Below are positions 1 to 64,000 of a stretch of DNA of 64,000 bases, piece by piece (positions within the stretch are counted from its first letter, which is position 1; each line of letters starts with the position of its first letter). The DNA is from Ruminiclostridium sp. GTDB taxonomy: Bacteria > Bacillota > Clostridia > Oscillospirales > Oscillospiraceae. The DNA lies in NCBI GenBank assembly GCA_022792035.1, contig JAAWAE010000099.1, positions 1 to 64,000 on the forward strand, written 5' to 3'. The position numbers were made by a program, and so were the translations under genes. The notes below the pieces were generated by a model. The model was given only the letters and a program-made list of their open reading frames with translations. It made no database searches and was not told the origin of the DNA.

Positions 1-240
1 AACGCTACCGTGAATCGCGGCCAGACCGTGACCTTCCTGTATCGTTACGCTGAGTCTCCCGCCGCCACCGGCGAGAGCAGCTTCACTGACGTCGCCGCCG
101 ACGCTTTCTACGCCGACGCCGTCAAGTGGGCTGTGGCAGAAGAGATCACCAACGGTACCTCTTCCACCACCTTCAGCCCTGCCAGCAACTGCACACGCGG
201 CCAGATCGTGACCTTTATGTATCGTCAGATGGCTGAGTGA
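1..240 (+). CDS. C-terminal part of an SLH-domain surface protein (5' truncated by window)
   Basis: The frame is open from the first base (N-A-T, then V-N-R-G-Q) to TGA at 238-240, so only the last 79 residues are present. They hold the end of one SLH domain (RGQTVTFLYRYA) and one complete SLH domain (FTDV-AADAFYADAVKWAVAEEI-TNG, ending RGQIVTFMYR). SLH domains bind secondary wall polymers and hold proteins on the cell surface. The domain sits at the extreme C-terminus, as is usual for S-layer-type proteins. A strong hairpin terminator follows 36 bases after the stop. What the missing N-terminal part does cannot be seen. Confidence 0.9.
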   Translation, partial: NATVNRGQTVTFLYRYAESPAATGESSFTDVAADAFYADAVKWAVAEEITNGTSSTTFSPASNCTRGQIVTFMYRQMAE

Positions 241-275
241 TCTGTTCTAAGCAGGAAAACACGAACACAGCACCG

Positions 276-307
276 AAAAGGGGCGGGGCTTCGGCCCCGT
301 CCCTTTT
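276..307 (+). terminator. Rho-independent terminator after the SLH gene
   Basis: GC-rich stem AAAAGGGGCGGGGC closed by a TTCG loop and its complement GCCCCGTCCCTTTT. It ends the SLH transcript; the next gene begins about 20 bases later with its own ribosome site. Confidence 0.8.
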
Positions 308-327
308 CCCGTTTGGAGGGGATCGGG

Positions 328-1266
328 TTGAAATTGAGTTTGTTCGAGTATTGTCTGGCGGCAAATAAGGAATATTTGTTGGAGGAATGGGACGCCCAAC
401 GCAACGTTTTGTCTCCGGAACGCGTCAGTTATGGCAGCCAGCGGCGGGTCTGGTGGACCTGTGAAAAGGGGCACCAATGGGAGGCCATGGTCAAGAGCCG
501 GGCCGGAGGGACGGGGTGTCCTTACTGCTCCAACCGGCGCATCGTGGCGGGGGAAAATGACCTGGCCAGTGCCTATCCGGAGCTGGCGGCGGAGTGGGAC
601 GTGGAAAAGAACGGGGTCCTCTCCCCCACCGCCCTGCCTGCCGGGACCACGAAAAAGGTGTGGTGGCGGTGCGGCAAGGGGCATACCTGGTGCGCCGCCG
701 TTTCCTCCCGGGTGCGCGGGGCGGGGTGCCCGGTGTGTACCGGGAAGGTGATCGTGGCGGAGGAGAACGATTTGGGGAGCCGCTTCCCCGAGATCGCCGC
801 CCAATGGCATCCCACGAAAAACGGGAGCCTGACCCCGAAAAACTGTCCGCCGTCCAGCAACCGAAGAGTGTGGTGGCGCTGTCCCCTGGGGCACGAGTAT
901 CAGGCGGCGGTGGGTGCCCGGACGGTGAATGGATCCGACTGCCCCTACTGCGCGGGGAAAAAGGTGCTGGCGGGGTTTAACGATTTGGCCAGCCAGGAAC
1001 CCGCCGTGGCCGCCGCTTGGCACCCCACGCTGAATGGCGCCCTGACCCCCCAAGACGTCACCACCGGGAGCCGCCGGAAGGTCTGGTGGCTGTGTCCGGA
1101 GGGCCACGTCTGGAAGGCCGTGGTATACTCCCGCGCCAGGGCGCAGAAAACCGGGTGTCCCGTGTGCGCGGGACGCATCCCCCAGGCCCGGCAGGCCCGG
1201 TACAGCAGCCTGATCGGAGAACAGAAAACCGCCGCTGTCCGGCAAGACGAAAGGGGTGAGCCTTAG
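328..1266 (+). CDS. Tandem zinc-ribbon repeat protein (DUF4379-type)
   Basis: 312 residues read from TTG 328, chosen because GGAGGGG lies at 315-321 with good spacing; a TTG at 313 has no ribosome site. The protein is built of four similar units of about 70 residues. Each has a KN.xLTP stretch, a VWW-C-x3-H motif (C45/H49, C115/H119, C185/H189, C256/H260) and a distal C-x2-C (64/67, 134/137, 205/208, 277/280), giving one C-H-C-C zinc site per unit. This pattern fits the probable zinc-ribbon family PF14311. Family members in other bacteria often carry a nuclease-like domain, but none is visible here: the last 30 residues are short and basic. The role is unknown; nucleic-acid binding is plausible only by analogy. 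Confidence 0.75.
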   Translation: MKLSLFEYCLAANKEYLLEEWDAQRNVLSPERVSYGSQRRVWWTCEKGHQWEAMVKSRAGGTGCPYCSNRRIVAGENDLASAYPELAAEWDVEKNGVLSPTALPAGTTKKVWWRCGKGHTWCAAVSSRVRGAGCPVCTGKVIVAEENDLGSRFPEIAAQWHPTKNGSLTPKNCPPSSNRRVWWRCPLGHEYQAAVGARTVNGSDCPYCAGKKVLAGFNDLASQEPAVAAAWHPTLNGALTPQDVTTGSRRKVWWLCPEGHVWKAVVYSRARAQKTGCPVCAGRIPQARQARYSSLIGEQKTAAVRQDERGEP

Positions 1267-1280
1267 CTCACCCCTTTTGC
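1249..1280 (+). terminator. Hairpin terminator overlapping the zinc-ribbon stop codon
   Basis: Stem AAAGGGGTGAG / CTCACCCCTTT with loop around CCTTAG; the TAG stop (1264-1266) lies in the loop and 3' arm. It separates this gene from the convergent sortase gene. Confidence 0.7.
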
Positions 1281-1302
1281 GTCCCATGAAAAACCGTGTT
1301 AT

Positions 1303-2124
1303 TTAAGGATTCTCATAAAGTTCCGTAAGGTACGCCTGGACCACCCAGCGAGTGGCATGACCCCGGCCGGTGCAGGTGGACAGGGTCAGAATCTTGTCCT
1401 GGGCGGTGGGCACCAGACCCGTGTCAATGGCCGAGCTCTCCAGGGCAAAGGCGATGAAGTCCTCTTTCTCCTCGTCGGTCTGGAGGTCCAGGCGGTAGGT
1501 CCGTTCCAGGACACTGACCTCATAGGCCGCGAAAATGTCGTAGCGGGAGATCCCCCGCTGGTCCACGATGTACACGCTGGGCGCCTTTTCCCAAAACTCC
1601 AGGTCTTTGTAGCCCGCCAGCAGGCCGAACATGGATTCGTTGCGCATCCGGTGACCGTAGACAAGGGTGTTGAAATCCTGGAAATTGCTGTTGTTGCGGC
1701 AGTCCAGGAAAATGGACCCCACGGCGCTGACCTCTTTCTTCCAGGTGTGGTTCAGATAGTAGTCGTTGTCCCCGCCGAACATCAGGGGATAGGAGATGGC
1801 GATGCCCGGGATGCGCAGCCAGCCGCCGGCTTCCCCATTGACCTCCTGCAGCGCCTCCAAGTCCAAGCCCCGCAGCGCCTGCACCGGCGCAGGGAGCGCC
1901 TCCTCGGCGGGGGCCTCCGGCTCCTGGTCCTGCTCTGGCTGCTCTGCTTTTTCCGGCTCCTGGACCACTCCGGACGGAATGCTGAACCCGGCGATGGCCT
2001 CCGCGTCGGCATAGTCCTGGGCTCCTTTGTGCAGATCCACTTGGTGGCGTACCACGCCGGCGCAACCCACCACCAGACCAATCACCAGAACCACCGTCAG
2101 CACTTTATATACCTTTTTCTTCAC
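1303..2124 (-). CDS. srtB: Class B sortase
   Basis: Membrane-anchored cysteine transpeptidase that links surface proteins to the wall. About 273 residues from GTG 2124, six bases after GGGGGA; GTG 2130 is also in frame but sits on the ribosome site. A basic start and a hydrophobic segment (about residues 8-25) form the anchor. A Glu/Pro-rich linker (about 55-80) precedes the sortase fold. The catalytic triad is visible: His in VYGH (about 158), Cys in TLSTC (about 251) and Arg in ATRWVV (about 259). The order and LSTC context fit class B. No protein with a recognisable sorting signal lies in the window, so its substrate must be elsewhere. It has its own promoter and shares no operon. Confidence 0.9.
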   Translation of the reverse strand: MKKKVYKVLTVVLVIGLVVGCAGVVRHQVDLHKGAQDYADAEAIAGFSIPSGVVQEPEKAEQPEQDQEPEAPAEEALPAPVQALRGLDLEALQEVNGEAGGWLRIPGIAISYPLMFGGDNDYYLNHTWKKEVSAVGSIFLDCRNNSNFQDFNTLVYGHRMRNESMFGLLAGYKDLEFWEKAPSVYIVDQRGISRYDIFAAYEVSVLERTYRLDLQTDEEKEDFIAFALESSAIDTGLVPTAQDKILTLSTCTGRGHATRWVVQAYLTELYENP

Positions 2125-2202
2125 ACGCACTCCCCCTCATAGGCAAACTTTGTCCCCACGGGACAGGAGCGGCCCCCTGAAGGGCCTTTTTCCTTATGTT
2201 TA

Positions 2203-2231
2203 ATCCTATCACACCGCACCAAGAACGTCAA
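2203..2231 (-). promoter_or_regulatory. Promoter of the sortase gene
   Basis: Minus-strand -35 TTGACG (2231-2226), 17-base spacer, -10 TAGGAT (2208-2203), about 75 bases before the sortase start. Confidence 0.6.
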
Positions 2232-2250
2232 CCGCATTTCAAGGGATGCG

Positions 2251-2292
2251 GGAACGGTCCCCCGTACCACGCCCGGTACAGGGGACCGTTCC
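2251..2292 (-). terminator. Long hairpin between deacetylase and sortase genes
   Basis: Arms GGAACGGTCCCC.GTACC and GGTAC.GGGGACCGTTCC form an almost perfect stem just after the deacetylase stop. In the leftward direction no T-run follows, so termination may be weak or the hairpin may protect the 3' end. Confidence 0.55.
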
Positions 2293-2320
2293 TGTTTCTT
2301 TCTAAATATGGGATACGGTC

Positions 2321-3148
2321 TCAGCCCAGCAGATCCGCCAAAGAGGTATCCATGGTCACCGTCAGGCGGGGCAGCTCATGCAGGCCCTTGCGGGGGTGGG
2401 CCATCCCGGACTTCGTCACGACACTCACCGGGAAATTCTCCTCGAGCATGGCCTTGGCCCAAGGCTCCGTGGCCCCGAAGGGGTAGGCGAAAAAGCAGAC
2501 CGCCTCCCCTAACTGCGCCTCGATCCGGTTATGGCTTTTTTGAAGGTCCTCCAAGACCCGGCCGCAAAAGTCCTCCTTCGATTCCCCCGGGAGGCGCTGG
2601 ACCCCGTTGGGACCGTTGGGATCATAACCGCCGTTTTGACTCTCGAAATTATGCAGGGCGTAGGTGTGGGACCCGATCTCCACCAGCCCCGACGCCGTCA
2701 TCTCCCGGCACATCTCCCAGCTGACATTCCCGCTGAGCGCCTGGTCCGTTTTGCAGACGATGATGGAGATCACCGCCTTCATCTGGTGCTTTTTTAACAG
2801 GGGGTAGAGCAGGTCGTAATTGCTGCGGTAGCCGTCGTCAAAGGTCAGAAGCACCGGCTTGTCCGGGAAGGGACCTCCTTCCGCCAGCTCCCGGGGCAGG
2901 ATGGTCTGGTATCCGTTCTCCTGGAGCCAGGTCAAGTCCGCGTCCAGCTTTTGGGCCGTCACCGTCATGTCGTTGCACTCCCCCGCCTCCACCACATGGT
3001 GGTACATCAAAACCGGCAGGGTCCGGGGCAATCCCTCCCCGCCGGGCTGCTGGCCGCCGTAACATACCACCGCCGCACCGGCCAAACACAGCGCCGCGAC
3101 GCACAGTGCCGCCAAGTCCACTCGAACTCTTGCCCATCGTTCGCTCAT
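2321..3148 (-). CDS. Polysaccharide deacetylase (NodB family), membrane-anchored
   Basis: 275 residues from ATG 3148, chosen because GGAGG precedes it closely; an upstream in-frame start would add 8 residues. The N-terminus has a hydrophobic anchor (about residues 8-28), so the enzyme acts outside the membrane. The NodB domain begins with PVLMYHHV. The metal-binding TFDDGY follows, then the second metal motif SHTYALH. The sequence ends with the LPRLTVTMD type of tail. Such enzymes remove acetyl groups from N-acetylated glycans, here probably peptidoglycan or a secondary wall polymer. The exact substrate cannot be read from sequence. Single gene, followed by a large hairpin. Confidence 0.88.
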   Translation of the reverse strand: MSERWARVRVDLAALCVAALCLAGAAVVCYGGQQPGGEGLPRTLPVLMYHHVVEAGECNDMTVTAQKLDADLTWLQENGYQTILPRELAEGGPFPDKPVLLTFDDGYRSNYDLLYPLLKKHQMKAVISIIVCKTDQALSGNVSWEMCREMTASGLVEIGSHTYALHNFESQNGGYDPNGPNGVQRLPGESKEDFCGRVLEDLQKSHNRIEAQLGEAVCFFAYPFGATEPWAKAMLEENFPVSVVTKSGMAHPRKGLHELPRLTVTMDTSLADLLG

Positions 3149-3194
3149 ACGATCCTCCCAATCCCCACCCAACCCGACTCCCTATGCCAACCTT

Positions 3195-3395
3195 TCATGA
3201 AAGGGAGTTTTCGGATGGATGATCACACCGCTTTGCAGTTTCTTCTGTCTTCAGCGTTGCCAATCCACGGCCGATTATGTAGCGAAACATTTCCGCCCGT
3301 GTATCGTTATAGAATCGTTCTTTTTTCAGCTGGTCCAGCATCGGCGCCCATTCTGGCTGCAATGTGACCATGGCTCGTTTGGGGTACATTGACAT
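3195..3395 (-). CDS. Small ribbon-helix-helix-like protein
   Basis: 66 residues from ATG 3395, which has an ideal AAGGAGGTGAG site seven bases upstream. The pattern, a short strand (AMVTLQPEW) then two helices (MLDQLKKERFY, TRAEMFRYIIGRGLATL), resembles ribbon-helix-helix DNA-binding proteins. It is transcribed from a consensus promoter and faces a second small protein of similar shape (3551-3748). The 155 bases between them hold repeated GTGTATCAC half-sites, so both may be autoregulators. No toxin partner follows it. The family assignment is by eye. Confidence 0.6.
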   Translation of the reverse strand: MSMYPKRAMVTLQPEWAPMLDQLKKERFYNDTRAEMFRYIIGRGLATLKTEETAKRCDHPSENSLS

Positions 3396-3413
3396 AGGCT
3401 CACCTCCTTCGCG

Positions 3414-3438
3414 GTGTATCACTCCATCAGTGATTCAC
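3414..3438. promoter_or_regulatory. Operator-like inverted repeat in the leader of the leftward small regulator
   Basis: GTGTATCAC (3414-3422) and GTGATTCAC (3430-3438) are near-inverted copies and lie between the leftward promoter and its ribosome site. The half-site matches those around the rightward promoter. Confidence 0.5.
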
Positions 3439-3448
3439 TTCCTTCCTT

Positions 3449-3478
3449 ATTATAGGACATCAGAGATACACCTGTCAA
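3449..3478 (-). promoter_or_regulatory. Consensus promoter of the leftward small regulator
   Basis: Minus-strand TTGACA (3478-3473), 18-base spacer, TATAAT (3454-3449): a perfect match to both boxes. The spacer contains the GTGTATC half-site (3471-3465). Confidence 0.8.
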
Positions 3479-3500
3479 GTGTTCTTCCTGTTTTTTCGCC

Positions 3501-3535
3501 TTTACATCAGTGTATCACTGTGATATGATATACAC
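3501..3535 (+). promoter_or_regulatory. Promoter and operator of the rightward small regulator
   Basis: -35 TTTACA (3501-3506), 17-base spacer, -10 TATGAT (3524-3529). The perfect palindrome TATCAC-T-GTGATA (3513-3525) overlaps the spacer and -10. A further TACAC half-site ends at 3535. The predicted leader is only about 15 bases. Confidence 0.7.
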
Positions 3536-3550
3536 CAAGGAGGCGATACG

Positions 3551-3748
3551 ATGGCTACCAAACGACCGAGATATATGATCTCTGTGGATAACGAGATGTT
3601 CAACGCGATTGAGGATTTTCGCTTTGAGCATCGCTTTCAGACCCGCTCCGAAGCCACAACGGAGCTGATCCGCTTGGGTCTGGAGCAGCTGAAAAAGGAA
3701 CAGCAGCAAACGGCCCCCTCTGCGCCGGCAGGCCCCAGCGACCCATAA
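3551..3748 (+). CDS. Small ribbon-helix-helix-like regulator
   Basis: 65 residues from ATG 3551 with AAGGAGG seven bases upstream. RPRYMISVDNEMFNAIEDFRF followed by RSEATTELIRLGLEQLKKE is the strand-helix-helix layout of CopG/Arc-type repressors; the last 15 residues are a Pro/Ala tail. Its promoter carries a palindrome over the spacer and -10, consistent with autorepression. A hairpin terminator follows directly, so it is monocistronic. The fragment of a RelE toxin just beyond (3816-3917, opposite strand) may be a relic of a toxin-antitoxin locus, but a link is not shown. Confidence 0.72.
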   Translation: MATKRPRYMISVDNEMFNAIEDFRFEHRFQTRSEATTELIRLGLEQLKKEQQQTAPSAPAGPSDP

Positions 3749-3751
3749 AAT

Positions 3752-3787
3752 AAAACTGCCGCCCTCCTCCCCGGATGGCGGCAATTT
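3752..3787. terminator. Hairpin terminator, convergent
   Basis: AAAACTGCCGCC and GGCGGCAATTTT pair around a short loop, with A and T tracts on both sides, so it can stop transcription from both directions. Confidence 0.75.
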
Positions 3788-3815
3788 TATGGTCCCTATC
3801 GTGCTGAGCCCTGGC

Positions 3816-3917
3816 TCAATAACGCTTGTAAATCGTTCCCCGGCTGTTTGCGTCAATGACATAAACAACCAGTTTCCCGTGATCCACAGAGTAAATGATC
3901 CTTTCCCGGTTACTCAT
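3816..3917 (-). pseudogene. RelE/ParE-type toxin C-terminal fragment (33 codons)
   Basis: From ATG 3917 to TGA 3816-3818 the frame encodes MSNRERIIYSVDHGKLVVYV followed by IDANSRGTIYKRY. This matches only the last third of RelE toxins: the R-x-IYxxD-G strand and the closing RxxIYKR. The intact RelE in this window (6388-6657) ends the same way (WRVIYRYGLDGEIEILDVLD, then IGNRGDIYKK). It lacks the N-terminal helices, so toxicity is unlikely. Unusually for a relic, it keeps an AAGGAGG ribosome site and a good promoter, so it may be expressed as a small peptide. Confidence 0.6.
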
Positions 3918-3942
3918 TCTGTCCCTCCTTACGCGCAAAGCT

Positions 3943-3990
3943 GTTGCGTTCCATGTTTCTATTATACACTCTGCCCACAAAACACGCAAC
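3943..3990 (-). promoter_or_regulatory. Promoter of the RelE fragment, flanked by an inverted repeat
   Basis: Minus-strand -35 TTGCGT (3989-3984), 17-base spacer, -10 TATAAT (3966-3961). GTTGCGT at 3943-3949 and ACGCAAC at 3984-3990 form an inverted repeat bracketing the promoter, as an operator or a short leader structure would. Confidence 0.55.
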
Positions 3991-4006
3991 TATGTTTTAC
4001 ATCCAC

Positions 4007-4046
4007 AAACCCCCGCCGCCCTCCTCCCGGAAGGCGGCGGGGGTTT
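4007..4046 (-). terminator. Terminator of the blaI-blaR1-like operon
   Basis: AAACCCCCGCCGCC and GGCGGCGGGGGTTT form a 14-base perfect stem 10 bases after the BlaR1-like stop codon. Confidence 0.8.
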
Positions 4047-4055
4047 CCCGTGATC

Positions 4056-5657
4056 TTAAAAGCTTTCGTCCTCTTGGACCGTTCCAACCTCAGGTCGTAT
4101 GGCCGTCAGCAGGGTTTCCCAATCCTCATCTCCGGATATTTTTTCCTCCAGCGCCGCTTTTTCTTCCTCACTAAGGTAATCATAGACCGCTGTGAATGGA
4201 TCAATCCAACGATTCTTGGCATACTTCTCCGCCAAAGCCGCCGCGCCTTCATCCCCCACATAGTCCATCCAGTCCAAGCGGAACTCCGTACACTTTACGA
4301 TCCGCTCTTCCCCATAATAAGCGCGAAAATCATAATACATCTCGGACAGCAGTCCATAAAGGGCTGCCTCGGCCTCCCCGCTGCTCTGGATCTTCCGTCC
4401 CCCCTCGCCCAGGTAGACGTTCAGGGTCACGGTCTCCTTCTTCTCGTGGTCCCAGAGCATGAAGCCCACCTGCGGTTCATAACCATGATTCCTCTCGTCG
4501 ATGGGCCAGGATACCGCAAAGAGATAGGGGCCCTTGTGTTTCGTCTCCTTGCCCTCATCCCCGCAGACCTGCGCGTGGGTAAAATAGCCGCCTCCGCCCC
4601 AGCGGGCATTGTCCTCCACCTCCTGTGGCCGGGTGTAGACCCCCACGGTCAGGGCGGTCCCCACCAGAGCCGCAGTCACGATCAGCGTTATGACCACCAA
4701 GTTCTTCCTGGTCTTATAGCTCATGATTGCACCTAACCTTTCTTTCAGCCGCTGGCCGCCCTCGGTGAGGGTCACCGCAGCCACGGAGGACTCGTGCCGT
4801 CCGCCGGCCTCCAGGCTGCGCAGGAGGGTATCCCCGTAGGCCCGGTGTGCCTGAGGCGGCAGGGCTTTCAAGACCGCCTCGTCACAAGCCAGCTCACAGG
4901 CCCGCTCCACCTCCCGGCTCATCATCCACACCAGAGGATTGAACCAGTGCAGGCAGAGCGTCAGCTGGAGCAGCCACTTGTAGAGCAGGTCTCCCCGCTG
5001 ATAATGGGTCAGCTCGTGGAGGAGGATGTAGTCCAGGTCTTCCTCCGGTCCCGTCACCCCCGGCAGGACGATGCAGGGTCGGAACACCCCCATCAGCATG
5101 GGGGTGGACAGCAGCGGATTGGTGTACAGCCCTATGGGTCTATGGATCCACAACCGCTCTTCCATCTGCGACAGCCGCTCCAGCATCGCCGGGTCCGCCA
5201 CCGGTTCCCATCCAGCCCGGACGCTTCGCACAAAGCCCCGGTAGATCATGACCTTCCTTGCCCCCAGCAGCAGCGCGGTCCCCAGCCAAGCAAGCCCCAG
5301 CAGGACCCCCGGTGGCACCCGAAGGCTGGGCGGCACAGGCTCCGGTTCCGGGACCGCGATGGAGTTGGCGTCAGCGGCATCCTGGACCTCCGTCCAGTCG
5401 GCCGGGGCGGGTTCCCCAATCTCTGCGGGAGCCTGCCGGTCCACACGCACCGGCTCCTCCGGCTGGAAGAGCTGTCCCATCAAATTCCCCTCCGGGGCAA
5501 CGGGCAGCAGCAAACGGGCCACCACCAGCAGCCAAATGTAATACTGCCAGCTTTTGCTGAGCCGTTCCCGATACAGGGGGCGGCACAACAGCAGCACCGC
5601 GATCAGCAATCCCCCAGACAGGGACAGGGACAATACCATGCGCAAGGTATCGTTCAT
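4056..5657 (-). CDS. BlaR1/MecR1-like M56 metallopeptidase sensor
   Basis: 533 residues. Several membrane segments lie at residues about 5-25, 38-52, 116-133 and 316-335. The zinc protease motif HELTH (214-218) is followed by ERACELACDEAV with the further acidic ligand, which defines family M56. In BlaR1 the protease senses an outside ligand and leads to cleavage of the BlaI repressor. Here the last ~195 residues outside the membrane do not look like the penicillin-binding sensor of true BlaR1: I see no SxxK..SxN..KTG series. The signal is therefore probably something else. It is translated with the BlaI-like gene (ATGA overlap at 5654-5657). Confidence 0.85.
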   Translation of the reverse strand: MNDTLRMVLSLSLSGGLLIAVLLLCRPLYRERLSKSWQYYIWLLVVARLLLPVAPEGNLMGQLFQPEEPVRVDRQAPAEIGEPAPADWTEVQDAADANSIAVPEPEPVPPSLRVPPGVLLGLAWLGTALLLGARKVMIYRGFVRSVRAGWEPVADPAMLERLSQMEERLWIHRPIGLYTNPLLSTPMLMGVFRPCIVLPGVTGPEEDLDYILLHELTHYQRGDLLYKWLLQLTLCLHWFNPLVWMMSREVERACELACDEAVLKALPPQAHRAYGDTLLRSLEAGGRHESSVAAVTLTEGGQRLKERLGAIMSYKTRKNLVVITLIVTAALVGTALTVGVYTRPQEVEDNARWGGGGYFTHAQVCGDEGKETKHKGPYLFAVSWPIDERNHGYEPQVGFMLWDHEKKETVTLNVYLGEGGRKIQSSGEAEAALYGLLSEMYYDFRAYYGEERIVKCTEFRLDWMDYVGDEGAAALAEKYAKNRWIDPFTAVYDYLSEEEKAALEEKISGDEDWETLLTAIRPEVGTVQEDESF

Positions 5658-6028
5658 TCTCCCCCCCTTTCCCAGAACAGCCGCAGCTCCTCATAATCGT
5701 CCGAAGTCAGCAGGTCCCGCTGGATGAGGGTCGCCACCAAGCCCCGGGCGCTCCCCTGGTAGAGTTTGTTGAGAAGGGTCTCGGTCTGTGCCGCCTGATA
5801 GTCGGCCTCGGTAACCACGGCGGTGTATTCGTTCCGCCGTCCCAGTTTCTTTGTCTTCAGCAGGCCCTTTTCCACCAGCCGGGAGAGCAGGGTGATGACC
5901 GTGTTTTTCTGCCAAGTACGGCCTTTCTTCGCCAGCTCCTCCATGATGTAGGCATAAAGGGCCGTGCCGTCGTTGGCCCAGACGATCTTCATCAGCTCCA
6001 GCTCGGAATCCGAAATTTGTTGTGCCAT
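5654..6028 (-). CDS. BlaI/MecI/CopY-family transcriptional repressor
   Basis: 124 residues from ATG 6028, which follows AAAGGAGGAAG; longer in-frame starts lack a site. The winged-helix region ISDSELELMKIVWANDG, TWQKNTVITLLSRLVEKGLL and RRNEYTAVVTEADY is typical of BlaI. The C-terminal half should form the dimer. The stop overlaps the BlaR1-like start, so the pair is co-translated. The promoter spacer and the region just after the -10 each carry a GACTACA-n-G-R-TGT repeat, a likely repressor site. No beta-lactamase gene is in the operon, so the pair may control targets elsewhere or only itself. Confidence 0.9.
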   Translation of the reverse strand: MAQQISDSELELMKIVWANDGTALYAYIMEELAKKGRTWQKNTVITLLSRLVEKGLLKTKKLGRRNEYTAVVTEADYQAAQTETLLNKLYQGSARGLVATLIQRDLLTSDDYEELRLFWERGGE

Positions 6029-6048
6029 GGGTGCTTCCTCCTTTGATG

Positions 6049-6097
6049 ACATCCTGTAGTCTATCATTAGGATAACACCATGTAGTCCATATGTCAA
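6049..6097 (-). promoter_or_regulatory. Promoter and repeated operator of the blaI-like operon
   Basis: Minus-strand TTGACA (6097-6092), 17-base spacer, TATCCT (6074-6069). The spacer is largely the 13-mer GACTACATGGTGT (6087-6075); a second copy GACTACAGGATGT lies at 6061-6049. Each contains TACA-n3-TGT, close to the CopY/BlaI operator type. Confidence 0.7.
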
Positions 6098-6111
6098 GCG
6101 CTTTTTCGCAG

Positions 6112-6155
6112 AAAATCCCCCCTACCTTTGGCAAAATGCCATGGGTAGGGGGGAT
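6112..6155 (-). terminator. Terminator of the RelE toxin-antitoxin operon
   Basis: AATCCCCCCTACC and GGTAGGGGGGATT with an inner TGGCA/TGCCA step form a long stem, followed leftward by TTTT. Confidence 0.8.
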
Positions 6156-6170
6156 TGGATCAAAAAGGGG

Positions 6171-6383
6171 TCACTGTCCCACCTGAGACCAGTCAATGTC
6201 CCGCTCGTCTAGGAAGCCGCTCTTCTCTGCGGCTTCCAGATGCCGGGCCTCCTCCTCCGTTAGTTTCGTGTAGTCGGGGTCCCAAGCCATGACAAGCTTC
6301 TCAATGACCGCAACTGCGAAGCTTTGTTCCGCTTCCGGCAGCATTTCTACCAAGCGTGCCGCTTCCATCGCAAAATCAGACAT
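6171..6383 (-). CDS. Putative antitoxin partner of RelE
   Basis: 70 residues from ATG 6383, four bases after the toxin stop; GGGGG just upstream serves as ribosome site. The protein is acidic and helical (ARLVEMLPEAEQSFAVAVIE, then KLTEEEARHLEAAEKSGFLD). No DNA-binding fold is obvious to me. I assign antitoxin by position and acidity, not by a strong family match. Here the toxin gene comes first, the less usual order for RelE systems. Confidence 0.65.
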   Translation of the reverse strand: MSDFAMEAARLVEMLPEAEQSFAVAVIEKLVMAWDPDYTKLTEEEARHLEAAEKSGFLDERDIDWSQVGQ

Positions 6384-6387
6384 ATCG

Positions 6388-6657
6388 TTACCCCCATTTC
6401 TTATAGATATCTCCTCGGTTTCCAATATCGAGAACATCCAGAATCTCTATTTCTCCGTCCAGCCCATATCTGTATATGACACGCCAGGCGCTCACACGCA
6501 GCCGCAGCCTGCCCTCTCCTCTTCCCTTCATGGGTTTGATATCTCCAACAGGCGGAATATTCGTCAACCCTTGTATCGCCGTCCGAATCCGGGCGACTGA
6601 CTTCTTGGGAAGTTTATGCAGGAACCTGACCGCATCCTTGGAGTATTTGATTTCCAT
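6388..6657 (-). CDS. RelE/ParE-family toxin
   Basis: 89 residues from ATG 6657, preceded by GGGAG; an upstream in-frame ATG has no site. MEIKYSKDAVRFLHKLPKKS, then IRTAIQGLTN, DIKPMKGRGEGRLRLRV, WRVIYRY and the closing NRGDIYKK follow the RelE fold (helical hairpin, then beta strands with basic residues). RelE enzymes cut mRNA in the ribosome; ParE relatives attack gyrase, and sequence alone does not separate the two safely. It forms an operon with the acidic gene 4 bases downstream. The C-terminal residues also resemble the 33-codon fragment at 3816-3917. Confidence 0.85.
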   Translation of the reverse strand: MEIKYSKDAVRFLHKLPKKSVARIRTAIQGLTNIPPVGDIKPMKGRGEGRLRLRVSAWRVIYRYGLDGEIEILDVLDIGNRGDIYKKWG

Positions 6658-6687
6658 TCGCCGATCTCCCTCGTCCCGCTCCATTTC

Positions 6688-8391
6688 TTAAAGCGCGCTC
6701 TTCTTCAACTCCTCCAACAAAGCCTCCGTCTCCTGGGCCACCTGCCGCAGCGCCCCCTCCTCAAAGGGCGAGCGCAGTCCGGCCTCCTCCAGCAGCTGCG
6801 TGAACACTTTCTCTCCACCCTGGGACAGAAAGCGCACATACCGGGCAAAGGCCCCGTCATAGTCCTTCTGGGACGCCAACAGGAACTGCAGCGCCGCAGT
6901 CTGGGCCAGACAGTAGTCGATATAATAAAACGGCGTCTCGTAGATGTGCATCTGATACTGCCAGCGGGTCCCCTCCTCCAAGTAGGGGATCCCCTCAAAG
7001 TGCAGGTGGGGGCGGAAGTCGGCCTCCAGCTTCCGCCAGGCAGCCTTCCGCTCCTCGGGGGTCCACTCCGGGTTCTCATAGACTTGCCGCTGGAAATCGT
7101 CCACGATGGTCCCATAGGGCAGGAAGGACAGGGAATCCAGCAGGTGCATGAATTGATACCGCTTGGCATCCTCCCCAAAGAAGTGTTCCATATACGGCCA
7201 GGCGAAAAACTCCATGCTCATGGAGTGGGTCTCCGCCGTCTCCATGCCGCCTACGTTCAGCTCCACCACATACTCGTTGTCCGCGATGGTATAGTCGGCA
7301 AAGGCATGACCGGCCTCGTGGGTCACCACGTCCACGTCTGCGGAGGTCCCGTTGAAGTTCGCCAAAATAAACGGCTGATGATAGGCCATGAAGCTGGTGC
7401 AGTAGCCGCCGCCCCACTTGTTCTTCCGGGACTCCACGTCGAAGGCGTCCGTATCCAGCATGAAGTCAAAAAACTTCCCCGTCTCTTCACTCATGTCGTG
7501 ATACATCGCCTTCGCGGCGGCAAAGATCTCCTCCTTGCCTCCCTTGGGGGCGGGGTCCCCCTGGGGGAAGATGATGTCATAATCGTACAGCATCAGCTGC
7601 TCCACGCCCAAGGTCTTGGCCACCTCACGGCGCAGGCGGGCCACCACGGGCACCACGTCCCGGCGGATGTTCTCCCGGAACTGCTTGACCTCCTCCGGTC
7701 CGTAGCACAGCCGCCCCATGCGGTAATAGCCCAGCTCCACGAAGTTTTTGTAGCCCATACGCACCGCCATGCGGTGGCGGATCTTCACCAGCTGGTCAAA
7801 GAGCCCGTCCAGCTCCTGGCTGTGCTCCTGCAGGGTCCGGCCCAAGACCTCATAGGCCTCCTTCCGGGTGGCCCGGTCCGGCGACTTGGCGTGCTTCATC
7901 AGCATGGGCCGGGGGAGTTTTTCGCCCCGGAACTCGAACTCCATCCCCGCCATCAGCTGGGAGTATTTGCTCACCAAACGGTTCTCCTCCACCATCTCCT
8001 GGATGATGCAGGGGGCCATGGACTTCAAATCCACCGCAAAGGACCGGTACATCAGCGGCAGCAAGGCCCCGCTCTCCTCCAGCTCCTGGCGGTAGGGGCT
8101 TTGGACCATGGCCCGGGTGTAGTCCTGCATCAGGCTTTGGGCCTGGGGGCCGGTCTCGTCGTAATAATCCTTTTCCGCCAGATAAAACTCGTCGGCGGTG
8201 TTGATGCTGTAGCGCATATAGGACAGGGCCTGGGCGGTCTCCAGCCGGACGGCCAGAGCATTGTACCGCTTCCGGGCCTCTAAAACCTCCCGGGCGGAGG
8301 CGGCGTGCTTCACCTGCCGGATGATGTCCTTGATCTCCGCGGTAAACTCCTCGATGGACAGTCGTTGGTATTTCAGTTCCGATACTTTCAT
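6688..8391 (-). CDS. M3-family oligoendopeptidase (PepF/PepF1-like)
   Basis: 567 residues, the normal size for clostridial M3 oligoendopeptidases. It is a cytoplasmic zinc peptidase that trims short peptides. The motif HEAGH (358-362) carries two His ligands and the catalytic Glu; the GGMETAETHS stretch near 381-390 supplies the third ligand region. The long helical N-terminal part and the substrate loop (GGGYCTSF, IYETPFYYIDYCLAQ) are typical. AAAAAAGGAG precedes ATG 8391. The P1 peptidase gene lies 15 bases upstream and murC just before that, so the three probably share one leftward transcript. Confidence 0.93.
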   Translation of the reverse strand: MKVSELKYQRLSIEEFTAEIKDIIRQVKHAASAREVLEARKRYNALAVRLETAQALSYMRYSINTADEFYLAEKDYYDETGPQAQSLMQDYTRAMVQSPYRQELEESGALLPLMYRSFAVDLKSMAPCIIQEMVEENRLVSKYSQLMAGMEFEFRGEKLPRPMLMKHAKSPDRATRKEAYEVLGRTLQEHSQELDGLFDQLVKIRHRMAVRMGYKNFVELGYYRMGRLCYGPEEVKQFRENIRRDVVPVVARLRREVAKTLGVEQLMLYDYDIIFPQGDPAPKGGKEEIFAAAKAMYHDMSEETGKFFDFMLDTDAFDVESRKNKWGGGYCTSFMAYHQPFILANFNGTSADVDVVTHEAGHAFADYTIADNEYVVELNVGGMETAETHSMSMEFFAWPYMEHFFGEDAKRYQFMHLLDSLSFLPYGTIVDDFQRQVYENPEWTPEERKAAWRKLEADFRPHLHFEGIPYLEEGTRWQYQMHIYETPFYYIDYCLAQTAALQFLLASQKDYDGAFARYVRFLSQGGEKVFTQLLEEAGLRSPFEEGALRQVAQETEALLEELKKSAL

Positions 8392-8406
8392 GCTTCGCTC
8401 CTTTTT

Positions 8407-9393
8407 TCAAAACTTACAGAAAGGCAGGTCCCCTCGGGCGGGCCTGCCGTGGAGGCTCTCCGCCTGCTCCACCGCCCGGTGGATGGCCTGCTCTACCGCC
8501 CGGGCGGCCAGGATGCCCACAGCGTCCGGGTCAGCGGAAACCGCCCCGCTGCACATGGCAAAGACAGCGTCCCCATCAAAGGTAGCGTTGGCGGGGCGGA
8601 CCGCTCGGGCGATGCCGTTCTGGGCCACCGCCGCCAGCTTATTGGCCTGGGCCTTGTTCAGTCTGGCGTTGGTGAGGACGCAGCCGATCACCGTGTTCTC
8701 TCCCACGGGTTTCCCGCTGAAAATGTCCCGCTGCTGGGCGCTGTGGGCAATGAGCCAGTCCTCAGTGGAGAGGAAGCCGTCGTTCCCGTCCTGGCGCGCC
8801 CCGGCGATGATCCGGCCCTCCTTCACCACGTCTCCCATGGCGTTACAGGCCACCACAGCGCCCACCATCAGCGCCCCTTCCTGGAACGCGGCGGCTCCAA
8901 TGCCGCCCTTCATGGCAAACGCCGGGCCGCGGATCTTCCCCACGGTACAGCCGGTGCCAGCCCCGTGGTTCCCCTCCCGGAAGGGTCCTCCCGCCAGGGC
9001 GGCGGCGCAGGCGGCTCGGCCCATGGCGGCATCGGGCCGGACCTCTCCCCGCCCGATCTTCAAATCGAAGAGCACCGCGGCGCAGACGTTGGGCACCACC
9101 GTGACCCCTACGTCCCGGCCGATGCCCGCCTCCTCCAGACAGGCCATCACGCCCCCGGCGGCATCCAAGCCGAAGGCACTGCCTCCGGTGAGCAGGACGG
9201 CGTGGACCGCTTCCCGGTTGCACCGGGGGTCCAGGGCGTCGGTGTCCCGGGTACCGGGGGACCCGCCCCGGACATCCACCCCGGTCACTGCCCCCTGGGG
9301 ACAGAGGAGGACCGTACAGCCGGTGGCGGCTTCCCGGTCCTCCGCCTGGCCGATGCAAAAGCCGGGGATGTCTTGTATCCTTAGTCTATCCAC
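8407..9393 (-). CDS. P1-family peptidase (DmpA / L-aminopeptidase-esterase-like)
   Basis: 328 residues from GTG 9393 (AAGGAAAAA upstream). The opening GFCIGQAEDREAATGCTVLL, the GGSPGTRDTDAL stretch, HAVLLTGGSAFGLDAAGGVM and GAGTGCTVGKIRG are signatures of the P1 (DmpA/OAT-like) fold. These proenzymes cut themselves to expose a nucleophile and release N-terminal residues from small peptides or amides. I did not fix the nucleophile with certainty. It sits between murC (7 bases away) and an M3 peptidase. No signal peptide is visible. Confidence 0.88.
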   Translation of the reverse strand: MDRLRIQDIPGFCIGQAEDREAATGCTVLLCPQGAVTGVDVRGGSPGTRDTDALDPRCNREAVHAVLLTGGSAFGLDAAGGVMACLEEAGIGRDVGVTVVPNVCAAVLFDLKIGRGEVRPDAAMGRAACAAALAGGPFREGNHGAGTGCTVGKIRGPAFAMKGGIGAAAFQEGALMVGAVVACNAMGDVVKEGRIIAGARQDGNDGFLSTEDWLIAHSAQQRDIFSGKPVGENTVIGCVLTNARLNKAQANKLAAVAQNGIARAVRPANATFDGDAVFAMCSGAVSADPDAVGILAARAVEQAIHRAVEQAESLHGRPARGDLPFCKF

Positions 9394-9400
9394 TTTTTCC

Positions 9401-10783
9401 TTATTGTTTCTCCGCCTGGCCGCGTTTTGCCAGGGCTTCGCCTACGGTATAGATATTCCCCGCGCCTACCGTGAGGATCAAGTCCCCCGGACGGGCCAGC
9501 CGGTAGAGCCAGTTGGTCAGCTCCGCGAAGGAGGGCGCCACCAGGGCCCCGGGCACCTGGTCCGCCAGGTCCTGGGAGGAAATGCCCACGTCGTTCTTCT
9601 CCCGGGCGGCGTAAATCTCTGCCAGGAAGGTGACGTTGGGCTTTTTCAGCGCCGCCACGAACTCATCAAACAGGGCCTTGGTCCGGGTGTAGGTATGGGG
9701 CTGGAAGGCGCAGATCACCCGCTGATAGCCCAGGCTCATGGCCGTGTCCAGCAGGGCGTTGAGTTCTCCGGGGTGGTGGGCGTAGTCATCGTAAATGGTG
9801 GCCCCCTTTACCTTCCCCTTGTACTCAAAGCGCCGGCCCGCGCCGCGGAAATCGTTCAATCCTCTGGCGATGGCCTCCCCGGAGATTCCCAGCACCAGCG
9901 CGGCGGCGGCGGCGGCGATGGCGTTCTTTACATTATGGACCCCAGGGACCTGGAGGGAAATGTGGGCCACCGGCTTCCCGTCCTGCACCACGTCGAAGGT
10001 AGGCAGGCCCGCCTTCCACTTGAGGTTTTCCGCATGGAAATCCCCCTGCTCCAGGCCGAAGGTCAGGACCCCCTTCTTGCCCCTCAGGGCCTCCATGGTG
10101 TTGGCGTCCTCCCCGTTGGCCAGGACAGCCCCGTCCTTGGGCACCAGGTCGGCAAAGGCCCGGAAGGAGTTCTCCACATCCTCCAGGTCCTCGAAAAAGT
10201 CCAGGTGGTCCGCCTCGATATTCAAAATCACCGCCACGGTGGGCGAGAAAGAGAGGAAGGAGTTGCAGTATTCGCAGGACTCCAGGATGATGGTCTCCCC
10301 CTTCCCCACCCGGTGGCCGGTGCCCAGCAGGGGCAGGGTGCCGCCGATCATCACCGTGGGGTCGATGCGGGCCGCCATGGCGATGTGGGTACACATGGAG
10401 GTGGTGGTGGTCTTTCCATGGGTGCCGGAGATGCACAAGGCATTCTCATAGCGCCGCATGATGGAGCCCCAAGCCTCCGCCCGCTCAAAGACAGGAATCC
10501 CCTGTTCCCGGGCGGCGGCGATCTCGGGGTTGCCGTCGTGGACGGCGGCGGTGCGGATAATAAAATCCTTCCCCTCCACGCTCTCGGGCAGGTGTCCGAT
10601 GGTCACGGGAATGCCCAGGGAACGCAGGTGCTCTACCGAGCTGCTCTCCTGCATATCGGAACCACTGACGCGCAGGCCCTCCCCATGGAGCACCTCCGCC
10701 AAAGGGGACATGGACACGCCGCCGATCCCCACCAAATGCGCCCGCTTGCCGGGCACGATATAATCATGTATAATAGTTGCCAT
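9401..10783 (-). CDS. murC: UDP-N-acetylmuramate--L-alanine ligase
   Basis: Adds L-Ala to UDP-MurNAc, the first amino acid of the peptidoglycan stem peptide, in the cytosol. 460 residues from ATG 10783, the usual MurC length; a 28-residue longer frame lacks MurC-like sequence. The N-terminal Rossmann part HLVGIGGVSMSPLAEVL binds UDP. The ATP site GTHGKTTTT is at 120-128. ILNIEADHLDFF and YDDYAHHPGE are further Mur-ligase motifs, and the C-terminal domain closes with DLILTVGAGNIYTVGEAL. AGGTG lies 10 bases before the start. Other wall genes in the window (murF, ddl, uppP, dapF) fit. Confidence 0.97.
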   Translation of the reverse strand: MATIIHDYIVPGKRAHLVGIGGVSMSPLAEVLHGEGLRVSGSDMQESSSVEHLRSLGIPVTIGHLPESVEGKDFIIRTAAVHDGNPEIAAAREQGIPVFERAEAWGSIMRRYENALCISGTHGKTTTTSMCTHIAMAARIDPTVMIGGTLPLLGTGHRVGKGETIILESCEYCNSFLSFSPTVAVILNIEADHLDFFEDLEDVENSFRAFADLVPKDGAVLANGEDANTMEALRGKKGVLTFGLEQGDFHAENLKWKAGLPTFDVVQDGKPVAHISLQVPGVHNVKNAIAAAAAALVLGISGEAIARGLNDFRGAGRRFEYKGKVKGATIYDDYAHHPGELNALLDTAMSLGYQRVICAFQPHTYTRTKALFDEFVAALKKPNVTFLAEIYAAREKNDVGISSQDLADQVPGALVAPSFAELTNWLYRLARPGDLILTVGAGNIYTVGEALAKRGQAEKQ

Positions 10784-10932
10784 TGGGTTTACACACCTTT
10801 TTCCTTCAGCTATAATAAATGTATTTTTATTGCATTCCATTATATCCAATTTCCCGCACCTTGGCAAGTGTTTCCGCTTGATTCAGTATAAGCGGGAAAG
10901 GGCAAAATCATAACCGAAGGGGGCGTATTTTT

Positions 10933-11433
10933 GTGAAGCTGTACGGAGCACGCGGCATAGACGGGCGGACGCTCCTGGCCTGGGCCGCGCAGCAGGGCTG
11001 GGGGCTGGACACCCTCCCGGACATTGTCCGAGGGGCGGAGGGCAAGCCCCGCTTCCCGCACCACCCCCATCTCCACTTCAACCTCAGCCACAGCGGCGCG
11101 CTGACCCTCTGCGCCCTTTCCGCCCGGCCGGTGGGCGTGGATCTCGAGTGCATCCGTCCCCGGCGGGAGGGACTGTTCCGCTATGCCCTCACGGACAAGG
11201 AGTACGATCAGTTTGCCGCCCTGGGAGGGGATTGGCCCGCCTTCTACACCCTCTGGACCCGGAAGGAAGCCTGGTGCAAATACACCGGTCTGGGCCTGCG
11301 CCGCCAGTGGAAGCAGACGCCCCCCAAAAAACCGTTCGCCCGCAGCTACGCCGGGGAAGGCTGGCGGGCCGCCGTCTGGGGGGAGGAACCGCCCCCGGCG
11401 CAAATCATCTGGATGGAAGGAGACACCCCATGA
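10933..11433 (+). CDS. 4'-phosphopantetheinyl transferase superfamily protein
   Basis: 166 residues from GTG 10933. It transfers the phosphopantetheine arm of CoA to a carrier protein. The three signature motifs are present: FNLSHSG (49-55), GVDLE (68-72, Mg-binding) and WTRKEAWCKYTG (108-119). At 166 residues it is shorter than Sfp (about 220), and the N-terminal subdomain is reduced. No synthase is nearby to name its carrier protein. Its last bases overlap the start of the glycosylase gene (ATGA), so the two are co-translated although the functions are unrelated. Confidence 0.9.
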   Translation: MKLYGARGIDGRTLLAWAAQQGWGLDTLPDIVRGAEGKPRFPHHPHLHFNLSHSGALTLCALSARPVGVDLECIRPRREGLFRYALTDKEYDQFAALGGDWPAFYTLWTRKEAWCKYTGLGLRRQWKQTPPKKPFARSYAGEGWRAAVWGEEPPPAQIIWMEGDTP

Positions 11434-12059
11434 AATTGGACCGTGAATTTTATGCCCGGGATACCCGTCTCGTCGCCCAGGCGCTGTTGGGAAAGTATCT
11501 CGTTCGTGTACAGGACGGCTGTCCCCTAGCCATACGCATCACGGAAACGGAGGCGTATATCGGCCCCATCGACAAGGCCTGCCACGCCTACAACTACCGC
11601 CGCACCGCCCGCACCGAAACCTTGTTCGCCGCCCCCGGCACCGCCTATATCTATCTCATTTATGGGATGTACCACTGTCTGAACTTCGTGACGGAGGCAG
11701 AGGGCGAACCCTGCGCCGTCCTCCTGCGGGGCGGGGAGGCCCGAGGGGATGTGGAGCTTTTGTCCCGAATCCGCTACGGGAAACCCTCCGCGCAGCTGTC
11801 CGCCTATCAGCGGAAAAATTTCCTCAATGGGCCGGGGAAGCTCTGTCGGGCTTTGGACTTGACTCGCGCGGAAAATGGACTATCCCTTTTGGGCGATTCC
11901 CTCTTCCTCTGCGATGATCTGTCCCCGCTGGGGCTGTGGGCCCCGCCGGAGGATGCCCTCCCCTTCCCCATCGCCTCCGGCAAACGCGTGGGCATCGACT
12001 ACGCGCAGGAGGCCGCAGAGTTCCCCTGGCGGTATTGGATTGAGGCAGGCAAAGATTAA
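11430..12059 (+). CDS. DNA-3-methyladenine glycosylase (AAG/MPG family)
   Basis: 209 residues from ATG 11430, which overlaps the transferase stop; AAGGAGA lies before it. The enzyme flips and removes alkylated or deaminated purines in base-excision repair. The active-site segment ITETEAYIG (Glu 39/41) and the minor-groove segment TLFAAPGTAYIYLIYGMYHC are clear matches. NGPGKLCRALDLT is the conserved third motif. Length agrees with Bacillus AAG homologues. A 13-base inverted repeat covers the stop codon. Confidence 0.95.
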   Translation: MKLDREFYARDTRLVAQALLGKYLVRVQDGCPLAIRITETEAYIGPIDKACHAYNYRRTARTETLFAAPGTAYIYLIYGMYHCLNFVTEAEGEPCAVLLRGGEARGDVELLSRIRYGKPSAQLSAYQRKNFLNGPGKLCRALDLTRAENGLSLLGDSLFLCDDLSPLGLWAPPEDALPFPIASGKRVGIDYAQEAAEFPWRYWIEAGKD

Positions 12060-12077
12060 ATCTCTGCCTGCCTCAAT
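12039..12077. terminator. Convergent hairpin at the glycosylase end
   Basis: ATTGAGGCAGGCA (12039-12051) and TGCCTGCCTCAAT (12065-12077) pair perfectly over 13 bases. No T-run follows on either strand, so it may be a weak bidirectional terminator between two converging genes. Confidence 0.5.
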
Positions 12078-12109
12078 AACGTTAAGACATATCGCTGCTC
12101 TGTGCGCTT

Positions 12110-14302
12110 TTATAACTGGTCCAAGGGCAGCGTCTCTCCGTCCTGGAGAACCCGCACCCGGTCCTTCCAGCGGGCAAACGCCGGGATGGAAGAAAACTCC
12201 TCCGCCCGCTGGGTGTGCATGGGGACGACCCACTTCGGGTCCACCGTCTCCATCAGCTTGGCGATGGTCTCCACATAGGCGTGGCCGCTGGTGTGGAGGG
12301 TTTCGTAGGGGCGGCCGCCGATAAAGCGCAGCAGGGCTTCGTCGGCGTATCGCTTCTCCAGATATCCCGTCCACATAGAGTAGATGATCTGGCCGTCCAG
12401 GGGATAAAATTTATCCCGCATCCGTTCAAACACGTTCGGCCGCTCCGGCACAGAATTTTTCCGCGCCAGCATCACGAAGCCGTTGGCGTGCATCTGTCTG
12501 GCGTCTGCCACCTGGAAGTCCAAACGCACATCCGCCTGCTTGGCCTGCTCCCGCAGTTGGGCGCAGCGTTTTTTCATATACGCCGCCTGCCTGTGCTTTG
12601 TGGAGCCTTTCCAGGGTTTCCAGGGGACATGAATGACCGGGTGCTTAGCGGATGGCTGATACAGGGGATGGTCCTTTCGGGCTTTCATGGCGGTGAGCAG
12701 GATCTCCGCTTGATAATCATCGCAGACAAAGCAGTATCCTTCCGGCGTATGGTGGTAAAACTCCATGACGCTGTCCAGATTGGTGGAGGAAACCAACACG
12801 AAATTATATTTGTGCCGCCGGAACAACTCCTCCGCCTTCGCCCCCAGCTGCTCCTCTGTCTGGAGGGTGTTTGTGCTGACCGCCTGCTCCCGGGAGAGCA
12901 TGGTCCCTTCGGTGACCAGCAAATCGATCCCTCGGGGGACCTGTTCTTCCAACCTGCGCCAGAACCTGTCCTCTCCGCCAAAAAGGCCGTGCTCCCGGAA
13001 ATCCCCGGTGAACAGGATCTTTTTCCCCGCGGCCTGGATGTAGAACATATAGGCATCCGGTGCGGAGTGATCCACGCCGATGGGGCGCACGGAAATGTCC
13101 CGAAATGCCTGCAGCTCCTGCCCGTCCTGATAGGTGCCCATCCGCTCCACCGCCGGAAGGCCCCGATCCTTCGTGATAAAATCCAGACGGGAAACCAACA
13201 CTTTCAGAAGATCCTTCGCCAGCGGACCAATGTACATACGGACGCCTTCGGGCGTTTTTTTGTAAAGCCCATAGTGGTCGCCGTGGGAATGGGTGAACAG
13301 CAGGCCGTCGATCGGCCGGCCGTCAAAGACTACGGAGAGGAGCGTATCGTCCGAAACAGACGCGTTGGTATCCGGCAGATCGGCCCCCAGGTCGATCAGG
13401 ATCCGGCTTTCCCCGGCACTGAGTTCGGTACAGCAGCCGCCGATCTGGTGGCTGCCCCGATGGATGATCAATCTCGGCCCCATGCTGCTCCCATAAATTT
13501 CTTCGGTAAGGGACCGGAGCATCAGAAGATATCCTTCCAATCCAGGCTCGGGTTTCAGCAGCGGAACGGCGGTCTTTAAGCAGATGCTTCCCAGATTTTC
13601 GGGATGGACGTAAAATCCCCCGCAGTTCATTAGGCTTTCATGTGGTTCCTCTCCGTTCGGCGTAATATAAATCAGACGCAGTTTTTTCTGCCACAATGCC
13701 TTGCGGTCATTCACGTCAGGGCAAGCATCCAGTATCTGGCCGATTGTGTAGAGGTACTTATAGGTGGACGCTTTCCCCTCGCGTTTCAGCGTTTCCCTCG
13801 CCTGGGCCGCGTATGTCTTCTCCGGGGCATGGCCAGCGATGTTGGAAAAACTCGCGTTCAGTGTTTCCAGGTTCCAGGAACCGGTGTATTTCTTGCTGAG
13901 CATTCGCAGCAATTTATCCCCAAACACTTCGCCGAATGTTCTGGGGGTATGCCCTTCGTCTGCATCGCAGCAGCATTTGATATAATGTTCCGCTTGTTTG
14001 CCCTCAGTGCTGCCGAAGTTGGTTTTCAGTTCCACCAAATAGAGGTACTCTCCTACAAAGATGTAGTCAATTTTTGATCCTCTGTCATCTTTGGGGGGCG
14101 TGCCACCCGCTGAAACTTCTTCCATTGACATCTCTTTTGTCAAAAAAGCCGCATCAATACCACACTCGTTTCGGAGAATCTGCTGTATATAAGGGGTCAG
14201 CAGGGTATGCAGGATTACTTCCGCCTGGATGTTGGGGGTGAAGCAGTCGTTGACCACCCATTTTTTGATTTGTGCCATCAGACCGTTCCCTTGCTCCGCC
14301 AT
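12110..14302 (-). CDS. Fusion of a PD-(D/E)XK nuclease-like domain with a metallo-beta-lactamase-fold hydrolase
   Basis: 730 residues from ATG 14302 (AAGGAGCC upstream). Residues about 1-270 look like a restriction-endonuclease fold: GSKIDYIF with Asp 79, then YLYLVELKTNF with E91-L-K93, the D...ExK core. From about 276 a metallo-beta-lactamase domain begins (PRLIIHRGSHQIGGCC). It has the metal motif THSHGDH (H338, H340, D342, H343), the later GVDHSAPDAYMF, and FTGDFREHG. A long insert with TSGHA and a final MHTQRAEEF resembles the RNase J/beta-CASP type. MBL proteins of this kind usually start at the equivalent of residue 276, so the front domain is an addition. The two domains suggest nucleic acid as target. 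It stands alone between a convergent repair gene and a tRNA. The role, including any defence role, is inference. Confidence 0.75.
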   Translation of the reverse strand: MAEQGNGLMAQIKKWVVNDCFTPNIQAEVILHTLLTPYIQQILRNECGIDAAFLTKEMSMEEVSAGGTPPKDDRGSKIDYIFVGEYLYLVELKTNFGSTEGKQAEHYIKCCCDADEGHTPRTFGEVFGDKLLRMLSKKYTGSWNLETLNASFSNIAGHAPEKTYAAQARETLKREGKASTYKYLYTIGQILDACPDVNDRKALWQKKLRLIYITPNGEEPHESLMNCGGFYVHPENLGSICLKTAVPLLKPEPGLEGYLLMLRSLTEEIYGSSMGPRLIIHRGSHQIGGCCTELSAGESRILIDLGADLPDTNASVSDDTLLSVVFDGRPIDGLLFTHSHGDHYGLYKKTPEGVRMYIGPLAKDLLKVLVSRLDFITKDRGLPAVERMGTYQDGQELQAFRDISVRPIGVDHSAPDAYMFYIQAAGKKILFTGDFREHGLFGGEDRFWRRLEEQVPRGIDLLVTEGTMLSREQAVSTNTLQTEEQLGAKAEELFRRHKYNFVLVSSTNLDSVMEFYHHTPEGYCFVCDDYQAEILLTAMKARKDHPLYQPSAKHPVIHVPWKPWKGSTKHRQAAYMKKRCAQLREQAKQADVRLDFQVADARQMHANGFVMLARKNSVPERPNVFERMRDKFYPLDGQIIYSMWTGYLEKRYADEALLRFIGGRPYETLHTSGHAYVETIAKLMETVDPKWVVPMHTQRAEEFSSIPAFARWKDRVRVLQDGETLPLDQL

Positions 14303-14421
14303 ATTCCCGGCTCCTTTCTTCCGGAGGAATCCACTACAGAACTCTGACAGGCTTTTAAGTGTTTCTCCGTGTTTTTTTGATCTTCCGCTGTGTCCTTCAC
14401 TTTTTCTCGACTTTTATGAAA

Positions 14422-14464
14422 AAAACGTTGTGCCGCAAGGTTTTCCCTTGCGGCACAACGTTTT
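14422..14464 (-). terminator. Terminator of tRNA-Pro
   Basis: A 19-base perfect stem (AAAACGTTGTGCCGCAAGG paired with its complement at 14446-14464), small loop, then TTTTT leftward. It ends 7 bases from the tRNA CCA end. Confidence 0.9.
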
Positions 14465-14470
14465 GCTGTT

Positions 14471-14547
14471 TGGTCCGAGTGACTGGATTCGAACCAGCGG
14501 CCTCTTGAACCCCATTCAAGCGCGATACCAAACTTCGCCACACCCGG
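14471..14547 (-). tRNA. tRNA-Pro (anticodon GGG)
   Basis: 77 bases with encoded CCA. Acceptor stem CCGGGTG/CACTCGG with discriminator A, D-arm with GGT, anticodon stem CTTGA/TCAAG around the loop ATGGGGT, which gives GGG. The T-arm is GCTGG-TTCGAAT-CCAGT. It reads CCC and CCU proline codons. Confidence 0.95.
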
Positions 14548-14569
14548 TTATCTCGTTGACAGCTTAGTC

Positions 14570-14598
14570 AGTATAGCACAGCCTTCCGAAAAAAGCAA
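14570..14598 (-). promoter_or_regulatory. Promoter of tRNA-Pro
   Basis: Minus-strand TTGCTT (14598-14593), 17-base spacer, TATACT (14575-14570), about 22 bases before the mature 5' end. Confidence 0.6.
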
Positions 14599-14647
14599 CC
14601 CCTTTTCGCAAAAAAGTGAATTTTTTTGAAATCCCTCCAGATGCCCC

Positions 14648-15229
14648 CTACACACCAAAAATCAGAGCCTCTGCCGCGATTTGGGACCAGGTCTCCAGAG
14701 ACGAGTAACACCCCCGCAGCTCCTCCTGCCTAACCCAGCGTCCGGCCATCTTCTCTGTCTCCCGTACCTCCACTTCCCCCTCTGTCTCCAACAGGTACAC
14801 CAGCGCCGCGTGATAATCACTGACCCCGCCGGTGTTCTCATTGATGAGGCCAACACAGCGCAGGCTTTGGATCTGCTCCACGGCTACCTCCTCCTCCAGC
14901 TCCCGGAGCAGACCGGCTTGGAGGGGGTCCGGGCTTTCCTCTTCCTCCGGATTGATGTGTCCCCCGACGCCTAGGGACAACTTGTCGTGCAGACGGGCCT
15001 CGGTCTGCTTGCGCAGGCGGCGGAGAAGATAAAAGCTCTCGCCCCGCCGGATGAGCACATAGGGGATGATCTGCTTGACGGTGTTATCATACTCCGCCTG
15101 TTCTCTGGGCATAAAAGAATGGTCACGCAAAATAAAATCCCGGACCGTCTCGATACCCTCCCGAATAAATCCCTCTCCGGGCAGCAGGGCCTCCAGGGCC
15201 TTGCGCTCTACCACCAAAACCTGTTCCAT
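14648..15229 (-). CDS. Nudix-type phosphoesterase, function unknown
   Basis: 193 residues from ATG 15229 (AGGAAGGGATAA upstream). After a 50-residue N-terminal extension with PREQAEYD, the core has YVLIRRGESFYLLRR and SLGVGGHINPEEEES, then LLRELEEEV (about 107-115). This is a Nudix box with a longer spacing between the Gly-Gly and the REL-EE helix than the textbook form. The same arrangement is known from a family of predicted Nudix phosphoesterases in Firmicutes. The substrate is unknown. It is a single gene next to tRNA-Pro. Confidence 0.8.
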   Translation of the reverse strand: MEQVLVVERKALEALLPGEGFIREGIETVRDFILRDHSFMPREQAEYDNTVKQIIPYVLIRRGESFYLLRRLRKQTEARLHDKLSLGVGGHINPEEEESPDPLQAGLLRELEEEVAVEQIQSLRCVGLINENTGGVSDYHAALVYLLETEGEVEVRETEKMAGRWVRQEELRGCYSSLETWSQIAAEALIFGV

Positions 15230-15313
15230 TTTCTTATCCCTTCCTCATATGTTATGTCATGATTATAGCATCCCTATGGCATGGATTGTCAAGGGTGAAT
15301 ATCAGGCGTAAAC

Positions 15314-16654
15314 TCACTGCATCAAAAACCCCGCCGCCAGATATGCCGCCGAACTGAGTACAAACGGCACCGCCTGCAAGGGCAGGGACGTTTTTGCGTA
15401 ATCGTCGTTGGTGATCCCACTGGCCGAAGCCGCCAGCGTAGCCTGGGAGGCAAAGAAACAGGCGTTGCAGCTGGCCACGATCCCGGAGACGATCGCCCCG
15501 GCACATAGCAGCATATCCCCACCCATAGACTGGGTCATTGGGACCAGAACCGCCATGGAAATGGCACAGATCCCCCAAAAATTCCCCGCTGCGAAACCCA
15601 GGGCAAAGCTGATCAAAAATGCCGCCAGCGGCAGCAGCTCCACTACCAGCGCGGACCCGGCCGCCCCCAAAACATACTCCGGCATCCCCAGCAGGTCATT
15701 GATATCCCGGAGGACGAAGGCGATGCCCACAATGAACAGCACCCCCAGCATATCCCGGAAGCCGGAAAAGGCAGTATCCAAAAATCCCCTCCCCGTCATG
15801 AGCTTTTGGGGAATGTACAGGACCCCGCAGGCGATCAGTCCGCCAAACACCCCGTACATAGCATCCCCTGCCGCCAAGGTCACCGCCACGATCACCGCCA
15901 TCGGCAGCAGTAGGTTCCAGGCATGGGGCTTAGGGCCTTCCGCCTCCTGCTCCGCTCCCGCCTCGCAGACCAGCTCCCGGCTCTGCTCCCGCAGATAGGC
16001 CCGCTTCATGGGCCCGAACACCGGCAGCACCCGGGCAGCATACAGTCCGCCGCAAATCACCATCAGCAGGGGGTAAAACAGCAGCGGGATCAGCCGCAGG
16101 TAAGTGTAGATGCCCTCGCTGGCGTCACAGATCCCCGTGGCCGCCAGCTGGCTGGTGATGAACATCCCCCAACTGGAGATGGGGATACTCACGCAGGCCG
16201 ACGCCGACACAGTACAGATCAAAAAGGCCACCATCTCCCGGGGGACCCGGTAGCGGTCCGTGATGCCCTTCATGGCCGAGCCTACAGAGAGGATGGCCAG
16301 ATAGTCGTCCACAAAGACCACGATGCTCAGCAGCCACGTCATCAGCAGGGACCGCCGCTCGCTGCCGCACAGCCGGGACGCCGCCGCCGTGAATCCCCGG
16401 CTGCCTCCTGAGCGTTCAAAGAGCGCCACAAGGCTTCCAAAAATCCCCACCGTCAGCATTACCCAAATCCACAGCTGGCTGCTCAGTGTTCCATAAACCA
16501 CATCCAACCAGTGCTTTGGGAAATCTATCCCATGTAAAATTACCGCGCCAACCACAGTCCCTGCCAGCAGGGACGCCGCCGTGCGCTTGGTCACCAGCAC
16601 CAAAGCAATCCCCACCACCATGGGAAGCAAACTTAAAACACCATAGGATCCCAT
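15314..16654 (-). CDS. NhaC-family Na+/H+ antiporter-like membrane protein
   Basis: 446 residues with 10-12 hydrophobic segments. Features of the NhaC-type antiporter family are MLTVGIFGSLVALFERSGG, the acid-bearing SIVVFVDDYLAILSVGSAMK (residues near 113-132) and the conserved VSIPISSWGMF. Such carriers exchange Na+ (or an organic ion) for H+ across the membrane; some relatives carry amino acids or malate/lactate, so the cargo is uncertain. GAGGAGGAAAATGG precedes ATG 16654. A LysR regulator is transcribed divergently from the shared 128-base region, the usual setting for its controller. Confidence 0.85.
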   Translation of the reverse strand: MGSYGVLSLLPMVVGIALVLVTKRTAASLLAGTVVGAVILHGIDFPKHWLDVVYGTLSSQLWIWVMLTVGIFGSLVALFERSGGSRGFTAAASRLCGSERRSLLMTWLLSIVVFVDDYLAILSVGSAMKGITDRYRVPREMVAFLICTVSASACVSIPISSWGMFITSQLAATGICDASEGIYTYLRLIPLLFYPLLMVICGGLYAARVLPVFGPMKRAYLREQSRELVCEAGAEQEAEGPKPHAWNLLLPMAVIVAVTLAAGDAMYGVFGGLIACGVLYIPQKLMTGRGFLDTAFSGFRDMLGVLFIVGIAFVLRDINDLLGMPEYVLGAAGSALVVELLPLAAFLISFALGFAAGNFWGICAISMAVLVPMTQSMGGDMLLCAGAIVSGIVASCNACFFASQATLAASASGITNDDYAKTSLPLQAVPFVLSSAAYLAAGFLMQ

Positions 16655-16702
16655 ACCATTTTCCTCCTCGTTCTGTCTCGTTCTATTTTTCTGGCCACTC
16701 TC

Positions 16703-16750
16703 ACTATACCGGAAAATCCGTTGACAGGGAAGCCATGAAAATGCTACAAT
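16703..16750. promoter_or_regulatory. Divergent promoter region of the antiporter and LysR genes
   Basis: Rightward: TTGACA (16721-16726), 18-base spacer, TACAAT (16745-16750). Leftward: TATAGT -10 (16708-16703) with a poor -35. Between them lies CGGAAAATCCG (16710-16720), a palindrome that could be the LysR site. Confidence 0.6.
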
Positions 16751-16782
16751 GGCTTTTAGAAAAACGAAAAACGGAGGGCGCT

Positions 16783-17679
16783 ATGCTTCAGCGTGAACTT
16801 GATACCTTTCTGACCGTGGCGGAGCGGGGCAGTTTTCTCAGCGCCTCCAAGGCCCTCTTCCTCACCCCTGCCTCCGTGATGCACCAGATCGACAAGCTGG
16901 AAGCCTCCCTGGAACTCCAGCTCCTGCATCGCTCCAGCCGAGGGGTGGTCCTAACCCCGGCTGGTCAGTCCTTGTACCAGGATGCCCTGGCCCTGCGGAA
17001 AGCCGCCACCCAGGCCGTTTCCCGGGCCCGGAAGCTGGCGCAGCCCCGCCAGCAAATCATCCGGGTGGGGACCTCCATCCTCCGCCCCTGCAAAGCCCTG
17101 GTAGAGCTTTGGAGCAGTCAAACGGCTCCGCCCTTCCAGCTGGAGCTAGTCTCCTTCCACGAAGAAGAGGGCGGAACGGAAACCATGCTGGCCGCTCTGG
17201 GCGGACAGATCGACTGCTTCGTCAGTCCCTGCGCCTCCCCCCGCTGGAAACAGATGTACAGCGTCCAGCCTCTGGGGTGGGAACCCTCCTGCATCGCCCT
17301 GCCCCGGACCCATCCCTTGGCCCGGAAAACCGCCTTGACCTGGGCCGACTTGGAGGGAGAATCCCTGCTTCTGGTCCAACAGGGCAAGTCTCAGGTCCTG
17401 GACCGCCTGCGCCAGGAGATCCACGACCAGCACCCCGGTGTCCGCGTCCTGGATATCCCGCCCATACACGGCATGGATGCCTTCAATCTCTGCAGCCGCC
17501 TGGGTTGTCTGATGGAACTCCCTGCCAGCTGGGCGCAGCTGCACCCTTCCCTGCTGACCCTTCCTATGTCATGGGATTACACCGTGGAATACGGCCTGCT
17601 CTACGCCAAGGAGCCCTCCGAGACCATGGAGGCATTTCTGTGTTGGCTGCGCCCTCTGCTGCCCCCGGACTGCGCATAG
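16783..17679 (+). CDS. LysR-family transcriptional regulator
   Basis: 298 residues from ATG 16783, which directly follows CGGAGGG; an in-frame ATG at 16735 lies inside the promoter and is rejected. The N-terminal winged helix is MLQRELDTFLTVAERGSFLS followed by ASKALFLTPASVMHQIDKLE. The effector domain runs from about 90 to 290. Divergent placement next to the NhaC-type gene suggests it controls that gene and itself. The effector is unknown. Confidence 0.93.
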   Translation: MLQRELDTFLTVAERGSFLSASKALFLTPASVMHQIDKLEASLELQLLHRSSRGVVLTPAGQSLYQDALALRKAATQAVSRARKLAQPRQQIIRVGTSILRPCKALVELWSSQTAPPFQLELVSFHEEEGGTETMLAALGGQIDCFVSPCASPRWKQMYSVQPLGWEPSCIALPRTHPLARKTALTWADLEGESLLLVQQGKSQVLDRLRQEIHDQHPGVRVLDIPPIHGMDAFNLCSRLGCLMELPASWAQLHPSLLTLPMSWDYTVEYGLLYAKEPSETMEAFLCWLRPLLPPDCA

Positions 17680-17713
17680 TATCATCATTTTAAGAACTTA
17701 GGAGAACTTTACT

Positions 17714-18073
17714 ATGGAATTCATCTGCTATCCCCGCTGCACCACCTGCAAAAAGGCCCAAAAATGGCTCGACGCGCACCAGCTCCCCTACAACCTCCGG
17801 GACATCAAGGAAAACAACCCCACCCTGGAGGAACTCAAAACCTGGTACCAGGCCAGCGGTCTGCCCCTGAAACGTTTTTTCAATACCAGCGGCCAGCAAT
17901 ACCGGGCCCTGGGCCTGTCCAAAAAGCTCCCGACCATGTCCGAGGAGGAGCAGTTGGCCCTTCTGTCCACAGACGGGATGCTGGTAAAGCGTCCCCTGGT
18001 CATCACAAAGGGCAAAATCCTGGTGGGCTTCAAGGAACCCGAGTGGGAGGACGCCCTGGGGATGGACCAATAA
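17714..18073 (+). CDS. ArsC/Spx-family thioredoxin-fold protein
   Basis: 119 residues. It opens with FICYPRCTTCKKAQKWLD, giving the CxxC redox pair (C10, C13) of the ArsC/Spx/YffB group. DIKENNPTLEELKTWYQASG and VKRPLVITKGKILVGFKEPEW, with the conserved RP and GF-x-E, complete the fold. Arsenate reductases and Spx regulators share these features. There is no arsenic operon here, so I prefer a general redox or Spx-like protein. Its stop overlaps the next start by one base (TAATG), so it is co-translated with the DUF523 gene. Confidence 0.85.
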   Translation: MEFICYPRCTTCKKAQKWLDAHQLPYNLRDIKENNPTLEELKTWYQASGLPLKRFFNTSGQQYRALGLSKKLPTMSEEEQLALLSTDGMLVKRPLVITKGKILVGFKEPEWEDALGMDQ

Positions 18074-18525
18074 TGCACCTCCTGGTCAGCGCCTGCCTGC
18101 TGGGGGTGTGCTGCCGCTATGACGGCAGGGGCAACCCCCTCCCCCAGGACTCCCTGGACGCCCTCCTGCGCCAGCACCAATGTATCCCCGTCTGCCCGGA
18201 AATCATGGGCGGTCTCCCCACCCCCAGGCCCCCCGCAGAGCGCCAAGGGGACCAAGTGGTCACCCAGGAAGGGCAGGACGTCACCGCCGCCTTTCAGCGG
18301 GGCGCCCAGGAGACCCGCAAGCTGGCGGAGCTGTTCCGGTGCCAAGCCGCTCTGCTGAAGGAGCGCAGTCCCTCCTGCGGCTGCGGGACCATCTACGATG
18401 GCAGTTTTTCCCACACCAGAGTCCCCGGGGACGGTCTCGCCGCCCAGACCCTGAAGGCAGCGGGGCTGTCTGTCTACGGGGAGTCGGACCTCCCCTGTTT
18501 GCTCTCCCCTTCCGGCACAGAATGA
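18073..18525 (+). CDS. DUF523 family protein
   Basis: 150 residues from ATG 18073, overlapping the previous stop. The family marks are LVSACLLGVCCRYDG, VPVCPE-like IPVCPEIMGGLPTPRPPAE and KERSPSCGCGTIYDG. The conserved cysteines (CLLGVCC, CPE, SCGCG) suggest a metal or redox site, but no activity is established for this family as far as I know. Translational coupling to the ArsC-like gene hints at shared redox use. Confidence 0.88.
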   Translation: MHLLVSACLLGVCCRYDGRGNPLPQDSLDALLRQHQCIPVCPEIMGGLPTPRPPAERQGDQVVTQEGQDVTAAFQRGAQETRKLAELFRCQAALLKERSPSCGCGTIYDGSFSHTRVPGDGLAAQTLKAAGLSVYGESDLPCLLSPSGTE

Positions 18526-18580
18526 GAGGACACCCGCCCTGTCTTCTGCTATACTCTCCTTGAGAAACGAGGTGATCCCT

Positions 18581-19423
18581 ATGGACTGGGTCCAGCGAAT
18601 GAATGACGCCATCGACGATATCGAAGCCAATCTCACCGGCTCTATCGACTACGCCAGACTGGGGCAGCTGGCCGGCTGCTCCTCCTACCACTTCCAGCGC
18701 CTGTTCGCCTACATGGCCGGGGTCCCCTTGTCGGAGTATATCCGGCGCAGGCGGATGTCCTTGGCGGCGGTGGCGCTGCAAAACGGCGGGAAGATCATCG
18801 ACGTGGCCGCGCTCTTCGGCTACGCCTCCCCCACCGCCTTCAACCGGGCTTTTCAATCCGTCCACGGCCTCCCGCCCTCGGCGGTGAAGCGGGAAGGGGT
18901 CCCTGTCAAGTCCTTCCCGCCCATCTCGTTCAAGATCACCATACAAGGAGTGGAAGCGATGCAATACCGGATTGAAACCAAGGACGCCTTCCAGATTGTG
19001 GGCGTATCCGTGCCCCTGTCCAAAGACATGGAGGAAAATTTTTCGACGCTCCCGGCCAAGTGGGCGGAGGTCTCCACCAACGGAACCCTCCAAGCCCTCC
19101 TGGGCATGATGGACCGCCAGCCCATGGGGGTCCTGGGCGTGAATTTTTGTCCCAACGACGAGCCATGGCGCTATTACATCGCTGTGGCCTCCTCCCAGAC
19201 TCCGGAGGGCTGGGCGTGCCGCACAGTCCCTGCCGCCACCTGGGCCATCTTCTCCGGCTCGGGGCCCCATTTCTCCATCCAGGAATTGGAGCGGCAAATC
19301 CTCACCCAATGGCTCCCCACCTCAGGTTATGCATACGGGGATGCCCCGGACCTCGAGGTCTACCTAGACCCGAACCCAGAAAATGCCCGGTATGAGGTTT
19401 GGATTCCGGTGGTGAAAAAATAA
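18581..19423 (+). CDS. AraC-family regulator with GyrI-like effector domain
   Basis: 280 residues from ATG 18581, eight bases after GAGGTGAT; a TTG 21 bases upstream has no site. The N-terminal two-helix-turn-helix AraC domain (IDYARLGQLAGCSSYHFQRL, FGYASPTAFNRAFQ, G.PPSAVK) spans about 1-110. A GyrI-like/SoxS-Rob type effector domain follows (VEAMQYRIETKDAFQIVGVS to the end). This layout binds small hydrophobic ligands or drugs and activates stress or efflux genes. No transporter is adjacent. A terminator follows directly. Confidence 0.93.
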   Translation: MDWVQRMNDAIDDIEANLTGSIDYARLGQLAGCSSYHFQRLFAYMAGVPLSEYIRRRRMSLAAVALQNGGKIIDVAALFGYASPTAFNRAFQSVHGLPPSAVKREGVPVKSFPPISFKITIQGVEAMQYRIETKDAFQIVGVSVPLSKDMEENFSTLPAKWAEVSTNGTLQALLGMMDRQPMGVLGVNFCPNDEPWRYYIAVASSQTPEGWACRTVPAATWAIFSGSGPHFSIQELERQILTQWLPTSGYAYGDAPDLEVYLDPNPENARYEVWIPVVKK

Positions 19424-19429
19424 AGAGAA

Positions 19430-19476
19430 CGGCGTGTATCGCTCCGAGACGGGTTCGATACACGCCGCTGTTTTTT
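19430..19476 (+). terminator. Rho-independent terminator of the AraC gene
   Basis: CGGCGTGTATCG (19430-19441) pairs with CGATACACGCCG (19456-19467), then CTG and six T. Confidence 0.9.
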
Positions 19477-19953
19477 CTACCATTCCGTGGGGATCGCCTC
19501 CCCGTTCAGCACCGCCTGCACCAAAGTATCCCCCTCATACGCCAGCTTGAGGGAGAAGAAGGGCACATCCTGCCGCAGCAGGTCCAGAAAGATCTTGTCT
19601 CCCGTCCAGATGGGCAGGTCACAAACTTTATCCAGATCCACCCATTCCAAATCCCCCTCGTCGCAGGGGATCAGCTCCCCCTCCCAGGCGTCGGCGGTGA
19701 AGAGGTGCATATACTCCGTGGTCCAGCGGTCGGAGACAAAGGTCACCAGCCCCCGATAGGCATAGCGGGTCAGCGTCAGCCCCGTCTCCTCCTTGACCTC
19801 CCGGAGCAGACACTCCTCGGGGCTCTCCTTGTCCTCGAACTTGCCCCCCACGCCGATCCACTTCTCGTGGTTGATGTCGTTCTCCTTCTTCACCCGATGG
19901 AGCATCAGATACTGCCCTGGGCGCTGGATGTAGCACAGCGTCGTGTTCCACAT
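19477..19953 (-). CDS. Nudix hydrolase (8-oxo-dGTP diphosphatase/MutT-like)
   Basis: 158 residues from ATG 19953, with GAGGGCG just upstream inside the end of the previous reading region. A canonical Nudix box is present: GGKFEDKE-(x7)-REVKEETGL at 36-59. The following WTTEYMHLFTADAWEG and EGDLEWVDLDKV match the MutT-like group annotated as 8-oxo-dGTP diphosphatases. Substrate specificity in this group is uncertain. The gene starts 10 bases after an ADP-ribosylglycohydrolase gene, so it could instead process ADP-ribose. Confidence 0.88.
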   Translation of the reverse strand: MWNTTLCYIQRPGQYLMLHRVKKENDINHEKWIGVGGKFEDKESPEECLLREVKEETGLTLTRYAYRGLVTFVSDRWTTEYMHLFTADAWEGELIPCDEGDLEWVDLDKVCDLPIWTGDKIFLDLLRQDVPFFSLKLAYEGDTLVQAVLNGEAIPTEW

Positions 19954-19963
19954 GACCGCGCCC

Positions 19964-20749
19964 TCAAAATTCCAAGGCGAAGCGGTCATAAATGTTCCCC
20001 ACCTCGCCGTCGATATACCGCCTGGCCTCCGCCCGGATCTCCTTGGGCACGCCATAAAACGCCCCCGCCACGGCACCGGCCATAGACGCGATGGTATCAC
20101 TGTCCCCGCCGATCGACACCGCCCCCCGCAGGGCGTCCTCAAAATCCTCGGACTCCAAAAACGCCTGCATCGCCTGGGGCACGCTCCCGGCACAGCTGGT
20201 GTCGGTCTTGTACTCCCGCCGGATCTCATCCAAGGTGAAATCCAGAGGGTAATACCCCTCCACATGGGCCTGGATGGCCGCCTTGTCCGCTCCGGTCCGG
20301 GCCAGATACACCGCCCCGGCCACCGCCTGAGCGCCGGCGATGCCGTCCGGGTGGTCGTGGGTCACTTCCGCACTGGCCTTCGCCAGGGCCAAACACTCCT
20401 CTATGCTCTCCGCCGCCCAGGCCACCGGGGAGACCCGCATGGCGCTGCCGTTGCCGAAGCTCTGGTAGGGGGCGGGGTCATCGCTGAGGAGCCACCGCTC
20501 AAAACGAGGTCCATACCCCACGCTCACATAATGACGGCCCAGGGCTTGCAGTTCCCCGATCAGGTCAGTCTTGAACTGCTCCAAGTCCTCTCTCCAGCCG
20601 CCCATGAGCAGGGCGGAGGCCACCGCCGCCGTGAGGACGCTGTCGTCCGTCATGCGGCTGCTGCGCACGAAGAGGGGGAAGTTTTTGCTCTTATGGTTCC
20701 GCCACTCGTAGGGGGAACCGACGATATCACCGATGAGTGCTCCCAGCAT
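19964..20749 (-). CDS. ADP-ribosylglycohydrolase family protein
   Basis: 261 residues from ATG 20749. The fold marks are GALIGDIVGSPYEW (start, Asp 8), RMTDDSVLT with the metal-binding TDD, the HDHPDGI helix, and GGDSDTIASMAGAVAGAFYG with the second acidic metal cluster. These enzymes use two Mg2+ to split ADP-ribose from proteins (DraG, ARH3) or related compounds. No DraT, sirtuin or macrodomain gene is visible here. It is the first gene of a two-gene unit with a Nudix hydrolase. Confidence 0.9.
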   Translation of the reverse strand: MLGALIGDIVGSPYEWRNHKSKNFPLFVRSSRMTDDSVLTAAVASALLMGGWREDLEQFKTDLIGELQALGRHYVSVGYGPRFERWLLSDDPAPYQSFGNGSAMRVSPVAWAAESIEECLALAKASAEVTHDHPDGIAGAQAVAGAVYLARTGADKAAIQAHVEGYYPLDFTLDEIRREYKTDTSCAGSVPQAMQAFLESEDFEDALRGAVSIGGDSDTIASMAGAVAGAFYGVPKEIRAEARRYIDGEVGNIYDRFALEF

Positions 20750-20815
20750 GATATCTCTCCCTTCTATTGCTGCATGGATTGCATCTATGGGGACGCGTCC
20801 CCCGATCCTCCTACT

Positions 20816-20883
20816 ATTATACCCAAAACCGCGCGTTTTGCAAGGGCGGCTGATTGACAGCCCCGCTGTCCTGGAGGTATACT
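20816..20883. promoter_or_regulatory. Divergent promoters of the ADP-ribosylglycohydrolase and YciI genes
   Basis: Leftward: TTGCAA (20843-20838), 16-base spacer, TATAAT (20821-20816). Rightward: TTGACA (20854-20859), 18-base spacer, TATACT (20878-20883). Confidence 0.7.
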
Positions 20884-20912
20884 GGTTTTAGTTTTTATGA
20901 GGAGGTATCTTC

Positions 20913-21212
20913 ATGTTTATTTTCAAATTGAAGCACGTGAAATCCCCGGAGGAGATCCAGAAATTCCTGCCGCTCCACTTCCGCTACCTGGATGCCCACT
21001 ACGAGACCCGGGAGTTCCTCTGCTCCGGGCGAACGGTCCCCCCTGGGGGCGGGATCATCCTGTGCAGCGTCCCCACCCGGGAAGCCGCCGAAGCCCTGAT
21101 GGTCCAGGACCCCTTCTACACCGAAGGGATCTCGGAATATGAAATCATCGAGTTTGAGGCCACCAAGGCATTGGAGGACTTCCGGACCCTGCTCCAGCAG
21201 GAGGCCAAGTAA
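20913..21212 (+). CDS. YciI-family protein
   Basis: 99 residues from ATG 20913 (GAGGAGGTATCTTC upstream). A ferredoxin-like alpha/beta fold is suggested by FKLKHVKSPEEIQKFLPLHF, the central HYETREFLCSGRTVPPGGG and the closing DPFYTEGISEYEIIEFEAT, all as in YciI proteins. Such proteins are often small stand-alone enzymes or sensors of unclear function. A weak A/T-flanked hairpin follows the stop. Confidence 0.85.
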   Translation: MFIFKLKHVKSPEEIQKFLPLHFRYLDAHYETREFLCSGRTVPPGGGIILCSVPTREAAEALMVQDPFYTEGISEYEIIEFEATKALEDFRTLLQQEAK

Positions 21213-21238
21213 AAAAGAGCGGTATTTGCCTCTTTTTC

Positions 21239-21296
21239 TTGACAGCGCCTTAAAAAAGTGATATATTTATCCTATCGAGAGATAAATATATCACTT
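21239..21296 (+). promoter_or_regulatory. Promoter and 16-base inverted-repeat operator of the DUF3796/XRE cassette
   Basis: TTGACA (21239-21244), 17-base spacer, TATATT (21262-21267). AAGTGATATATTTATC (21256-21271) and its perfect complement (21281-21296) flank the 9-base centre CTATCGAGA. The left arm covers the -10, as expected for a repressor site; the XRE protein of the cassette is the obvious candidate. Confidence 0.75.
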
Positions 21297-21312
21297 CAAG
21301 GAAGGTGCTCTT

Positions 21313-21969
21313 ATGGACAAAAACAAGAAAAAATGGACCGTGGTGGTCCTTCTGGGCGTGCTCAGCGCGGGCCTTCTGGCCCTGGCCTGCTGGTGGTCCG
21401 TCCAGTACAACGACGCCCGCCTGGTGGCCCCCACGGACCTCTCCACCTATGTCTTCCGCGTCCAGGACCTGCCCATGCTCCTGGCTGGCACCCTCTTCAC
21501 ACTCTACATTCTGAGCCTTGTGGTGCTGCTCCTCCGGGGCATCCTGACCCGGAAACACCAGGAAAGACTGACCACCCGTTCCCTCAATCCCAAGTTAGGC
21601 TTTCTGGGGCTTTTGGGCTTTCTGGGCTTCGCCGGGTTCTGGAGCTACCCCGCCCACCAGGACGTGACCCCTTTCGTGTTCTTCCTCTTCTTCGGCTTGT
21701 TCGGTTTCTTCTATGAGGGGAAGCTCTCCAACACCTTCATGGACGAACGCTTTTTGGAGAACCGGCTGCGGGCGCAGCACACAGCTATGAGGGTGGGCTT
21801 TGGCCTGCTCTTCCTGGTGCTCATCCTGGCCGGTCAGGGAAGGTTCCTGGGCAGCTTGGAGTACAGCTTCATCGCCCTGCTCATCGCCGTCTCCCTGGTG
21901 CTGGGACTGGTACTCTTTTTGAGCGAATACTTATTATATCGCTACGACCACGATGAGGAGCAGGAGTGA
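21313..21969 (+). CDS. DUF3796-type membrane protein
   Basis: 218 residues from ATG 21313 (AAGGAAGGTG upstream). Hydrophobic segments lie at about 9-27, 52-73, 93-112, 118-135, 158-176 and 183-203. The stretch LGFLGLLGFLGFAGFWSY followed by FFLFFGLFGFFYEGKLSNTF is the DUF3796 signature. The next gene, a small XRE regulator, starts three bases after the stop. This membrane-protein/XRE pairing recurs in Clostridia and may be a signal or stress module. No function is established. Confidence 0.8.
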   Translation: MDKNKKKWTVVVLLGVLSAGLLALACWWSVQYNDARLVAPTDLSTYVFRVQDLPMLLAGTLFTLYILSLVVLLLRGILTRKHQERLTTRSLNPKLGFLGLLGFLGFAGFWSYPAHQDVTPFVFFLFFGLFGFFYEGKLSNTFMDERFLENRLRAQHTAMRVGFGLLFLVLILAGQGRFLGSLEYSFIALLIAVSLVLGLVLFLSEYLLYRYDHDEEQE

Positions 21970-21972
21970 ACC

Positions 21973-22173
21973 ATGCCGGATTTTCAGTGCAAGTTGAAGC
22001 AGTACCGCCAGCAAAAGGGACTCACCCAGGAGCAGCTGGCCCTCCAGGTGGGGGTGCGGCGGGAGACCATCATGCGCCTGGAAAAGGCCCAATACAATCC
22101 CTCTCTGAAGCTGGCCATCGACATCTCCCGCGCCGTAGAGGCCCCCATCGAGGAGATCTTCCTCTTCGATTGA
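21973..22173 (+). CDS. Small XRE-family regulator
   Basis: 66 residues: essentially a single helix-turn-helix domain (LKQYRQQKGLTQEQLALQV, then RRETIMRLEKAQYNPSLKLA) ending in EEIFLFD. That C-terminal EEIF.F is typical of the short YozG-like XRE proteins. It overlaps in function with the DUF3796 gene directly before it. The 16-base inverted repeat over the shared promoter is its likely target. Confidence 0.93.
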   Translation: MPDFQCKLKQYRQQKGLTQEQLALQVGVRRETIMRLEKAQYNPSLKLAIDISRAVEAPIEEIFLFD

Positions 22174-22213
22174 ATCCCAACAGAACACCCTATTCATGAA
22201 AGGAGACTGCCCT

Positions 22214-23056
22214 GTGAATTTTTGGAAGATGAACGGAGCCGGAAACGATTTTATCATCCTCAGCAATATGGACCGCCAGCTCCCCCCCTCCGCCCTGCCC
22301 CAGCTGGCCCGGATCCTCTGCACCCCCCATCTCTCCCTGGGTGCCGACGGGCTGATGGTGGTGGAGCCCTCCGCCCAGGCGGATTTCAAGATGCTCTTTT
22401 TCAACAGCGACGGCTCCGTAGGCGAGATGTGCGGCAACGGCGCCCGGTGCATCTGCCGCTACGGCTATGAGACGGGCCTGTCCGGGGTGGAGCCAGCCGT
22501 CGAAACCACCGCCGGGCTCGTCACTGGACGGCGCATCGACCAGCGGCACTACCGCATCCGTCTCAACGATCCCACCACAGTGCGCCTGCACGAGACCATG
22601 GAGGTGGAGGGCAAAGCCTATCCCCTGGCTTATGTGGAGCTGGGCAACCCGGGTCTGCCCCACGCCGTGGTCCCCTTTCCCGGTCTGGCCCAGGCGGACC
22701 CCCAGGCGCTGTTCCGGCTGGGTCGGGCCCTGCGCTACCACCACGCCTTCCCCAAAGGGGCCAACGTAAACTTTTATGAGGTCACCGGGCCGGATCAGGT
22801 CCTGGAAAAGACCTACGAACGGGGCGTGGAGGATTTCACCCTGGCCTGCGGCACCGGCACCGGCAGCGTTGTAACGGTACTGACCCTGCTGGAGCAGGTC
22901 AGCGGAAAGGACGTGCAGGTGACCATGGACGGCGGGGTCCTGACTGTGGACGTGGACCGGGAGGGTCCCCAGGTCAAAAACCTCTGGCTCACCGGGCCGA
23001 CCAATCTCGTGGCTAAGGGGGAGATTTTCGACGAGGAGCTTCCGGCGCTGCGCTAA
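22214..23056 (+). CDS. dapF: Diaminopimelate epimerase
   Basis: Converts LL- to meso-diaminopimelate for lysine and peptidoglycan synthesis, without cofactor. 280 residues from GTG 22214, chosen because AAAGGAGACTG lies before it; the upstream ATG 22196 overlaps that site. MNFWKMNGAGNDF is the classic start. The two catalytic cysteines are in SVGEMCGNGARC (C73) and LACGTGTGS (C212). Length is normal. It faces dapH across a shared bidirectional terminator and stands next to the other acetyl-pathway genes. Confidence 0.97.
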   Translation: MNFWKMNGAGNDFIILSNMDRQLPPSALPQLARILCTPHLSLGADGLMVVEPSAQADFKMLFFNSDGSVGEMCGNGARCICRYGYETGLSGVEPAVETTAGLVTGRRIDQRHYRIRLNDPTTVRLHETMEVEGKAYPLAYVELGNPGLPHAVVPFPGLAQADPQALFRLGRALRYHHAFPKGANVNFYEVTGPDQVLEKTYERGVEDFTLACGTGTGSVVTVLTLLEQVSGKDVQVTMDGGVLTVDVDREGPQVKNLWLTGPTNLVAKGEIFDEELPALR

Positions 23057-23095
23057 GCGCCGCCCTTCTTCCCTCGATCCCTCGATAACACAGGC

Positions 23096-23132
23096 AAAAA
23101 AGGCTTTTCGGTCTATCCCGAAAAGCCTTTTT
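23096..23132. terminator. Bidirectional terminator between dapF and dapH
   Basis: AAAAAGGCTTTTCGG and CCGAAAAGCCTTTTT pair perfectly over 15 bases around TCTATC; A- and T-tracts on both sides serve both converging genes. Confidence 0.9.
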
Positions 23133-23148
23133 GTGGTATACTATGGCA

Positions 23149-23844
23149 TCAGAGTTCCCGCAGGGCCTCCACCAGGGCGGTCTTTTCCGCCGCCCTCCCG
23201 TCCTTACGCTTGAGGACCCGGGCAGGCACCCCGGCCACCACGGTGTCCGGCTCCACGTCGCTGACCACCACGGCCCCGGCGGCCACCACGGCCCCCTTGC
23301 CGATCCGGCAGCCCTCCAGCACCACGGCGTTGGCGCCGATCATCACGTCGTCCTCCACCACAACGGGGACGGCGCTGGCCGGCTCCACCACCCCGGCCAG
23401 GACGGTCCCGGCCCCGATGTGGCAGTTCTTCCCCACCATGGCCCGGCCACCTAGGACCGCGCCCATGTCGATCATCGTCCCGGCGCCGATGACGGCCCCG
23501 ATGTTGATCACGGCCCCCATCATGATGACGGCGTTGTCGCCGATCTCCACCTTTTCCCGAATCACGGCCCCCGGCTCAATGCGGGCATTGATGTCCTTCA
23601 TGTCCAGCAGGGGGATGGCGGAGTTGCGGCAGTCGTTCTCAATGACCACCTGCTCCAGATCCCCGGCGCGGGCCTCCAGGACAGGGGCGATCTCCTTCCA
23701 ATCTCCAAAGACGATCTTGCTCTCCCCGCAGGGGAAGACCGTGGCGTTGGGGAAGTCTACGGGAGCCTTTTCCTTCACGAACACCCGGACGGGCGTTTTC
23801 TTCTCCGCTGTGCGGATGCGTTCAATGATTTCCTGTGCGTCCAT
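23149..23844 (-). CDS. dapH: 2,3,4,5-tetrahydropyridine-2,6-dicarboxylate N-acetyltransferase
   Basis: 231 residues from ATG 23844 (AAAGGAGGAACC upstream). The N-terminal ~85 residues ([20 protein letters not shown]) are the DapH-specific domain. A left-handed beta-helix of hexapeptide repeats ([20 protein letters not shown] and onward to [20 protein letters not shown]) forms the trimeric acetyl-CoA site. It acetylates tetrahydrodipicolinate, opening the acetylase branch of diaminopimelate synthesis. The divergent M20 deacetylase and the following aminotransferase supply the later steps. Confidence 0.96.
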
Positions 23845-23895
23845 ACTTGGTTCCTCCTTTATGGCAAACGGGTCAATCGAGTGAAATCATGCAAA

Positions 23896-23924
23896 AGTAT
23901 ACCATTTTTCCTGGATCAATGCAA
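23896..23924 (-). promoter_or_regulatory. Promoter of dapH
   Basis: Minus-strand TTGCAT (23924-23919), 17-base spacer, TATACT (23901-23896). Confidence 0.65.
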
Positions 23925-23941
23925 GAAGGAGGGAGCGATCC

Positions 23942-25075
23942 ATGACTGTGATCCAACACCGCCAGGCCCTGCACCAGATCCCCGAGCTGGACCGGGACCT
24001 GCCCAAGACCCTGGCTTACCTGGAAGAAGTCCTGACCCCTTTGGGCTGTACCCTCTCCCGGCCCTGTGCCGGGTGCCTGTGCGCCTTTTTTGACTTTGGG
24101 CGGTCCGACGCCGTGGCCTTTCGCAGCGACGCCGACGCCCTGCCCATCCAAGAGGAAACGGGCCTCCCCTATGCCTCCCGGCACCCGGGACAGATGCACG
24201 CCTGCGGCCACGACGGCCACATGGCCATGCTCCTGGACCTGGCCCAGTGGCTGTCCGCCCAAGCGGCACTGCCCCACAACATCCTCCTGGTCTTCCAGGG
24301 GGCGGAGGAGACCACCGGCGGGGCCCGGGACCTCTGCGAAAGCGGGATCTTCGAGACCCGCCGGGTCCGGTGCATCTTCGGGATGCACCTCTGGCCGGAC
24401 CTTCCCGCCGGGGTCATCGCCAGCCGGAAAAACGAGCTGATGAGCCGCTCCTGTGAGGTCAGCGTGGAGGTCCTGGGGCGTTCCAGCCACATCGCCAAGG
24501 CATCGGAGGGCATCGACGCCCTGGCCGCCGGGGTGGCCTTCTACCGCCGGGCCCTAGCCCTGGAGCAGTCCCTGCCCCCGGAGATCTTCCGTCTGCTGAA
24601 ATTCGGACGGATGGAGAGCGGCACGGTGCGCAACGCCGTCAGCGGCAGGACGGTGCTTCTAGGGAGCCTGCGGGCCTTCCAGGACGAGGTCTTCTTCGGC
24701 CTGCGGGACGGCCTGCGGGACATCGCCCAGGCGGTGGAGGCGGAGAGCGGATGCACCGTCACCGTCCACACCAACGACGGCTACCCCGCCGTCTGGAATC
24801 CCCCGGCGCTGTTCGACGCGGTCCGCCGCTGGGGGCTGTCCTTCCAGACCCTGGACGCCCCGGTGATGATCGCCGAGGATTTCTCCTGGTACCAGCGCCA
24901 TCTGCCGGGGCTGTTTTTCTTCCTGGGCACCGGTCCCTCTCCGGCCCTCCACGCCGCCGGCTTCTCTTTCCAGGAGGAGCTCCTCCAGACCGGCGCGGCC
25001 TTCTGGAAGGATCTCGTTTCCAAACTTCCCCAGGACCTGTCCGATTTCCATGGGAAAATTCAAGGTTTTTTATGA
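23942..25075 (+). CDS. M20-family amidohydrolase, probable N-acetyl-diaminopimelate deacetylase
   Basis: 377 residues from ATG 23942 (GAAGGAGGGAGCGATCC upstream). M20/M40 metal-site motifs are present: FRSDADALPIQEETG, HACGHDGHMAMLL and FQGAEETTGGARDL, then the dimer domain starting near SRSCEVSVEVLGRSSH. Family members cut N-acyl amino acids (hippurate, acetyl-DAP, indole-acetyl-amino acids). Divergent dapH and an aminotransferase just downstream make N-acetyl-LL-diaminopimelate the best guess for its substrate. The assignment rests on context; the fold is certain. Confidence 0.9.
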   Translation: MTVIQHRQALHQIPELDRDLPKTLAYLEEVLTPLGCTLSRPCAGCLCAFFDFGRSDAVAFRSDADALPIQEETGLPYASRHPGQMHACGHDGHMAMLLDLAQWLSAQAALPHNILLVFQGAEETTGGARDLCESGIFETRRVRCIFGMHLWPDLPAGVIASRKNELMSRSCEVSVEVLGRSSHIAKASEGIDALAAGVAFYRRALALEQSLPPEIFRLLKFGRMESGTVRNAVSGRTVLLGSLRAFQDEVFFGLRDGLRDIAQAVEAESGCTVTVHTNDGYPAVWNPPALFDAVRRWGLSFQTLDAPVMIAEDFSWYQRHLPGLFFFLGTGPSPALHAAGFSFQEELLQTGAAFWKDLVSKLPQDLSDFHGKIQGFL

Positions 25076-25219
25076 AGTGGTGCAGCTGCAACAGAATTTT
25101 TCCTCCCATCCTGTTATCCTAAGGCAGGAAGGTGAAAAAGCATCGTCTCTCAGCACGAAAGCACCCCCCGCGATCCCATCGTTTTTATTTTTATTTATAT
25201 AATGTAGGAGGACGACACC

Positions 25220-26359
25220 ATGACTGAACTTCTCAACCGCAACCTCTTATCCCTGGACCCCCACGACCCCCAGCGTTTCGTAACCCTGGCCAAGCAGACG
25301 GAAGACTGCATCCTGCTCACCCTCAGCGAGCCGGATTTCGGCATCTCCGACGTGGTCCGCACCAACGTCCCCAAATCCCTGGAGACCGGCCGGACCCACT
25401 ACGTCCCCGCCCCCGGCGATGACAGTATGCGCGTGGCCGTCGCGGACTTCGAGCGCCGCACCATGGGCCTGGACTACAGTTACGACGAGGTCATCACCAC
25501 CGTAGGCGGCACCGAGGCGTTGTACCTGGCCCTCCAGGGCATCCTGAACCCCGGCGACGAGGTCATCATCCCCCGCCCCGCCATCGGTCTCTATGAGAAC
25601 ATTGTCCGCCTCTCCGGCGCGGTCCCCGTTTTCCTGGACACCACCGAGGATGCCTACCAGATCAACGGCAGCAAGCTCTCTGCCCTGGTGAACGAGAAAA
25701 CCAAGGCCGTCGTCCTCAACTCCCCCAACAACCCCACCGGCGTCGTCCTCACCAACGAGAGCCTGCAGGCCGTCCGGGACGCTGTGGCGGACAAGCCCAT
25801 CTTCGTCATCTGCGACGATGTGTACAACCGCGTGGTCTATGAGGGGACCTGCCCCTCCTTCGCCGCCGCCTTCCCCGAACTGAAGGCACAGACCCTGGTG
25901 GTCCAGAGCCTGAGCAACTCCTATGCCATGGCCGGGTTCCGGGTGGGCTATCTCCTGGGGGCAAAGCCCGTCATCGAAAAGCTGACCCTTCTCCACACCT
26001 CCGCCGTGAACTGCGTGGTGGCCTTCAACCAGGACGCCGCCATCAACGCCATTCACTCCGACATCATGGGGATGGTCTGGGCTTACGACTCCCGCCGCAA
26101 GTTCATGGAGGAAAAGCTCACGGCTCTGGGCATGGACTTCGTGGCTCCCCAGGGCGCCTTCTACGTCTTCCCCTCCATCCAGAAGTTCGGCCTGGATTCC
26201 GAGACCTTCTGCACCCGCCTCATCCAGGAGGCCAAGGTGGGGGTCCTGCCGGGCATCTGCTTCGGGTCGGACGATCACATCCGCATCTCCTACAGCGCCC
26301 CCATGGGCAACCTGCGCATGGCAATGGCCCGCTTTGAGAACTTTGTGAAATCCCTGTAA
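25220..26359 (+). CDS. Class I/II aminotransferase-fold protein with Asn at the PLP-lysine position
   Basis: 379 residues from ATG 25220 (AGGAGGACGACACC upstream). The fold-type I aminotransferase plan is complete: TVGGTEALYLALQ, LNSPNNPTG (166-174), ICDDVY (197-202) and the substrate Arg in IRISYSAP. In this family the coenzyme lysine stands in S-K-x-Y-A-M-x-G-x-R-x-GY. Here that stretch reads LSNSYAMAGFRVGY, so residue 233 is Asn (AAC at 25916-25918) instead of Lys. By context it would be the N-acetyl-LL-diaminopimelate aminotransferase, but without the lysine normal transamination should be lost or strongly slowed. A sequencing error of one base (AAG to AAC) would also explain it. Confidence 0.88.
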   Translation: MTELLNRNLLSLDPHDPQRFVTLAKQTEDCILLTLSEPDFGISDVVRTNVPKSLETGRTHYVPAPGDDSMRVAVADFERRTMGLDYSYDEVITTVGGTEALYLALQGILNPGDEVIIPRPAIGLYENIVRLSGAVPVFLDTTEDAYQINGSKLSALVNEKTKAVVLNSPNNPTGVVLTNESLQAVRDAVADKPIFVICDDVYNRVVYEGTCPSFAAAFPELKAQTLVVQSLSNSYAMAGFRVGYLLGAKPVIEKLTLLHTSAVNCVVAFNQDAAINAIHSDIMGMVWAYDSRRKFMEEKLTALGMDFVAPQGAFYVFPSIQKFGLDSETFCTRLIQEAKVGVLPGICFGSDDHIRISYSAPMGNLRMAMARFENFVKSL

Positions 26360-26377
26360 TTTCCGAACCAGCGCCAA

Positions 26378-26424
26378 AAAGGCGGACCAAGTCCTGCCCC
26401 TTGCGGGAGACTTGGTCCGCCTTT
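26378..26424. terminator. Bidirectional terminator between aminotransferase and SleB-like genes
   Basis: AAAGGCGGACCAAGTC (26378-26393) and GACTTGGTCCGCCTTT (26409-26424) pair perfectly over 16 bases between two converging genes. Confidence 0.85.
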
Positions 26425-26444
26425 CTGCTGATGTGTTTTCCTGC

Positions 26445-27095
26445 TTACAGATAGCAGAAATAGCTGGTGCTGGAGAACCAGCCGCTATTGAAGTACACAC
26501 TCTTCCACACCCCGCTGCCCTGGGCGAAGTTGGCCTGGAAGAGGACGTTGGCGGGCATATCCACCCGTCCCATCATGGCCTTCTTTGCCGCGCTGACGCA
26601 GGAGAGGTAATTGGTACTGCTGGCGTTCTGGGCCGCCTGGGTGGTGGACACCGCGGCGTACTTGCCGGCATACTGGCCGGGCTGGGTCACCACTGCCTTG
26701 ACACTGTTGGGGAAGCGGCTGGAGGCCACCCGGTTGAGCACCACCTGGGCCACGTATTCCCGCAGCTGGTCCGTGGTGCTCCCGGCCTCGTAATAAACGG
26801 TGGTGGCCAGGATGCGGATGTCCTCGTCGCTGTACTGGGCCAGACGCTCATAAGCGGCGATCTCTGCCGCGGCCTCCTTCCAAGTGGTCTTAGCGGACTG
26901 AACATAGGCGCTGTCCTCACTATAGCCCATCTTGCGCATGGCCTGGGCGGCCTGGTGGGCCTGGGACTGTATCGTACGGTGCTCATCGATGGCCGCCATG
27001 CAGGTGGTGTAGTTGTCCCCGGCCGCGAAGGCGGGGGCGGCTAGGCTCACCATGAGGGTCAGGCTGAGTACAGCTGTGGTCAAAAACTTCTTCAT
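26445..27095 (-). CDS. Secreted SleB-like cell wall hydrolase (Hydrolase_2 family)
   Basis: 216 residues from ATG 27095 (GGAG eight bases upstream; a GTG immediately before is also possible). A signal peptide covers about residues 1-25 (MKKFLTTAVLSLTLMVSLAA, then PAFA-A). After a helical linker, the domain RILATTVYYEAGS..REYVAQVVLNRVASSRFPNSVKAVV-QPGQY is the SleB/CwlJ-type Hydrolase_2 core with the catalytic Glu in YYEAG. These enzymes cut peptidoglycan glycan strands in spore germination or wall turnover. A strong promoter lies about 180 bases upstream and the leader is highly structured (next entry). Confidence 0.88.
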   Translation of the reverse strand: MKKFLTTAVLSLTLMVSLAAPAFAAGDNYTTCMAAIDEHRTIQSQAHQAAQAMRKMGYSEDSAYVQSAKTTWKEAAAEIAAYERLAQYSDEDIRILATTVYYEAGSTTDQLREYVAQVVLNRVASSRFPNSVKAVVTQPGQYAGKYAAVSTTQAAQNASSTNYLSCVSAAKKAMMGRVDMPANVLFQANFAQGSGVWKSVYFNSGWFSSTSYFCYL

Positions 27096-27276
27096 CACGA
27101 AAACTCCTATCGACGGGGAAGGGTCTCAAATGCCATTGCATCCAGGCAAGCGCCCGATTCTTCGCCTGGCCCGCTGGGGCCGGCGCTGAACGGCAGCGGC
27201 AAGACACAGACTCTTCCTGCTTCGGCTGGGTCTGGCCTGCGCTCTTTCTTTCTCGCAGGGTCTTTTGGCGCTTGCA
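27096..27276 (-). ncRNA. Structured 5' leader of the SleB-like gene, candidate cis-regulatory RNA
   Basis: The transcript predicted from the promoter at 27283-27311 begins at GCAAGCGCC (27275-27267). This pairs perfectly with GGCGCTTGC at 27154-27146, closing a ~130-base domain. Inside are a hairpin CCTGCG/CGCAGG (27259-27236), a bulged GC-rich stem around 27200-27181, and GGCCC-CAGC-GGGCC (27181-27168). A small ATGC-AATG-GCAT hairpin follows before the GGAG site. A terminal pairing of the 5' end around several hairpins is riboswitch-like. I could not match it to the conserved cores of the ydaO (c-di-AMP) or GEMM (c-di-GMP) classes. Confidence 0.45.
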
Positions 27277-27282
27277 TGGCCG

Positions 27283-27311
27283 ATTATACAGGATGTTCCC
27301 GCGCATTTCAA
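27283..27311 (-). promoter_or_regulatory. Promoter of the SleB-like gene
   Basis: Minus-strand TTGAAA (27311-27306), 17-base spacer, TATAAT (27288-27283). Confidence 0.75.
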
Positions 27312-27474
27312 ATCTGCGAAATCTGGAATTTTTTCAGGTATCCTTTGTGTACTTTGTTCAGATGCCCGAATATTTCTTGCGAATTCCTTGTTGTCTTTGG
27401 GCAATGCGTCTCCATTTTGTTCTTCTTTGTTACTGATTTGTTAAGATTTAGGGGCTATTTTGTTACCTTTATAC
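27312..27474. other. Non-coding stretch, T-rich on the plus strand
   Basis: Between the SleB-like promoter and the crotonase terminator. It is clearly AT-richer than its surroundings. I see no credible gene with a ribosome site, no long repeat and no further hairpin. Confidence 0.5.
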
Positions 27475-27508
27475 AAAAATCAGACCGGCCATCCCCTGGC
27501 CGGTCTGA
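27475..27508 (-). terminator. Terminator of the crotonase gene
   Basis: TCAGACCGGCCA and TGGCCGGTCTGA (one-base offset around CCCC) followed leftward by TTTTT. Confidence 0.88.
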
Positions 27509-27583
27509 CGCATTTGGGACATACGCCTTGTGCCCCAAGGCTTTTCCGCTTCGTCAAAGTGCACTAGGCAAAATGCACAAAAA

Positions 27584-28360
27584 TCAAAACTCCTTAAATT
27601 CCGGCTTGCGGCGCTCCAAAAAGGCCGTCATGCCCTCGGTTTTGTCCTCTGTGGCGAAAAGCAAACCCAGCAGATCCATCTCCCGGGTACAGCCGCTGGT
27701 CATGTCCACACCCATGCTCAGGTTCACCGCGCTCTTGGCCATGGACACGGCAAAACTGGCCTTGGAGGCGATGCGCTCGGCCATTGCGAAACACTCCTCC
27801 ATGAGCTTTTCCCGGGGCACCACATGGTTCGCCAGGCCGATGCGGTAGGCCTCCTGGGCGTCGATGGGATCACAGGTGAAGATCATCTCCTTGGCCCGTC
27901 CCACGCCCACGATCCGGGCCAGACGCTGGGTCCCGCCGCCGCCGGGCAGGATGCCAAGGCCCACCTCCGGCAGGCCGAAGCGGGCGTTCTCCGCCGCGAT
28001 GCGGATGTCACAGGCCAGGGCCAGCTCACAGCCGCCCCCCAGGGCGAAGCCGTTGACGGCGGCGATGGTCACTTGCCGCATATTCTCCAGCAGGAAGTTG
28101 GCTCGATGGGTCAGCTGGGCCAGCTCCCGGCCCTCCTTGCCGCTCTGGTGGACCATCTGGGAGATGTCCGCGCCGGCGGCAAAGGCCTTCTCCCCGGCTC
28201 CGGTGACGATGACCACCTTCACCTCGTCGTTGGCCTCCAGCTCCTCCAAGCCCTGGGCGATCTCCCGAAAAACCTGGCTGTTCAAGGCGTTGAGACAGTC
28301 AGGACGGTCGATGGTCAGCACCGCCGCCGGTGCCTGGATGTCCAGTTTTACAAATTGCAT
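27584..28360 (-). CDS. Enoyl-CoA hydratase/crotonase family protein
   Basis: 258 residues, the family standard. The CoA oxyanion-hole segments are FAAGADISQM and IAAVNGFALGGGCELALACD. The two catalytic glutamates of hydratases are in place: E112 (GGCELAL) and E132 (LPEVGLGILPGGGGT). It should hydrate short 2-enoyl-CoA such as crotonyl-CoA, a step of butyrate formation or of beta-oxidation. No thiolase, bcd or etf genes adjoin it, so its pathway is not shown. It lies directly downstream of the NodB/PHP/ATP-grasp operon (27 bases) and may be read from it. Confidence 0.93.
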   Translation of the reverse strand: MQFVKLDIQAPAAVLTIDRPDCLNALNSQVFREIAQGLEELEANDEVKVVIVTGAGEKAFAAGADISQMVHQSGKEGRELAQLTHRANFLLENMRQVTIAAVNGFALGGGCELALACDIRIAAENARFGLPEVGLGILPGGGGTQRLARIVGVGRAKEMIFTCDPIDAQEAYRIGLANHVVPREKLMEECFAMAERIASKASFAVSMAKSAVNLSMGVDMTSGCTREMDLLGLLFATEDKTEGMTAFLERRKPEFKEF

Positions 28361-28387
28361 AACATTGTGCCTCCTCCTCGTATTTTC

Positions 28388-29668
28388 TCAACCCCGGAAG
28401 GCCCGGTAGACCGACCGGCGGGTGAAATCCGTTTCTGTCCCGAAAAACTCGCTGGGCAGGGCATTCACCGGCGCGTCCGGGTCCATGGCATACTTCAGGA
28501 TGCTCTGCTCCGCGCACCAGTCCATGGCCCCCCAGCAGGGGTGGGCCCCGGCCCCCGTCTCCCGCAGGCGCTGGACCCGGCGTCCAATGGCCTCCTCCCG
28601 GGGGGCCAGGAGCATCGACAGCTCCCCCCAGGTCATGGGGGCCTCCAGCCGCAGGCGGTTGTCCGCAAAGACGATGCCCCGGGTCTTTTGCAGCTGGTTC
28701 AGCTTTTCAAAGTCCGGGTCCTCCCGTCCCACATCGGCAAAGGGGCTCTCCGCCATGAGCTGCTCCACCGTCACTACTTTATAATCGTACCGCCGCAGCA
28801 GCTCCAGCTGCTTCTTCAGCCCAAAGGCCACCGGCGTGCGGCGGGCCATGTTATAGCCGTCCTTTTGAAAGATGATCTGTCCGCTGAGGGCGTCAGGGTT
28901 CGCGGCCAGGATCTTGGCCATGGGGGCGGTCATGGCCTCCACCTCCCCCTTGAGGGTCTCCTCCGCCGAGCCCCGGTTCACCGGCAGCCATCCCGCCCCG
29001 TCAAAGGACGCGGCCATGTACTGGTAACCCAGCTGGTCATAGACATCGTAACTGGAAAAGCCCCCGGCCATCTTGTCCACATAGTGGGGCGGACGGCCCA
29101 TGGTCATCTCATACCCGTAGCGCTCCCGAAGCAGGTTGTGCAGGCGGCTCAGGTCCGCCACGGCGGCATCCAACCCCTCCAGGTAGCTGCGCTTGCCGTA
29201 GACGAAGGGTTTCTTGCCGAAGAGGATGTGTCGGTAGCCGTGGTTGGTGATCTGGTGGCCCTCCTCCAGGATGCGGCGGATCAGGCGCTCGTTGTTGGCC
29301 GCGCCCCCCCGCTCGTCCTGGTTGATGTCGGGGTAGTGGTCAAACTTGACGCCCCCCCAGTCCGCCTGCCCGGTGCGGCCGGCCACGTCGGGGTAATTCT
29401 CTCCGGTGTCCCCCACCACGTCAAAGGTCCCCAGGGCCTCATACTCCTTTAAGATATCCAGCAAAACATCCGTGAGGGCCCGTCCCTGGAACTTGTCCGG
29501 AATGGCGGGCAAGTCCATGGGCCCGTCATCAAAGGTCATGGCCACCAGACGCTGCTGGGTCCGCACCCGCTCGATGCGCCGGGTATAACTGATGGGATGC
29601 TTTTCCTCGGGGAGAAACCGCTTCAAGACCCTCTTCCCGGCCTTCCCCGCCTTTACGATGATCGACAT
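28388..29668 (-). CDS. Polysaccharide deacetylase (NodB)-domain protein
   Basis: 426 residues from ATG 29668 (GGAAGGAGGACAACA upstream); no signal peptide. RLVAMTFDDGP (about 41-50) carries the NodB Asp pair. The long insert with NERLIRRILEEGHQITNHGY has the metal-binding H-x3-NHG. A typical C-terminal part QLGYQYMAASFDGAG follows, then ~150 residues unlike standard deacetylases. It overlaps the PHP gene by 16 bases and follows an ATP-grasp gene. The operon may make or trim a glycan or peptide polymer of the envelope. The substrate is not known. Confidence 0.82.
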   Translation of the reverse strand: MSIIVKAGKAGKRVLKRFLPEEKHPISYTRRIERVRTQQRLVAMTFDDGPMDLPAIPDKFQGRALTDVLLDILKEYEALGTFDVVGDTGENYPDVAGRTGQADWGGVKFDHYPDINQDERGGAANNERLIRRILEEGHQITNHGYRHILFGKKPFVYGKRSYLEGLDAAVADLSRLHNLLRERYGYEMTMGRPPHYVDKMAGGFSSYDVYDQLGYQYMAASFDGAGWLPVNRGSAEETLKGEVEAMTAPMAKILAANPDALSGQIIFQKDGYNMARRTPVAFGLKKQLELLRRYDYKVVTVEQLMAESPFADVGREDPDFEKLNQLQKTRGIVFADNRLRLEAPMTWGELSMLLAPREEAIGRRVQRLRETGAGAHPCWGAMDWCAEQSILKYAMDPDAPVNALPSEFFGTETDFTRRSVYRAFRG

Positions 29669-30396
29669 ATTGTTGTCCTCCTTCCCGATCGTCTAAAATC
29701 CTCTAACACGCACTTGGCGGCAAAGGCCGTCCATTTCCCCCAGCGCAGAGGGGAGGCGTTGGTTTTCTTTAACTTTGTGTACTGGCTCCGGGCCACGCAG
29801 AGAGCGGGGCTGTCCACCCCGGAGACCTCTCCTCCCCCCGCCAGCAGGGCGGCGCGCAGGGCAGGCAGGGTCAGCGCCTGGGCCTGCACCAGGATGCGGC
29901 CGCTGCCGATCTCCTGGGGCAGGTGGGCGTCGCTCCCGGCAAAGGGGGGCAGGCCCGTCTTCTGAGCCAACGCCGCCGCTTTGGCGTTGGCCAAAGGGTC
30001 CTTCCGGTCCGCCCGGCTGTTCCAGACCTCCACCCCGTCCAAGTGGGCTGCCAGAGGCAGCAGCTCCTCTTCCTTCCGGGGCCTTTGGAAGGGATGGGCC
30101 AGAACAGCCACACCCCCGGCCTCCCGGATGGCCTGGACGCTGGAGAGAAAGGACCGTGTCCCGTCCACCCCCTCCACGAACAGGCCCAGCAGGTGGCCCC
30201 GGTCCGTGGAGACCTCCACGCCGGGGATCATCAGCACCCCGTCCACCGAAGGCGGGCCGCTGTAGGACAGGTCGTGGTCGCAGATCGCCACGGCATCCAG
30301 GCCCCGCTGCCGCGCCGCGGCAGCAATCTCCTCCAGGCTCATGCGCCCGTCGGGAGAGCGGCGGGAGTGGATATGCAGATCAAGGCTTATCTTCAA
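29653..30396 (-). CDS. PHP-domain metal-dependent phosphoesterase
   Basis: 247 residues from TTG 30396, with GAGGAAG placed inside the end of the ATP-grasp gene. The PHP metal motifs appear in order: DLHIHSRRSPDG, AICDHD, VLAHPF and GSDAHLP. The family includes histidinol phosphatases, 3',5'-nucleotide phosphatases and tyrosine phosphatases of capsule systems. The operon with ATP-grasp and NodB genes points to an envelope role, for example phosphatase control of polymer export, but this is inference. Confidence 0.87.
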   Translation of the reverse strand: MKISLDLHIHSRRSPDGRMSLEEIAAAARQRGLDAVAICDHDLSYSGPPSVDGVLMIPGVEVSTDRGHLLGLFVEGVDGTRSFLSSVQAIREAGGVAVLAHPFQRPRKEEELLPLAAHLDGVEVWNSRADRKDPLANAKAAALAQKTGLPPFAGSDAHLPQEIGSGRILVQAQALTLPALRAALLAGGGEVSGVDSPALCVARSQYTKLKKTNASPLRWGKWTAFAAKCVLEDFRRSGRRTTICRSS

Positions 30397-30397
30397 G

Positions 30398-31501
30398 TTA
30401 TCGCTTCCTCAAACTGTTTTTCAAATAGGCCCGATAGGCCCCTCGGTCGTCGTTCTGGTCCAATGCTTCCCGGACCCGAAAAAAGTCCGCCATGCCCCCC
30501 AGAGCCCGCTTCCAGTCCCCCCGGCGCAGGTAGCCCAGGGTGGCCGCGCCGTCGTTGAAGACGAAGCGCATCTTCACCCCGGTCTGGAAGTCCTGGGGAG
30601 TATAGGGCAGGGCCTCCCCGGCGGCGGCCTGGACGTAGCGCAGAGTGTAGGGACTGCCGCAGCAGGCGGTGAGGGGGAAGCTCCCCCAGACCCGGGGATT
30701 CACCTCCAGCACCCGTCTCCCCTTCCACTCCACCATGGCCATCCCCACGAAGCCGAAGCTCTTCAAGAGGGCGTGGGACTGGCGGATCATCTCCTCGTCA
30801 TAGAAGCTGATACAGCAGGTGGAGGGCCCGCCGGTGACGGGGTACTCCCGCAGACGGCGGTGACACAGGGCGCAGAGCAGTTCCCCCTCCGGTCCCAGGA
30901 GCAGGTCCGCCCCCTCTCCCGCTCCTTCTACTTTTTCCTGGACGATGGGGGGGCCGTACTGGGCCATGGCTTGGTAGTTCCGCTGGAATTCTGCGGCATC
31001 CTGGGCGATGACGTAACGGTCCCGGGCCTTGAGGCCGAACTTCTCCCCGCAGTGGGGCTTGATGACCACTGGATAGGTCTCCGGCGGAGCGTCGTAGGCC
31101 CGGGGCACAGGGATGCCCAGCTCCAGACAGCGCCGGTGGACGCTCTCCTTGTCGTTGAGCTGGTCCAGCACCTCCGGGGCCGCGATGAGGAAATCCGCCA
31201 GGGGGGCAAACGCTGCCCGACGGCGGCTGACTTGGTTCAGGGTATCCGCGCCGGTGCAGAAGAGCACGGGATGCTCCAAGGTCTCCAGCAGACGCAGCAG
31301 GCGCTGGACATAGCCCTCGTCCTTGCTGCTGCCGTCGATCCAGCAGCCCTGGGCGGTATAGCGGGAGCGGAAGGAGGCCGGAACAACGGGGCTGTCCTCC
31401 CTGGTCTGGGTCACCACCACAGGATAGCCCGCCGCCCCCAGAGCGCGCACCGCCGCCAGGGAAGCGCGATACTTCCCATCTGTCACCACCACTGTTTTCA
31501 A
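30398..31501 (-). CDS. ATP-grasp domain ligase
   Basis: 367 residues from TTG 31501, eight bases after GAGGAGG; the frame is open further upstream but without a site. An N-terminal pre-ATP-grasp fold (KTVVVTDGKYRASLAAVRAL) leads to the ATP-grasp core: YPVVIKPHCGEKFGLKARD (nucleotide lysine), IVQEKVEGAGEGADLLL and the Mg-binding RRVLEVNPRVWGS. Such ligases join a carboxylate to an amine via an acyl phosphate. Related orphan ATP-grasp proteins modify wall peptides or make small peptides. It is the first gene of an operon with a PHP phosphoesterase and a NodB deacetylase. Confidence 0.87.
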   Translation of the reverse strand: MKTVVVTDGKYRASLAAVRALGAAGYPVVVTQTREDSPVVPASFRSRYTAQGCWIDGSSKDEGYVQRLLRLLETLEHPVLFCTGADTLNQVSRRRAAFAPLADFLIAAPEVLDQLNDKESVHRRCLELGIPVPRAYDAPPETYPVVIKPHCGEKFGLKARDRYVIAQDAAEFQRNYQAMAQYGPPIVQEKVEGAGEGADLLLGPEGELLCALCHRRLREYPVTGGPSTCCISFYDEEMIRQSHALLKSFGFVGMAMVEWKGRRVLEVNPRVWGSFPLTACCGSPYTLRYVQAAAGEALPYTPQDFQTGVKMRFVFNDGAATLGYLRRGDWKRALGGMADFFRVREALDQNDDRGAYRAYLKNSLRKR

Positions 31502-31603
31502 GGCGTTTCCTCCTCTATCTTCGTCCGCCCTCCATGGGGCGGGCGGTCTCACGAGAGCAAATGGTCTCGCTAATTTTTCAAAGCGGTTACAATTCCGTTA
31601 CTT

Positions 31604-31632
31604 ATTATATCAAATGTTTGCGCACACTTCAA
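31604..31632 (-). promoter_or_regulatory. Promoter of the ATP-grasp/PHP/NodB operon
   Basis: Minus-strand TTGAAG (31632-31627), 17-base spacer, TATAAT (31609-31604), about 100 bases before the ATP-grasp start. Confidence 0.65.
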
Positions 31633-31683
31633 TCGAAAAGACATCTTTCCCTGAAAAAAAGGAAGATTTTTCTTTCATAACGA

Positions 31684-31714
31684 ACAGGACCCCCGGCTGA
31701 GCCGGAGGTCCTGT
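31684..31714 (-). terminator. Terminator of the superoxide reductase operon
   Basis: ACAGGACC and GGTCCTGT with an inner CCGGCT/AGCCGG step form one long hairpin after the FTR-like gene. Confidence 0.75.
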
Positions 31715-31745
31715 CGATTTCCACAAGATATGGGCCCCTTCGGGC

Positions 31746-31946
31746 TTATTCCAAGGACTTGTAATAAAGCATACAGTGACAAAATCCCTCAAAAGCCGGG
31801 TCCGCGACCTGCTCCTTGAACTCCTGACACATACACTTCGTCTCCTCTGTCCGTTCCAGACGGCAGGGACAGTAGCCCCCCGTCCGCTTCAGACCCTCGC
31901 GGATCATATCCACTACGGTCTGATCCGGATTGAGCTTGATCTTCAT
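31746..31946 (-). CDS. Ferredoxin-thioredoxin reductase catalytic-subunit-like protein
   Basis: 66 residues from ATG 31946. The cysteine pattern is diagnostic: GGYCPCRL, then KCMCQEF, then GFCHCMLYYK, as in FTR beta chains (CPC, CxC, CHC). These residues hold a [4Fe-4S] cluster next to a redox-active disulfide. FTR passes electrons from ferredoxin to thioredoxin. At 66 residues it is a minimal form. It is translationally coupled to the superoxide reductase (TGATG), suggesting a shared redox or oxygen-defence role. Confidence 0.88.
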   Translation of the reverse strand: MKIKLNPDQTVVDMIREGLKRTGGYCPCRLERTEETKCMCQEFKEQVADPAFEGFCHCMLYYKSLE

Positions 31947-32320
31947 CAAGCCTTCCAGAGACCATGGAGGTTGCAGTAAGCGTATACCGCTTCCACCTCA
32001 TCCCCCTCGCACAGGGCGAAGCAGGTCTTGGGCTCCTGGCCGGGCTGGAGGGCCTTGCGCTGGTTGCCGCTCTTGGTCTGGAGGGACACCCACTCAATGT
32101 AGTGCTCCTCTGCCATGGGATGCTCCACCGCGCCCACGGTGACGTGGACTTTGTTGCCCTCCACGGTGTAGACGGGGACGTGCTTCTCCACGGCGGCGTC
32201 GGTGGTACCGGGCACGATCTCCTTCATGGCCTGACCACAGCACATGGTGGGGGCCTTGCTCTCCTTTACCAGGGCGACGATCTTGCCGCACTTCTCACAC
32301 TGATAAAATTTCTGTTCCAT
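31946..32320 (-). CDS. Desulfoferrodoxin (superoxide reductase)
   Basis: 124 residues from ATG 32320 (AGGAGGATATTTTC upstream). The N-terminal desulforedoxin-like centre has CEKCG and MCCGQ (FeS4 site). The catalytic centre II carries the His ligands around EKHVPV, VGAVEHPM and EEHYIEW, and the closing C..HGLW (YAYCNLHGLW) supplies Cys and His. It reduces superoxide to hydrogen peroxide without making oxygen, as anaerobes do. It forms a two-gene unit with the FTR-like protein. A TATACT -10 lies at 32365-32360. Confidence 0.96.
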   Translation of the reverse strand: MEQKFYQCEKCGKIVALVKESKAPTMCCGQAMKEIVPGTTDAAVEKHVPVYTVEGNKVHVTVGAVEHPMAEEHYIEWVSLQTKSGNQRKALQPGQEPKTCFALCEGDEVEAVYAYCNLHGLWKA

Positions 32321-32420
32321 TGAAAATATCCTCCTATGTCTTTTGGATTTGATGGCTTTAGTATACCATGGTTCCCTTAAAAAGAATGCAACTAAGTCAC
32401 AGTTTATGCAAGAATACCGA

Positions 32421-35171
32421 TTATTCCCCTTCGTAGCTCTGGGGCATAGCCTCAAAGGTGAGGATCTCCTCCTCCACCGGAGGCGGCGCCTCCGGCATGG
32501 CATCCCCCAGGGACCCGCCGGACTTCATCGCCTCCCACTGCTCCTTGGTGATCAGCAGCTGGCGGGGCTTGGAGCCCTCGAAGGGACCCACGATCCCCTC
32601 TTCCTCCATCTGGTCCACCAGACGGGCGGCTCGGGCATAGCCCAGTTTCAATCGCCGCTGGAGCATGGACACGGAAGCCTGTCCCAGCTCCAGGATCACG
32701 TCCACAGCGGCGGGGAAGAGCTCGTCATGCTCCTCAGCGCCGCCGTCCCCGGCGGGGAAGGCACCCCCGGAGGCCGAGGCGGATTTCCCGCCCTTCTTTC
32801 CGGTCTCGCTGGCGTGCTGTTCGATCTGCTCCATGACATCGTCGTCGTAAGCGGGGGTGCTGTTCTGCTTCACGCAGGCGGCCACCGCCGCCACCTCCTC
32901 GTCGGAGATGAAGCAGCCCTGAACACGCAGGGGCTTGCCGGAACCCAGTGGGAACCAGAGCATATCGCCCTTGCCCACCAATTTCTCCGCCCCGGTGTTG
33001 TCCAGGATGATCCGGGACTCCAGGGAGGAGGCCACGGCAAAGGCCACCCGGGAGGGGATGTTGGCCTTCATCAGGCCGGTGATCACGTCGGCGGAGGGCC
33101 GCTGGGTGGCGATGACCAGGTGCATCCCGGCGGCACGGCCCATCTGGGCCACCCGGCAGATGGATTCCTCCACCTCCTTGGCCGCCACCAGCATCAGGTC
33201 CGCCAGCTCGTCGATAACGATGACGATCTTGGGCATGGTCTCCACATTCTCCTGCTCCTTGGCCCAGTGGTTGTAGGAGGAGAGCTCCCGGACCCCGGCC
33301 TCGGAGAAGAGGCGGTAACGCTTCATCATCTCCGTCACGGCCCATTGCAGGGCCCCGGCGGCTTTCTGGGGGTCCGTCACCACGGGGATGAGCAGATGGG
33401 GGATGCCGTTGTAGCCTCCCAGCTCCACCATCTTCGGGTCCACCATGATCAGCCGCAGCTCCTCCGGGGTGGACTTGTAGAGCATACTGATGATGAGGGA
33501 GTTGATGCACACGGATTTACCGGAACCGGTGGTACCGGCGATGAGCATATGGGGCAGCTTGGCGCAGTCGCCCACGATATAGTTCCCGCCGATGTCCTTG
33601 CCCACGGAGAAGGCGGCGCTGGACTTGTGGTGCTGGAAGGCCGGGGCGCTGAGCACCTCCCGGATATTCACCGGGATGACAGTGCGGTTGGGCACCTCCA
33701 CCCCCACCATGGAGATCTTGTCCGGCACCGGCGCGATGCGCACGCTGGAAACGCCCAGCGCCAGGGCCACGTCGTCGGAGAGGTTGGTGAGCTTATTCAG
33801 CCGCACCCCCTGCTTCAGGGAGATCTCATACCGGGTGACGGAGGGCCCTTGTACCGCTCCCATCACCTGCCCGTCGATGCCGAAGGATTTCAGCACGCCG
33901 CTCAGGCGCTCCATGGTCTCCTCCAGCTCCTCCTGGGCGGCCTGGGCGTGGTCGCCGCTGGGAGCGGTGAGCAGGTCCAGGGGGGGATAGATATAGTCTT
34001 GGGGCGGAAGGTCCAGTTTTTGGCCGATCTCGTCCGCCACCTGGACTTCCGCCTTGCGCAGCTCCTCCTGCTTCTGTGCCTTGGTCATCAGCGGCGCAGG
34101 CTGCGGGGGCGGAGGCGGGGGTGGGGGCGGCGGAGACGGGGGCGCAGGTTCCGGCTCGTATCTGGGTTCCGGCTCCTGGGACGGACCGGGAACGGACCAG
34201 GGCAGGTCCTCCGGTTCCGTTTCCTCCAGGACCAGCTCTTCCGGTCCCTCCTCCACTTCCTGGCTCCTGTGGAAGAAGCCGCCCCGCTCCCGGCGGGGCT
34301 CCTGCCGGCGGGGTGCCTCCCGTTCCCTGGGCGGCTCCGGGAATTCTTCCTCCTCGTCTAGCGGCAGATCCGGGATCTTCCTGCGCCGTTCCTTGGCCCG
34401 ATGGAAGGGAGGCGGCGGCGGTTCGTAGGTCTGAGGCTGGACCAGAGGCAAGCCCTCCAGGTCCTCCTCCTCGTCATAGTATCCGTCCTCGTCGCAGCGC
34501 TCGGCAAAGCGTTCCCGCTCCTCCCGGCGGCGGCGCAGGGCGATCAGGATGGTGGTGGGACTGACGCGGAACACCCCGCCCACCAGGCCCAAAATCACCA
34601 GGACCAGGATCAGTCCCGCCCCGATGGTGCTGAACCAGGCGGAGAAGGACACCGCGATCATCCCGCCCAGCATCCCGCCGCTGAGCAGGTTCCCGCCGTC
34701 CCGTCCTAGGGTGGCGATGGAAGCCAAGCCGATCCCATAGCTGTAGCCGCAGAGGATCAAGTGCAGGAACGCCGACAAAGCCAGGGGCAGCAGCCCCACG
34801 CACCACAGCCGCCCGTTCACCGGCCGCTCCCGCTGGGACAGCAGGAGATAGGCCGCCAGCAGCAGGGCGAAGGGGACCGTATAAAAGCCATAGCCCACCA
34901 GGCCCTTGACGCCGGTGCAGACAAATTCCACCACCAGAGCGTCCTTGTTCACAAAGCCGATGAGCAGCAGCAGGGCAAAGAAGACACACAGCGCCGCGCC
35001 GATGCCCCGGGTGAGCAGGTCCGGCTGATAGGGGGGCGCTTTGCGCTTCTTGGGGTTGGGCGGATTTTTGGGGGGCGTGCCCCTCTTCCCGGCGCCGGGT
35101 CTGGGGTCTTTCCTGGGCGGATTCGGTCCGTTCCTTCTGGCGGACGCCGCAGGTTTCTTTTGTGATGCCAT
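32421..35171 (-). CDS. ftsK: DNA translocase FtsK/SpoIIIE
   Basis: 916 residues. A basic, Pro-rich start (1-55) precedes four to five membrane segments (about 57-200). An acidic/Pro-rich linker follows with a long proline run near 345-360. The motor has Walker A (AGTTGSGKSV) and Walker B (IVIVIDELADLMLV), and the C-terminal gamma winged helix (DELFPAAVDVILELGQASVS and onward) reads KOPS/SRS-type sites. It pumps chromosomes through the septum at division or sporulation. It is the last gene of the housekeeping operon, 13 bases after uppP. Confidence 0.96.
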   Translation of the reverse strand: MASQKKPAASARRNGPNPPRKDPRPGAGKRGTPPKNPPNPKKRKAPPYQPDLLTRGIGAALCVFFALLLLIGFVNKDALVVEFVCTGVKGLVGYGFYTVPFALLLAAYLLLSQRERPVNGRLWCVGLLPLALSAFLHLILCGYSYGIGLASIATLGRDGGNLLSGGMLGGMIAVSFSAWFSTIGAGLILVLVILGLVGGVFRVSPTTILIALRRRREERERFAERCDEDGYYDEEEDLEGLPLVQPQTYEPPPPPFHRAKERRRKIPDLPLDEEEEFPEPPREREAPRRQEPRRERGGFFHRSQEVEEGPEELVLEETEPEDLPWSVPGPSQEPEPRYEPEPAPPSPPPPPPPPPPQPAPLMTKAQKQEELRKAEVQVADEIGQKLDLPPQDYIYPPLDLLTAPSGDHAQAAQEELEETMERLSGVLKSFGIDGQVMGAVQGPSVTRYEISLKQGVRLNKLTNLSDDVALALGVSSVRIAPVPDKISMVGVEVPNRTVIPVNIREVLSAPAFQHHKSSAAFSVGKDIGGNYIVGDCAKLPHMLIAGTTGSGKSVCINSLIISMLYKSTPEELRLIMVDPKMVELGGYNGIPHLLIPVVTDPQKAAGALQWAVTEMMKRYRLFSEAGVRELSSYNHWAKEQENVETMPKIVIVIDELADLMLVAAKEVEESICRVAQMGRAAGMHLVIATQRPSADVITGLMKANIPSRVAFAVASSLESRIILDNTGAEKLVGKGDMLWFPLGSGKPLRVQGCFISDEEVAAVAACVKQNSTPAYDDDVMEQIEQHASETGKKGGKSASASGGAFPAGDGGAEEHDELFPAAVDVILELGQASVSMLQRRLKLGYARAARLVDQMEEEGIVGPFEGSKPRQLLITKEQWEAMKSGGSLGDAMPEAPPPVEEEILTFEAMPQSYEGE

Positions 35172-35184
35172 AGCCTGCCGCTCC

Positions 35185-36033
35185 TTATGCCATGGGGATG
35201 ATCAGCGACGTGATCACCGCCGCCGCACCTACACCCCAGCAGTAATAGGCAAAGGCGCCGAACTTGCCCCGTCCCGCCAGGTTGTTCACCATGCGGATGG
35301 CGAAATACCCCGCCACCGCCGCCACGATGGTACCCACGATGTACACGGGGATCTCGCTGACCTCGATGCCCGTCTGAACCGCGTCCACAATGCTCAGGAT
35401 GTTGGCCCCCAGCACCGCCGGGATAGACATCAAGAAAGAGAACCGCACCGCGAAGGTCCGCCGAAACCCCCGCATCAGCCCCACGGAAATGGAGGTGCCG
35501 GAGCGGGAGAGGCCGGGGACCACCGCGATGGCCTGCCCCACCCCCACCAGCAGGGCGTCCAGCATGGTGGCGGAGCGGGCGGTCTTCCGGCCCCGGCCCA
35601 TGCGGTCGGACCAGAAGAGCAGAAAGCCCGTCACCAGCAGGGCGATGCCGATAAAGATGGTGTTGCCGTAAAGGGATTCCACTTTATCCTTGATGGGCAG
35701 GATCACAAACAGGGGCAGGGTGGCGACGATGATCATGAGGATCATCCGCCCGGAGGGGGACAGACGCCCCACCTGCTCCCGCTTCTTCTTGGACACCACG
35801 CAGCCCACCAGACGGAAGAACTCCTGAATCAGCTCCACGATGTCCCGCCAGTAATAGATGAAGACGGCGATGAGGGTGCCCAGGTGCAGCAGCACGTCGA
35901 AAAACAGGGTCTCCTCCGGGTTGGCCAGCCCGAAGAAATGTTGAAACAGGGACAGATGACCCGAGCTGGAGATAGGCAGGAATTCCGCCACGCCCTGGAT
36001 CGCGCCCAATACGATGGATGAGAAAATATTCAA
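35185..36033 (-). CDS. uppP: Undecaprenyl-diphosphatase (UppP/BacA)
   Basis: 282 residues with about eight membrane segments. The two active-site motifs are GAIQGVAEFLPISSSGHLSL (E17, S-S-S-G-H) and VVPGLSRSGTSISVGLM. It removes a phosphate from undecaprenyl diphosphate so the lipid carrier can return to wall synthesis; it can also give bacitracin tolerance. Length is normal. It lies 15 bases downstream of the M18 peptidase gene. Confidence 0.97.
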   Translation of the reverse strand: MNIFSSIVLGAIQGVAEFLPISSSGHLSLFQHFFGLANPEETLFFDVLLHLGTLIAVFIYYWRDIVELIQEFFRLVGCVVSKKKREQVGRLSPSGRMILMIIVATLPLFVILPIKDKVESLYGNTIFIGIALLVTGFLLFWSDRMGRGRKTARSATMLDALLVGVGQAIAVVPGLSRSGTSISVGLMRGFRRTFAVRFSFLMSIPAVLGANILSIVDAVQTGIEVSEIPVYIVGTIVAAVAGYFAIRMVNNLAGRGKFGAFAYYCWGVGAAAVITSLIIPMA

Positions 36034-36048
36034 ATGCGCTCCCTCCTT

Positions 36049-37461
36049 TTAGATGTGATAGAGTGCCTTCACGGCCTTGCAGGTCATGTAGCAGTCCAGC
36101 TTGGCCGTGGTCTCAAAGGGGGCGTGCATGGAGAGCACGGGGACCCCGGCGTCGATGGTGTCGATGTTGCGGTTGGCCATGTAGCAGGCCACGGTGCCGC
36201 CGCCGCCCTGGTCGGTCTTCCCCAGCTCCGCCAGCTGCCAGATGACCTCATGCTGGGCAAAGAGGCGGCGCAGGGTGCCCACCAGCTCCGCCGAGGCGTC
36301 CGAGGCCCCGGATTTGCCCCGGGAGCCGGTGTACTTGCTAAGACACACGCCGTAGTTGAAATAGGCGCTGTTGCGGCTCTCGTAGGCGTCGGAGAAGTTG
36401 GGGTCATAGGCGGCGGTGACGTCGGCGGAAAGACAGAGGGAGGTCTCATAGCAGGCTTTCAGGGGGATGCCCTGGCTCTGGCAGAGATCGCTCATGAACA
36501 CGTCAAAGGCCGCCGACTGCATCCCGGTGACCCCCAGGGACCCCACCTCCTCCTTGTCCGCCAGAACGCACACCGCCGTGGTCTTGGGGACTTCTTCCAA
36601 GTCCAGCATGGCCTTCAAGCAGGCGTAGGCGCAGACCCGGTCGTCCTGGCCATAGGCCCCGATGGCGGAGCGGTCCAGACCAACGTCCACCGCCTTGGCC
36701 GCCGGGACAGCCATGAGCTCGGCAGAGAGGAAATCCTCCTCGATCATGCCGTACTTCTCATGGAGCAGGTCCAGGATGCACAGCTTCACCCGCTCACTCT
36801 CCTCCGCCTCCCCTAAGGGGCGGCTGCCGATGAAGAGGTTGAGCTGCTCTGCCTTGACGATCTCCCCCATGGTCTTCTTGGCCTGGTCCGCCGCCAGATG
36901 GGGCAGCAGGTCCCCCACGGTGAACTGGGGGTCCCCCGGGTCCTCCCCGATGCGCACCGTCACCGAGCGCCCATCGGCCAGGACCACCACGCCGTGGAGG
37001 GCCAGGGGGATGGTGGTCCACTGATACTTCTTGATCCCCCCGTAATAGTGGGTCTTTAAGTACGCCAGCTCCTTTTCCTCATAGAGGGGATTCTGCTTCA
37101 AGTCCAGGCGGGGGGAATCAATGTGGGCCGCAGCGATGGCCGCCCCCTGGGACAAAGGCTCCTCCCCGATCACCGCCAGCATCAGGGCCTTGCCCCGGTT
37201 GCTGCGGTACACCCGGTCCCCCGGACGCAGGGGCGCGCCCCGCTCCAGGGGACGGAACCCCGCCGCCTGGGCCAGGGCGATGGCTGCGTCTACGCACTCC
37301 CGCTCGGTCTTCCCCTGGTCCAGGAAGTCCTTATAGCCCTGGCAATAGTCCTCCATGGCCTCCCGGTCCTCCGGCGTCAGGCGGTCGTAGCCGTTGCGGC
37401 GCTGGAAGAAAAGGGCTTCCTTTTTCTGCTGCGCCAGTGTGGGCGCTTTCGTCTGCGTCAT
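36049..37461 (-). CDS. M18-family aminopeptidase
   Basis: 470 residues from ATG 37461 (GGAGGGGAAGACA upstream). M18 metal motifs are visible: AIAAAHIDSPRLDLK (first His/Asp), VLADKEEVGSLGVTG (Glu-Glu), SADVTAAYDP (Asp) and the closing VPVLSMHAPFET with the last His. It is a cytosolic di-zinc aminopeptidase that prefers acidic N-terminal residues. It sits 27 bases after coaE. Confidence 0.94.
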   Translation of the reverse strand: MTQTKAPTLAQQKKEALFFQRRNGYDRLTPEDREAMEDYCQGYKDFLDQGKTERECVDAAIALAQAAGFRPLERGAPLRPGDRVYRSNRGKALMLAVIGEEPLSQGAAIAAAHIDSPRLDLKQNPLYEEKELAYLKTHYYGGIKKYQWTTIPLALHGVVVLADGRSVTVRIGEDPGDPQFTVGDLLPHLAADQAKKTMGEIVKAEQLNLFIGSRPLGEAEESERVKLCILDLLHEKYGMIEEDFLSAELMAVPAAKAVDVGLDRSAIGAYGQDDRVCAYACLKAMLDLEEVPKTTAVCVLADKEEVGSLGVTGMQSAAFDVFMSDLCQSQGIPLKACYETSLCLSADVTAAYDPNFSDAYESRNSAYFNYGVCLSKYTGSRGKSGASDASAELVGTLRRLFAQHEVIWQLAELGKTDQGGGGTVACYMANRNIDTIDAGVPVLSMHAPFETTAKLDCYMTCKAVKALYHI

Positions 37462-37488
37462 TGTCTTCCCCTCCTGCATCCCAGGGCC

Positions 37489-38088
37489 TCAGCCCTGGGC
37501 GATGATGCGTTGAAATAGTTCTTTGGCGCGCAGGGCAAAATCCTGGGCGCTGTCTGCTTCGGTGTTCTCTAATGTATAGTCGCAGTGCTGGGCGAACCAC
37601 GCGCTGCTCTTCTGGGCCTGGACCCGCAGGCGGGCGTAGTCCTCCGAGATGCCCTCCCGGGCCATGATGCGCCGGATGCGCACCTCCTCCGGGGCCACCA
37701 CCGCCACGGTGCAGTCGCAAAAGTCCCGCAAGGCCCCTTCCAAGAGGGCGATAGCGTCGATGGCCGCGGCGGGCCGTCCCTCCTCCCGGGCCTGGGCGAT
37801 GCGCTGGGACACCGCCGCGTTGATGTACTTATGGGTGATGGCATTGAGGGCCTCCAGGGCCAGGGGGTCCTGAAAGACCACCGCCCCCAGCTTCTTGCGC
37901 TCCAGGTGCCCGTCCTGGTAGACAGAGCCGAAGCGGGCGGTCAGCTCCTGGCGCAGGGGGGCGCTGGTCTCCGTCAGCTCATGGTAAACTGCGTCGGCGT
38001 CGATGATCTCACCGCCCAGGGCGGTGAGGGCGTTGAGCGCCGTGGTCTTCCCTGCCCCGGTGGGGCCGGTGATGCCGATGACCTTCAT
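37489..38088 (-). CDS. coaE: Dephospho-CoA kinase
   Basis: 199 residues. MKVIGITGPTGAGKTTALNA is the Walker A start. DADAVYHELTETSAPLRQEL is the conserved DxD region, and the lid with RRIMAREGISEDYARLRVQAQ is typical. It phosphorylates dephospho-CoA at the 3'-OH, the last step of CoA synthesis. Start and tsaC stop overlap by four bases. Confidence 0.96.
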   Translation of the reverse strand: MKVIGITGPTGAGKTTALNALTALGGEIIDADAVYHELTETSAPLRQELTARFGSVYQDGHLERKKLGAVVFQDPLALEALNAITHKYINAAVSQRIAQAREEGRPAAAIDAIALLEGALRDFCDCTVAVVAPEEVRIRRIMAREGISEDYARLRVQAQKSSAWFAQHCDYTLENTEADSAQDFALRAKELFQRIIAQG

Positions 38089-38723
38089 CCCCGGTTCTCC
38101 CGGATGAAGGCCAGCAGCTCCTGGGCGGGGATGCCCCCCTCCCGCAGAATCTTGGGCTCCTCCTCGGTGAGGTCCAGCACGGTAGAGGCCACCCCCACCG
38201 CACAGGGCCCGCCGTCCACCACGGCTTCGATCTTGGTGTCGAAATAGCGCAGCACTTCCTGGGCCGTCTTGGCCGGCTCCCCGCCTGCGGGGTTGGCGGA
38301 GGTGGCCGCCAAGGGGAAGTCCGCTTTCTCCAGGATGGATAAGGTCAGGGGATGGTCCGGGCAGCGCACCCCCAGGGTATCCGTCTCGGCCGTGACCATC
38401 AAAGGCACAACGCCCTTGTCCTCCAGGATCATGGTCAGAGGGCCGGGCCAGTATCGTTCCGCCAGCTTGTAGGCCACCGGGGGGATATTCTGGCAGTAAG
38501 CCTCCACCATATCCATGCCGCTGACCAGGACGCTGATGGGCTTTTCATAGGGCCGGTCCTTCAGGTCAAAGATTTTTTGGACCGCCACGCCGTCCCGGGC
38601 GCTGGCCGCCAGCCCGTAGACGGTCTCGGTAGGGACCGCCACCAGCCCACCCTTCCAGAGCATGGTCGCCGCCGCCTGGGCCTCTTCTATGGTATAGCGT
38701 TTGGTTGTAATCAATGTGTCCAT
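38085..38723 (-). CDS. tsaC: L-threonylcarbamoyladenylate synthase (Sua5/YwlC/TsaC)
   Basis: 212 residues. GLVAVPTETVYGLAASA with KIFDLKDRP..KPISVLV, then WPGPLTMIL and LAATSANPAGGEP, are the YrdC-fold motifs. It makes the AMP-activated threonylcarbamate for the t6A37 modification of ANN-decoding tRNAs. At 212 residues it lacks a full Sua5 C-terminal domain. It lies four bases after prfA, so translation-related genes are grouped here. Confidence 0.95.
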   Translation of the reverse strand: MDTLITTKRYTIEEAQAAATMLWKGGLVAVPTETVYGLAASARDGVAVQKIFDLKDRPYEKPISVLVSGMDMVEAYCQNIPPVAYKLAERYWPGPLTMILEDKGVVPLMVTAETDTLGVRCPDHPLTLSILEKADFPLAATSANPAGGEPAKTAQEVLRYFDTKIEAVVDGGPCAVGVASTVLDLTEEEPKILREGGIPAQELLAFIRENRG

Positions 38724-38727
38724 CGTC

Positions 38728-39780
38728 TTATTGCCTCCTTTTCTCTTCCTGCTCCCAGAGCCGGAGAGCGTCGATGACCTCCTCCAGGTCTCCGTCCAGG
38801 ATGCTGTCGATCTTGTAAAGACTCAGGCCCACCCGGTGGTCCGTGACCCGGCCTTGGGGGAAGTTGTAGGTGCGGATGCGCTCGTTGCGCATCCCGCTGC
38901 CCACCTGGCTGCGCCGCTCCCCGGCAATGGCCTGGCTGCGCTGCGCCGCCGCCTGCTCGTAGAGCCGGGAGCGAAGGATGGACAGGGCCCGGTCTTTGTT
39001 CTTGTACTGGCTGCGCTGGTCCTGGCACTCCACCACCGTCCCCGTGGGGATATGGGTGACCCGGATGGCGGACTCCGTCTTATTGATGTGCTGTCCGCCG
39101 GCCCCGGAGGCCCGGAAGGTGTCGATGCGCAGGTCGCTGGGGTCCAGATGAAACTCCACCTCGTCCACCTGGGGCAGCACCGCCACGGTACAGGTGGAGG
39201 TGTGGATGCGTCCCCCGGACTCCGTCTCCGGCACCCGCTGGACCCGGTGGACCCCGCTCTCATGCTTCAATCGGGCATAGGCTCCGCTGCCCTCCACCAG
39301 GAAGGAGACCTCTCGGATCCCCCCCAGCTCCGTTTCGCTGGCCCCCGCCAGCTCCAGCTTCCAGCCCTGCTTGTCGATGTACATACTGTACATCCGAAAC
39401 AGGCTCCCGGCGAAGAGAGCCGCTTCCTCGCCCCCCACCCCGGCCCGGATCTCCATGACCACGTCCTTTTCATCCAAGGGGTCACGGGGCAGGAGCAGCA
39501 GGCGCAGGGATTCCTCCAGCGTCTCCAGCTCCGCCTTCACGCCGTCGTACTCCCCCCGGGCCAGGTCCCGGCACTCCGGGTCCTGGAGCAGCTGCTTCAA
39601 ATCCTCCAGCTCCCGCTGCTTGGCCTGATAGCGGTGCAGCTGCTCCACCACGGGGGTGAGCTCCTTCTGCTCCCGGCTGAGCCGGGCCACCAGCTCCGGG
39701 TCCTGATAGGTCTCGTTCTGGGCCAGACGTTCCTGAACTTCCTCCAGGCGCAGAGCCAGCTTGTTGAGCTGTCCCAGCAT
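38728..39780 (-). CDS. prfA: Peptide chain release factor 1
   Basis: 350 residues. The stop-codon tripeptide region reads [14 protein letters not shown] (PxT motif, reads UAA/UAG), and the catalytic loop is [12 protein letters not shown] with the methylatable GGQ glutamine. The helical N-terminal domain has normal length. Its ATG overlaps the stop of the small gene upstream by one base. No prmC methylase gene is adjacent. Confidence 0.97.
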
Positions 39781-40073
39781 TACTCCCCCTTCTTTTCCGC
39801 CGCTTCCTTTGCCGCCTTCTCCTCGGCCTCCCGGCGCTGGTAGTCCTGAAGCATGGCCTCATACTGGGTCATCATCATGGAATATTCATAGGCGGACTGC
39901 TCCGAAGCGGTCATGGGGGTCATGGCCTTCTCCATCTCCTCCCGGAACTTGGCGCCCTCCGCCTCATCCTCGATCTCCCGCAGCTCGCCGGCGGCGGCTT
40001 TCTCTTCCAGGAGCTGGAACAGCTCCGCCATGTTCTCCTCTGTGCTCTTGTGCTTCTTTTCCTGTTCAGCCAT
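39780..40073 (-). CDS. Small charged helical protein of unknown function
   Basis: 97 residues from ATG 40073 (AAAGGAG upstream). It is rich in Glu, Lys and Ala with long predicted helices ([40 protein letters not shown]). There is no signal peptide or cysteine. I do not recognise a family. It is translated together with prfA (TAATG). It may be a clostridial prfA-linked protein; nothing further can be read from it. Confidence 0.7.
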
Positions 40074-40143
40074 GGTCCATTTCTCCTTTACACAAACGAT
40101 ATCATAGACGGCTCCCGCCGTGAAAAAACGCGAAGGGACAGGG

Positions 40144-42027
40144 CTAGACCTCCTCCGCCTGGATGGCCGTGGAGAGTTCCTCCCAGGTCTCCATGAGCTG
40201 GTCGTACTCCTGGGTATAGGCCCCCTCCTGCTCCAGCAGCTCCTGGAGCTTTTGGTAGTCGGAGGACGCCGCCTCCTTCTCCTGACTCAACGCTGAGAGG
40301 AGCTGGTCCAGCTTTTCCATGCGCTTCTCCGCCGCGGCCAGCTCCTTTTTCAGCTGCTTGGTGCCGCCGCTGCGCTTGGGCTTTTCTTTCTTGACCTTCT
40401 CCTCCCGTTTGGGGGGCGGGGCTATGGTTTTCATCCGCTCCCGCATGGCCTGATAGGCAGTGTAGTCTCCCTTGAAGTCGGAGACCTGCCCGTTTTCCAA
40501 GGTCCAGACCCGGGTGGCGAAGCGGTCGATGAAGTAGCGGTCGTGGGAGACGAAGAGAAGGGTACCCCCATAGTCCTCCACGGCCCCCTCGATCCACTCC
40601 CGGGCGTCCAGGTCCAGGTGGTTGGTGGGCTCGTCCAAAATCAGCAGGTTCACCTGCTCATCCATGAGCATACAAAGCCGCAGGCGGCTCTGCTCCCCGC
40701 CGGAGAGGACGGAGACCGGCTTGAACACGTCCTCCCCCTGGAAGAGGAAGCGGCCCAGGCGGTCCCTGGCCTGCTGGGGGGTGCAGTTGGCCTCGTAGAG
40801 CATGGTGTCGTAAAGACTGCGCTCGGGGTGGGAAAAATGGATCTGCTGGGGCAGATAGCCCACCTTCACCGTCAGGCCCTGCTTCACCTTCCCGGCGTCC
40901 TGGGGCTCCTCCCCCAGGATGATCTTTAAGAGGGTGGACTTCCCGGTGCCGTTGTCCCCCAAGAGGGCCACCCGGTCCCCGTCCTCCAGGCGGAGGGTCA
41001 CATGGTCGAAGAGCTTTTGTTCTCCGAAGGATTTTTCCAGCTCCGTGAGGCTGAGCAGGTCGTCGGCGTGGAACTCCGCCTCCCCGAAGCGGGCCTTCAT
41101 GCGCCGCTCCTGGGTGGGGCGGGCGGTCTGGTTGAGTCTCGCCATGCGCTTTTCGATGGAGAAGGCCCGCTTGTGCAGGTGCTCCGTGTTGTGCTCGTGC
41201 ATCATGCGCACCGTGTCCGACAGGCGCTGAAGTTCCGCCTGCTCCTTTTGGTAGCGGCGCAGCTGTTCCAGGTAGCGCCGTTCTTTCTCCACAGCGTAGA
41301 AGGAGTAATTGCCGCTGTAAAACTCCGCCTTCCCGTCCTTGAGCTCCACCACCCGGGCGATGGTCTTGTCCAGGAAGTAGCGGTCGTGGGAGATGATGAG
41401 CACCGTACCCTTGTAATGGCTGATGTAGTCCTCCAACCAGACCGTGGCGTTGAGGTCCAAGTGGTTCGTGGGCTCGTCCAGCAGCAGAATTTCTGTATCC
41501 ATGAGGATCAGCCGGGCCAGGTTCACCCGGGTCTTCTCCCCGCCGGAGAGGTCCGCGAACTGCTTTTCCCGAAAGCCGCGCTCCAGCCCCAGGCCCGCGC
41601 AGACCTTTTCCATGCGGGTCTCGATCTCGTAGCCGCCCCCGGTCTCGAAGGCGGTCTGGATGCGGTCGTACCGCTCCAGCAGGGCCTTATCCCCCTGGGC
41701 CAGCTGGTCGGAGAGGGCGTGCAGCTGGGCCTCCATGGCTTTGAGCTCATCGAAGGCGGTGCGCAGCACGTCCTCCACCCGGTACCCCGCGGGGTACACC
41801 GGGATCTGGGAGATCAGCCCCAGGCGCTTCCCCGGGGCGATGGACACCGTACCGCTGTCCGCCGTCTCCTGTCCGGTGAGGATGCGCAGGAGGGTGGTTT
41901 TCCCCGCGCCGTTGCGGCCCAGGATGCCCACCCGCTCCCCGGTGTCCACCTGGAAGCTCAGGCCGTCTAAGACGGGCTGACCGATCTCGTATTCTTTTGT
42001 CAGTTCCCGTACTGCAATGTCTATCAT
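40144..42027 (-). CDS. ABC-F family ATP-binding protein
   Basis: 627 residues with two ATPase domains and no membrane part. First domain: Walker A GRNGAGKTTLL, signature LSGGEKTRVNLARL, Walker B ILLLDEPTNHLD. Second: GDNGTGKSTLL, LSGGEQSRLRLCML, LILDEPTNHLD. The P-site tRNA interaction linker lies between about 250 and 310 (YLEQLRRYQKEQAELQRLSD). A C-terminal coiled coil (about 545-625) resembles Uup/YfmR. These proteins act on the ribosome E site, rescuing stalled translation or giving antibiotic resistance. Which of the two cannot be decided here. Confidence 0.93.
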   Translation of the reverse strand: MIDIAVRELTKEYEIGQPVLDGLSFQVDTGERVGILGRNGAGKTTLLRILTGQETADSGTVSIAPGKRLGLISQIPVYPAGYRVEDVLRTAFDELKAMEAQLHALSDQLAQGDKALLERYDRIQTAFETGGGYEIETRMEKVCAGLGLERGFREKQFADLSGGEKTRVNLARLILMDTEILLLDEPTNHLDLNATVWLEDYISHYKGTVLIISHDRYFLDKTIARVVELKDGKAEFYSGNYSFYAVEKERRYLEQLRRYQKEQAELQRLSDTVRMMHEHNTEHLHKRAFSIEKRMARLNQTARPTQERRMKARFGEAEFHADDLLSLTELEKSFGEQKLFDHVTLRLEDGDRVALLGDNGTGKSTLLKIILGEEPQDAGKVKQGLTVKVGYLPQQIHFSHPERSLYDTMLYEANCTPQQARDRLGRFLFQGEDVFKPVSVLSGGEQSRLRLCMLMDEQVNLLILDEPTNHLDLDAREWIEGAVEDYGGTLLFVSHDRYFIDRFATRVWTLENGQVSDFKGDYTAYQAMRERMKTIAPPPKREEKVKKEKPKRSGGTKQLKKELAAAEKRMEKLDQLLSALSQEKEAASSDYQKLQELLEQEGAYTQEYDQLMETWEELSTAIQAEEV

Positions 42028-42187
42028 GTGGGTCGTTTCCTTTTATCTTGCTTTTGCGGACCAGCCGCAAACTGTCGTTTGTATCCGAATTGGGTGTGGC
42101 GCGGGACGGCAAAGTGTGGTATGATACCCCCATAGCTTCCCGCCCCTCTCGGGCGGAATTTTGCAAATCGTAGGAGGCACACAGATT

Positions 42188-43222
42188 ATGATCGCAATTC
42201 AGTGGCAGGACAAGCGTCTGTCCCTTCTGGACCAGTCCAGGTATCCCCAGGAAGAGGTCTGGCTCGACTGCGGCAGCACGGAAGAGGTGGTAAAGGTCCT
42301 CTCCTCCCAGGCCATCCAGGACGAGAAGGTCGCCGCCATCGCCGGGGCCTATGCCTACTGTCTGGCCGCTCTGGCCCACCAGGATGTCCAGCAGACCCCC
42401 GCCTTTGACCAGGCCCTCGCCCAGGCCAAGCAGCAGCTTTTGGACAGCCGCGCCGGCGCCCGGGACATGGCCGCCGCCCTGGACTTCATGGAGCATCCCC
42501 CCGAAGCCTACACCAAAAACGTGGACCGGCTCACCACCCTCTTAGCCACCGCCGTTACCTTTGAGCGCCAGCAGGTGGTGGCGGACCGGAACACCTGCCG
42601 CAACGGCACCGACCTCATGGGCGAGGGGACCCGGGTCCTGGTCCGGGCGGACCGGGGGTGCTTCCACTCCGCCTCCCCCACCGGGGCCCTGGGCATCGTG
42701 CGCCGGGGGTACAAGCGGGAGATCTTAGAGCAGATCACCCTTTGTCAGGGGAAGCCGGGCGGGGAGAGCCTGCTGGCCCAGGAGCTGCGCAAGGAAACCA
42801 TCCCCTGCACCATCCTCCCCGACAACGCCGCCGCCACCTTCCTGTCCCGGCAGGGGGCACACATGGTTCTGTGCGACGGCGTCCTGGCGGCGAAGAACGG
42901 GGACTTGAAGGCACCTGTTGGGGCCTATGAGCTGGCCATCGTCAGCTACTTCCACTCCATCCCCTTCTATGCAGTCCTCAACGCCGACGACGTGGACCTC
43001 TCCCTGGACAGCGGCGCCGCCTTTTCGGCCGAAGCAAAACCCATCGAGCCTTCCTCCGACGGCATCCAGGACTGGGCGCCGGACTATGACGTGATCCCCG
43101 CCTTCCTCATCACCGGGATGATCACCGACCGGGGCATCGTCAGCGCCCCCTATGAGGAGACTCTGGACGAGTTGGTCAAGCACACCCCCCGAAAGCTGAT
43201 CCTCAACTTTGATGAGATGTAA
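42188..43222 (+). CDS. Divergent MtnA / aIF-2B-like isomerase family protein
   Basis: 344 residues from ATG 42188 (TAGGAGGCAC upstream). The start IAIQWQDKRLSLLDQSRYPQ and the later NTCRNGTDLMGEG, TGALGIVRR and HMVLCDGVLAAKNGD lines follow methylthioribose-1-phosphate isomerases. Yet core motifs are changed: the usual VRGAPAIG is absent, and GADRIAANGD reads LCDGVLAAKNGD (Asp kept, Arg lost). It may use another sugar phosphate or be regulatory. No methionine-salvage genes adjoin it. A terminator follows. Confidence 0.7.
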   Translation: MIAIQWQDKRLSLLDQSRYPQEEVWLDCGSTEEVVKVLSSQAIQDEKVAAIAGAYAYCLAALAHQDVQQTPAFDQALAQAKQQLLDSRAGARDMAAALDFMEHPPEAYTKNVDRLTTLLATAVTFERQQVVADRNTCRNGTDLMGEGTRVLVRADRGCFHSASPTGALGIVRRGYKREILEQITLCQGKPGGESLLAQELRKETIPCTILPDNAAATFLSRQGAHMVLCDGVLAAKNGDLKAPVGAYELAIVSYFHSIPFYAVLNADDVDLSLDSGAAFSAEAKPIEPSSDGIQDWAPDYDVIPAFLITGMITDRGIVSAPYEETLDELVKHTPRKLILNFDEM

Positions 43223-43237
43223 TACGCCAAACCCTCG

Positions 43238-43267
43238 GCGGGCCCGGAACGGGCCCGTCCTTTTTTA
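43238..43267 (+). terminator. Terminator of the MtnA-like gene
   Basis: GGCGGGCCCG and CGGGCCCGTCC around GAA, then six T. It runs into the end of the convergent murF. Confidence 0.85.
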
Positions 43268-44650
43268 CTCCTCGGGGGCCAGCCGCCGGACCTCCCGAAC
43301 CAGCTCCTCAAAGGCCATGCCCCGGGAGGCCTTGGCCAGCACCACCGCCCCGGGCTTCACCAGCTGGGGCAGGAGGGCCTTGGCCTTCTCCTTGGTGGGA
43401 GCATAGAGCACCAGGGGGACCCCGGCGTCTTTCGCCCCGTCCCGGATGTTCTGGGCCAGCTCGCCCACGGCCAGGACGGCGTCGATCTTCCCCACGGCCC
43501 CGGCGTGTTCGCCAACCCCATAGTGCAGCTCCGGGCCCAGGGCCCCCAGCTCGAACATATCCCCCAAAATGGCCAGACGGAAGGTCCCGCCGCTGTGGGA
43601 GAGGACCTCCAGCGCCGCCGCCATGGACTGGGGGTTGGCGTTGTAGGCATCGTCCAAAATGGTCACGTCTCCCTGGCGCAGCACGTTCATGCGCATCTTC
43701 GTGGGCACGAAGGCGTGGATACCCTGGATCATCTCCTCCTGGCTCAGGCCGAAGTGCTCCCCGATGGCGCAGGCCGTCAGCACCGGATAGATCATGTGGC
43801 TGCCCAGGGCCGGGACCGTCACCTCAAACTCCCTCTGAGGGGTTTGGATCACACACTTCATCCCCTTGGAGCCCAGCTGCTGGACCGAGCGGGCCTTGTA
43901 GGGCGGATGGCCGTCCCCGCCGAAGAACAGGACCTCCGGGGTGATCTTCCCCTCCAGGGTCCGCAGCAGGGAGTCGTCCCCATTGAGCACCGCCAGGGAC
44001 CCGGGCTTCATGTAATGGAAGATCTCCGCCTTGGCCTTCAAGATGTTCTCCCGGCTGCCCAGGTTCTCGATGTGGGAGTCGCCGATGTTGGTCATCACCG
44101 CCACGTCAGGGCAGACCAGGCTGGTCAGATAGTCGATCTCCCCGAAGTGGTTCATGCCCATCTCCAGCACGCAGATCTCATCCTTCCGGCTCAGGCGGAA
44201 GAGGGTCAGGGGCAGGCCCAGCTCGTTGTTGAAATTCCCCTCGGTCTTCAAGACCCGGTACTTCGTTCCCAAGACCGAGGCCACCATGTCCTTGGTGGTG
44301 GTCTTGCCCACGCTGCCGGTGACCCCGATCACCGGGATGGGGAAGCGGGCCTTATACGCCCGGGCCACCTGCCCGATGGCCGCCATGGTATCCGGCACTT
44401 TGATGTAAAATTTATCGCTGCGCAGGTTCCCCGGGGTCTCCTCAGTGAGACAGCCTGCCGCGCCGCTGTCCAGGGCCATGTCAATGAAACGGTGCCCGTC
44501 GGTGCGCTCCCCCCGCAGGGCCACGAAGAGGGCGCCGGGGTGGATGGCTCGGCTGTCGGTCTCCACCGAAGTGATGCTCATCTCCTGCTGTGCGCCCAGG
44601 ATCACACCGCCTGTGGCCTCCAGCAGCTGCTGTACTGTCATAGCTTCCAT
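43265..44650 (-). CDS. murF: UDP-N-acetylmuramoyl-tripeptide--D-alanyl-D-alanine ligase
   Basis: 461 residues from ATG 44650, following AAAGGAGAAGG; 15 upstream in-frame codons are rejected. It joins D-Ala-D-Ala to UDP-MurNAc-tripeptide. The N-terminal domain (SVETDSRAIHPGALFVALRG) and the ATP loop GVTGSVGKTTTKDM are diagnostic. EMGMNHFGEIDYLTSLVCPD and LDDAYNANPQSM complete the set. It follows ddl by 13 bases, so the enzyme making D-Ala-D-Ala and the one using it are made together. Confidence 0.97.
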   Translation of the reverse strand: MEAMTVQQLLEATGGVILGAQQEMSITSVETDSRAIHPGALFVALRGERTDGHRFIDMALDSGAAGCLTEETPGNLRSDKFYIKVPDTMAAIGQVARAYKARFPIPVIGVTGSVGKTTTKDMVASVLGTKYRVLKTEGNFNNELGLPLTLFRLSRKDEICVLEMGMNHFGEIDYLTSLVCPDVAVMTNIGDSHIENLGSRENILKAKAEIFHYMKPGSLAVLNGDDSLLRTLEGKITPEVLFFGGDGHPPYKARSVQQLGSKGMKCVIQTPQREFEVTVPALGSHMIYPVLTACAIGEHFGLSQEEMIQGIHAFVPTKMRMNVLRQGDVTILDDAYNANPQSMAAALEVLSHSGGTFRLAILGDMFELGALGPELHYGVGEHAGAVGKIDAVLAVGELAQNIRDGAKDAGVPLVLYAPTKEKAKALLPQLVKPGAVVLAKASRGMAFEELVREVRRLAPEE

Positions 44651-44663
44651 GGAACCTTCTCCT

Positions 44664-45713
44664 TTACTTCCCCCGCAGGCGCAGGGATTCCTCAACGATA
44701 ATCTGGCACAGCTCCGGGTAGCCGATGCCCACCGCGGCCGCCTCCTGAGGCACCAGACTGGTGGGGGTCATCCCCGGCAGGGTGTTGATCTCCAAAAACC
44801 AGGGTGTCCCGGAGGGGTCTACGATGAAATCCGCCCGGGAGTATACCCGCAGGCCCAGGGCCCGGTACACCGTCAGCGCCGCCTTCTGGATGCGCGCCTC
44901 CCACTCTGGGGGGATGGGCGCAGGCGTGACTTCCTCCGCCGCCCCGGGCTGGTATTTGTTCTCATAGTCATAAAATCCCGTCTTGGGGATGATCTCAATG
45001 GAGGGTAAGGCCCGGTCCTCCAGCAGGGCCACCTGGATCTCCCGGCCCAGCACATACTCCTCCAGCACGCAGTCCCCGCCGATGGCGATGCTCTCCTGGA
45101 GGGCGTGCTTCAACTCCTCCCGGTTGTAGGCGATGAACACGCCGATGGAGGACCCGCTGGCCACCGGCTTCACCACACAGGGGATGGGGGCCTGGGCTGT
45201 AAGGGCCTCCACCTGCTCCGGCGTCACCTGGACCCGCTGCCACTTGGGGGTCTTGACCTCCAGGTGGGCGATGCACCGTTTGGTGAGGTCCTTGTCCATG
45301 GCGATGGCCGAGCCCAAGTAGCCCGCTCCGGTGTAGGGGATGCCCAGCAGGTCAAAGGCAGCCTGGACCCGTCCGTCCTCCCCGCAGGTGCCGTGGAGGG
45401 CCAGAAACACCAGGTCCGCCTGCTGGCACAGCTCCAGCACCCGGTCGCCAAACTGGCTGGGGCTTGACGTCTTCCTAGAAGCCTTCACAGCCTCTAAGTC
45501 CGGGGCTTGGCGGTCGATGCTGCGCCATCTCTGGTCCAGGGGCCTTTGAAAAAAGGCATCCAATGGCCCGTCGTAATCCTCCAGGCCAATGTACATATCC
45601 ACCAGGGCCGTCTGGTGGCCCAGGCTCTGCAAGGCGTGGGCGATCATGGTGCCGGAGGAAAGGGAGACGTTTCGCTCCGGGCTCAATCCTCCAGCCAGCA
45701 CAACGATTTTCAT
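44664..45713 (-). CDS. ddl: D-alanine--D-alanine ligase
   Basis: 349 residues. The N-terminal LAGGLSPERNVSLSSG has the Glu that binds the first D-Ala. HGTCGEDGRVQAAFDLLGIP, VVKPVASGSSIGV and the Mg-site FLEINTLPGMTPTSLVPQEA follow. The stretch near residue 200 (SSIGVFIAYN) and the ligase loop decide D-Ala versus D-lactate. I see no clear VanA-type change, so D-Ala-D-Ala is assumed. First gene of the ddl-murF operon. Confidence 0.96.
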   Translation of the reverse strand: MKIVVLAGGLSPERNVSLSSGTMIAHALQSLGHQTALVDMYIGLEDYDGPLDAFFQRPLDQRWRSIDRQAPDLEAVKASRKTSSPSQFGDRVLELCQQADLVFLALHGTCGEDGRVQAAFDLLGIPYTGAGYLGSAIAMDKDLTKRCIAHLEVKTPKWQRVQVTPEQVEALTAQAPIPCVVKPVASGSSIGVFIAYNREELKHALQESIAIGGDCVLEEYVLGREIQVALLEDRALPSIEIIPKTGFYDYENKYQPGAAEEVTPAPIPPEWEARIQKAALTVYRALGLRVYSRADFIVDPSGTPWFLEINTLPGMTPTSLVPQEAAAVGIGYPELCQIIVEESLRLRGK

Positions 45714-45836
45714 TCCACAGTGCCCTCCTTTCCTAAAGCCGGGGTGGGGCCCCTTTCTCCAGCTTATGCGTCAGGGGGGCCGATGGTTTCCGTTTTCCCT
45801 GACGAAAAGCGTCCGCTTTTGGGCAATTCATCTTTT

Positions 45837-45865
45837 AATATACCACATCCGGACGCAAATCTCAA
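45837..45865 (-). promoter_or_regulatory. Promoter of ddl-murF
   Basis: Minus-strand TTGAGA (45865-45860), 17-base spacer, TATATT (45842-45837). The rest of 45714-45921 shows nothing further. Confidence 0.55.
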
Positions 45866-45921
45866 CCACATCATCAAAACAGTTGGAAACAAGTCAGCGC
45901 TTCCCCACAGTCTGGCAAAAG

Positions 45922-45960
45922 AAAACGAGCGCACCGCTTTTCACGCGGTACGCTCGTTTT
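45922..45960 (-). terminator. Terminator of the ferredoxin gene
   Basis: AAAACGAGCG.ACCGC and GCGGTACGCTCGTTTT pair around TTTTCAC. Confidence 0.85.
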
Positions 45961-45982
45961 ATCCTCTCGCTTGTGCGGGATC

Positions 45983-46171
45983 TTACTCCACAAAGCCCAG
46001 GGCCTTGGGATCGGTCTCGCAGGCGTCTTCGCAGCCGCCGCAATCGATGCACTCAGAAGTCACGACGCAGACATCCTTGCCGTTGACGTTGCCCTCGATG
46101 ATGGCGCTGGTGGGACATTCCTCAATGCACTTCTTGCAGAAGGTGCACAGTTCAGGATTGATTACATACAT
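45983..46171 (-). CDS. 2[4Fe-4S] ferredoxin
   Basis: 62 residues. Two cluster motifs: CTFCKKCIEECP (C9, C12, C15, C19) and CIDCGGCEDACE near 41-52. The second motif lacks the proline after the last cysteine, and ten extra residues lie between the motifs (EGNVNGKDVCVVTSE). Acidic and single-domain, it is a typical clostridial electron carrier. Monocistronic, with its own promoter and terminator. Confidence 0.95.
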   Translation of the reverse strand: MYVINPELCTFCKKCIEECPTSAIIEGNVNGKDVCVVTSECIDCGGCEDACETDPKALGFVE

Positions 46172-46208
46172 AGTGAATTACCTCCATTAAATTTTCTGGG
46201 CAAGGACC

Positions 46209-46236
46209 ATTGTATCATATCTTTTCAAAAATGCAA
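46209..46236 (-). promoter_or_regulatory. Promoter of the ferredoxin gene
   Basis: Minus-strand TTGCAT (46236-46231), 16-base spacer, TACAAT (46214-46209). Confidence 0.55.
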
Positions 46237-46332
46237 TTCCAATTTTACGGAAAAATGTTGGTTATTTCTCCGGTTTTCGGGCATGATTTTTATAGATTTT
46301 ACACACAGATTCCATTTGAGGAGGTTTTCTCA

Positions 46333-46479
46333 ATGCAAAACACCCATTCCGACCCGGCCTTCCCCGGCAGCGCCACCCCCAATTTGGAGGGCGCGCCCTG
46401 CTCCAAGGCCCATCCCCAGCGAACCATCCCCACGCCGCCTCCGTCCACGGATCCGGCAGGAAAGGAGGCTTCCCCATGA
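46333..46479 (+). CDS. 48-residue leader peptide gene coupled to clpC
   Basis: ATG 46333 follows GAGGAGG at a good distance, and the TGA overlaps the clpC ATG (ATGA, 46476-46479). The peptide is Pro/Ser/Thr-rich with one cysteine ([20 protein letters not shown] and so on) and resembles no protein I know. The strong start site and exact overlap suggest it is translated and sets clpC translation. In many Firmicutes ctsR-mcsA-mcsB precede clpC; none of them is here. Confidence 0.6.
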
Positions 46480-48914
46480 AAACCGCAACCTTTACCCCCC
46501 ACGCCCGCAAGGCCCTGGCCCTGGCGGGCGGGATGGCCCAGCGCATGGGCCACGATCATGTGGGCAGCGAGCATCTGCTCCTGGGCCTGCTCCTCCAACC
46601 CCAGTGCGGCGCGGCCCGCCTGCTGCGGGAAGCCGGGGTGGAACGGGAGTGGGTCCAGGAACGGCTCATGGATACCTTGGGCCTGGGCGCTCCCCTCCCC
46701 CACCGGCGCAAACTCAGCAGCCGCTCGGAGAAGAGCGTGGAGCTGGCCGTGGAGGAATCCCTGCGCCTGGGCCACCAGCAGGTGGGCAGCCGCCACCTTC
46801 TTCTGGGCCTGCTGCGGCAGAAGGACGGCGGGGCCGTGAAGCTTTTGAAAGAGTCCGGGGCCGATCTCCGCCAGCTCCACCAGGACACCCTCCAGGCCCT
46901 GGGCGGCGGCGGGACCTATCCCTCCCGCTCCAAGGAGGAACGGGAGTACACCCCGCCCCCCTCCTCCGCCGCCACCCGGCTGTTGGACCAGCACGCCCGG
47001 GACATGGTCCAGCAGGCCGCCCAGGGGGGCTACGACCCTGTGGCAGGGCGGGAGGAAGAAGTCCGCCGCCTGATCCAGATCCTCCTGCGCCGCAGTAAAA
47101 ATAACCCCCTGCTCCTGGGGGACCCCGGCGTGGGAAAGACCGCCGTGGTGGAGGGCTTAGCCCAGCGTATGGCTCGGGGACAGGTCCCGGAGCAGCTGCG
47201 CAGCAAGCGCCTGATGGCCCTGGACCTTCCGTCCATCGTGGCGGGGACCAAGTACCGGGGGGAGTTCGAGGACCGGATGAAGAACATCCTGGCCGAGATC
47301 GCCCGGGCAGGGAACGTCATCCTCTTCCTGGACGAAATGCATACCATCATCGGTGCCGGCAGTGCCGAGGGGGCCATCGACGCAGCCAACATCGTCAAGC
47401 CCGCCCTGGCCCGGGGACAATTACAACTCATCGGGGCCACCACCACCGACGAATACCGGCGGATCATCGAAAAGGACGCCGCCCTGGAGCGGCGCTTCCA
47501 GAGCGTCCAGGTGGCCGAGCCCAGTCAAGAAGAGGCCCTGGCCATCCTCCACTCCCTGGCCCCCCGCTACAGCCTGCACCACCAGATCACCTTCCAGCGG
47601 GAGGCCTTGGAGGCGGCGGTGTCCCTCTCTGTACGATATCTGCCCCAGCGGCGTCTGCCGGACAAGGCCATCGACCTCTTGGATGAGGCCGCCGCCCGGA
47701 CCCGGCTCCAGGTCCTGGGGCCCCCCAACCAGCTCCAAGCCCTGGAGGGCCGCATCCAGCAGGCCGCCCGGGAGCGCAACGAGGCCATCGCCAAGCAGGA
47801 TTACGAGACCGCCGCCCGCTGCCGGGACGCGGAGATGGATTTTCGCCGGGAGCTGGACCTGGCCATGCGCCACTGGCAGGCGGGGAGCCAGGAGTGCGCC
47901 GTCACCGCCCAGGAGGTGGCCGGTGTGGTCTCCCAGTGGACCGGCATCCCTCTCACCGACCTGAACCAGTCGGAGAAGGACCGCCTTCTGGGCTTGGAGG
48001 AGGAGCTGCACCGCCGGGTCATCGGCCAGGACAAGGCCGTCCAGGCGGTGTCCCGGGCGGTACGCCGGGGCCGGACTGGACTGAAGGAGCCGGAGCGCCC
48101 TGTGGGAGCCTTCCTCTTCCTGGGACCCACCGGGGTGGGGAAGACGGAGCTGTGCAAGGCCCTGGCCCAAGTCCTCTTCGGCAAGGAGGACGCCATGCTG
48201 CGCTTTGATATGTCCGAGTTCTCGGAGAAGCACACCATGAGCCGCCTCACCGGTTCCCCTCCAGGCTACGTGGGCCACGAGGACGGCGGGGAGCTGACGG
48301 AGGCGGTGCGCCGTCACCCCTACTCCGTCCTGCTCTTCGACGAGCTGGAAAAAGCCCACGCCGACGTGTGGGGCCTCCTGCTCCAGATCATGGAGGACGG
48401 CATCCTCACCGACTCCCACGGGAAGAAGACGGATTTCCGCAACGCTGTCATTGTCATGACCTCCAACGTAGGCGGGGAACGCCTCTCCGCCGGGACCTCC
48501 CTGGGCTTCACCGACCAGGCCCAGGAGGCCAAATCCAACGAGGCCGTCCTCCAGCGGGAGCTGCGCCAGGTGTTCCGCCCGGAATTCCTCAACCGCCTGG
48601 ACGAGATCGTGGTCTTCCACCCCCTGGGGGAGTCGGAGCGCACCGCCATTGCCCGCAACCTCCTCCGGGCCGTGGGCGCCCGTATGTCCGATTTGGGGGT
48701 GCGCTTCGTACCCTCGGAACCGGCAGTGCGCCGCCTGGTGCAGACCGGCACAGACCAGCGTTACGGCGCCCGCCCCCTGCGCCGCCTGATCCGCAGCGAG
48801 GTGGAAAACCCCGCCGCGGAGCTTCTGCTCCGGGGGGAACTCCAAGCGGGAAGCACCCTCTGCCTGGAGGAACAGGAGGGCCGTTTGACCCTGATTCCCA
48901 TGGCCGGAGGGTAA
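46476..48914 (+). CDS. clpC: ATP-dependent Clp protease ATPase subunit ClpC
   Basis: 812 residues. Two N-terminal Clp_N repeats (about 5-75 and 80-145), AAA-1 with [13 protein letters not shown], and a middle coiled coil with the UVR-like [23 protein letters not shown]-2 follows with [14 protein letters not shown] and [18 protein letters not shown]. Residues 675-690 near the AAA-2 end ([17 protein letters not shown]) occupy the place of the ClpP-binding loop. It unfolds proteins for ClpP. It is translationally coupled to a 48-codon reading frame. No CtsR-type operator was evident upstream. Confidence 0.95.
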
Positions 48915-48953
48915 GACGCGCTCGAATTTCCTGGATTGGTGTAAAGTTTTTGG

Positions 48954-48982
48954 TTGTCTTTCGACACGCGTTCCTGTATAAT
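48954..48982 (+). promoter_or_regulatory. Promoter of the activase/dehydratase pair
   Basis: TTGTCT (48954-48959), 17-base spacer, TATAAT (48977-48982), 38 bases before the activase start. Confidence 0.6.
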
Positions 48983-49019
48983 AGTATCTTAGAATCTCTA
49001 ATCTTTTCTGAGGTGTACT

Positions 49020-51959
49020 ATGCTGCGTATCGGAATCGACATCGGCTCCACCACCGTGAAGGTCGTGGTGCTGGATGAACAAAATCAGCTGCTGTTTCGC
49101 TCCTACGAGCGGCACTACTCCAAAACACGGGAGCGGACCTGCCAGACTCTCCAGGGCCTCCGGGGCCTTCTGGGAGGCCAGCAGGTCCAGCTCATCATCA
49201 CCGGTTCCGCCGGGCTGGGGGTAGCCAAGGCCGCGGGGCTGGACTTCGTGCAGGAAGTCTACGCCACCGCCGCCGCCGTGCGCGCCCTGATCCCCGACAC
49301 CGACGCCGTCATCGAACTGGGCGGCGAGGACGCCAAGATCATCTTCTTCGGCAGCACCCTGGAGGAGCGGATGAACGGCTCCTGTGCCGGGGGCACCGGA
49401 GCTTTTATCGACCAGATGGCTACCTTGCTCAACGTCACCGCTGACGAGCTGGACGAACTGGCCTTGAAGCATGAGAAAATTTATCCCATCGCCTCCCGCT
49501 GCGGCGTCTTTGCCAAGAGCGACATCCAGCCCATCCTCAACCAAGGCGGGCGGAAGGAGGACGTGGCCGCCTCCATCTTCCAGGCGGTGGTAGACCAGAC
49601 AGTGGCCGGCCTCACCCAGGGCCGGGAGCTGACAGGGAAGATCGTCTTCCTGGGCGGTCCCCTCCACTTCCTCCAGGGCCTGCGGGAGCGGTTCGTGGAA
49701 ACCTTGCAGCTGGACGCGGAACACGCTGTCTTCCCCCAGGACGGGGACTGCTTCGCCGCCATCGGCGCGGCCCTATGCACCGGGGAGCAGACGGCGCAGC
49801 CTTTTGAGACCCTCCTGGACCTGCTGGAGCACGCCGCCAGCACCGCCCAGGCGGTGGATGTGATGCCGCCCCTCTTCACCAGTCAGGCGGAGTACGACGC
49901 CTTCGCCCATCGGCACAGCGCCATGACTGTCCCTCTGGTGGACCTCTCCGCCTATCGCGGGGACGCCTATCTGGGCATCGACGCCGGGTCCACCACCACC
50001 AAAGTCGTCCTCATCGACGGGGAGGGGGACATCCTCCACAGTTTCTATCACTCCAACCAAGGAAACCCCGTCAGCATCGTCCTGCCCCAGCTGAAGGAGA
50101 TCTACCGGCTGTGCGGGGACCGGGTCCGGATCCAAGGGGCGGCGGTAACAGGCTACGGGGAGGACCTGATCAAAAACGCCTTCTCCTGTGATCTGGGCCT
50201 GGTGGAGACCATGGCCCATCTGAAAGCCGCCCAGCACTTCAACCCCGAAGTGGACTTCATCATCGACATCGGCGGCCAGGACATGAAGTGCTTCAAGATC
50301 CGCCACGGGGCGGTGGACTCCATCCTCCTCAACGAAGCCTGCTCCTCCGGCTGCGGCTCCTTCATCGAGACCTTCGCCAAGGCCCTGGGCCGCTCCATCG
50401 GGGACTTTTCCAAAATGGGCCTGCTGGCCCAGCACCCCGTGGACTTGGGCTCCCGCTGCACCGTGTTCATGAACTCTTCCGTGAAGCAGGCCCAGAAAGA
50501 CGGGGCTAGCGTGGAGGATATCTCGGCGGGGCTGTCCATCTCCATCGTGAAGAACGCCATCTATAAAGTCATCCGCGCCGCCGACGCCGACGACCTGGGC
50601 CAGCACATCGTGGTCCAGGGGGGTACCTTCCTCAACGACGCCGTCCTGCGCTCCTTTGAACTGGAACTGGGACGGGAGGTCACCCGGCCCACCATCGCCG
50701 GGATGATGGGGGCCTACGGCGCGGCTCTGGCCGCCAAGGACGCGGGGCTGCACGGCTCTTCCCTCCTCTCCCAGGAAGCCCTGGAGCACTTCACCCACGA
50801 GGCCAAACCCGCCACCTGCAAACTCTGTACCAACCACTGTTCCCTCACCGTCAACCGCTTCGACGGGGGACGGCGCTTTCTCTCCGGCAACCGCTGCTCC
50901 CGTCCCTTGGGACAGGAAAAGGTGGAAATCCCGGACCTGATGAAGTTCAAATACGACTACCTGCGCACCCTGGAGGGCAAGGGGAGCGGCGACGGCTCCC
51001 GGGGGAAGATCGGCCTGCCCTTCGGGCTGAATATGTACGAGAACCTCCCCTTCTGGTTCACCCTGCTGACCCAGCTGAACTTTGAGGTGGTCCTCTCCCC
51101 CCTCTCCACCCGGAGCCTGTACATCAAAGGTCAGCGGACCATCCCCTCAGATACCGTCTGCTACCCCGCCAAACTCCTCCACGGCCACGTGATGGCCCTG
51201 CTGGAGGAGGGCATCGACACCATCTTCTACCCCTGTATGTCCTACAACTTCGACGAACACCTCTCCGACAACCACTACAACTGTCCCGTAGTGGCCTATT
51301 ATCCGGACCTTTTGGGGGTGAACATCCCCGCCCTGTCCAAGATCCGCTACCTCCACCCCAACCTGGGACTGCACCGCCCCCGGGATTTTGAAAAGAAGGG
51401 GGCCGCCTTCTTGGCGGAGACCTTCGGCATCCCCAAGCGGGAGAGCGTCCGGGCCATTCGCGCGGCCTACGCGGCCTACGACGGCTTCCGCGCTCTGGTG
51501 CGGGACAAGGGGGCGGAATACATCCAGTGGGCCCGGGACCACGACAGGAAGATCCTGGTGGTGGCCGGACGGCCCTACCACATGGACCCGGAGATCAACC
51601 ACGGCATCAACGACCTCATCACCTCCTTCGGCTTCGTCCTGCTCACCGAGGACGCCGTCTTCCACCACATGGACCATCAGCCCCGCCGGGTGCTGAACCA
51701 GTGGACCTACCACGCCCGGATGTACAACGCCGCCCGCTACGTCTGCACCCAGCCGGACATGGCCTTCATCCAGCTGGTGTCCTTCGGCTGCGGGGTGGAC
51801 GCCATCACCACCGATGAGCTGCGCTCCATCCTGGAGGAGGGCGGGGATCTCTACACCCAGCTGAAAATCGACGACATCTCCAACCTGGGCGCGGTGAAGA
51901 TCCGCATCCGCAGCCTCATCGCCGCCCTGGACGCCCGCGAGAAGAAAGGAGGGGTTTGA
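49020..51959 (+). CDS. Acyl-CoA dehydratase activase (BadF/HgdC-type, duplicated ATPase, DUF2229 C-terminus)
   Basis: 979 residues. Two ASKHA-type ATPase domains in tandem: the first opens with IGIDIGSTTVKVVVLDE, the second near 318 with LGIDAGSTTTKVVLID. Each has a cluster-ligand region (GSCAGGTGAFIDQM; NEACSSGCGSFIETF) like the [4Fe-4S] loops of HgdC. The C-terminal third (about 595-979) with KLCTNHCSLTVNRF and RPYHMDPEINHGINDLITSF is the DUF2229-type region. Such proteins use ATP to push an electron to a low-potential partner. The next gene, 4 bases on, is that partner type. The physiological reaction is not known for this large form. Confidence 0.88.
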   Translation: MLRIGIDIGSTTVKVVVLDEQNQLLFRSYERHYSKTRERTCQTLQGLRGLLGGQQVQLIITGSAGLGVAKAAGLDFVQEVYATAAAVRALIPDTDAVIELGGEDAKIIFFGSTLEERMNGSCAGGTGAFIDQMATLLNVTADELDELALKHEKIYPIASRCGVFAKSDIQPILNQGGRKEDVAASIFQAVVDQTVAGLTQGRELTGKIVFLGGPLHFLQGLRERFVETLQLDAEHAVFPQDGDCFAAIGAALCTGEQTAQPFETLLDLLEHAASTAQAVDVMPPLFTSQAEYDAFAHRHSAMTVPLVDLSAYRGDAYLGIDAGSTTTKVVLIDGEGDILHSFYHSNQGNPVSIVLPQLKEIYRLCGDRVRIQGAAVTGYGEDLIKNAFSCDLGLVETMAHLKAAQHFNPEVDFIIDIGGQDMKCFKIRHGAVDSILLNEACSSGCGSFIETFAKALGRSIGDFSKMGLLAQHPVDLGSRCTVFMNSSVKQAQKDGASVEDISAGLSISIVKNAIYKVIRAADADDLGQHIVVQGGTFLNDAVLRSFELELGREVTRPTIAGMMGAYGAALAAKDAGLHGSSLLSQEALEHFTHEAKPATCKLCTNHCSLTVNRFDGGRRFLSGNRCSRPLGQEKVEIPDLMKFKYDYLRTLEGKGSGDGSRGKIGLPFGLNMYENLPFWFTLLTQLNFEVVLSPLSTRSLYIKGQRTIPSDTVCYPAKLLHGHVMALLEEGIDTIFYPCMSYNFDEHLSDNHYNCPVVAYYPDLLGVNIPALSKIRYLHPNLGLHRPRDFEKKGAAFLAETFGIPKRESVRAIRAAYAAYDGFRALVRDKGAEYIQWARDHDRKILVVAGRPYHMDPEINHGINDLITSFGFVLLTEDAVFHHMDHQPRRVLNQWTYHARMYNAARYVCTQPDMAFIQLVSFGCGVDAITTDELRSILEEGGDLYTQLKIDDISNLGAVKIRIRSLIAALDAREKKGGV

Positions 51960-51963
51960 ACCC

Positions 51964-53286
51964 ATGGCTAAGCTGGAATACGACAGCACCGGACGCCTGC
52001 TCTTTACCGAGGAGATGCGCCGGGAGTACACCATCCTCATCCCCCAAATGCTCCCGGTCCACTTCGGCTTCTTCGCCAAGCTCCTGGAGCGCACCGGCTA
52101 CAAGGTCGCCATCCTCAACAACGACAGTCGGGCCGTGGTGGACGCGGGTCTGAAATACGTCCACAACGATGCCTGCTACCCCGCCCTCCTGGTCATCGGG
52201 CAGATGATCGACGCTGTGCAGAACAGCGGCTATGACCCCCACAAAGTGGCCCTGCTCATCACCCAGACCGGCGGCGGCTGCCGGGCCTCCAACTACATCC
52301 ATATGCTCCGCAAGGCCCTGGAAAAGGCGGGGCTGGACTACATCCCCGTCCTCTCCCTCTCCTTCGGCATGGAGAAAAACCCGGGCTTCCACTGGAGCGT
52401 GGGGCTCATCCGCCGCCTGATCTACGGGATGATGTACGGTGATCTCATCATGAACGTGGCAAACCAGGTGCGGCCCTATGAGGTCAACGCCGGGGACACC
52501 ACCGCCCGGGTGGAGTTCTGGACCTCCGAGCTGCTCAACCGCTTCGGCCAGGGCCAGGGGATGTCCCGGAAACAGATGCGGCGGATCTTGGATGAGATCT
52601 GCCAGGATTTTAAGGCCATCCCTGTAGCCGGGGACCCCAAGGTCCGGGTCGGCGTGGTGGGCGAGATCTACATCAAGTTCTCCTCCCTAGGCAACAACCA
52701 CCTGGAGCAGTTCCTCCTGGACGAGGGGGCGGAGCCGGTGGTGCCGGGGCTGACGGACTTCCTCATTTTTAAGATTTACAACCGGATCTCCGACGTGGAG
52801 ATGTTCGGCGGCAGTCTGGGCAAGTATGCCCTGTGCAAGTTCTTCATGGGCTATGTACAAAAATGCCAGCTGGACATGATCGCCTCCCTGAAGCGGGCGG
52901 GCTTCCGTGCCCCGGGGACCTTCGAGGAACTCCACGCCTTTGTGGGCGGCTACCTCAACGACGGCTGCAAAATGGGCGAGGGCTGGCTGCTGACTGCGGA
53001 AATGCTGGAGCTCATCCACAGCGGCACCCCCAACATCGTCTGCGCCCAACCCTTCGGCTGTCTGCCCAACCACATCGTGGGCAAGGGGATGATCCGGGTC
53101 CTTAAGGATGATTTCCCTGACTCCAACATCGTGGCCATTGACTACGATCCCGGCGCCACCAAGATCAACCAGGAGAACCGCATCAAGCTCATGCTGGCCA
53201 ACGCCAAGGAGCTGGCGGAGAGCGCCAAGCAGGCCGAACAAACCGCCCCTGAAACGGCGCAAGAGCGCACCCCCGTCCCCGTCTGA
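51964..53286 (+). CDS. 2-hydroxyacyl-CoA dehydratase (HgdB/D-like) component
   Basis: 440 residues from ATG 51964 (AAAGGAGGGGTTTG upstream). The stretch YVHNDACYPALLVIGQMIDA, TQTGGGCRASNYIHMLRKAL and the late PFGCLPNHIVGKGM bear the cysteines expected to bind an FeS cluster, in the HGD-D fold. In many bacteria this part is fused to the activase as one ~1400-residue protein; here it is a separate gene 4 bases downstream. CoA-transferase and acyl-CoA dehydrogenase genes are absent, so a hydroxyacyl-CoA fermentation is not supported; the function remains open. Confidence 0.85.
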   Translation: MAKLEYDSTGRLLFTEEMRREYTILIPQMLPVHFGFFAKLLERTGYKVAILNNDSRAVVDAGLKYVHNDACYPALLVIGQMIDAVQNSGYDPHKVALLITQTGGGCRASNYIHMLRKALEKAGLDYIPVLSLSFGMEKNPGFHWSVGLIRRLIYGMMYGDLIMNVANQVRPYEVNAGDTTARVEFWTSELLNRFGQGQGMSRKQMRRILDEICQDFKAIPVAGDPKVRVGVVGEIYIKFSSLGNNHLEQFLLDEGAEPVVPGLTDFLIFKIYNRISDVEMFGGSLGKYALCKFFMGYVQKCQLDMIASLKRAGFRAPGTFEELHAFVGGYLNDGCKMGEGWLLTAEMLELIHSGTPNIVCAQPFGCLPNHIVGKGMIRVLKDDFPDSNIVAIDYDPGATKINQENRIKLMLANAKELAESAKQAEQTAPETAQERTPVPV

Positions 53287-53313
53287 CCGCCTGCGCATCC
53301 ACCCAAAAAAGAC

Positions 53314-53356
53314 AAAAACTCCGCCGCTGGCAGGCTTGCCAACGGCGGAGTTTTTT
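53314..53356. terminator. Bidirectional terminator after the dehydratase-like gene
   Basis: AAAACTCCGCCG and CGGCGGAGTTTTTT pair around a GGCAGGCTTGCC inner repeat; it lies between converging genes. Confidence 0.88.
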
Positions 53357-53372
53357 GGTATTCGCTGGGGCC

Positions 53373-54170
53373 TCAATAGACCTCCCATTCCTTTTGCTTG
53401 CGGATCTCCTCCCGCTGGAGGATGAAGATGGCGTGGAGAAGGCGGTCCTGCTCCTTGATGGTGAGGGATTCAAACTGACAGCCGTAGCGGATCAGATCCG
53501 TCTCCTCCTCCGGCAGGCGGCGGCGGACATGGCAGCTGAAGGAATACGGCTCCTCCGTCTCCACCAGATAGATGCCGGATATAGCCAGACGATCTCCCTC
53601 GTCGTACTCCTCCCGGCTGCTGATGAGGATCCCTCCGCCGCTGATGTCCAGGACGTGGCAGGCGGCCGCCCGCTTCCCCGGCTTGGTCCGGCTGGGCCGG
53701 CGGGAACACAGGCCCGTGGTGTCCAAACTCACCCGCTGGCGGAAGAAGGCCCGCTGCTCCTTGGCGAATTTGCTCTCCAGCCGGTCCACCTTCCAGAGGT
53801 ATTTCGTACTGCCGCAGATCTTCCCCAGCAGCACCAGATTCCGCTGGGCCTGGAAAAAGCGCAGCTTGACCTCCTTGTTGTACAGCACCGGCGGCAGCTC
53901 CCCGCCTGTGCTCTCCCGGATGTAGACGGCCTCCCCTTTCAGCCGGTCCACCCGGCCCACGAAGGTCAGGCGGTTCTCCAGCGTCAGGACCTCCACCGTG
54001 GTGCCCAGGCGAAGCCCAAAACTGTTTTGGGTCAGCTCCGGCTCCAGTTCCTCCTCTTCTTCGATCACCGCCGGGAGGTTGGCGGCTTTGAGTTGCAGTG
54101 CCGTGACCTGCGTGTCTTCCTGCAGCGCCGTGTCCGCGTCTCGATGCAGGAGCCTGGCGATTGGGTCCAT
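53373..54170 (-). CDS. PilZ-domain protein (YcgR/YpfB-like)
   Basis: 265 residues. A ~40-residue acidic N-terminal stretch (EEEEELEPEL) leads to a YcgR-N-like barrel (GTTVEVLTLENRLTFVGRVD). The PilZ domain follows, with the c-di-GMP motif R-AFF-R (RxxxR) and LDISGGGILI (DxSxxG). Binding of c-di-GMP usually changes a motility or surface-assembly partner. It is placed directly downstream of two giant SLH proteins and near a second PilZ gene, so it may link c-di-GMP to surface build-up. That link is inferred. Confidence 0.88.
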   Translation of the reverse strand: MDPIARLLHRDADTALQEDTQVTALQLKAANLPAVIEEEEELEPELTQNSFGLRLGTTVEVLTLENRLTFVGRVDRLKGEAVYIRESTGGELPPVLYNKEVKLRFFQAQRNLVLLGKICGSTKYLWKVDRLESKFAKEQRAFFRQRVSLDTTGLCSRRPSRTKPGKRAAACHVLDISGGGILISSREEYDEGDRLAISGIYLVETEEPYSFSCHVRRRLPEEETDLIRYGCQFESLTIKEQDRLLHAIFILQREEIRKQKEWEVY

Positions 54171-54213
54171 AGGTTCGATCTCCTTTTCCTTGAATTTCGG
54201 CCTCGTGGTTGCA

Positions 54214-57200
54214 TCACATGGTCATGACATAGTGGAGGATCATCGCCACCTCCGCGCGGTTGATGGTGGACTGGGGCCGCAGGTAGCCGTTGCTGTCCCC
54301 GTTCACCGCGCCCAGGCGGACCAGGGTGCTCACGGCGTCCCGGGCGTACTCCGACACCCGCCCGCCGTCGGGGAACATGGACAGATTCTCCGTGGAGCTG
54401 CTGCCCACGCTCCAGTTGGCCGCCCGGAGGGCGTTGCGGACCATAACCATGGCATCCTGCCGGCTCAATGCCCCGTTGGGATTGAAATAATTCCCGCCGG
54501 TGCCGTTGATGATGCTCAGTTCCCGGGCCGCCGCCACGGCGGAGGTGTAATAGGTCCCGTTGGGCACGTCGTAGAAGCCGGCGCTGTCGTTCACTGCCGT
54601 GAAGTGGAAGGCCCGGCAGATCATCACCACGAAGTCACAGCGGCGCACGTTCTGCCCGGGGCTGAAGGTATTGGGCGAGGTGCCGTTGATCACGCCGTTC
54701 TGGGCCAGGAAGTTCACGGCGGAGTTGGCCCAGGTATAGCGCCCCATGTCGGTGAAGTTGGTGGAGCTGTAACCGGCGGTGACGTTGATGCGGATCTCAC
54801 CTTGGACCCGCTCTCCGTCGGTGCCGTAGCCCTCGTAGGACAGCACAGCGGTGCCCTGGAAGCCGCCCCGGGGGACGAAGCTCAGCTGGTCGATGGTGGG
54901 ATTGCCGGAGACGTAATACCGAGTCCCGGTGCTCACCTGGCTGCCGGTGTTCAGGCCGCTGTAGCCGATGTAGAGGTGCCCCACGCTGGTAGAGGGCAGG
55001 CTGGTGAACTGGATATAGGACAGTTCCTTGCTCAGCACCGCGTTGCAGGCACTGCGCACGTCGGAGCTATAGAGGCGGATGGCGCTGGAATCCGTCCCGG
55101 AGTAATTGACCACGTTGGGGGTGGGGGTGCCCACAGTGATGTTCACGGTGCCGGTGAATTTCTCGCCGTCGGTATTCCAGCCGGTGTAGCCGATGCTGAC
55201 CGAGCCGTTGTAGCTGGAGTTGGACACGAAACTCAGGTTCCCGATGCGGTTGCCGCTGTTTCGGTAATAGCTGGTATTGGTGCGCACCGTGGTGCCGCGG
55301 TTGGTGCTGCTGTTGTAGTTGTAATAGAGGGTGCCGCGGCTGGAAGAGGGCAGGTCGTCGAAGCGGATATAGTTCAGGCTCTTGCGGGTGGCGGCGATGC
55401 TGGCCTCGTTGAAGTCGTCGGCGTTGAAGCTCACCGCCTTGCCGCTGTTGACCTTATACTGGATGGTCTTGCTGCCGGTGGCGCCGTCCACGCCTACGTC
55501 GATGCTGACGGTCCCCTCCTCATAGCGGCCGCTGGTGTTGTAGCCGGTGTAGCGCAGGGTCACCCGCCCGGTAAAGGTGGAATTGGGCACGAAGGTGATA
55601 TCCGAGATCTCCCCGTCCGGGGAGGAGTGACTGCCGGTGCGGTAGTACCGGGCGCCGGTGTCCACGGCGGTGCCGCTGCTGCTGCTGCTGCGATAGTTCA
55701 GGCGCAGGCTGCCCTGGCTGGAGGTGGGCAGGGAGTTGAAGCGGATATAATTCAGGGTGCCGGAGATGGCGCTGTTAAAGTCCGCGGCGCGAAAGTCCAC
55801 GGGGGTGTCCTTGGCGGTCTTGTAATAAACGTCATCCCCCTGGTTCTCGTCCAGGTTGTTCACCGTGATGGTGATCACCCCGGAGAAGGCCGCCCCGGCG
55901 GTGTCCACCCCCCGGTAGTCGATGGAGACGGTGCCGGTGTAGCCGGAGGCGGGGACGAAGCTCACGCTCTCCAGGTTGGGGTTGGCGGTGCGGCGGTACT
56001 GGGTGTTGGCCCGGACCTTTTCAGCGTATTGGGTCTGGCCGGTGTAGTTATAGTACAGCGTGCCCCGGCTCTCGCTGGGGAGGGTGAAGGTGACGTAGCT
56101 CAGGTCCCGGCCTGTGTGGGCGCGGCAGACGGTGTTGAAGTCGTTGCCCTGGAACTGGATGGGTTTGTCTTTGCCGGTGGTGTAGGTGACATCCTTCATC
56201 CCCTCCACGTCCACGCGGATGATCCCGCTGAAATTCTGGTTGTTGGTGGCAACGCCGGTATAGTGGATCTCCGCCACGCCGCCGAAGGTGCTGCGGGGGA
56301 CGTAATACAGCTCGCTCATGTCCACCTGACCGTTGCCGGAGCTGACATAGAACTTTTCCGTCATGCCCACGCCGGAGCCGGTGTCCGCCTCGGAGATATA
56401 GCCGTGGTGGACGATGCCCTGCTTGGTGGCGACGGACAGGTTTGTGATATACTTCAGACCGAAGCCGTCGGGGTTCTCCTCGCTCTTGGTCTTTTCCCTG
56501 GAAATCCGGTGGAGGGCATTGATGAAGGATTCCCGATACTCCTCGTCCTTGTTTTCCTCCACGTTGATGAAGGTCACCTTGGTGTTGGCGTCCTTGAGTT
56601 TAATAGGGTTGCCTGCCGAGACGTGGTTGAGGACCGTGATCATAGCAGAGGTGTCTTCCTTCACCGTGACCTTGCACTTGGCCTGATAGTCGCCCTTGGT
56701 GCAGGTGACGGTGGCGGTGCCGGGAGACATCCCGGTGAGCATCCCGCCGGTGACGGTGACCACGGAAGCGTCGTCGGAAATCCACTCAGGCCGCTGGACG
56801 CGGTCGGAGGACACGTCGCCGTAGTTGCGCTCGATGCTCAGCGTGTGGGTCCTGCCCTGGATGACCGTGACCTCCTCGCTGCTGAGCACAAAGCCGGAAA
56901 CAATCACCTTACATTCTTTTGTAATCTCGGTCTTCTTGCCATCTTCGATGAGGGTTGCTTTTAAGGTGACCTCCCCCGGATTTTTGGGGAAGAGCGTTAT
57001 TTGCGTCCCTTTCTCGTCGAAGGGCTCCATCGTGAGGACGGCCTTCTGCTTATCCTCCCAGTTTTCATCCCCGATGATCTCCCATTCGATTTTCTCCGGA
57101 ACAGCATTTTCTGGATCAACATCAACCGTCAGACGAATCGGCTGCTGGGTCTTGCTGGTGATTTGCAGTTCATCACGACTGAGGAATATATCGGTAGGCC

Positions 57201-57579
57201 GTTCAACCGGGGTTGGTTCTGTCACTGTTACGGTACACGTCCCGGAATACTTCTTGTCACCTACCGTTGCCTCAGCTGTAATCGTCGCAGTGCCTGCTTT
57301 CACAGCTGTAACCGTTCCTGCCTCCACTGTTGCAACTGCCTCGGCACTGCTCTTCCAAGTGTACTTTATCTCTTCAGAAACCCCGGCAATGCTTGCCGTT
57401 ATATTTCCTGATTTCCCAACTTCCAGGGTCATTGTTGTCGGGTCTAGGTCTATTGTCCCTGTGTCAGCTGGCGGGTCAGTCTCCGGCGGGTCTGCTGCCA
57501 GCGCCGTGACCGACAGGGACGCCACCAGCGCCAGGGAAAGCGCCAGCGCCCCTATTCGGCGTAATAAATCAGATTTCAT
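54214..57579 (-). CDS. Large SLH-anchored surface protein with Big_2-type and tandem unknown repeats
   Basis: 1121 residues. A signal peptide ends near residue 28 (SVTALAA). Two or more bacterial Ig-like (Big_2) modules follow (LDPTTMTLEVGKSGNITASI; VTGGMLTGMSPGTATVTCTK). From about 395 to 930 run four full and one partial repeats of ~110 residues. Each has a LNYIRF/LSYVTF line, RGTLYYNY, RYYR and an I.Y.G...G.-F.G.V.I.V close. Three SLH domains end the protein (from about 935). It is probably an S-layer-like or adhesive fibre held by its C-terminus. The first ~230 codons are AT-richer than the rest (see findings). Confidence 0.88.
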   Translation of the reverse strand: MKSDLLRRIGALALSLALVASLSVTALAADPPETDPPADTGTIDLDPTTMTLEVGKSGNITASIAGVSEEIKYTWKSSAEAVATVEAGTVTAVKAGTATITAEATVGDKKYSGTCTVTVTEPTPVERPTDIFLSRDELQITSKTQQPIRLTVDVDPENAVPEKIEWEIIGDENWEDKQKAVLTMEPFDEKGTQITLFPKNPGEVTLKATLIEDGKKTEITKECKVIVSGFVLSSEEVTVIQGRTHTLSIERNYGDVSSDRVQRPEWISDDASVVTVTGGMLTGMSPGTATVTCTKGDYQAKCKVTVKEDTSAMITVLNHVSAGNPIKLKDANTKVTFINVEENKDEEYRESFINALHRISREKTKSEENPDGFGLKYITNLSVATKQGIVHHGYISEADTGSGVGMTEKFYVSSGNGQVDMSELYYVPRSTFGGVAEIHYTGVATNNQNFSGIIRVDVEGMKDVTYTTGKDKPIQFQGNDFNTVCRAHTGRDLSYVTFTLPSESRGTLYYNYTGQTQYAEKVRANTQYRRTANPNLESVSFVPASGYTGTVSIDYRGVDTAGAAFSGVITITVNNLDENQGDDVYYKTAKDTPVDFRAADFNSAISGTLNYIRFNSLPTSSQGSLRLNYRSSSSSGTAVDTGARYYRTGSHSSPDGEISDITFVPNSTFTGRVTLRYTGYNTSGRYEEGTVSIDVGVDGATGSKTIQYKVNSGKAVSFNADDFNEASIAATRKSLNYIRFDDLPSSSRGTLYYNYNSSTNRGTTVRTNTSYYRNSGNRIGNLSFVSNSSYNGSVSIGYTGWNTDGEKFTGTVNITVGTPTPNVVNYSGTDSSAIRLYSSDVRSACNAVLSKELSYIQFTSLPSTSVGHLYIGYSGLNTGSQVSTGTRYYVSGNPTIDQLSFVPRGGFQGTAVLSYEGYGTDGERVQGEIRINVTAGYSSTNFTDMGRYTWANSAVNFLAQNGVINGTSPNTFSPGQNVRRCDFVVMICRAFHFTAVNDSAGFYDVPNGTYYTSAVAAARELSIINGTGGNYFNPNGALSRQDAMVMVRNALRAANWSVGSSSTENLSMFPDGGRVSEYARDAVSTLVRLGAVNGDSNGYLRPQSTINRAEVAMILHYVMTM
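54790..56400 (-). repeat. Tandem ~110-codon protein repeats in the surface gene
   Basis: Four full units and a partial fifth are recognisable from recurring LPSSSRGTLYYNY-, TxYYR- and YTGxxTxGexFxG-type lines at a spacing of 105-115 codons. They diverge at the base level, so they are old duplications and not a fresh DNA repeat. Bounds are approximate. Confidence 0.7.
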
Positions 57580-57618
57580 AATCGGTACTCCTTCGCGCGG
57601 TTTGCTTGTTTAAGGAAA

Positions 57619-57644
57619 GGAGCGGGCGGGAATCCGCCCGCTCC
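57619..57644 (-). terminator. Terminator between the two giant surface genes
   Basis: GGAGCGGGCGG and CCGCCCGCTCC pair around GAAT, 15 bases after the upstream gene's stop (leftward reading), followed by a T/C-rich tract. Confidence 0.75.
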
Positions 57645-57659
57645 TATTTTCAATGGTTG

Positions 57660-60600
57660 TTACTTCGTTCCGTCCCAGGGTGCGTTGACAGTTGCTTGAA
57701 GCGAATACGCATACACTGGTTTCTTATTCTCATCCTGTCCAATTTCGGTTCTTACAACCTCAACGGTAACTTTGAGCGGAGCACGGCCCAAGCCATTACG
57801 AGACTGGTCGCAGATACTGTTTCTAAATGTAAAGCTAGCCGGACCTCCCCCAAATCTCATATTTGAGACCTTCATTCTAATCGTGTTAATTGCTGTCTCA
57901 CTTGAGTGGTCCTTATCTGTAATCAAGCTGAGAGAAGTTGATGCGCCCCCTAGATTACCAATAGCAATACACTCGTTATCCTTAAGGTGGGTCGGGCTTG
58001 CCTGACAATTATCGACCGGGTAAACATTCTGAGTCGTACTGCCTGCATCAACAGCGTAGAGTGGTTCACTAAATGTCAAACTCAATGTTCCATTAGTTGT
58101 AAGGTTGCCCAACGGACTAAAGGTATACCCTCCCACATCAGCCGATACAACCATAGGCGGTGTAGTATCGCTTAGTGTAATGGGATAGTATGCACGGAAG
58201 GCATCTCCAGAACCATTAGCCCCTCTACCCACTGACACGAAAGTATACATAACTCCCATGCTCATATTAGTACATTTAATTTGATTCTTAACTGTGTTCT
58301 CGTCCTCATGCCTATAGGTTCCTGAACCAGTCATAACAATTTGGTTGCCCGTAACGCTAGAACTGCGAATAATCGAAGCATAGTCATTCTTGGCCTGAGT
58401 TGTAGCATAGATGTCAAACACACTGCCCTTATACACGTTACCTGCATAACAAGGTGTCGCCATGGCATCTATTACAGTCATTCCATTCTTTTCGCCATCA
58501 TTTTGACTGTACGTAAAGGTATAAGTACCATCCGAGTACTGTCCTTTACCTCCACCTGCCACCGGGTTTACCTCGTTTTTCCATGTGTCAATAGCGTATC
58601 CGCTAAACAGCAGCTGGAATTGCTCACCTTCACCCTTATTCTGTGCCAAGAAATAATCAAGCTTTGTTGTTCGGTCTACCTTAACATTGACAGTATCTCC
58701 CGTCGCGCTCAAGTCAATACTGGGTCGAATAGCCTCTTCTGTAACAAAGCGGAAACCAATCGCGTTTTCAGAGTAAACTGCCGATGTTGCTCTCGTCACC
58801 ATACAAACATAATAGACGGTGTTAGGTTTGAGGCCATCCAAGTGAATCAACGCCGCTGTATTGGCCGCCACGTTGTTTGTATTCCCCTTGATCACGTCAT
58901 CTGTAAATCTTCCGCCAGTGACCATATTGACGGTGGGCAGAGACAAATCCTTTCCGTTTTCAGTAGCATCCTGCGGCCTGCGTCGATCCCCGAACATCAA
59001 TGGCATATCGGAAAGGGCTATATCCTTTGACTGCAAATCGGCTACTCGCACAGAAGACGCATAAGCACTTATATTTTTAAGCACATCTTCCGTAAGTACT
59101 GTCGTGTTGCTATCAACCAGTGTGCTCCCATTTCTGAGAGAAGACAGCGGGAACACCAGATAATATACCTGGCCAGGGCGATCCATCATCACTCTAATGT
59201 CTGTGCTGATATCGCCTACATCAGCTATGGGATATCCAGCCGAAATGATGGGCGCTTTACTGTCTGTAAAAGGCTTTCTAATATTGAAGGGGTCGGGAGT
59301 ACCGATGGCGGCCACGCCGCCTTCCAGTGCCGCTTCATAATCCGAGAGGAAACTTCCCGTGGCAAGGCTGCTCAGCTGGTACTGGGTACCGGCCACAATA
59401 GAAATCCTCACATTCAGAGTATGGTTCCATGCTGTAAAATCGTCACTGTCGCCCAACTTGTTTATATGGATGGCATACTCCTTTGTTCCCAGCTTGGACA
59501 GGGTCCCAAAATCAGGTGTTTGGTCATCCATGACCACGCGGTGCATACTCGCATAAACCGAACCGTCTTGGGCGGCAACCGAGATGGTTGTATCTTCACC
59601 AACCTTTGTCCATGCCCCGGCCGTACCATCTGCTCCAATGTCTCTGGAGTAGAGTGCAAACTCTATGGTGCTGTCTGTCCAAATCAGCATATCCCACTTC
59701 ATGCCCGGGTCCACACGGTCCACGGAAATCGGCTCAGCCAAGAAGTCGATGTCGATACGGTTTTTGGGATTCTTCTCCGGCTCTTTGTCTACACCCTCAA
59801 CACCCGTGATCGTCCACGTATCCCCCATACTCAACGCCACCTGTGCAAAGAGGGTGCGGAAGTCGGGAAGGGTGGTGTTCGCCATGACGTTGGGGGTCAG
59901 GGCGGTGTCGTAGATGCTCTCCACACGGAAGTAGTACGTCGCGCCGCTGTCCAGGTTCAGGGCACTGGGTTCCTTCGCCGTGTCGTTGGTGGTGGGGAAG
60001 GTGACGATCATCTTGCCCTCTTCCATGGTCACGGTGGCGAAACGGTAGTCGATGACCCAGGAGCCGTCATTGGTCGGGTTCCCGTCCGGGCTATGATTGT
60101 CCTTATTGCCGATCTCCACCTGGACAGGCCGCCCCGTGGCTGGCCTACGCCAGAGCTGGATGTGGCTGCTGAGCACTTCGCCCAGTTTTTCCCGGGCCGC
60201 GTCTCTCTCCGCTTCGCTGGCGGCATCCTTCACATCCCGGTACAGTTCCATCAGGACCTCGTCGCCCTTTGGCGTGCCCTGCACGCTCTCGGAGAAGACC
60301 AGGCGGATGTCGGTGCTGGCCAGGGGTTCGTTGACGTTATCGTCGTTGTACTTGGTGAACTCCTGGGTCACGGTGGGGGGGGTGGTGTCCAGGGTGCGCA
60401 CGGGGAGCATCTGGACCTCTTCGCCGTAATTCCCTGCCCGGTCCTTGGCTACATAATATAATGTATAGGACGTGGTGTGGGTGGTGTTGGTGTTCAGGCC
60501 GGAGATGGCCAGACGGATGTCGGTATCCGCTTTGGCGGCGCTGCTGCTGCCCTTGCGCAGGGCGCCCACGCCGGACTCCACCTTGACCTTGGCTTCCAGG

Positions 60601-62765
60601 GTGTCCAGGTCATAGCTCATGAAGGTGTCGTTGCCTTCCGCCACGATGGCCCACAGCAGGTTGCCGGGCTCGTTGAGGGCGTAGGTCACTTCCAGAGCGG
60701 AGGCCTGGGCGTTGGTCTGCATGATGTCGGTCACCACCGGCGGGGTCTCGTCGGGGGTCTTGAAGGTCACCTTCTTCACCGCGGAGCTCTTGGCCCCATC
60801 GTAGTCGGTGAGCCAGAGGTAGAGATCATAGTCCGTCTGCTCGGTCAGGGTGATGCTGTTGACGTTGATGGGCTGTGTCACGTTGCGGACCACATCCACC
60901 ACGCCATAGCCCCAGTTGCCGGTGACTGCGCCGGCCTTCATCTCCTGTGCGGTGGGGGCAGTGCTGCCCTTGGAGAGCAGAGCGTAATAAAGCAGGCAGC
61001 TCTTGTTGGCCATGACGGTAACCTGAGAGGTCTTTGTGGTGGTCTTCGTCATCACCGGGTACCCGGTGGTAAAGGCGGGCACAGTATCGTCCGGGGTGGA
61101 GAAGGCCGCAACCTTCAGGGGGCTGTGATTGCCCCGGGCATCCACCATGACGGCGGTGATGTAATAGGAGCCGTCCTTGGTCAGGCCGGTGACGTTGGCG
61201 GTGTACTCCGTCTTGGACTTGTCGGCCTTGACGTTGCCGGATTTCAGGATAGTACCGGCGTAGCTGGGCGGGTTGATGAGCACGTCTTCTCCCACGGAGC
61301 CGTCGGCCAGGGCGGTAATGGCCCAGTAAACGGTGCCGGCCTTATTGGTGCTGAACACCAGGGTGGCGGAGGTGGGGGCGGTGTTCTTGGCCATGGGATA
61401 CCCAGCCAGCAGGCGGGGCTCGGCGGAGGACTCGGCGGCGGTGGCGCTGTCCATCACGGTCCCGCCGATGGTAGCGGTGATGCCCGGGCGGATGGTGATG
61501 TTGTCGGGCAGCATGGTCACCACGCAGCCGGAAGCGGCCACGTTGAGGGTGCCGATGTCGCCGTTGCCAGAGACGCTGGTGCCCACGTCCAGGTTCAGCT
61601 CTTCGATCCGGGCCCCGGCGTCGATGCTGACGGTGGAACCGGTGGCGTGCTCGTCGATGGTGACCTTCTGGGCGGTGCCCTGGGTCATTTGCAGGGCGGA
61701 GCCGGGGGTCAGGTTGACGACTTCCTTGATGTTCCCGGCCAGCTGGAGGCGGGTGCCTTCCTCGCCGTCCAGCTCGATGAGGTGCAGGCCGTAGCCGGCG
61801 GGGCAGGCGTCCTCCACGAAGGAGTTGGTGCGCACGCTGGTTTTGGTGATGCTGGTGTCGCCCTCGGCGCGGACGGTGACGAACTGATTGCTGATGTTGT
61901 CCACGATGAGGGCATCGGCCACCACGTTGCGCAGGTTCACGCTGCTCTGGCTGGACTGGCTCTCGCCGGCGCCGCTGACCACGATCTGGCCCCGGACGGT
62001 GACGTTCTCCAGCAGCACATCCCCCAGACCGATGCCGCCGGTGAGGTAAAGATTGCCCACGATGATGGTGTTGCGCAGGTTCACACCGGAGGAGTTGATG
62101 GTAACGTTGCCGTAAATGCTGCCCAGGTTATAGTCTCCCGGTTCCTGGACCAGATTGCCCAGGGCCCGGGCCAGCATGGCGGCCACCTCGCCTCGGGTGA
62201 TCTGGTTTTGAGGCCGGAAGGTCCCGTCGGAGTAGCCGTTGACCACGCCCTCATTGACGGCGGCGCCGATGAGGCCCCGGCTCCACTCGCTGAGGGTGCG
62301 GCTGTCGGAAAAACCCAAAGTCTCGCCCACGGTGGGCTGGAGCATCAGGTTCCGGGACAGCAGGACTGCGGCCTGTTCCCGGGTCAGGCTTCCCCGGGGG
62401 ACGGCGGTGGTCTCCGAGGTCCCCTGGAAATAGCCCACATTGTAGGCGATGTCGATGTCCTCGGCATACCACTCGCTCTCCGGCACGTCGGTGAAGGGGT
62501 TGCCGTTGAGGTTATCGTAGCCGTAGGCCCGGTTGATCAGGGCCACGAACTCAGCCCGGGTGATGTTGCGGTCCGGGTTGAGATTGCCCTGGATGTCCCC
62601 TCGCATGACGTTCCAGTCGGAGAGGGTATCCAGGTATTCCTGGGCCCAGCTGGCCGCCTGGGCCGTGGGGGTGATGACGGGGAGGAGCCCAAACAGCATG
62701 ACCAGGGCCAGGAAAAAGGCCGTCAGCTGGCGGGGCAGCCTCTGAACTAGGACTCGTTGTTTCAT
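57660..62765 (-). CDS. Giant surface protein with N-terminal SLH domains
   Basis: About 1701 residues from ATG 62765 (AAAGGA upstream; a TTG 27 bases earlier is possible). A long signal peptide (RQLTAFFLALVMLFGLLPVI to AQAA) precedes three SLH domains (about 38-200; RAEFVALINRAYGY, REQAAVLLSRNLML, RGEVAAMLARALGN). Next is a beta-rich stretch with repeated N/V/L lines (about 205-420). Many Ig/fibronectin-like modules starting with DxTPPxV follow, one SbsA-like (TTPPTVTQEF, STDIRLVFSESV). Anchoring is N-terminal here but C-terminal in the next gene. The last ~700 codons have lower GC than the first 1000, a sign of mosaic origin. Confidence 0.87.
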   Translation of the reverse strand: MKQRVLVQRLPRQLTAFFLALVMLFGLLPVITPTAQAASWAQEYLDTLSDWNVMRGDIQGNLNPDRNITRAEFVALINRAYGYDNLNGNPFTDVPESEWYAEDIDIAYNVGYFQGTSETTAVPRGSLTREQAAVLLSRNLMLQPTVGETLGFSDSRTLSEWSRGLIGAAVNEGVVNGYSDGTFRPQNQITRGEVAAMLARALGNLVQEPGDYNLGSIYGNVTINSSGVNLRNTIIVGNLYLTGGIGLGDVLLENVTVRGQIVVSGAGESQSSQSSVNLRNVVADALIVDNISNQFVTVRAEGDTSITKTSVRTNSFVEDACPAGYGLHLIELDGEEGTRLQLAGNIKEVVNLTPGSALQMTQGTAQKVTIDEHATGSTVSIDAGARIEELNLDVGTSVSGNGDIGTLNVAASGCVVTMLPDNITIRPGITATIGGTVMDSATAAESSAEPRLLAGYPMAKNTAPTSATLVFSTNKAGTVYWAITALADGSVGEDVLINPPSYAGTILKSGNVKADKSKTEYTANVTGLTKDGSYYITAVMVDARGNHSPLKVAAFSTPDDTVPAFTTGYPVMTKTTTKTSQVTVMANKSCLLYYALLSKGSTAPTAQEMKAGAVTGNWGYGVVDVVRNVTQPINVNSITLTEQTDYDLYLWLTDYDGAKSSAVKKVTFKTPDETPPVVTDIMQTNAQASALEVTYALNEPGNLLWAIVAEGNDTFMSYDLDTLEAKVKVESGVGALRKGSSSAAKADTDIRLAISGLNTNTTHTTSYTLYYVAKDRAGNYGEEVQMLPVRTLDTTPPTVTQEFTKYNDDNVNEPLASTDIRLVFSESVQGTPKGDEVLMELYRDVKDAASEAERDAAREKLGEVLSSHIQLWRRPATGRPVQVEIGNKDNHSPDGNPTNDGSWVIDYRFATVTMEEGKMIVTFPTTNDTAKEPSALNLDSGATYYFRVESIYDTALTPNVMANTTLPDFRTLFAQVALSMGDTWTITGVEGVDKEPEKNPKNRIDIDFLAEPISVDRVDPGMKWDMLIWTDSTIEFALYSRDIGADGTAGAWTKVGEDTTISVAAQDGSVYASMHRVVMDDQTPDFGTLSKLGTKEYAIHINKLGDSDDFTAWNHTLNVRISIVAGTQYQLSSLATGSFLSDYEAALEGGVAAIGTPDPFNIRKPFTDSKAPIISAGYPIADVGDISTDIRVMMDRPGQVYYLVFPLSSLRNGSTLVDSNTTVLTEDVLKNISAYASSVRVADLQSKDIALSDMPLMFGDRRRPQDATENGKDLSLPTVNMVTGGRFTDDVIKGNTNNVAANTAALIHLDGLKPNTVYYVCMVTRATSAVYSENAIGFRFVTEEAIRPSIDLSATGDTVNVKVDRTTKLDYFLAQNKGEGEQFQLLFSGYAIDTWKNEVNPVAGGGKGQYSDGTYTFTYSQNDGEKNGMTVIDAMATPCYAGNVYKGSVFDIYATTQAKNDYASIIRSSSVTGNQIVMTGSGTYRHEDENTVKNQIKCTNMSMGVMYTFVSVGRGANGSGDAFRAYYPITLSDTTPPMVVSADVGGYTFSPLGNLTTNGTLSLTFSEPLYAVDAGSTTQNVYPVDNCQASPTHLKDNECIAIGNLGGASTSLSLITDKDHSSETAINTIRMKVSNMRFGGGPASFTFRNSICDQSRNGLGRAPLKVTVEVVRTEIGQDENKKPVYAYSLQATVNAPWDGTK

Positions 62766-62845
62766 GATGGATTCGGATTCCTTTCTGCCCAAGTGCTGCC
62801 GGGGCAGCGGCGGGCGATCTCATGGTTTTCGCTTGCGATCTATAC

Positions 62846-63472
62846 TCACTCGTCGTCGTCAGGGACGAAGTTTTCGTTGACCTTGCCGCGATTTTGCAGC
62901 TGGATGCTGAACACCGCCTCGCGCACCACCATCTCCTCATCGTCGCACATATCCACGAACTGCAGGGCGTAGAGGGTGGTATCGTCCCGGTCGGAGGGCC
63001 GCTTGCGCAGCACCTCGCAGCGCAGGATCAGCGGATTGCTGGTGACAGGCACCACCACTTCCATCTGCTCCTTGTCTCCCAGCTCCCCTTCGTAGAAGAA
63101 GGCCAGGCCGCCGCAGCTGATGTCGTTGGCCTGGATGACCCGCCGGCCCTTCCACCGCCCGTCCAGGGGATAGATGAAACTCTTAAAATCCGTGGGGACC
63201 CGAAGGTTCTTGCGCTTGTCGTTGTAGAGCTTCTCCAGCACCACGACGCTGTTGCGGCAGCGCACCACCTTGGTCACCATCACCGGCACGCTGCCGCTGA
63301 GGGAGACCAGACGGATCTGCTCATGGCGCATCACGTCGGATATCTTATCGTCCAGAACCTTCACCTGGAAGGTGGTCTCAAACGGGCCCACCAGCTGTCC
63401 CCGGGCAACGGTTATATTGCTGCTGTCCAGGAGGAAAAAGGATTGGGTCTGGGTATTGGCTTCCTGCTTCAT
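62846..63472 (-). CDS. PilZ-domain protein
   Basis: About 208 residues from ATG 63472 (ATG 63475 and TTG 63478 are adjacent options; GGAGG at 63484-63480). An N-terminal barrel (LDSSNITVARGQLVGPFETT) resembles the YcgR-N fold. The PilZ core has RKNLRV and NDISCGGLAFFYEG, the DxSxxG loop. It should bind c-di-GMP. It follows the FlhB-like gene with a one-base overlap and is followed by the giant SLH gene 80 bases on, tying second messenger, export-like gene and surface protein in one direction of transcription. Confidence 0.85.
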   Translation of the reverse strand: MKQEANTQTQSFFLLDSSNITVARGQLVGPFETTFQVKVLDDKISDVMRHEQIRLVSLSGSVPVMVTKVVRCRNSVVVLEKLYNDKRKNLRVPTDFKSFIYPLDGRWKGRRVIQANDISCGGLAFFYEGELGDKEQMEVVVPVTSNPLILRCEVLRKRPSDRDDTTLYALQFVDMCDDEEMVVREAVFSIQLQNRGKVNENFVPDDDE

Positions 63473-63474
63473 CA

Positions 63475-63834
63475 TCAAACCTCCTTATGCTCATGGACCG
63501 CTGCGGCCTCCGGAGCGGAGTTCTCCGGGGGCGCCGCGGCCTTCTGCTCCCGCCCGCCCTTTTCCGGGTCGAAGTGCAGGAAATAGACATAGATTTCCAC
63601 GATGGCTTTATAGAGCTCCTCCGGGATCTCCTGCCCCAGCTGGAGCTGGGTGAGGATGGTCGCCAGAGAGTTGTCTTCATAGATGGGCACCCCGCTGTCG
63701 GAGGCCACCTCCACGATCTTCTCGGCCAGATAGCCCATGCCGGAAGCCACGATCACCGGGGCGCTTTCGCCCAGTTCATATTGCAGAGCCACAGCCTTTC
63801 TGGGCGGGTTCCGCCTGCCGTCAGACTTTAACAT
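63475..63834 (-). CDS. FlhB C-terminal-domain-like protein (YlqH-type)
   Basis: 119 residues from ATG 63834; the ribosome site is weak (AGGGAAG), and the gene overlaps the upstream frame by 14 bases. AVALQYELGESAPVIVASGM, GVPIYEDNSLATILTQLQLG and IPEELYKAIVEIYVYF correspond to the cytoplasmic export-switch domain of FlhB/YscU, without the membrane part. The NPTH autocleavage site of FlhB is replaced near the start (no N-P-T-H seen). Such stand-alone genes are known from Bacillus (ylqH) and clostridia. Function is unclear. The C-terminal Ala/Glu tail is extra. Confidence 0.85.
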   Translation of the reverse strand: MLKSDGRRNPPRKAVALQYELGESAPVIVASGMGYLAEKIVEVASDSGVPIYEDNSLATILTQLQLGQEIPEELYKAIVEIYVYFLHFDPEKGGREQKAAAPPENSAPEAAAVHEHKEV

Positions 63835-64000
63835 TGACACTGTTCTTCCCTTCAAAGATTTTCGGGAACACTTCGGTCAGAGTGACCGGACGCTCCATTC
63901 TCCGCACGCTGATGCCCCCAGGGGTCAGGTTGTTGCGCAGGAGGATCTGGGAGAGCGTGGTCTCGATTTCCCCGGAAAATTCCGAGACCCTGGGCGGACA
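63821..64000 (-). CDS. C-terminal end of a protein upstream of the FlhB-like gene (5' truncated by window)
   Basis: Open from the window edge to TGA 63823-63821; 59 residues ending EVFPKIFEGKNSVNVKV. Lines such as SGEIETTLSQILLRNNLTPG are polar and helical. By position it is the counterpart of Bacillus ylqG, the gene before ylqH, sometimes likened to hook-length proteins. I see no firm motif. It overlaps the next gene by 14 bases, indicating coupled translation. Confidence 0.6.
   Translation of the reverse strand, partial: CPPRVSEFSGEIETTLSQILLRNNLTPGGISVRRMERPVTLTEVFPKIFEGKNSVNVKV

Follow-up and report, generated by a model that had tools for sequence, protein, structure and literature searches.

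What does an aminotransferase homologue do when it is encoded beside genes of the acetylated diaminopimelate (DAP) route and lacks the lysine that binds pyridoxal phosphate (PLP)? In class I aminotransferases, the internal aldimine is formed by this lysine, which also performs the proton transfer, so that ordinary transamination is very unlikely once it is gone. Such a homologue is encoded in the window, i.e., the whole stretch of 64,000 nucleotides analysed here, the source of which (genome G000) we take to be a gut or rumen bacterium. An earlier note on this DNA had reported that the PLP lysine is replaced by asparagine, and had left three options, namely, that another enzyme fills the acetyl-DAP aminotransferase step, that the protein has a new role, or that one base is wrong. 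The features concerned are the following:

22196..23056, + strand: dapF, diaminopimelate epimerase (profile)
23149..23844, - strand: dapH, tetrahydrodipicolinate N-acetyltransferase (339 bits, cut-off 232)
23942..25075, + strand: M20 amidohydrolase, presumed N-acetyl-DAP deacetylase (profiles)
25206..25211, + strand: ribosome-binding site aggagg, 8 nt 5' of the ATG (read from the sequence)
25220..26359, + strand: lysine-less aminotransferase homologue (PatA/DapX type), 379 aa (profiles, tree, AF2 model)
25325..25327, + strand: codon 36 (Ser); Gly in 38/38 lysine-bearing sisters, Ser in G011 too
25583..25585, + strand: codon 122 (Ile), where an aromatic normally stacks on PLP; 38 sisters have F/Y, G011 has Val
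25916..25918, + strand: codon 233, AAC (Asn); Lys in 105 aligned homologues (alignment)
26378..26424, + strand: strong hairpin with a short tail containing Ts after it; probably an intrinsic terminator 3' of the gene

The open reading frame runs from an ATG start to a TAA stop and contains ...QSLSNSYAMAGFRVGYL... Its product matches the Pfam profile PF00155 over residues 29-371 (187 bits, E 7e-55), and its AF2 model (mean pLDDT 93.6) finds structural matches among solved class I enzymes at Z about 50. By whole-domain profile and fold, the protein thus belongs to the class I/II aminotransferases, but the Schiff-base lysine of the class is missing, with Asn233 both here and in the orthologue from G011, another genome of the genus. 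The lysine motif of the window protein reads SLSNSYAMAGFR, and in the homologue alignment asparagine occurs at this column only in these two proteins. Codon and alignment therefore bear out the replacement that had been reported.

The suspicion of a wrong base had some ground, as the window is known from a single MAG. A search of the genus, however, returned the G011 protein, which is 53% identical to the window protein, comes from an independently assembled genome, and has the lysine motif SLSNSNALPGFR with the codon likewise AAC; the G011 contig is also present in a named collection as Ruminococcaceae bacterium RUG12702. The alignment of orthologues that the earlier note had called for hence shows both residue and codon conserved in a congener, and several correlated changes lie in the same pocket. 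A single-base sequencing or assembly error is ruled out by the G011 copy and has practically no probability left; the loss of the lysine is real and inherited, since a second species of the genus has it too. An alternative genetic code was considered and rejected, since no anomaly appears when the adjacent genes are translated with the standard code; to our knowledge, AAC stands for lysine in no genetic code.

The ancestry of the gene can be read from its relatives. A maximum-likelihood tree from which the active-site columns were excluded unites the two asparagine proteins in one clade (100/100) nested within a lysine-bearing PatA-type clade, the members of which are 39-49% identical to the window protein. 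The lysine-bearing sister genes lie near dapH and the M20 deacetylase gene in 14 of the 15 loci fetched, and two genomes (G324 and G230) have the exact order of the window, in which dapH is oriented divergently to the deacetylase and aminotransferase genes. Among structures, the AF2 model matches 9a7o_B best, from a GpsB-DapX entry (Z 54.2, rmsd 1.3, 376 residues, 34% identity), the DapX of which we take to be PatA of Bacillus subtilis. The best NCBIfam profile is NF005817, aminotransferase A (PRK07683; E 4e-93), and the window protein scores 312 bits against its curated cut-off of 575; the lysine-bearing sisters, at 349-372 bits, likewise stay below it, so that the profile covers this clade poorly. 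Tree, synteny of the sisters, and the DapX match together show the gene to be a descendant of an N-acetyl-DAP aminotransferase of the PatA/DapX type; by descent and synteny it belongs there, even if it misses the NF005817 cut-off. Position and similarity suggest that the lysine-bearing sisters would carry out the acetyl-DAP step. The earlier expectation that the gene should encode this enzyme is thus right as to descent and position, while present activity is unlikely. Best profile, top structural match, and gene neighbourhood of the sisters all liken the protein to PatA (DapX), from which it differs by having neither the PLP lysine nor the stacking aromatic, and a serine for the glycine. A table in PMC6522883 counts PatA among the essential proteins of B. 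subtilis. As a side observation, the acetyl-DAP aminotransferase is modelled in PDB 9a7o together with the cell-division protein GpsB, a lead for a non-catalytic role in the family; the PDB title was the sole source found for a GpsB-DapX pair, DapX being unmentioned in the papers checked.

The changes are not confined to the lysine. All fold-type I landmarks had been thought present, which holds apart from the PLP-stacking aromatic (Ile122) and the glycine of L-G-E-P-D-F (Ser36). The latter is the invariant Gly36 near the substrate and is serine in both asparagine proteins, whereas F or Y occupies the equivalent of W140 of aspartate aminotransferase (AspAT) in all 38 lysine-bearing sisters examined. 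By motif alignment with AspAT, both proteins have therefore lost K258 (K233), the W140-type aromatic (F122), and the glycine near the substrate (G36). Further changes common to both are Thr42->Ile, Pro43->Ser, Phe231->Leu, Pro234->Ser, and Trp240->Phe, and the columns of Gly36, Thr42, Pro43, Phe231, Pro234, and Trp240 are fixed or nearly fixed in the 38 sisters. Retained in both are Y61, N171, D199, Y202, S230, R241, and R355 (Y70, N194, D222, Y225, S255, R266, and R386 in AspAT, respectively), and the equivalent of T109 is Thr or Ser. PLP, PMP, or an amino-acid adduct could thus be held without covalent attachment. Such preserved cofactor binding is a possibility only, because the pocket is kept no better than the remainder: 8 of 13 pocket columns are kept in both copies versus 62 of 97 other conserved columns. 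The window protein keeps 76/97 and the G011 protein 68/97 of the sister-conserved columns, against 96% in a typical sister.

Is the acetyl-DAP step then carried out by other means? The lysine-less gene occurs in 2 of the 16 genomes of the genus (G000-G015), across which the DAP route is patchy: dapH and the deacetylase gene are present in five (G000, G004, G008, G010, and G012), DAP dehydrogenase in eleven (including G011 and G010), and both in G010. Direct DapL (LL-DAP aminotransferase) had no match above cut-off in the genus. In G004, G008, G010, and G012, the dapF, dapH, and deacetylase products are 73-84% identical to those of the window, and no aminotransferase gene lies beside them (loci L111, L112, L113, and L114), although the G012 contig stops about 480 bases behind the deacetylase gene. 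The next open frame there ends in a LuxR-like helix-turn-helix, as seen by eye. G004 and G008 are 97% complete and have no DAP dehydrogenase, so that another enzyme must do the acetyl-DAP step in them, if the pathway works. Single absences in G000 and G011 are weaker evidence, these genomes being 85% and 88% complete, respectively; neither dapH nor the deacetylase gene was found in G011, which has DAP dehydrogenase. A search of the window's genome for other aminotransferases, as proposed earlier, yielded lysine-bearing candidates on contigs C75 and C65 and a class III enzyme on C20. Presumably, the step is done by another, lysine-bearing aminotransferase, and the four congeners without an adjacent aminotransferase gene lend this option of the earlier note indirect support. 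That the window protein performs the step now is unlikely, given these four congeners and the state of G011; its retention in a species with DAP dehydrogenase argues for a job, if one remains, other than the transamination of acetyl-DAP.

Whether the gene is still under selection was assessed by comparing G000 with G011. The dS of the asparagine gene (0.60) is similar to those of two control aminotransferases of the same genomes (0.55 and 0.68), which fits descent from a common ancestor at the species split; a GC3 of about 0.9 makes dS uncertain, equally for the controls. Its dN/dS is 0.67 (CI 0.52-0.86) versus 0.34 (0.24-0.46) and 0.34 (0.25-0.45) for the controls, its interval being separate from both of theirs, and one control pair is 74% identical. 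A ratio that is elevated yet still below neutrality agrees with selection that has been relaxed or altered. Apart from substitutions, the two copies are set apart by only one in-frame single-residue indel and a two-residue difference at the C-terminus, and neither has a stop; in a neutral simulation with a simple composition-only mutation model, no more than 3% of runs (in some settings 0%) still had an open frame at 0.6 events per site. As a tree of one control protein did not resolve G000 and G011 as sisters, the lysine-less gene probably dates back to an early stage of the genus, with later loss in other lines. A ribosome-binding site precedes and a hairpin follows each of the two copies; in the window, folding of 26360-26430 gives -37.8 kcal/mol (z -6.1), and TATAAT (25198-25203) stands immediately upstream of the aggagg. 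A promoter scan near the gene returned no full sigma-70 site, and no riboswitch was found at the gene, the Rfam scan of the window giving one tRNA only.

The reading preferred here, with a probability of about 0.57, is that of a pseudo-aminotransferase that has been kept for a non-catalytic role while selection on it was relaxed or altered. An essential catalytic residue has been lost while the frame has stayed open in two species, as in a pseudoenzyme, and the gene's retention is compatible with the new role that had been offered as one option. The main rival is a decaying relic: the acetyl-DAP step would have been taken over by another enzyme, or bypassed by DAP dehydrogenase, the lysine lost, and the sequence left to drift under weak constraint with its frame unbroken so far, most congeners being gene-free already. 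The same observations that weaken the pseudoenzyme reading speak for it, i.e., a dN/dS double that of the controls, the fewer conserved columns retained, and the absence of the gene from 14 of 16 genomes, four of which keep dapH and the deacetylase gene. However, two frames have stayed open over a dS of about 0.6 with only the one indel and the C-terminal difference, an outcome seldom seen under the composition-only simulation, the dN/dS interval lies under 1, and both copies are flanked by a ribosome-binding site and a hairpin; a relic is possible but rather unlikely.

Two further alternatives were considered. Fold-type I active sites are located at the dimer interface, and the protein might, by analogy, pair as a non-catalytic subunit with an active paralogue and supply residues across that interface, for which the kept Tyr61 (the equivalent of Y70, which reaches the neighbouring subunit) would be suited. 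A precedent is LCB1/SPTLC1 of serine palmitoyltransferase, a PLP-enzyme homologue that likewise has no PLP-binding lysine (PMC3794620). LCB1/SPTLC1, however, forms a heterodimer with a homologous active subunit, and no such partner is evident in the window's genome: the best full-length paralogue in this 85% complete genome is only 29% identical, and the window has no adjacent one. Heterodimers are thus not obvious, as no paralogue is of comparable similarity, and the proposal is improbable. Aminotransferase-fold dehydratases exist in which another residue replaces the lysine, so that an active enzyme with different chemistry, using non-covalent PMP/PLP or an alternative base, may also be considered; most cofactor-binding residues are kept, and a Lys52 that is absent from the sisters occurs in both asparagine proteins and might serve. 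Asparagine is a poor general base, though, the stacking aromatic is gone as well, and no neighbouring gene points to a dehydratase pathway, all of which makes this chemistry very improbable.

For the retained, non-catalytic protein, the following course of events is proposed. In a common ancestor of at least two species, an acetyl-DAP aminotransferase lost its lysine (to asparagine), the stacking aromatic, and the active-site glycine, the losses being states common to both asparagine proteins. The protein presumably still folds as a usual aminotransferase, as modelled. From their conservation, the residues for cofactor phosphate, pyridine nitrogen, and substrate carboxylate may still hold a ligand non-covalently, while ordinary transamination would no longer be catalysed at a useful rate, as the known function of the lysine leads one to expect. 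Another, lysine-bearing aminotransferase would have taken on the acetyl-DAP step, and, as the least certain point, the protein may have been kept for ligand binding or for partnering a protein of amino-acid or cell-wall metabolism. More specifically, and doubtfully, a cell-wall-precursor aminotransferase could have become a non-covalent B6/amino-acid sensor, or a DAP/peptidoglycan scaffold, kept despite an alternative DAP route.

The asparagine form was not found elsewhere in the family, from which two overlapping sets of about 400 genomes were drawn, nor among 394 genomes of the order; RUG12702 was its only occurrence among the species contigs of GTDB r220, and viral contigs gave no full-length match above 33% identity. 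A search of the open literature gave no direct precedent for natural lysine-less class I aminotransferases, and none of the papers described a PatA-type protein with a natural Lys-to-Asn change, although this does not prove novelty. Yeast Alt2, a catalytically inactive paralogue of alanine aminotransferase (PMC3458083), is comparable as an inactive aminotransferase homologue kept by evolution; unlike the window protein, it is a eukaryotic duplicate of another subfamily, and the window's genome has no close active paralogue. Among the top structural matches is Arabidopsis prephenate aminotransferase K306A (PDB 5wml), by its title without Lys306, which still folds; in contrast to the window protein, it is a laboratory mutant. 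The genus may show the aftermath of the takeover or bypass of a step, with the gene gone from most species and lysine-less in two, and may offer a natural series for the origin of a pseudoenzyme, from lysine enzyme to lysine-less protein to no gene. Caution is advised with profile annotation, which would label the window protein a functional aminotransferase and credit it with the acetyl-DAP step.

The surroundings of the two copies differ. In the window, a cell wall hydrolase domain protein (PF07486; 26445-27098) is encoded on the opposite strand just behind the lysine-less gene. In G011 (L115:13079-14284), the gene lies outside a dap cluster, directly upstream of spoIIGA- and sigE-like genes (assigned by eye), with rpoB/rpoC further along. 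Lastly, two very long minus-strand open frames of the window (54214-62792; about 1,100 and 1,700 aa) are about 31-33% identical to a portion of a protein encoded on the G011 contig.
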